From: Thermoplasmatales archaeon SW_10_69_26
GTDB lineage: Archaea; Thermoplasmatota; SW-10-69-26
Direction of reading: 5' to 3'
Assembly: GCA_003009755.1 (NCBI GenBank)
Contig: PXUB01000027.1
Span: 1 to 15,686 of the forward strand
DNA: 15,686 nt
Below are positions 1 through 15,686 of this stretch, piece by piece. The notes beneath the pieces are model-generated. The model was not told where the DNA came from. It made no database searches and was given only the letters and a program-made list of their open reading frames with translations. A program made the position numbers and the translations under genes. Positions within the stretch are counted from its first letter, which is position 1. Each line of letters opens with the position of its first letter.

Positions 1-284
1 CAGAACATTTCCGGTCCCACGGTCTCCCCCTACGAGCGGTTGGCCAGGAAATGTTCACCAAATCGAGGGGGAGCGGTCTCCGTGACCCCCCTCACGGCGA
101 GGCCGCCCTCAGGCGGCGATGATACAATCCTTGCACGTTGTGAGGTTTCCAAGCGTTGTCGCCTTCGACATCGAAATGCCCTCCGGGCATTCCTTCGTCT
201 CGGCTCCGCGCTTTCACCGCCTGAGGCCGAGCGAGAGCTTAACCCAAGCACAGCCGGCAGTCTAACCTGCCCGCGGATCAGCGT
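1..284. other. Non-coding stretch with several inverted repeats upstream of the MFS gene
   Basis: I see no convincing gene here. Several inverted repeats can be read directly: GAACATTTCC at 3-12 with its exact complement at 47-56; CTCCCCCT at 24-31 with its complement at 66-73; CCGTGA/TCACGG at 80-85 and 92-97; GCCGCC/GGCGGC at 102-107 and 112-117 with a 4-nt loop; and AATGCCC/GGGCATT at 175-181 and 185-191 with a 3-nt loop. CGGTCTCC occurs twice as a direct repeat (20-27 and 74-81). The density resembles the other intergenic zones of this window. The region may be the 3' end of a gene outside the window plus the promoter of the transporter. An A/T-containing patch, CTTAACCC near 238-245, is a weak TATA candidate. 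Confidence 0.5.
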
Positions 285-1592
285 GTGAAGACACGAGGCC
301 GGTCCTTCTTCCCTCCCGCCAGCCCTGGCCTCGGAAGCGCGATGGCACCGGATGCCACGACCCGATGGCTGGCCTCCATGGTCCCCTTCAAGTCCGCCGA
401 AGGGGTGACCGCGCCCGTCGTGCCGATCCTGGCCACGGTTCTGGGCGCCGGCGCCAGCGCGATCGGCGTCATGGAGTTCCTCTTCCAGACCATGATGATG
501 GCGGGCGCCTTCACCTGGGGTCACGCCAGCGACCGGTTCCGGTTGCGGAAGCCGTTCCTCGTCGCCGGGTTCGCGCTCGCCGGCCTCGGTATCCTCGGCA
601 TGGGGCTGGCGCCGAACTTCGCCACGATGCTCCCCTCCCGCATGGTGATGGGCTTCGGGATGGCCTCCATCGGGGCCGTGGGCGGCGCGCTGCTGGCCGA
701 CCTCTCCCAGGCCCGCGACCTCGGCTCGCGGATCGGCCTGCTGAACGCCGTCGGCGGCGTCGGCTACACGGTCGGCCTCGTCGGTGGCGGCCTCGTCGTC
801 TACTGGTACACCGATCTCGCCCCCGGCTGGCTGTTCACCGGGGCCGGCCTGCTCGCGCTCGTCTCGATCCCGATGGCCGTGCGGTTGGTGCGCGAACCCG
901 ACGACATCGCCGAGGAGGACGGCACCGATCTCGCCTACGCGGACGAGGACACGCCGACGATCGAGGTCACCCAGGACCGCACCTACTCGCCGTTCGTGTT
1001 CGTCCACCGCCCCGAGGAGCTGTCCGTGACGCGGCGCGCCGCCGCCTTCCTGTCCTCGATCTTCCTCGTGTACCTCTCGATGAGCGCCGTGATGGTCCTG
1101 TTGCCGCTGTACCTGTTGGAGGTCGGCGGCGGCAGCGAGGCGGCCGTGTTCCTCGTGTTCGTCGTCCACTCGGCGGTCAGCGCCTTCTCGTTCACGCCCG
1201 CCGGTCGCCTGGCCGACCGGATCGGCTACCGCACGACGCAGGTGTCCGCGATGACGCTGCGCATGGTCGCCTTCGCCTTCCTCGCGATGCCTTTGTTCGC
1301 GACGACCGGCCCGATCGCCGGCGTGTTCGTGGTCGTCGGCGTCTCGACGGCGGTCATCGCGTCCACGGGCCCGGCGACGCTGTTCAAGGGCATGCCGTTC
1401 CGCGAGCGCGGCGAACTCAGCGGGATCTTCAACGTCGCGACCGGCGCCGGCAAGGCCACCGGCAGCATCACGGCCGGGTTGATCGTGGCCTTCGCCGGCT
1501 TCCCCAGCCTGTTCCTGCTGGCGACGATGATGACGGGCGCCGGCACGATGGTGACGGCCTACATCGCCTACCCCGAGGGCGCCCGGTTTTAG
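285..1592 (+). CDS. Major facilitator superfamily (MFS) transporter
   Basis: This is a polytopic inner-membrane protein of about 435 residues with alternating hydrophobic segments arranged as two bundles. An acidic hydrophilic loop at about residues 205-255 separates the halves, as in 12-helix MFS permeases. The loop between helices 2 and 3 carries the MFS signature (GHASDRFRLRKP), and the second half repeats it (GRLADRIGYR). Gly-rich helices 4-5 (GFGMASIGAVGGALLADLSQ) fit the drug:H+ antiporter-like or sugar-type group, but the substrate cannot be told from sequence. The GTG at 285 gives the longest frame. The first 19 residues are not MFS-like, so the ATG at 342 (MAPDATTRW) is an equally good start. 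No operon partner lies on the same strand; the next + gene begins 273 nt later and encodes a secreted protein. MFS is certain; the role is unknown. Confidence 0.9.
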   Translation: MKTRGRSFFPPASPGLGSAMAPDATTRWLASMVPFKSAEGVTAPVVPILATVLGAGASAIGVMEFLFQTMMMAGAFTWGHASDRFRLRKPFLVAGFALAGLGILGMGLAPNFATMLPSRMVMGFGMASIGAVGGALLADLSQARDLGSRIGLLNAVGGVGYTVGLVGGGLVVYWYTDLAPGWLFTGAGLLALVSIPMAVRLVREPDDIAEEDGTDLAYADEDTPTIEVTQDRTYSPFVFVHRPEELSVTRRAAAFLSSIFLVYLSMSAVMVLLPLYLLEVGGGSEAAVFLVFVVHSAVSAFSFTPAGRLADRIGYRTTQVSAMTLRMVAFAFLAMPLFATTGPIAGVFVVVGVSTAVIASTGPATLFKGMPFRERGELSGIFNVATGAGKATGSITAGLIVAFAGFPSLFLLATMMTGAGTMVTAYIAYPEGARF

Positions 1593-1770
1593 CTCTCTCC
1601 GCTTCCAGCCCCAGGCGACTAGATCCTCGAGCGCCGCCAGCAGCGATCCGCCGTCTTCGGCGAGCGCGTACGCGACCCTCGGCGGGGTCTCGTCGTCGAT
1701 CCGGTCGACGAGGCCTTCCTCGGCCAGGCCCTCGAGCCGGTCGGCCCACCACCGAGGCTCCCAGGGGCCC
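1590..1770 (-). pseudogene. Remnant of an HxlR-type winged-helix regulator (C-terminal half)
   Basis: Reading the minus strand gives RLEGLAEEGLVDRIDDETPP, then RVAYALAEDGGSLLAALEDL and VAWGW. This matches the wing and C-terminal helix of HxlR/MarR-like winged-helix repressors, whose consensus reads RL-x-LE-x-x-GL-x-x-R, then PPRVEY-x-LTE-x-G-x-SL, then L-x-x-W. The helices before the wing, including the recognition helix, are not visible upstream, and I see no plausible start codon with a promoter. The frame also has no stop of its own: it runs antisense into the 3' end of the MFS gene, whose TAG overlaps the Leu codon at 1590-1592. I read this as a decayed or truncated regulator that may once have controlled a neighbour. 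A functional short protein is possible but unlikely. Confidence 0.55.
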
Positions 1771-1865
1771 TGTGTCGGCACTCGGTTCGTCCCTGTATCC
1801 TCACAAACGTCCCTCAACCGCCTAACCACCCCCCAAGGAGGACGCCAGCACGCAGGTGAACCAAC

Positions 1866-2623
1866 ATGGACACCAACAAGACGGCGACCCGACGGGCCAA
1901 GCGCTGGATCTCCTTCGCCCTGGCTGGCTTGATGGTGGTCGGAGCCTTCGCGGGAGGAGCCTCGGCGCACCCGTTCGAGGATCACGGGGAAGTCACGCTC
2001 CACGATAGCGAAGATGGGGAGCCCCAGACGTCGACAGCCACGGAATCTGATCCTGTCGAGCTGACATGTGAGTTCTGGGTGAAAGGCCACAACCTCTCCC
2101 ACCAGAGCGGGTGGATCAACGCCACGACCAGTTCCGGACCCACTGTCACTGTGATCACTGTGGGCACGTTCAACGGGACGGAGAACGAGAACGGCACCTA
2201 CGATTTCGAAGCCGGACCGTTCACGCTCGAGGAAACCGACGACTACGACATCTACCTGCGGTTCGACGCAGAGGGACTACACGGCCCGCCCCAACATAAC
2301 GTGGAATATGAGGCGTGCGATGGCTCGGGCGATGGCGGAACGCCTCCGCCAACGCGGACAGCTACCACGTCTACCGTGCTCACGCGGACGGCGAGATGAC
2401 CCACGTCGCCGAGGTCAACGATACCAGCTACACGGACACGGAGACGGAGGCCCAGACCACGTACACCTACGAGGTCACGGCGTCCAACGAGGCCGGCGAG
2501 GCCGAGGACTGTCCGACGGCTGAGGTGACGGCGATCCCGTTCTTCGGGAACCCGGCGCTGGTCGCGATGGCGGCCCTCGGTAGCGTGGGCGCCGTCGGCG
2601 CCCTGCGCGTGCGCCGCAGCTGA
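1866..2623 (+). pseudogene. Secreted, probably glycosylated FN3-domain surface protein, split by a frameshift
   Basis: The ATG at 1866 follows a Shine-Dalgarno-like AGGTGA at 1854-1859. Residues 1-35 form a signal peptide: a basic start, then a hydrophobic core ending AGGASA before HPFED. The mature part has two Cys (in LTCEF and EACDG) and several N-glycosylation sequons (NLS, NAT, NGT twice). It stops at 2397-2399 in this frame. A second frame, open through 2623, continues with clear fibronectin type III strands (DSYHVYRA, YTDTETEAQTTYTYEVTASN) and a C-terminal sorting or anchor tail (IPFFGNPALVAMAALGSVGA, then Arg residues). The frames join around 2330-2350, where the linker (GDGGTPPP) meets NASANADSYHVYR. 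The first two FN3 strands appear to be missing, so a small deletion plus frameshift is likely, unless the sequence contains an error. The intact protein would sit at the cell surface. Confidence 0.75.
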
Positions 2624-2626
2624 TCG

Positions 2627-2965
2627 ATGGCCATCCGTCCCCCCCCGAACTCTGCAGCGGCCCCCCGCTGTGGAGTCTCTCAACTCTCCTTCTCACTTGC
2701 CCCCTGTTCTGTAACCCCAATCCCTGACCAACCGTCGTCGGAGCCGACGGGGGAGCGGCGAGAGAACATCCAACTCGATGTCGATGCAGAGCTGAGCGCC
2801 GCCAGCTTCCCATCGTCGGCGTCAAACGGGGACGCCGTCTACTTCGAGGGCGTCGCCGTCACACCGGGCGTCTACGTGGCCGAGGAGGGCGTCGAAATCG
2901 AGATCACCGAGGACCACCTCGACGCCATCGCCGCCCGCCTGCCCGACGTTCAGGTCATTCGCTGA
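2627..2965 (+). CDS. Small hypothetical protein, acidic C-terminal half
   Basis: This frame encodes up to 112 residues. I do not recognise the family. The C-terminal 70 residues look coding: they are acidic, balanced in composition and contain a plausible strand-turn-helix pattern (GVYVAEEGVEIEITEDHLDA) ending LPDVQVIR. That pattern loosely recalls short segments of phage head-maturation proteins, but too weakly to name one. The ATG at 2627 lies 3 nt after the stop of the preceding open frame. The first 45 codons are compositionally poor and cover a hairpin (2655-2670) that looks like the terminator of the upstream gene, so the true start may lie nearer 2770. A stem-loop and T-rich tract follow the stop, consistent with an expressed gene on this strand that converges with the SWIM gene. 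Confidence 0.4.
   Translation: MAIRPPPNSAAAPRCGVSQLSFSLAPCSVTPIPDQPSSEPTGERRENIQLDVDAELSAASFPSSASNGDAVYFEGVAVTPGVYVAEEGVEIEITEDHLDAIAARLPDVQVIR
2655..2670 (+). terminator. Hairpin followed by pyrimidine-rich tract
   Basis: CAGCGG at 2655-2660 pairs with CCGCTG at 2665-2670 across a 4-nt C loop. A pyrimidine-rich stretch follows (CTCTCAACTCTCCTTCTCAC, about 2676-2697). It lies 31 nt after the last stop of the secreted-protein region and is a reasonable terminator for it. It also sits inside the N-terminal part of the next open frame, which argues for a later start there. Confidence 0.4.
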
Positions 2966-2974
2966 GTGTTCGCA

Positions 2975-3009
2975 GCTGAGATTGCAGACTCAGCACCTGT
3001 TGTTCTTTT
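2975..3009 (+). terminator. Hairpin plus T tract after the small hypothetical gene
   Basis: GCTGAG at 2975-2980 pairs with CTCAGC at 2989-2994 over an 8-nt loop. A T-rich stretch (TGTTGTTCTTTT, 2998-3009) follows. It starts 9 nt after the stop at 2965. The surrounding 2966-3040 segment is clearly lower in GC than its flanks. It lies between convergent genes. Confidence 0.5.
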
Positions 3010-3072
3010 CAGAGTTGTAAGGAGTGAACGCTTCTGTAAAGATACGTGGAGCCCGCGACCTGCTCGGTGGGT

Positions 3073-3963
3073 TCAGCTTCTGGGGACGTCAACGCCCGCC
3101 TGCACAGCGTGTCGGGGCCCAAGGAACCCCCTCCTCAGCCCGTATCCTTCCACCGCCTCCTGCCACTCGTCGATCCGTGACAGCCACCGATCGGTCTCGT
3201 CCTCGCTGAGGCCCATGCGTTCCAAGGCTTCCTCGAGCCCCTCGGCCAGCGACTCCACGACATCCCCCGGGAACCGGCCCAGCCCGTGGATCTTCTCCCA
3301 TCCCTCGAGGTAGACGTCCAGCATCACCGCCAACGCTTCCGCCGCGGCCGCGGGAGCCCCCTCGCAGGTTAGGCGGTCGGTCAGCTCCACGAGTTCCGTG
3401 ATGCCTTCCTTGGTGCGGATGGCTCGGGCGTACGTGTAGCCGGTGCCGGCCTGGCCGCCGTGGAGGAGCATGAGCACCCGCCGCCGGAAGGGTCCGGCAT
3501 CGAAGTCCTCGGTGGCGGCCTCGTCGGCCTCGAGGACGCGCACGGTCTCCCAGCGGGCCTCGAGCAGGTCCAGCACCTCGCTACGCGAGATCGCCAGCTC
3601 CTCCACGAAGCTGCGAAGTTCCCCCTCTGACAGCTCGCCGATCTCGACCTCGGGCGTTGGACGCTGCTCGAGCTCCTCGTCCCCTCCGCGGATCGCAAGC
3701 AACACGGCCACCACGTGCTTGCACCAGCCCTCGCGGTCGTCGGGGCACGAGCACGAGACGCGCCCCAGCTCGTCTCCGTCCGCCCCAGCGAGCTCGACCT
3801 GGTAGGGCTGGGCTCTGGAGCCGGAGACCCGGGCCTGGACGTGCTTGCCGCGAGCGATCACCGAGAGCACGGCTTTCGCCTCGTGGTACTCGACCCCGCG
3901 CTCGAAGGAGCCCTCGGCTGCCCGTTCTTCCAGCTCGTCCTCACTGAGACGAAACCCGTCCAT
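3073..3963 (-). CDS. SWIM zinc-finger domain protein
   Basis: This is a 296-residue acidic protein. Residues 71-83 contain C-S-C, seven residues, then C-K-H, the CxC-x(n)-CxH signature of SWIM zinc fingers, followed by the usual hydrophobic helix (VVAVLLAI). SWIM domains bind DNA or protein and occur in archaeal and bacterial proteins, some linked to SWI2/SNF2 helicases. No helicase lies nearby. Residues 120-290 are helical and Glu-rich (for example FVEELAISRSEVLDLLEARW) and resemble the helical C-terminal region common in stand-alone SWIM proteins. I chose the ATG at 3963 because a TATA-like TATAC lies about 32 nt upstream, which would give a leaderless transcript. The longer open frame upstream (to 4146) has no protein-like character. 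The exact role is unknown. Confidence 0.8.
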   Translation of the reverse strand: MDGFRLSEDELEERAAEGSFERGVEYHEAKAVLSVIARGKHVQARVSGSRAQPYQVELAGADGDELGRVSCSCPDDREGWCKHVVAVLLAIRGGDEELEQRPTPEVEIGELSEGELRSFVEELAISRSEVLDLLEARWETVRVLEADEAATEDFDAGPFRRRVLMLLHGGQAGTGYTYARAIRTKEGITELVELTDRLTCEGAPAAAAEALAVMLDVYLEGWEKIHGLGRFPGDVVESLAEGLEEALERMGLSEDETDRWLSRIDEWQEAVEGYGLRRGFLGPRHAVQAGVDVPRS

Positions 3964-3993
3964 CGGCTGGACGTGGCAACGAGCTGACCCGTG

Positions 3994-4000
3994 GTATACG
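3994..4000 (-). promoter_or_regulatory. TATA box of the SWIM gene
   Basis: Read on the minus strand, CGTATAC(C) sits about 32 nt before the ATG at 3963. The expected start of transcription, about 26 nt downstream, falls close to the start codon, as in other leaderless genes of this window. Confidence 0.45.
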
Positions 4001-4063
4001 TTCGTCGGGGAGCGATGGGGTTCAGCGTTGGCTCGGGACGTCAGGCGCTGGCAATGGAGGTGA

Positions 4064-4272
4064 GCACCGGACCTGGGCGTCTTAGACCAAGCCCTACGAC
4101 CATGCGCCCATCTCCGGCTGAGGCGGCTGACCCGTCGATCCCTCACGCCGGTTCAACCGCTCTCTGACGGTGGTGGGATGGGCTGTGAGCCGGGCGAGCA
4201 AGAGGCGGGTGTCCTGCCGGCAGCGTAGGTGAGCCGCTTGGATCGCCCCCTCGGCTCCAGGGAGAACGAGCA
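4064..4272. other. Intergenic stretch without a recognisable gene
   Basis: Between the SWIM promoter and the first 112-bp repeat I find no frame with protein-like composition. Open frames on the minus strand cross this zone, but they run through the tRNA-derived repeats and have no recognisable domain. Confidence 0.5.
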
Positions 4273-4384
4273 AGTGGACGCGCCGTAATTCTCGTCCGAA
4301 CCCCGCGGTCGCTCGGCTCGGCCGGCTCGGAGGTCCGACCAGCCGTCCGCCGGACCTCCTCGTGAACACGGTTCAAATCACGGC
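4273..4384. repeat. 112-bp tRNA-Ala-derived repeat, copy A
   Basis: Copy A matches copy A' (4561-4672) over 112 bp with four substitutions by hand count and no gaps. Its left end (AGTGGACGCGCCGT, 4273-4286) equals the 3' end plus trailer of the nearby tRNA-Ala gene in the same orientation. Its right end (GTTCAAATCACGGC, 4371-4384) equals the T-loop and T-stem of that tRNA in the opposite orientation. The centre forms a perfect 9-bp hairpin (GGAGGTCCG/CGGACCTCC) with a 13-nt loop. Confidence 0.75.
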
Positions 4385-4434
4385 GGGCGTGGCTGGCTAC
4401 ACGTTGGACCAGGGTATCGAACCGGCAGCGCGCA

Positions 4435-4478
4435 TCCGAGACCGCGGACGCTCGCAGCAGCTCGCTTGCGGTCTCGGA
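4435..4478. repeat. Long-stem hairpin with CCGAGACCG arms
   Basis: TCCGAGACCGC at 4435-4445 is the exact complement of 4468-4478, with a 22-nt loop. The arm motif CGAGACCG recurs in hairpins at 6101-6133 and 15417-15455, suggesting a common repeat family. It lies 3' of the tRNA-Ala locus on the minus strand. Confidence 0.6.
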
Positions 4479-4517
4479 GCTCAGACGGACCCTCGCTGCC
4501 GCCTCAGGCCCGTCGAG

Positions 4518-4562
4518 CTTCTCGACCTGGTCTACACTGTGTGACACGACCAGGTCGAGAAG
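4518..4562 (-). repeat. 15-bp hairpin next to tRNA-derived copy A'
   Basis: CTTCTCGACCTGGTC at 4518-4532 pairs perfectly with 4548-4562, with a 15-nt loop. On the minus strand it follows the tRNA 3'-end copy in A' just as similar hairpins follow the real tRNA-Ala and tRNA-Val genes. This suggests the tRNA end and its trailer hairpin were duplicated together. Confidence 0.65.
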
Positions 4563-4672
4563 TGGACGCGCCGTGATTCTCGTCCGAACCTCGCGGTCGC
4601 TCGGCTCGGGCGGCTCGGAGGTCCGACCAGCCGTCCGCCGGACCTACTCGTGAACACGGTTCAAATCACGGC
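4561..4672. repeat. 112-bp tRNA-Ala-derived repeat, copy A'
   Basis: This is the second copy of the unit at 4273-4384. Its left end keeps 18 nt of tRNA-Ala 3' sequence (AGTGGACGCGCCGTGATT) and its right end carries the inverted GTTCAAATCACGGC. One substitution breaks the central 9-bp hairpin that is perfect in copy A. The two copies and the intact tRNA lie in a row within 530 bp. Confidence 0.75.
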
Positions 4673-4682
4673 CTTGATGCTG

Positions 4683-4729
4683 CTTCTCGACCTTCCTGTT
4701 GCTACAAGCGAGAAGGTAAGGTCGAGAAG
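4683..4729 (-). terminator. Hairpin directly abutting the 3' end of tRNA-Ala
   Basis: On the minus strand CTTCTCGACCTT begins at the base after the discriminator and pairs perfectly (12 bp) with 4683-4694. The loop is 23 nt and partly self-complementary. It may serve as a terminator or as a 3'-processing signal. tRNA-Val has the same arrangement. Confidence 0.6.
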
Positions 4730-4803
4730 TGGACGCGCCGTGATTTGAACACGGGGCCTCCTCCATGCCAAGGAGGCGATCTTCCGAGCTGATCTACGCG
4801 CCC
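4730..4803 (-). tRNA. tRNA-Ala (GGC)
   Basis: This is a full cloverleaf read on the minus strand: acceptor GGGCGCG pairs with CGCGTCC including the G3-U70 wobble that identifies alanine tRNA, the D-arm is GATC...GATC, the anticodon arm CCTCC-TTGGCAT-GGAGG gives anticodon GGC, and the T-arm is CCGTG-TTCAAAT-CACGG. The discriminator is A and CCA is not encoded. There is no A/T-rich TATA box in the 25-35 nt upstream, unlike the other two tRNA genes. The anticodon arm is identical to that of tRNA-Val(GAC) except for the middle anticodon base. Confidence 0.95.
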
Positions 4804-5022
4804 AGCGGAACGGCGGATGAGACGCGCCGACGGTCGGCACGACACGGAGGAGGCATGGAGGCACCACAGCCGGTGCCCGTCACCCTGGCCTTCTTCCAGG
4901 GTCGGCTGCTCCAGCCCGCTACCCCTATTTCTTCGTTTTGGACCGTGCAGGAACGACCCACGCCCCGGAAACCGCCGAGATCCCCCTTTCAGCACCCCCA
5001 AGGGACGTTCGCCACCCCATAG

Positions 5023-5030
5023 CTTATAAG
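5023..5030 (+). promoter_or_regulatory. TATA box of the RAM-like/disordered protein gene
   Basis: CTTATAAG is a strong archaeal TATA element. The ATG at 5055 lies 25 nt after its last base, where transcription should start, so the mRNA is probably leaderless. This fixes the start codon at 5055 rather than upstream. Confidence 0.75.
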
Positions 5031-5054
5031 TACCCGGTTTCTGTAGATGGAATC

Positions 5055-5744
5055 ATGGAGACGGTGGTGTTGGTCAACGCGGCGCCGGGGTACGAGGAGC
5101 GCGTCGCTTCCGCGCTTCAGGATGAAGACGGCGTCGCTGGCATCGCGGCCGTCCAGCAGGAGAACTTCAACATGGCCATCCTGCTTCAGGTGGATGGCCC
5201 GAACAAGCTTCAGAAGTTCCTCACGAACACCCTCATGTTCGTCAGCGGGGTCCAGGGCGCAGAGCTCGACAAGGATCCCACCGACGATCTCATGGAACGC
5301 CTCGAGGGCGAAGGCCCAGGCAGCCCCGAGGGACGGGGCGGCGGCCGCCGTGGTGGTCGTGGCGGCGGCGGAGGCCGCGGACGACCTAGCCCTGGCGGCA
5401 CCGGCCCCGGCGGCCAACCCACCGGTCCAGGCCAGGAACCCGGCCCCGGGCTCCCCGGCGACGGCGACGAGGACGAGGACGACCGACCCGGCATCCCCGG
5501 CAAGCCCGACCGCGAGCCCACGACCGGCAAGGACCCCGGCGGACGAACCCCCGGCGGCTCTCGCACGCCCGGCGGCGGAGGCCACCGTGGCGGTCGGCCC
5601 AGCCGCGACGATGACGACGAGGACATCCCCGGCATCGACGAGGCCGACATCCCCAGCCCGGGCGACGACCGGGACGTTGGCGGCCCCCGCGACCCCGATC
5701 CCCGCGAGCTGCGCGGCGAGAAGGACGACGAAGACGACGACTGA
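5055..5744 (+). CDS. RAM-like ferredoxin-fold domain fused to a Gly/Arg/Pro and Asp-rich disordered tail
   Basis: This is a 229-residue protein. Residues 1-82 (starting METVVLVNAAPGYEERVASA) have the beta-alpha-beta-beta-alpha-beta pattern and hydrophobic spacing of the RAM/Lrp-AsnC ligand-binding domain, including the typical PG(Y)EE start and the LPGV-like SGVQGAEL near the end. There is no helix-turn-helix before it. From about residue 84 the sequence becomes low complexity: RG and RGG clusters (RGGGRRGGRGGGGGRGR), Pro/Gly stretches, then alternating Asp/Glu blocks (DGDEDEDD, DDDDED) and an acidic end. RAM domains oligomerise and bind small molecules; RGG tails in other organisms bind RNA or drive condensates. 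The fusion is unusual and its function unknown. The gene is monocistronic, with a strong TATA box and a following hairpin. Confidence 0.75.
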   Translation: METVVLVNAAPGYEERVASALQDEDGVAGIAAVQQENFNMAILLQVDGPNKLQKFLTNTLMFVSGVQGAELDKDPTDDLMERLEGEGPGSPEGRGGGRRGGRGGGGGRGRPSPGGTGPGGQPTGPGQEPGPGLPGDGDEDEDDRPGIPGKPDREPTTGKDPGGRTPGGSRTPGGGGHRGGRPSRDDDDEDIPGIDEADIPSPGDDRDVGGPRDPDPRELRGEKDDEDDD

Positions 5745-5760
5745 TCTTCTCACCACCGGT

Positions 5761-5776
5761 GGGCCCAGCCGGGCCC
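5761..5776 (+). terminator. GC-rich hairpin after the RAM-like gene
   Basis: GGGCCC-AGCC-GGGCCC is a perfect 6-bp stem with a 4-nt loop, 17 nt after the stop codon. The sequence beyond is pyrimidine-rich but has no long T run. Confidence 0.4.
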
Positions 5777-5930
5777 GCTACCGCTCCACCTCTCAGCAGC
5801 GCATCGGTCGATCGTGACGGTCGATGCCGAACCGATCGATGTGACCCGACGGAGCTGTGATGGCATCAGACAAGCCGACCCCGACCGCTCACGGGGACCG
5901 AGCGGTGGGCCACCTTGGGTTCAGGTGACG

Positions 5931-5949
5931 GAGGGATCGGAGATCCCTC
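5931..5949. repeat. GATC hairpin (solitary)
   Basis: GAGGGATC-GGA-GATCCCTC is a perfect 8-bp stem with a 3-nt loop. It has the same GGATC-NNN-GATCC core as four other sites in the window (6079-6097, 12747-12767, 12849-12865, 15462-15482). No long-stem partner directly adjoins it. The rest of 5777-6078 holds short hairpins (such as CAGCCG-TC-CGGCTG near 6053) and no gene. Confidence 0.6.
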
Positions 5950-6078
5950 GACCACGGGACGCACCCTCCAGACGAGGGCCGCTCGAGGGTCCGGTTGTCG
6001 TCCGGAGGCTCGGACAGGTCCTCGCTGCCGGCTGGGACCCATCGAGCTTCTCAGCCGTCCGGCTGTAAGGAAGAAGAG

Positions 6079-6133
6079 GTCGGATCGGAGATCCGGCGGC
6101 TTCCGAGACCGGGCGGGTCAGCCGGTCTCGGAA
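6079..6133 (-). repeat. Composite two-hairpin element, copy 1
   Basis: TTCCGAGACCGG (6101-6112) pairs perfectly over 12 bp with 6122-6133, with a 9-nt loop. A 3-nt spacer separates it from a GATC hairpin (GGATC core, loop GGA, 6079-6097, 8 pairs with one wobble). Read on the minus strand the order is long hairpin, spacer, GATC hairpin, then a pyrimidine tract (CTCTTCTTCCTTAC). The stretch GGTCTCGGA-GCCG-CCGGATC is nearly the same as in the copy at 15417-15482. Confidence 0.65.
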
Positions 6134-6188
6134 CGCACACGGGTCCTCTCTCGGTTGACGTGAGGCCACAGCGCTCGGACCCGTGGCG

Positions 6189-6231
6189 CTTCTCGACGGC
6201 CGGGCTGCTATCGGGGTCGGCCGTCGAGAAG
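6189..6231 (-). terminator. Hairpin directly abutting the 3' end of tRNA-Val
   Basis: On the minus strand CTTCTCGACGGCCG starts immediately after the discriminator base and pairs perfectly over 14 bp with 6189-6202, with a 15-nt loop. Its first nine bases match the hairpin after tRNA-Ala although the rest of the stem differs, and the change is compensated on the other arm. Confidence 0.65.
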
Positions 6232-6305
6232 TGGGCCCGACCTGATTCGAACAGGTGACCTCCTCCATGTCAAGGAGGTGTCATAACCAACTAGACTACG
6301 GGCCC
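6232..6305 (-). tRNA. tRNA-Val (GAC)
   Basis: This is a complete cloverleaf on the minus strand: acceptor GGGCCCG/CGGGCCC (7 perfect pairs), D-arm GTC...GAC with GTTGG in the loop, anticodon arm CCTCC-TTGACAT-GGAGG giving anticodon GAC, and T-arm ACCTG-TTCGAAT-CAGGT. The discriminator is A and no CCA is encoded. A TATA box lies about 30 nt upstream. Confidence 0.96.
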
Positions 6306-6330
6306 GGCAGCCCCCGCACGCCAGCCACAG

Positions 6331-6351
6331 GATAAAAGCGTTGCCCGGCAA
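6331..6351 (-). promoter_or_regulatory. Promoter of tRNA-Val: TATA box with palindromic upstream box
   Basis: On the minus strand CTTTTATC (6331-6338) is a good TATA box, centred about 30 nt before the tRNA 5' end. Two bases upstream lies the 11-bp palindrome TTGCC-G-GGCAA (6341-6351). A nearly identical arrangement occurs in front of the P5CDH gene. Confidence 0.6.
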
Positions 6352-6364
6352 GGGGACGCAAGGC

Positions 6365-7903
6365 TCACTCCTCCTCGCGGACGAGCTCCTGCGTGCTGCC
6401 CGTGGCGCGCAACAGCTCCTGCAGGGCCTGATGGTAGGCGTCCCCGCGGGCCTCGACCAGCTCCTCGACGTAGGGAACGAGGTGGCTGGCGGTGTCCTTC
6501 GTGCGGCCATCGACCGTCCAGGTCCGCGAGGGCAGCTCCAAGGCTTCGACCAGGGCCAATCCCACGGCGCGCTTGTCGGGGTCCGGGGCCGAGGTTAGAA
6601 GCTGTTGGGCGCTGTCCCTCCCCTCGCCGACGAGGCGGCGCACGGTCTCGTGCGCCAGATCCACGGGCGAGGGAACCTCCTCGTAGGTCGGCAGCTCCTC
6701 CGCGACGCGCTGGCGGGCCCGCTCCTTGCGGATGCCGTCGAGCAGTTGCTCGATCTCGCCCGCGTCGGCATAGGGATCGTACATCTGGCGCCCCTCCTCC
6801 CCGATGACGGCGACGAGGACGTCCTCGCCGAGCGGCTCCCAGATCTGCTCGAGCAGCTCGACGGGCGTGCCGCGGTCGAGGACGACCGGCCGTTGCAGGC
6901 GTTCGAGGGCGGCTTCCACGAGCGAGCGCTGGGGCTCGGGGGGATCGATCTCGTCGACGAACCGGTCGAAGGGCGGCTTGTGGACCTGCTTGCCGTGGAT
7001 CACGAGCGGCTCGTCGCGCTGTCGCAGCTCGTAGTAGCGGGCCCGGCGAGCCTCCTCCACCAGCCCGTCGTCGTCCTGCTCGCCGTTCACGTAGGCCTGC
7101 AGGACCGAGCGGGGCAGGTGGACGTCCGCCTCGGGCGCCGACCCGCCGCTGGGATCGCGCAACCGGGGCAGGTGCACGTCGACGTCCACGATGTCCAGCG
7201 GCTGTGGGGTGACCATGACCTGCTGCATGACGCCGAGCAGGTTGCCGGGCGAGCACTCCGGGCACACGCGGATCCGCAGCCCCGCCGAGGGCCAGCCGAT
7301 CTCGATGTAGGTGCCGTCGGTGAACTCGTCGTGGATGTGCTCGCACCGGGCCAAGTTCGGCGAGGCTCGCCCCACCGGCAGCCCTTCGACGAGCATGTCG
7401 ACCGTCTCCTCGGGCGGTTCGCCGTCGTGGGCACACACCAGCCCCTCGCGGGTCGCGTACACGACCTCGCCCTCGTCGATGAAGGGCACCGCTTTGAGCA
7501 GGCGCAGGCCACGTTCGAGGTGGTGTTGCATGCCGACGTGAGCGAGCGCGGGCGCGCTGCCCCAGGGAGCGATCGGGACCTCGCCCTCGTGGGTTCGAAC
7601 GTTCTGGAAGAACTCCAACGCGTCCGAGCCCTGCTCCGCGATGCGGAGGGCGACGGCGTAGGCCCGGCCCAGCTTGTTGCCCCAGTTGCTCCAGCGCTCG
7701 AGCTTGTCCTCGTCGCCGATCATGTCGTGGCGTCGGTCGACCGCTTTCCGGGCCCGCTTGAAGTAGCACAACAGCGGGCAGCTGCCCTTGCACTGCGGGA
7801 CAGCTCGGTCCGGGTTGTCGCGGACGGCTCGCACGCTGTCGATGATCTCGTCGGCGATCTTGTCGCTGCCGCTGCGCACGGAGCCGTGCCGCTTGCGCGC
7901 CAT
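6365..7903 (-). CDS. Conserved-looking cytoplasmic protein of unknown function with Cys clusters
   Basis: This is a 512-residue soluble acidic protein that I do not recognise. Residues 38-46 carry C-x3-C-x3-C (CKGSCPLLC) followed by a basic helix (YFKRARKAVDRR). A second set of possible metal ligands comprises C157, C187 with nearby H189 and H191, and C214-PE-C217, which would suit a zinc-binding or treble-clef-like site. The segment GYDP-like folds are absent and no ATPase, nuclease or methyltransferase motif is visible. The C-terminal 180 residues are helical and Glu-rich. The ATG at 7903 lies about 25 nt downstream of a TATA-like element, which suggests its own leaderless transcript rather than read-through from L37e (stop at 7954). 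It could bind nucleic acid or an Fe-S cluster, but that is a guess. Confidence 0.7.
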   Translation of the reverse strand: MARKRHGSVRSGSDKIADEIIDSVRAVRDNPDRAVPQCKGSCPLLCYFKRARKAVDRRHDMIGDEDKLERWSNWGNKLGRAYAVALRIAEQGSDALEFFQNVRTHEGEVPIAPWGSAPALAHVGMQHHLERGLRLLKAVPFIDEGEVVYATREGLVCAHDGEPPEETVDMLVEGLPVGRASPNLARCEHIHDEFTDGTYIEIGWPSAGLRIRVCPECSPGNLLGVMQQVMVTPQPLDIVDVDVHLPRLRDPSGGSAPEADVHLPRSVLQAYVNGEQDDDGLVEEARRARYYELRQRDEPLVIHGKQVHKPPFDRFVDEIDPPEPQRSLVEAALERLQRPVVLDRGTPVELLEQIWEPLGEDVLVAVIGEEGRQMYDPYADAGEIEQLLDGIRKERARQRVAEELPTYEEVPSPVDLAHETVRRLVGEGRDSAQQLLTSAPDPDKRAVGLALVEALELPSRTWTVDGRTKDTASHLVPYVEELVEARGDAYHQALQELLRATGSTQELVREEE

Positions 7904-7925
7904 CGGCTACGCCACGAGGCTGATG

Positions 7926-7934
7926 TTACAAAAG
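7926..7934 (-). promoter_or_regulatory. TATA-like element before the 512-aa gene
   Basis: On the minus strand TTTTGTAAC lies 22-31 nt before the ATG at 7903, the spacing seen at other leaderless starts in the window. It sits between the stop of L37e and the start of the next gene. Confidence 0.4.
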
Positions 7935-7953
7935 CCCGGGTCCGGAGACCGTC

Positions 7954-8112
7954 TCACTTGACCCAGTTGTAGTCGCGTTGCTTGGCGGAGTCGCCGAAGC
8001 CGCACGACGCACAGCGCTTCTTGCGCGTGTGGAAACTGTGGTTGCCGCAGCGTCGACAGCGGACGTGCGTCTTCTTGTTCTCTTGGCCGCTGCTCGGCGT
8101 TCCCTTGCTCAT
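7954..8112 (-). CDS. rpl37e: Large ribosomal subunit protein eL37 (L37e)
   Basis: This is a 52-residue basic protein beginning [20 protein letters not shown]. It has the family's N-terminal GTPS motif and four zinc ligands, C19-x2-C22 and C34-x2-C37 (RCRRCG...RCASCG), and ends in the RDYNWVK tail. The family is usually 50-60 residues in archaea, so this is full length. It binds 23S rRNA near the exit side of the large subunit. The gene starts 12 nt after the stop of the LSm gene, and this LSm-L37e pair is conserved across many archaea, so co-transcription is likely. Confidence 0.96.
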
Positions 8113-8124
8113 TCGTACTCACCC

Positions 8125-8373
8125 TCAGGGGGAAACGTACACGATGCTGTCGCCTCGGATCACGACCAGCTCTTGGTCGTTGACCACCTCGTCCTCCGTG
8201 CCCGCGTTCAACACCTCTTCGGCGTCCTGGAGCACGATGTTGAGGTGCGGGTGGTCGTACCCGTGCAGGGTGCCCCGGTACTCGCGCCGGCCCCGGAGGT
8301 GTACGATGACACGCTCGTCTAGGGCGGCGTGCAGCACGTCGAGGGGGCGGTTGTCCTGCTCCTCGTCGTTCAT
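8125..8373 (-). CDS. LSm (Sm-like) archaeal RNA-binding protein
   Basis: This is an 82-residue protein. Residues 10-45 ([20 protein letters not shown], then [20 protein letters not shown]) form Sm motif 1 with its G-x-L-x-G-(Y/F)-D-x-x-x-N core. Residues 68-80 ([13 protein letters not shown]) form Sm motif 2 with the conserved IRGD. Such proteins form hexa- or heptameric rings that bind U-rich RNA, including tRNA-derived and small RNAs. The start [10 protein letters not shown] at 8373 was chosen because family members begin just before RPLD; the frame is open further upstream to 8547, but that extension is Arg/Pro-rich and unlike the family. It is followed 12 nt later by L37e. Confidence 0.95.
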
Positions 8374-8534
8374 AGGGCGACGGGCGGGTCGACGGGCGGA
8401 CCGTACATGAACGTTGTGGGACGGTCGGCGGCCGTCGGCTCGACCGCGCATCGCACCGTCCACCGGCTCGTCACGGTTTCTGGGCCCGACGTTGAAGTGA
8501 ACGAGGCGGAGAGGTGGGCGGCCGGTGATGACCT

Positions 8535-8672
8535 CTGACGAAGACATCGACGCTCGTTCCGACGCGGTGGCTGCTGGCCGCTCTCCTGCTGACCGTCATC
8601 GCCGTCGCCAGCGGCGCGGCAGCGCAAACCTGTACCCCCCAGGGGCGGCTCCCCGTGTACTTCTGCATCTAG
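8535..8672 (+). CDS. Putative 45-aa secreted peptide with a non-ATG (CTG) start
   Basis: Read from CTG at 8535 this gives [20 protein letters not shown] and [17 protein letters not shown], ending LPVYFCI. It is a textbook signal peptide (basic and polar N-region, 15-residue hydrophobic core, cleavage after AAA or AAAQ) followed by a tiny mature part with two Cys. No ATG or GTG lies in frame, because TGA at 8529-8531 closes the frame upstream. However, GGTGAT (8524-8529), complementary to the usual archaeal 16S rRNA end, sits 5 nt before the CTG. A strong hairpin and T-rich tract follow the stop on this strand. It may instead be the frameshifted remnant of a gene starting at the ATG at 8528. 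I do not recognise a family. Confidence 0.45.
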
Positions 8673-8697
8673 GTTGAGCTGACAGCCGACAGAGGAC

Positions 8698-8738
8698 GCG
8701 GGCGCCCTCGCGGGCGCCCGCCCTTTCTTCCTTCTTCT
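8698..8738 (+). terminator. Intrinsic-type terminator downstream of the small secreted peptide
   Basis: GCGGGCGCCC-TCGC-GGGCGCCCGC is a perfect 10-bp stem with a 4-nt loop (8698-8721). It is followed on the + strand by a pyrimidine tract containing CCTTTCTTCCTTCTTCT. The tract lies only on the + side, so it points to + transcription ending here, 26 nt after the peptide's stop codon and just before the end of the convergent P5CDH gene. Confidence 0.7.
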
Positions 8739-10329
8739 ACTCCTCGTCGGGCTGTTTGACGACGGTGCGGCTCTGCTCCTTCATGAACTGCGGCAGGTAC
8801 CAGTAGCCGCCGGCGAACTTGCCGGTCGTGCCGGAGAACTTCCAGCCACCGAAGGGCTGGGCTTGCACGAGGGCGCCGGTCGTGGCCGAGATGTGCCGGT
8901 TGACGTACGTCATGCCGGACTCGATCTCGTCGAACCAGCGCTCGATCTCCTCCTCGTTCTCGCTGAACAGGCCCGCGCAAAGCGCGTAGTCGCTATCGTT
9001 GGCCTTCTCGATGCCTTCGTCCAGGCTCGAGATCGGATGGATCGTGACGAAGGGGAGGAAGTGCTCCTCGCGCGCCAGCTCGTGGTCGTGGGGGATGTCC
9101 CGCACGACGGTCGGGGCCACGAAGCGGCCCTTGCCGAGCTCGCCCTCGTCGAGCACCTCGCCGCCGACGAGAACCTCGCCGTCCTCCTCGGCCGTCTCGA
9201 CGATCGCCTGGTAGTGCTCGAGGCTGTCCTCGTCGATGACGGGGCTGATCATCGTCTCCCGTTCCTCGGGCGGGCCCACGGGCGTGTTCTCCTCGGTCTC
9301 CTCGACGAGGCGCTCGGTGAACTCATCCACGAGCGACTCGTCGACGTAGACGCGCGCCGTGGCCGAGCACTTCTGACCGCTGAAGCCGAAGGCGCCGTTC
9401 TTGACGCCGGGCACGGCCTTGTCGAGGTCGGCCTCGTCGGTGACGATGACGCTGTTCTTGCCGCCCAGCTCCGCGATGACGGGGCCGCGCTTGCCCTGCT
9501 CGAGGAAGGTCTCCTCGGCGTGGGTGCCGACCGTGCGGGAGCCGGTGAACACGACGCCGTCGACGTCCTCGTGCTCGACGATCGGCTGCCCGGTCTCGCG
9601 ACCGCTACCGGTGACGACGTTGCCTACCCCCTCGGGCAGGCCGGCTTCGCGGTAGATCTCGAAGATCTCGTGCGCGATCAGCGGCGTCGCGCTGGCGGGC
9701 TTGAGCACGGCAGCGTTGCCCGTGATGAGCGCGCCGGTGCTCATGCCGGCGAAGATGGCGCCGGGGAAGTTGAACGGCGAGATGACGCCGAACACGCCGT
9801 AGGGCCGCAGCATGTTCGTCGTGTGCTGACCGGGCGGGACCTTGCCGGTGTCGTACACGTAGCCCTTGTGGCGCCGGAGCTCGGCGCTGTAGAAGTCGAG
9901 GAAGTCGATCGCCTCGTCGATGTCGGCCATCGCCTCCTCGCGGTTCTTGCCGTTCTCGAGCGTCATAAGGGCCGCCAAGTCGAACTTCCGGTCGCGCATC
10001 TCGTCGGCGGCGTCCTCGAAGATCTCGGCCCGCTCGTCGTAGGGCGTGTGCTCCCAGTCGGACTGGGCCTCCTTGGCGGCCTCGACGGCCTCTTCGACGT
10101 GCTCGGGCGTGGCGCTGGCGAACGTGCCGATCTCACGCTCGAGATCGCCGGGCGAGGTGACGGTGAAGGTCTCGTCGGTGTCGACCTCCTCGCCCCCGAT
10201 GATCAGGCCCTTCTCGACGGGAAGCTTGGCTTTCCAGGACTCGACGGCGTCCTCGTAGCTTTGGTGGAACTTCTCCAAGGCTCCACGCTGCTTGTAGTGA
10301 TGGACGGTCAGCTCGTTCTCGAACGTCAT
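8737..10329 (-). CDS. Aldehyde dehydrogenase, P5C (glutamate-gamma-semialdehyde) dehydrogenase type
   Basis: This is a 530-residue enzyme of the ALDH superfamily. The N-terminal region (FENELTVHHY... then LPVEKGLIIGGEEVDTDETF) matches the stand-alone 1-pyrroline-5-carboxylate dehydrogenase group, which oxidises glutamate-gamma-semialdehyde to glutamate with NAD(P)+. Visible catalytic features are PFNFP with N187, FTGS at 261-264 in the cofactor site, the general base E287 in AELGGK, and the nucleophile C321 in GFSGQKCSATAR. The C-terminal part contains FVAPTVV and QPFGGWKFSGT. The length fits the roughly 520-540 of this group. No proline dehydrogenase is adjacent, so the substrate rests on similarity only. 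It is divergently transcribed from an ALDH7-type gene, which suggests joint regulation of amino-acid degradation. A TATA-like CCTTTTGG lies about 45 nt before the ATG. Confidence 0.85.
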   Translation of the reverse strand: MTFENELTVHHYKQRGALEKFHQSYEDAVESWKAKLPVEKGLIIGGEEVDTDETFTVTSPGDLEREIGTFASATPEHVEEAVEAAKEAQSDWEHTPYDERAEIFEDAADEMRDRKFDLAALMTLENGKNREEAMADIDEAIDFLDFYSAELRRHKGYVYDTGKVPPGQHTTNMLRPYGVFGVISPFNFPGAIFAGMSTGALITGNAAVLKPASATPLIAHEIFEIYREAGLPEGVGNVVTGSGRETGQPIVEHEDVDGVVFTGSRTVGTHAEETFLEQGKRGPVIAELGGKNSVIVTDEADLDKAVPGVKNGAFGFSGQKCSATARVYVDESLVDEFTERLVEETEENTPVGPPEERETMISPVIDEDSLEHYQAIVETAEEDGEVLVGGEVLDEGELGKGRFVAPTVVRDIPHDHELAREEHFLPFVTIHPISSLDEGIEKANDSDYALCAGLFSENEEEIERWFDEIESGMTYVNRHISATTGALVQAQPFGGWKFSGTTGKFAGGYWYLPQFMKEQSRTVVKQPDEE

Positions 10330-10482
10330 CGATCAGGCACCCTTAGCCCGCGATAGGCCCCTCCACCCAAAAGGGTTGCCGGGCAGGCACCCTCACGCCA
10401 GCCCGACACCTGCCTGCCGCTGGGCTGACCGCGCCCCAGGGTTTTTGCCCATCGCGACGCCTGGCTTGGGGAGGTCGGGGCC
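10330..10482. promoter_or_regulatory. Shared divergent promoter region of the two aldehyde dehydrogenase genes
   Basis: This 153-bp region separates the two start codons. Towards P5CDH it contains CCTTTTGG (minus strand, about 10367-10375) preceded by the near-palindrome CTGCC-C-GGCAA. Towards ALDH7 it contains GGTTTTTGCCC at about 10440-10450, some 35 nt before the ATG. Between them, GGCAGGCA (10382-10389) has its exact complement at 10411-10418, and CAGCCC (10398-10403) is complemented at 10422-10427. These are candidate sites for a common regulator. Confidence 0.5.
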
Positions 10483-12018
10483 ATGCAGGAACGATACGCA
10501 ACCATCCTCGAGGACGCAGGGCTGGATCCCTCCACGCCCTTCGACGGCGCGACCGACGGCGAACAGTGGTACGCCTCGGGCGACGAGCTCGAGGTCACGA
10601 CGCCGATCGACGGGGACACGATCGGCACCGTCCGCCAGGCGACCGCCGAGGACTACGAGCGCACCGTGCAGCGCGCGCAAGACGTCTTCGAGGAGTGGGC
10701 CAGCGCGCCCGCGCCCGAACGCGGCGAGGTCGTGCGCGACCTCGGTGAGGCTCTTCGAGACAACAAGGCCGAGCTCGGTCGCTTGATCACGCTCGAGATG
10801 GGCAAGATCGTCGAGGAAGGTGAAGGCGAGGTGCAGGAGGCCATCGACATCGCCGACTTCGCCGTCGGCCTCTCCCGCCAGCTGTACGGGAAGACGATGG
10901 CGACCGAGCGACCCGACCACCGCATGTACGAGCAGTGGAAGCCGCTGGGCCCGATCGGCATCATCACGGCGTTCAACTTCCCGTGCGCCGTCTGGTCCTG
11001 GAACAGCTGCATCGCGGCCGTCTGCGGCGACACGATGATCTGGAAGCCCTCCTCGGCCACGCCGTTGACCGCGATCGCGGTCTCCAAGCTGGCCAACGAG
11101 GTGTTCACCGACCACGGCTACCCCGGCGTGATGAACCTCACCATCGGGCCCGGATCGACCGTGGGCGAGAAGATCGCCAACGACCGGCGCCTCCCGCTGG
11201 TGTCCGCGACCGGCTCCACCGAGATGGGCTACCACGTCGGCGAGACCGTCGCCTCACGCATGGGCAGCTCGATCCTCGAACTCGGCGGCAACAACGGCGT
11301 GATCGTCACCGACAGCGCCGACCTCGACCTCGCCGAGCGCGCCATCACCTTCGGCGCCGTCGGCACCGCCGGTCAACGCTGCACCTCGATCCGCCGCGTG
11401 TTCGCCCACGAGGACGTCGCCGACGACCTCGTCGAGCGCCTCGTCTCGACCTACGAGCAGGTCGACATCGGCGACCCGCTCGACGAGGACACGCTCATGG
11501 GCCCCCTCATCGACGAGGACCCCGTGGACAGCATGATGGAGGCGATCACGCACCTGGAGAAGCAGGGCGGCGAGGTGCTCACCGGTGGCGAGCGCCTGCC
11601 CGAGCTGGGCCCCAACTACTGCCAGCCGACGATCGCCGAGGTCGAGCACGACGTCCCAATCGTGAAGGAGGAGACCTTCGCGCCACTGCTGTACGTCATC
11701 CGCTACGAGGACCTCGAGGAAGCGATCGAGTGGCACAACGACGTGCCCCAGGGCCTCTCGAGCGCGATCTTCACCGAGAACGTCAAGGAAGCTGAACGGT
11801 TCCTGGGGCCCCACGGCTCGGATTGCGGCATCGCCAACGTCAACATCGGCACCTCCGGCGCCGAGATCGGTGGCGCCTTCGGCGGCGAGAAGGACACCGG
11901 CGGCGGCCGCGAAGCTGGCTCCGACAGCTGGAAGCAGTACATGTGTCGCCAGACGGTGACGATCAACTACAGCGACGAGATGCCGCTCAGCCAGGGGATC
12001 GACTTCTCGGTGGAGTAG
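10483..12018 (+). CDS. Aldehyde dehydrogenase of the ALDH7 family (alpha-aminoadipate semialdehyde dehydrogenase type)
   Basis: This is a 511-residue protein with the hallmarks of the ALDH7/antiquitin family: AFNFPCAVWSWN (N165), the base E266 in LELGGNNGVIV, the nucleophile C300 in GTAGQRCTSIRR, and the family-specific C-terminus GGAFGGEKDTGGGREAGSDS followed by WKQYMCRQTVTINYS. Family members oxidise alpha-aminoadipate semialdehyde (lysine degradation) and related semialdehydes or betaine aldehyde, using NAD+, in the cytoplasm. Length and motifs are complete, with no truncation. The ATG at 10483 is followed by MQERYATILEDAGL, typical for the family. Its neighbour on the other strand is a P5CDH-type enzyme with a related semialdehyde substrate. 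A 14-bp hairpin begins at the stop codon. The specific substrate is inferred from the family. Confidence 0.9.
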   Translation: MQERYATILEDAGLDPSTPFDGATDGEQWYASGDELEVTTPIDGDTIGTVRQATAEDYERTVQRAQDVFEEWASAPAPERGEVVRDLGEALRDNKAELGRLITLEMGKIVEEGEGEVQEAIDIADFAVGLSRQLYGKTMATERPDHRMYEQWKPLGPIGIITAFNFPCAVWSWNSCIAAVCGDTMIWKPSSATPLTAIAVSKLANEVFTDHGYPGVMNLTIGPGSTVGEKIANDRRLPLVSATGSTEMGYHVGETVASRMGSSILELGGNNGVIVTDSADLDLAERAITFGAVGTAGQRCTSIRRVFAHEDVADDLVERLVSTYEQVDIGDPLDEDTLMGPLIDEDPVDSMMEAITHLEKQGGEVLTGGERLPELGPNYCQPTIAEVEHDVPIVKEETFAPLLYVIRYEDLEEAIEWHNDVPQGLSSAIFTENVKEAERFLGPHGSDCGIANVNIGTSGAEIGGAFGGEKDTGGGREAGSDSWKQYMCRQTVTINYSDEMPLSQGIDFSVE

Positions 12019-12228
12019 CCGAGAGACGCCTCGGGGGACCTCGTGAACGCACCACGGGCGTCTCTCGGCTGAGTACGCCCGACCACGGCCACCACCGAGG
12101 GCGTACGAATCGCGGGGGTCGCTGCCGCCCGGCCGACCCTCGCGAAAGACCGAGGCCCGCGCGAACACGCCTCGGTCGGATCCGAGCATCGACGGCCCGA
12201 GGACCCCGCGCGGGTCCGATGATCGGAC
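12017..12228. repeat. Run of five to six consecutive hairpins after the ALDH7 gene
   Basis: In order: AGCCGAGAGACGCC (12017-12030) pairs perfectly over 14 bp with 12057-12070; GTACGCCC (12073-12080) with 12099-12106; a 12-bp stem with one wobble, 12110-12121 with 12134-12145; GACCGAGG (12148-12155) with 12170-12177; GGACCC (12201-12206) with 12212-12217, overlapping an alternative, GTCCGAT-G-ATCGGAC (12214-12228). The first stem overlaps the stop codon. No gene is visible. The first hairpin may terminate the ALDH7 transcript; the reason for so many is unclear. Confidence 0.7.
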
Positions 12229-12320
12229 TATAGGAACGCCTGGGGTACCCCACGCTCGCAGCGGGACCCATCGACGGCTGCACGTGAGAGCTTGTGAGGC
12301 CACGCGTGCCAACGGTGGGT

Positions 12321-12569
12321 ATGGCACGAACCCGCGCGAAGCGATCCAGCGCCCGACCGACGGCCCGCGGCGCCTGCCCGAACTGCGGCGAACTCGTCCC
12401 CCGCTTCCAGCACACATCCGACGGTCGCGCAGCCGAGGTGCTGGCCTGCGAAGACTGCGGCCGGTTCGCCTACACCTCCGAGGGCGCCACCCTGCCCCTC
12501 GCCGTGCCCAAGACCACGCCGGAGGGCGACCACCCCGCACCGGAGACCAACCAGCTCACGCGCCGATGA
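12321..12569 (+). CDS. Small zinc-ribbon protein
   Basis: This is an 82-residue protein. It has a basic N-terminus (MARTRAKRSSARPTARG), then a zinc ribbon with ligands C19-x2-C22 (CPNC) and C43-x2-C46 (CEDC), and a polar tail. Two CPxCG-like knuckles spaced about 20 residues apart are typical of the small zinc-finger proteins common in halophilic archaea, often tied to nucleic-acid binding or regulation. I cannot name the family. The ATG at 12321 was preferred over 12294 because GGTGGG lies just upstream and the extra nine residues look non-protein-like. The gene stands alone between two hairpin-rich regions. A C/T tract (TCTCCTTCCTTTCTTCTCCC, about 12684-12703) lies downstream and may end the transcript. 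Confidence 0.65.
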   Translation: MARTRAKRSSARPTARGACPNCGELVPRFQHTSDGRAAEVLACEDCGRFAYTSEGATLPLAVPKTTPEGDHPAPETNQLTRR

Positions 12570-12746
12570 CACGCCTGCCCGGCGTCGATCGCCGTCGCTG
12601 AGACGCACTCCTCCCCCACGACGATCCCCGGCGATCGGCGCCGTCTAGCCCCAGGCGAGAGCCCCGCGGGCCTCACCGTCTGCTCTCCTTCCTTTCTTCT
12701 CCCATCTCGACCCGACGGAACAGAGCCTGGTGCTTGTTGGACGGGG

Positions 12747-12791
12747 GCACGGATCGCGGATCCGTGCTCTCGGCAAGCTTACAGGCTTGCC
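12747..12791 (-). repeat. Composite two-hairpin element, copy 3
   Basis: GCACGGATC-GCG-GATCCGTGC (12747-12767) is a perfect 9-bp GATC hairpin. After a 4-nt spacer comes GGCAAGC (12772-12778) paired with GCTTGCC (12785-12791). Read on the minus strand the order is again long hairpin, spacer, GATC hairpin. It lies between the convergent zinc-ribbon and rpsB genes. Confidence 0.6.
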
Positions 12792-12795
12792 TCGG

Positions 12796-12865
12796 CTGGA
12801 GCGTCGAACCTGCACGGTCCCGCCAGGCAAGCGACGCTCCAGATACGACCGGATCAGAGATCCGG
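12796..12865 (+). repeat. Composite two-hairpin element, copy 4
   Basis: CTGGAGCGTCG (12796-12806) pairs perfectly over 11 bp with 12832-12842. A 6-nt spacer follows, then CCGGATC-AGA-GATCCGG (12849-12865). It is in opposite orientation to copy 3, which ends 4 nt before it, so the two form a back-to-back pair. It ends 16 nt before the stop codon of rpsB. Confidence 0.65.
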
Positions 12866-12881
12866 CCTCTCTCGACCTCGC

Positions 12882-13532
12882 TTACAGCGAGGCCTCGAAG
12901 TCCTCGACCTCGGGATCGAAGTCCTCGCGAGTGTCGATGTTCCCCCACTCGCGGGCGAGCTCGCGGCAGAGGATGTAGTACACGAGCGCCAGGGATCGGC
13001 GACCTTTGTTGTTCGTCGGGATGCAGAGGTCGACGTTGCGGAGCTCGTTGTTGGTGTCGCACAGGGCGACGACCGGGATGCCGATGTTGAGACCCTCGCG
13101 GAGCGCTTGCGCGTCACCGACGGGATCGTTGAGGACGATGACCTCGGGCTCGAAGAAAGTGCGAGTCTCCGGGTTCGTCATCATGCCCGGCATGAAGCGG
13201 CCCGGGATGGACTCGATGCCGAGCTCGTCCTCCATGACGCGGATCGGCTTCTGCCCGTACTGGCGGGCGCTCACGAACACGACGTCTTCGGGATCGTAGT
13301 TCGAGAGGAAGCGAGCCGCGGTGCGGATGCGCTCGTCGGTCTTGGCGACGTCGAGGACGAACAGACCGTCGTTCCGCACGCGGAAGATGAAATCCTCCAT
13401 GGCGGCGTTCTTCTGTTGGGTGCCGATATGGACGCCGCTGGAGAGGTACTGGTCTTCGGGGACCAGCATGTCGGCCCGGTCGCCCTCGTCGTCTGCGTTC
13501 GTGTCTTCGGTCTCGGTTGCTGCTTCGGGCAC
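12882..13532 (-). CDS. rpsB: Small ribosomal subunit protein uS2
   Basis: This is a 216-residue protein with the archaeal S2 pattern: LVPEDQYLSSGVHIGTQQKN near the N-terminus, FIFRVRNDGLFVLDVAKTDE, VSARQYGQKP, PGRFMPGMMTNP and the conserved IPVVALCDTNNELRNVDLCI, then PTNNKGRRSLALVYY. The N-terminal 25 residues are an acidic extension (EDTNADDEGDRAD), as seen in halophile-type ribosomal proteins. The start is GTG at 13530-13532, one base after the stop of enolase, so the two are translationally coupled. A terminal hairpin (CCTCGCT-TAC-AGCGAGG) overlaps the stop codon, and two composite hairpin elements follow. Confidence 0.97.
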   Translation of the reverse strand: MPEAATETEDTNADDEGDRADMLVPEDQYLSSGVHIGTQQKNAAMEDFIFRVRNDGLFVLDVAKTDERIRTAARFLSNYDPEDVVFVSARQYGQKPIRVMEDELGIESIPGRFMPGMMTNPETRTFFEPEVIVLNDPVGDAQALREGLNIGIPVVALCDTNNELRNVDLCIPTNNKGRRSLALVYYILCRELAREWGNIDTREDFDPEVEDFEASL

Positions 13533-13533
13533 G

Positions 13534-14742
13534 TCAGGACTCTCCGATTCGCTCTTCGATACGGATCAGCTCGTTGAGCTTGGCGATCCGTTCGCCACCC
13601 ACGGCACCCGTCTTGATGGCGTGACAGCCGAGCGCGACGGCAAGGTGTGCGATCGTCGCGTCGGGGGTCTCACCGCTCCGGTGGCTCATCACCGTCGCGA
13701 GCCCGTGGCGTTGCGCCAGGCGGACCGTTCTCACGGTCCGAGTGAGGGTGCCTATCTGGTTCGGTTTGATAAGGATTGCGTTGGCCGCCCCCTGTTCGAT
13801 GCCGCGGCGGAGGCGATCCTCGTTCGTGGTGAACAGGTCGTCGCCGACCACGAGGACGTCGTCGCCCACGCGGTCGGTGAACGCGGCGAACGCGTCGAAG
13901 TCCCCCTCGTGGAAGGGGTCCTCGACGCTGGTGATGGGGTAGCGGTCGACGAGGTCCACGAGGAACTCGATCTGCTCCTCGGTGGTCCGCGTCTGGTCGG
14001 TGTAGTTGTAGGCCTTGCCGTCCCACAGCTCGCTGGCGGCGACGTCGAGGGCGATCGCCATGTCGATGCCCTCGTCGCGGCCGATGAGCTGGCAGGCCTC
14101 CTCGGTGATCTCCAGGGCTTCGTCGCTGGAGACGGGGGCCACCCAGGCGCCCTCGTCGCCTTTGGCGATCGTCTCGCCCGGGCGGCGGTCGCTGAGGATG
14201 CGAGAGATCTCGCGGTGCGCTCGGGCTTGCGCGAACACGGTGCGCGAGGGGCGGCGGTCCTGGGGAACCACCATGAACTCCTGGATGTCGGTGCCGCCGA
14301 TCGCGTGCTCGCCGCCGCCGATCACGTTGCCGAACGGGACGGGCAGTTGGTCGGCGAGGGCGCCACCCAGGTGGCGGAACAGTTCGCGGCCCTCCTCGCT
14401 GGCGGCCGCTTTCGCGCAGGCGAGGCTCGTCGCCACCGTGACGTTGCCGCCGATCTGGTCGAAGGTCGGCGTGCCGTCGGCCTCCTCGATCCGGGCGTCG
14501 ATGTCCTCTTGGTCGCGGACGTCGGCGCCCTCGAGCACGGGCAGCAGCCGCGAGCGGGCCTGTCGGATGCCCTCGTCGACGCTGCCGTTCGGGAACGCGG
14601 TGACCTCGTGCTCGCCGGTGCTGGCACCGGACGGCGCAGCGGCGGTGCCGAACCCGCTGGGGGTCCAGACGTCGCACTCGACGGTCGGATTGCCACGGCT
14701 GTCGAGGATCTTGCGCCACTGGATGGCGACGATCTCGGTCAC
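13534..14742 (-). CDS. eno: Enolase (phosphopyruvate hydratase)
   Basis: This is a 402-residue glycolytic enzyme that interconverts 2-phosphoglycerate and phosphoenolpyruvate. Visible landmarks are the substrate loop APSGASTGEHE, GGGEHAIGGTDIQEF, GDEGAW, the Mg-binding acids in ALDVAASELWD, SVEDPFHEGD and VVGDDLF, the catalytic Lys in ILIKPNQIGT, SHRSGET and the C-terminal IKTGAVGGERIAKLNELIRI. Length is slightly below the roughly 410-430 common for enolases; no motif is missing. It starts with GTG at 14740-14742, 4 nt after the rpoK stop, and precedes rpsB by one base. The order rpoK-eno-rpsB is a conserved archaeal arrangement. Confidence 0.97.
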   Translation of the reverse strand: MTEIVAIQWRKILDSRGNPTVECDVWTPSGFGTAAAPSGASTGEHEVTAFPNGSVDEGIRQARSRLLPVLEGADVRDQEDIDARIEEADGTPTFDQIGGNVTVATSLACAKAAASEEGRELFRHLGGALADQLPVPFGNVIGGGEHAIGGTDIQEFMVVPQDRRPSRTVFAQARAHREISRILSDRRPGETIAKGDEGAWVAPVSSDEALEITEEACQLIGRDEGIDMAIALDVAASELWDGKAYNYTDQTRTTEEQIEFLVDLVDRYPITSVEDPFHEGDFDAFAAFTDRVGDDVLVVGDDLFTTNEDRLRRGIEQGAANAILIKPNQIGTLTRTVRTVRLAQRHGLATVMSHRSGETPDATIAHLAVALGCHAIKTGAVGGERIAKLNELIRIEERIGES

Positions 14743-14746
14743 GGCC

Positions 14747-14980
14747 TCACCGGCGGCGTTTGTCCTCGGTCGTGCCGGACTCGGCGCGGAGCACCGTGAT
14801 CGGGATCGTGCCGGCCTCGAACTCCTTCTCGGCCACCTTGATCGGATCGAGCGCTTCCTCGGGCTCGACCGGGACGAGGATCGGCGCGCCGCTGGAGATC
14901 TGCAGCGATCGCGCTCCGATGATCCGGGCCCGCTCGAAGCGGTTCACCTGTTGGGCGGAGCTGGAGGCCGTGGACGGCAT
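14747..14980 (-). CDS. rpoK: DNA-directed RNA polymerase subunit Rpo6 (RpoK)
   Basis: This is a 77-residue protein. The core NRFERARIIGARSLQISSGA followed by PILVPVEPEEALDPIKVAEK and EFEAGTIPITV matches Rpo6/RpoK, the archaeal counterpart of eukaryotic Rpb6 and bacterial omega, which clamps the largest subunit and helps assembly. The ATG at 14980 (MPSTASSS) is preferred over the upstream frame at 14998; a TATA-like TTTTCGTATG (minus strand) lies about 25 nt before it, which would make the transcript nearly leaderless. In many archaea rpoN, S9, L13 and L18e precede rpoK; none is present here. Confidence 0.95.
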   Translation of the reverse strand: MPSTASSSAQQVNRFERARIIGARSLQISSGAPILVPVEPEEALDPIKVAEKEFEAGTIPITVLRAESGTTEDKRRR

Positions 14981-15037
14981 CGACGAGACTAAGCACATCC
15001 CATACGAAAACCTTGGGGGCGGGGGCCCGGTCGTCCC

Positions 15038-15214
15038 TCAGAACCGGTTGACGTCGCCCTCGCCGCCACCCTCGACCGTCGACCCGCTGGAGCAGGCGAC
15101 GCAAACCTGGGGGTTACGATCGTCGGAATGCTCCTTGCACAACGACTTCCCGCACATCTGGCACGTGCGGGAAGCGGCCTGACCGCAGTAGGAGCAGGTG
15201 CCGAGGGTGGACAT
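15038..15214 (-). CDS. Cross-brace-type zinc-finger microprotein
   Basis: This is a 58-residue protein with eight likely zinc ligands in order: C7-x2-C10, C18-x2-C21, C26-x2-H29 and C38-x2-C41 (CSYC, CQMC, CKEH, CVAC). The spacing resembles B-box or HIT-type fingers that hold two zinc ions. Similar small proteins are widespread in euryarchaea without a firm function; protein-protein or RNA contacts are plausible. The ATG at 15214 begins the clean domain (MSTLGTCSYC); the open frame upstream is Arg/Pro-rich and lacks family character. It lies 57 nt before rpoK on the same strand, in the position usually held by ribosomal protein genes, and downstream of tRNA-Leu. Confidence 0.75.
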   Translation of the reverse strand: MSTLGTCSYCGQAASRTCQMCGKSLCKEHSDDRNPQVCVACSSGSTVEGGGEGDVNRF

Positions 15215-15416
15215 CGACGAGGACAGGTCCGGTCCCGGTTGATGAGGGTTGGGACGTAGGCCGCCGACGGCGGGAGAGGGGGCGAAGGTTCGAGCGAGGG
15301 AGACGGGGGAAGCCAGCGGTCGGCGGGAGCGGCAGGACGGGGCCGGGCTCACCGCGTGCCGAGACCGACCGTGGACGCGGGGGACCGTCGAGAAGTGCGG
15401 ATGCGCTGTCGCGTAT
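15215..15416. other. Intergenic stretch with a 17-bp direct repeat and a partial tRNA-Leu end copy
   Basis: No gene is supported. CGAGACCGACCGTGGAC occurs at 15360-15376 and again at 15417-15433. GAGAAGTGCGGA at 15390-15401 repeats the 3' end and trailer of tRNA-Leu (15532-15543) in the same orientation. Confidence 0.55.
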
Positions 15417-15482
15417 CGAGACCGACCGTGGACACGGTGGGCGAGGTCGGTCTCGGATGCCGGCCGGATCGAAGATCCGGCC
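15417..15482 (+). repeat. Composite two-hairpin element, copy 2
   Basis: CGAGACCGACC (15417-15427) pairs perfectly over 11 bp with 15445-15455, with a 17-nt loop. A 6-nt spacer leads to GGCCGGATC-GAA-GATCCGGCC (15462-15482), a perfect 9-bp stem. The second arm plus spacer plus core reads almost the same as copy 1 on the minus strand at 6079-6133. It lies 3' of tRNA-Leu, in antisense orientation to it. Confidence 0.7.
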
Positions 15483-15537
15483 TCATCCTGCCCTCCGCAC
15501 TCATCGGTGACTGTGGCAGTCGGGGACTGTGGAGAAG

Positions 15538-15622
15538 TGCGGAGGGCAGGATTCGAACCTGCGAACCCCTACGGGAGCGGGTCTTGAGTCCGCCGCAGTT
15601 GGCCAGGCTATGCTACCTCCGC
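15538..15622 (-). tRNA. tRNA-Leu (CAA)
   Basis: This is an 85-nt class II tRNA on the minus strand: acceptor GCGGAGG/CCTCCGC, loop CTCAAGA giving anticodon CAA, a long variable arm (CCC-GTA-GGG) and T-arm GCAGG-TTCGAAT-CCTGC. The discriminator is A and no CCA is encoded. The anticodon stem GCGGA/CCCGC has an A-C mismatch at the pair next to the loop. The trailer begins CTTCTC, like the other tRNAs here, but lacks their long perfect hairpin. A good TATA box lies upstream. In Haloarcula a tRNA-Leu gene heads the L18e-L13-S9-rpoN-rpoK-eno-rpsB cluster, so its position here fits an ancestral arrangement. Confidence 0.93.
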
Positions 15623-15650
15623 AACCTGGGAGCCCGGCAACCGAGAAGGC

Positions 15651-15658
15651 TTTTTTAT
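15651..15658 (-). promoter_or_regulatory. TATA box of tRNA-Leu
   Basis: On the minus strand ATAAAAAA lies about 32 nt upstream of the tRNA 5' end, the strongest A/T run in the region. GGTTGCCGGGCT, close to the box seen near the tRNA-Val and P5CDH promoters, occurs between the TATA box and the gene. Confidence 0.7.
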
Positions 15659-15686
15659 CCTTACCGCAAGGAACCTGCGAATGCGG

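Follow-up and report, generated by a model that had tools for sequence, protein, structure and literature searches.

Chained hairpin arrays at gene 3' ends, centred on tRNA genes, in a Thermoplasmatota genome

The hairpin arrays reported here resemble several described systems. Like mitochondrial double-hairpin elements, GC clusters and hairpin repeats, in which tandem insertion can yield double hairpins, they consist of short, GC-rich, adjacent, intergenic hairpins (PMC2800124). With REP/BIME/REPIN palindromes, which go with a RAYT transposase, they share a high copy number and intergenic positions 3' of genes in both orientations (PMC3116915), and with integron attC sites, including those of archaeal integrons, a location at gene 3' ends and a conserved fold of variable sequence (PMC9668308). 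Perfect inverted copies and re-perfected stems are likewise features of template-switch (quasipalindrome) mutations (PMC8794818, PMC3820800). Template switching in replication makes perfect hairpins in one event and repairs stems with multi-base compensatory changes (PMC8794818), and quasi-palindrome extension in yeast has been linked to highly transcribed DNA (PMC3820800). An open-access literature search found no description of the array layout itself.

The window (the whole stretch of 15,686 nt that was analyzed) belongs to a single metagenome-assembled genome, that of a salt-lake archaeon of the Thermoplasmatota (G000; 2.8 Mb, 95% complete), from which an unbiased sample of 416 kb and targeted stretches were studied; GC content is 69% in the sampled part, and gene calls in such GC-rich DNA are heuristic. 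Ribosomal protein S2 of the window places it in Candidatus Thermoplasmatota, with Thermoplasmata archaeon CSSed11_322R1 as the closest named record (78% identical). Positions 1-273, at the contig start, are a repeat matching many other genome sites, and the assembly probably broke there.

A sequence-only reading of the window had proposed that a composite structured element with covarying stems is dispersed at the 3' ends of genes, and this is borne out. The arrays have a regular order: a long hairpin (X), GA, a short hairpin (Y), GAA(T), the next X, GA and the next Y. X stems are usually 12 bp and reach 19 bp, while Y has the consensus G-N-M-C-G-R-N-N-C, with loops of 3-29 nt. The 416-kb sample contains 62 pairs of adjacent perfect hairpins (both stems ≥8 bp, gap 0-8), compared to 6-13 in Markov-3 controls, a 5-10-fold excess. 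Flanks were not selected in this count, and GA makes up 32 of the 38 2-nt linkers between adjacent hairpins, with gaps of 3-4 nt being mostly GAA, GAAT or GGAT. The covariance-model search of the genome and relatives proposed in that reading, run with Y and its 12-nt flanks (E-values are rough), was strongly positive, with at least ~90 Y copies in G000, a lower bound given that 150 of 5,166 first-look candidates were scored, and ~40 matches at E <0.05 in the 416-kb sample. X was ignored in the choice of hits; an X of at least 11/12 bp lies just upstream of 58% of them (0.4% when shuffled) and directly downstream of 34% (0.1% when shuffled). The model gave no matches in 399 kb (22 contigs) of related archaea, and two exact pattern matches in viral contigs are not members by the model. 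A k-turn reading of the GA..GA linkers was dropped, as there is no outer helix to close them.

The sequence-only reading had defined the element by a GGATC-NNN-GATCC core. These hairpins are real, genome-wide and far above chance: five occur in the window (5934, 6082, 12751, 12851 and 15466), where dinucleotide shuffles lead to an expectation of 0.05 and none of 200 shuffles reaches five, and 50 occur in G000, against ~3 expected from base composition by our own estimate. The few of the 50 that lie inside predicted genes look like chance. As a definition, the GATC core was discarded, since this triloop form is one variant of Y; non-GATC Y hairpins, among them TACGAACG, TACGAGGC and GCCCGAGCG, have the same linkers and context.

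There are three arrays in the window: 12017-12178 (plus strand, newly recognized), 12739-12895 (minus strand, after the S2 gene) and 15417-15552 (minus strand, after tRNA-Leu). Their members and related features are as follows.

12017-12070, plus: X1 hairpin, 14-bp stem and 26-nt loop, starting within the stop codon of the aldehyde-dehydrogenase-like gene 10483-12018
12073-12106, plus: Y hairpin GTACGCCC-18 nt-GGGCGTAC, GA before and GAAT after; model hit 12061-12118, E 3.7e-8 with filters off
12110-12145, plus: X2 hairpin TCGCGGGGGTCG..CGACCCTCGCGA, one G-T pair
12148-12177, plus: second Y hairpin CCGAGGC..GCCTCGG, then GGATCCGAGCATCG; model hit 12136-12189, E 1.8e-4
12874-12894, minus: X1 hairpin GGCCTCGC TGTAA GCGAGGTC, containing the ribosomal protein S2 stop codon
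12847-12867, minus: Y hairpin GGCCGGATC TCT GATCCGGTC, GATC variant with one G-T pair; model hit 12835-12879, E 9.6e-7
12796-12842, minus: X2 hairpin CTGGAGCGTCG..CGACGCTCCAG, loop including ACCGTGC
12772-12791, minus: X3 hairpin GGCAAGC CTGTAA GCTTGCC, then GA
12747-12767, minus: Y hairpin GCACGGATC CGC GATCCGTGC, GATC variant; model hit 12739-12779, E 4.1e-6
15537-15622, minus: tRNA-Leu (caa), host gene of the array
15485-15552, minus: X1 hairpin made of the mature tRNA-Leu 3' end (arm 15536-15552) and a perfect 17-nt inverted copy (arm 15485-15501)
15462-15482, minus: Y hairpin GGCCGGATC TTC GATCCGGCC, GA before; model hit 15450-15484, E 2.9e-4
15417-15455, minus: X2 hairpin CGAGACCGACC..GGTCGGTCTCG
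4659-4672, minus: inverted copy of the T-arm of tRNA-Ala (gene 4729-4803), arms 4659-4672 and 4737-4750, with a nested hairpin at 4683-4729
6081-6133, strand not assigned: doubtful degenerate copy, a GATC hairpin (6081-6095) and a 12-bp hairpin (6101-6133) without GA/GAAT linkers

Of the four sites originally listed, those within the arrays at 12739-12895 and 15417-15552 are confirmed. The remaining one, 6079-6133, is doubtful: both hairpins are present, but the conserved linkers are absent and E is 0.19 with the unfiltered covariance model. Two members had been missed, 12061-12118 and 12136-12189 on the plus strand, directly after the gene ending at 12018. Two members that had been assigned to the plus strand are reassigned, as 12739-12779, 12835-12879 and 15450-15484 are all minus when read in one sense. 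The solitary GATC hairpin at 5931-5949 is not an array member (E 2 for 5934-5946, covariance model). In the tRNA-Leu array, 15353-15440 is a 31-nt tandem duplication with a spacing of 57.

The most telling feature, on which the sequence-only reading was silent, is that 3' ends of tRNA and protein genes recur as inverted copies. The focal point of the arrays is tRNA genes: in G000, a sense-strand Y lies within 200 nt downstream of the tRNA at 12 of 30 tRNA loci, compared to an antisense Y within 300 nt at one of 30. Within 150 nt downstream, 15 of 39 tRNAs have their own 3' end repeated as a perfect inverted copy (≥10 bp), and ~60% of tRNAs have none. Copies of at least 12 bp follow 11 of 39 tRNAs, against 15 of 1482 after permutation of the trailers between tRNAs; the perfect inverted copies of nearby sequence that template switching produces are therefore above chance at tRNA ends. 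Some loci show intermediates in which direct (T) and inverted (T') copies alternate. At tRNA-Arg (L147/L044) and tRNA-Leu (L029) successive copies of the tRNA end in the array are direct, inverted and direct (T-T'-T), with later copies diverging, and simple direct-inverted-direct forms occur at tRNA-Val, tRNA-Gln and a second tRNA-Arg (L047/L229).

The CGAATC linker resembles the tRNA T-loop. The Y-to-X junction, G-N-N-C-G-A-A-T-C plus ~12 bp, would correspond to tRNA positions 53-61 with the 12-nt 3' strand of the T-stem and acceptor next to them. In the window and arrays, tRNAs alone match Rfam at the gathering score, with no more than chance-level matches at E up to 10; because the Rfam tRNA model matches nothing in the arrays beyond the genuine tRNAs, the resemblance of most Y-X junctions to a T-loop depends on a short motif. 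Many tRNA genes of G000, including those at 4729-4803, 6231-6305 and 15537-15622 of the window, have C-TTCTC, a common tRNA trailer signal, directly 3', and several of these trailers then form the hairpin CTTCTCGAC..GTCGAGAAG (window 4683-4729, 6189-6231 and 4518-4562).

At several protein genes, X pairs the final codons of the gene itself with an inverted copy that lies beyond the stop codon, with GA-Y immediately next (stems of 19 bp in L051, 18 bp in L187, 17 bp in L153, and 15 bp in L158 and L032). In the unbiased sample, inverted copies of at least 13 bp occur at 2 of 291 protein-gene ends and in 2 of 875 gene interiors (one N run set aside). Long stems are thus no commoner at gene ends than inside genes, and the weight of these cases therefore lies in the adjoining GA-Y rather than in their number.

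Two other genera of the class have arrays that look homologous. G003 (tRNA-Gln L193, also L197 and L199) and G006 (L190 and the gene end L201) have the same order with different sequences and CGCA loops, and at L201 and L193 a direct repeat of the gene end follows Y. In G002, 5 of 13 tRNAs have an inverted copy of their own 3' end downstream (2 of 156 when permuted); in G001, a 75% complete genome of the same family and a different genus, none of 11 has one.

Stem changes in the arrays are paired. X2 stems show 30 two-sided and 5 one-sided changes (99% paired), counts that come partly from copies picked for good stems, and neighboring units at L029 share loop and linkers but have different, fully compensated stems; both patterns are what copying of one arm from the other would be expected to leave. 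The paired changes seen in the initial reading are confirmed, whereas its conclusion that structure is under selection is not supported, as template-switch copying leaves the same footprint (PMC8794818).

The reading we favor, which we judge to stand at about even chances, is that fold-back arrays were seeded at the 3' ends of tRNA and other genes by template-switch copying and then spread. Arrays would be chains of alternating T and T' copies of a gene 3' end, mostly that of a tRNA, with X formed by pairing of a T with the T' that follows it, and Y by pairing of the end of a T' with the beginning of the T after it. Their origin could be template switching, or DNA synthesis primed by a hairpin (snap-back), at the 3' ends of genes, to which stalled forks or R-loops at heavily transcribed tRNA genes may contribute. 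This process would also re-copy one arm from the other, leaving stems perfect while their sequence drifts, and finished units may spread by recombination to other gene ends and into the MITE-like element described below. Any benefit to the cell, such as 3'-end stabilization or insulation, would be secondary. Since the genomes compared hold no polymorphic or ancestral 'empty' site, the copying event is one that we infer; template-switch copying is favored because of the absence of Y1 transposase and reverse transcriptase, the two-sided stem changes and published template switching. Neither the Y1 (HUH) transposase (PF01797, controls positive) nor reverse transcriptase (PF00078) has a match in G000, G001, G003 or G006; the former result speaks against REP/BIME with RAYT and against IS200/IS605-derived PATE, and a retroelement origin (retron, DGR or group II intron) was rejected on the latter. 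More tentatively, the arrays may represent a class of self-templating DNA element, in which an arriving unit copies the resident gene's 3' end inverted and grows by direct and inverted copying in alternation, without a dedicated transposase. If true, such a unit would incorporate the end of each tRNA or protein gene into its own hairpin.

It is also possible, if doubtful, that the arrays are a non-autonomous mobile hairpin repeat comparable to double-hairpin elements, yeast mitochondrial GC clusters or REP/BIME, trans-mobilized by an unknown enzyme, that inserts near gene 3' ends, with tRNAs as a target preference. The patchy distribution of arrays and the recurrence of modules such as TCGCGAGCATCG at many loci would fit such a repeat, as would its positions: of the 30 non-coding GATC copies flanked by two called genes, 13 are in convergent, 16 in co-directional and one in divergent regions, though divergent regions are 31% of intergenic DNA (regions ≥100 bp). 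Arrays thus lie 3' of genes and avoid divergent promoters. Some copies are also inside a MITE-like element. However, the four genomes searched have no Y1 transposase, no common end sequence or target duplication was found for the arrays themselves, and mobility leaves unexplained why X1 copies the local gene end.

The MITE-like element (L021:1867-2167, L024, L029, L046, L049 and L052 of G000; ~270-670 bp) has inverted ends ACTGCCGG, CTAG/CTAA flanks, a likely TA duplication and a variable, hairpin-filled interior. It is often inserted exactly at a TAG stop codon, which is kept, and several assembly contigs end inside it. As the source of all copies it was rejected, as this TIR element (ACTGCCGG ends at CTAG) has only some of the GATC copies.

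We consider it unlikely that the arrays work as a 3'-end RNA element, be it a terminator, an RNase barrier or a processing signal, whose structure is maintained by selection. Their position 3' of genes, sense orientation after tRNAs and strong covariation agree with such a role, and hairpins of at least 8 bp occur at 55 of 260 transcription-unit ends and at none of 59 operon-internal ends. Yet the arrays are absent from most transcription-unit ends and most tRNAs, no T-run follows them, and tRNA folding should be hindered when 9-18 nt at the 3' end of the mature tRNA pair with the downstream copy; the deficit of one-sided changes also suggests copying over RNA-level selection. Hairpins of at least 10 bp are found at ~8% of transcription-unit ends, T-runs at 6 of 260, and TTTTT together with such a hairpin at none. 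The arrays are therefore not a general terminator, and the simple terminator suggested by the sequence-only reading is not supported.

That the arrays are tyrosine-integrase attachment sites at tRNA 3' ends, the unit being a minimal integrated cassette, is very improbable: they do contain direct repeats of tRNA 3' ends, and two of the three integrase-like genes of G000 adjoin arrays, but ordinary att duplication yields direct rather than inverted copies, G003 has arrays and no PF00589 match, and arrays also follow protein genes of unrelated sequence. Tyrosine recombinases (PF00589) are few overall; the two genes beside arrays and tRNA genes are at C2:33474-33929, which is split into two frames, and C1:122312-122803 of G000.

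Fold-back copying as favored here would provide a route for tRNA ends to seed dispersed repeats in archaea. Selected RNA structure is usually proved by covarying stems, yet in this genome, with about a hundred copies whose stems covary nearly without exception, the setting of inverted tRNA and gene ends points to DNA copying as the cause; the long-standing question of template switching versus selection in making and maintaining hairpins becomes testable in one organism.

By the tests applied, the arrays are not of the Rfam, Y1-transposase, reverse-transcriptase, attC or T-tract terminator type. They differ from REP/BIME/REPIN sequences in having no Y1 transposase, stems whose sequence is not conserved, and a relation to the local gene end. 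No attC R'/R'' core boxes (GTTRRRY/RYYYAAC) were seen at hairpin ends when X arms were inspected by eye (the arms mostly begin with T/C and mostly end with A before GA), and, unlike attC sites, the arrays chain several hairpins, also follow tRNAs and occur in G003, which has no PF00589 match. As in double-hairpin elements, perfect hairpins are adjacent at many intergenic sites; unlike the mitochondrial elements, however, the arrays are archaeal and chained, have fixed GA/GAAT linkers, and include long hairpins that copy the local gene 3' end, and it is their stem sequence that varies, whereas sponge mitochondrial elements conserve stems and vary loops (PMC2800124). Known template-switch mutations, finally, are single events, whereas the arrays are chained, recur at many genes of one genome and have conserved linkers.
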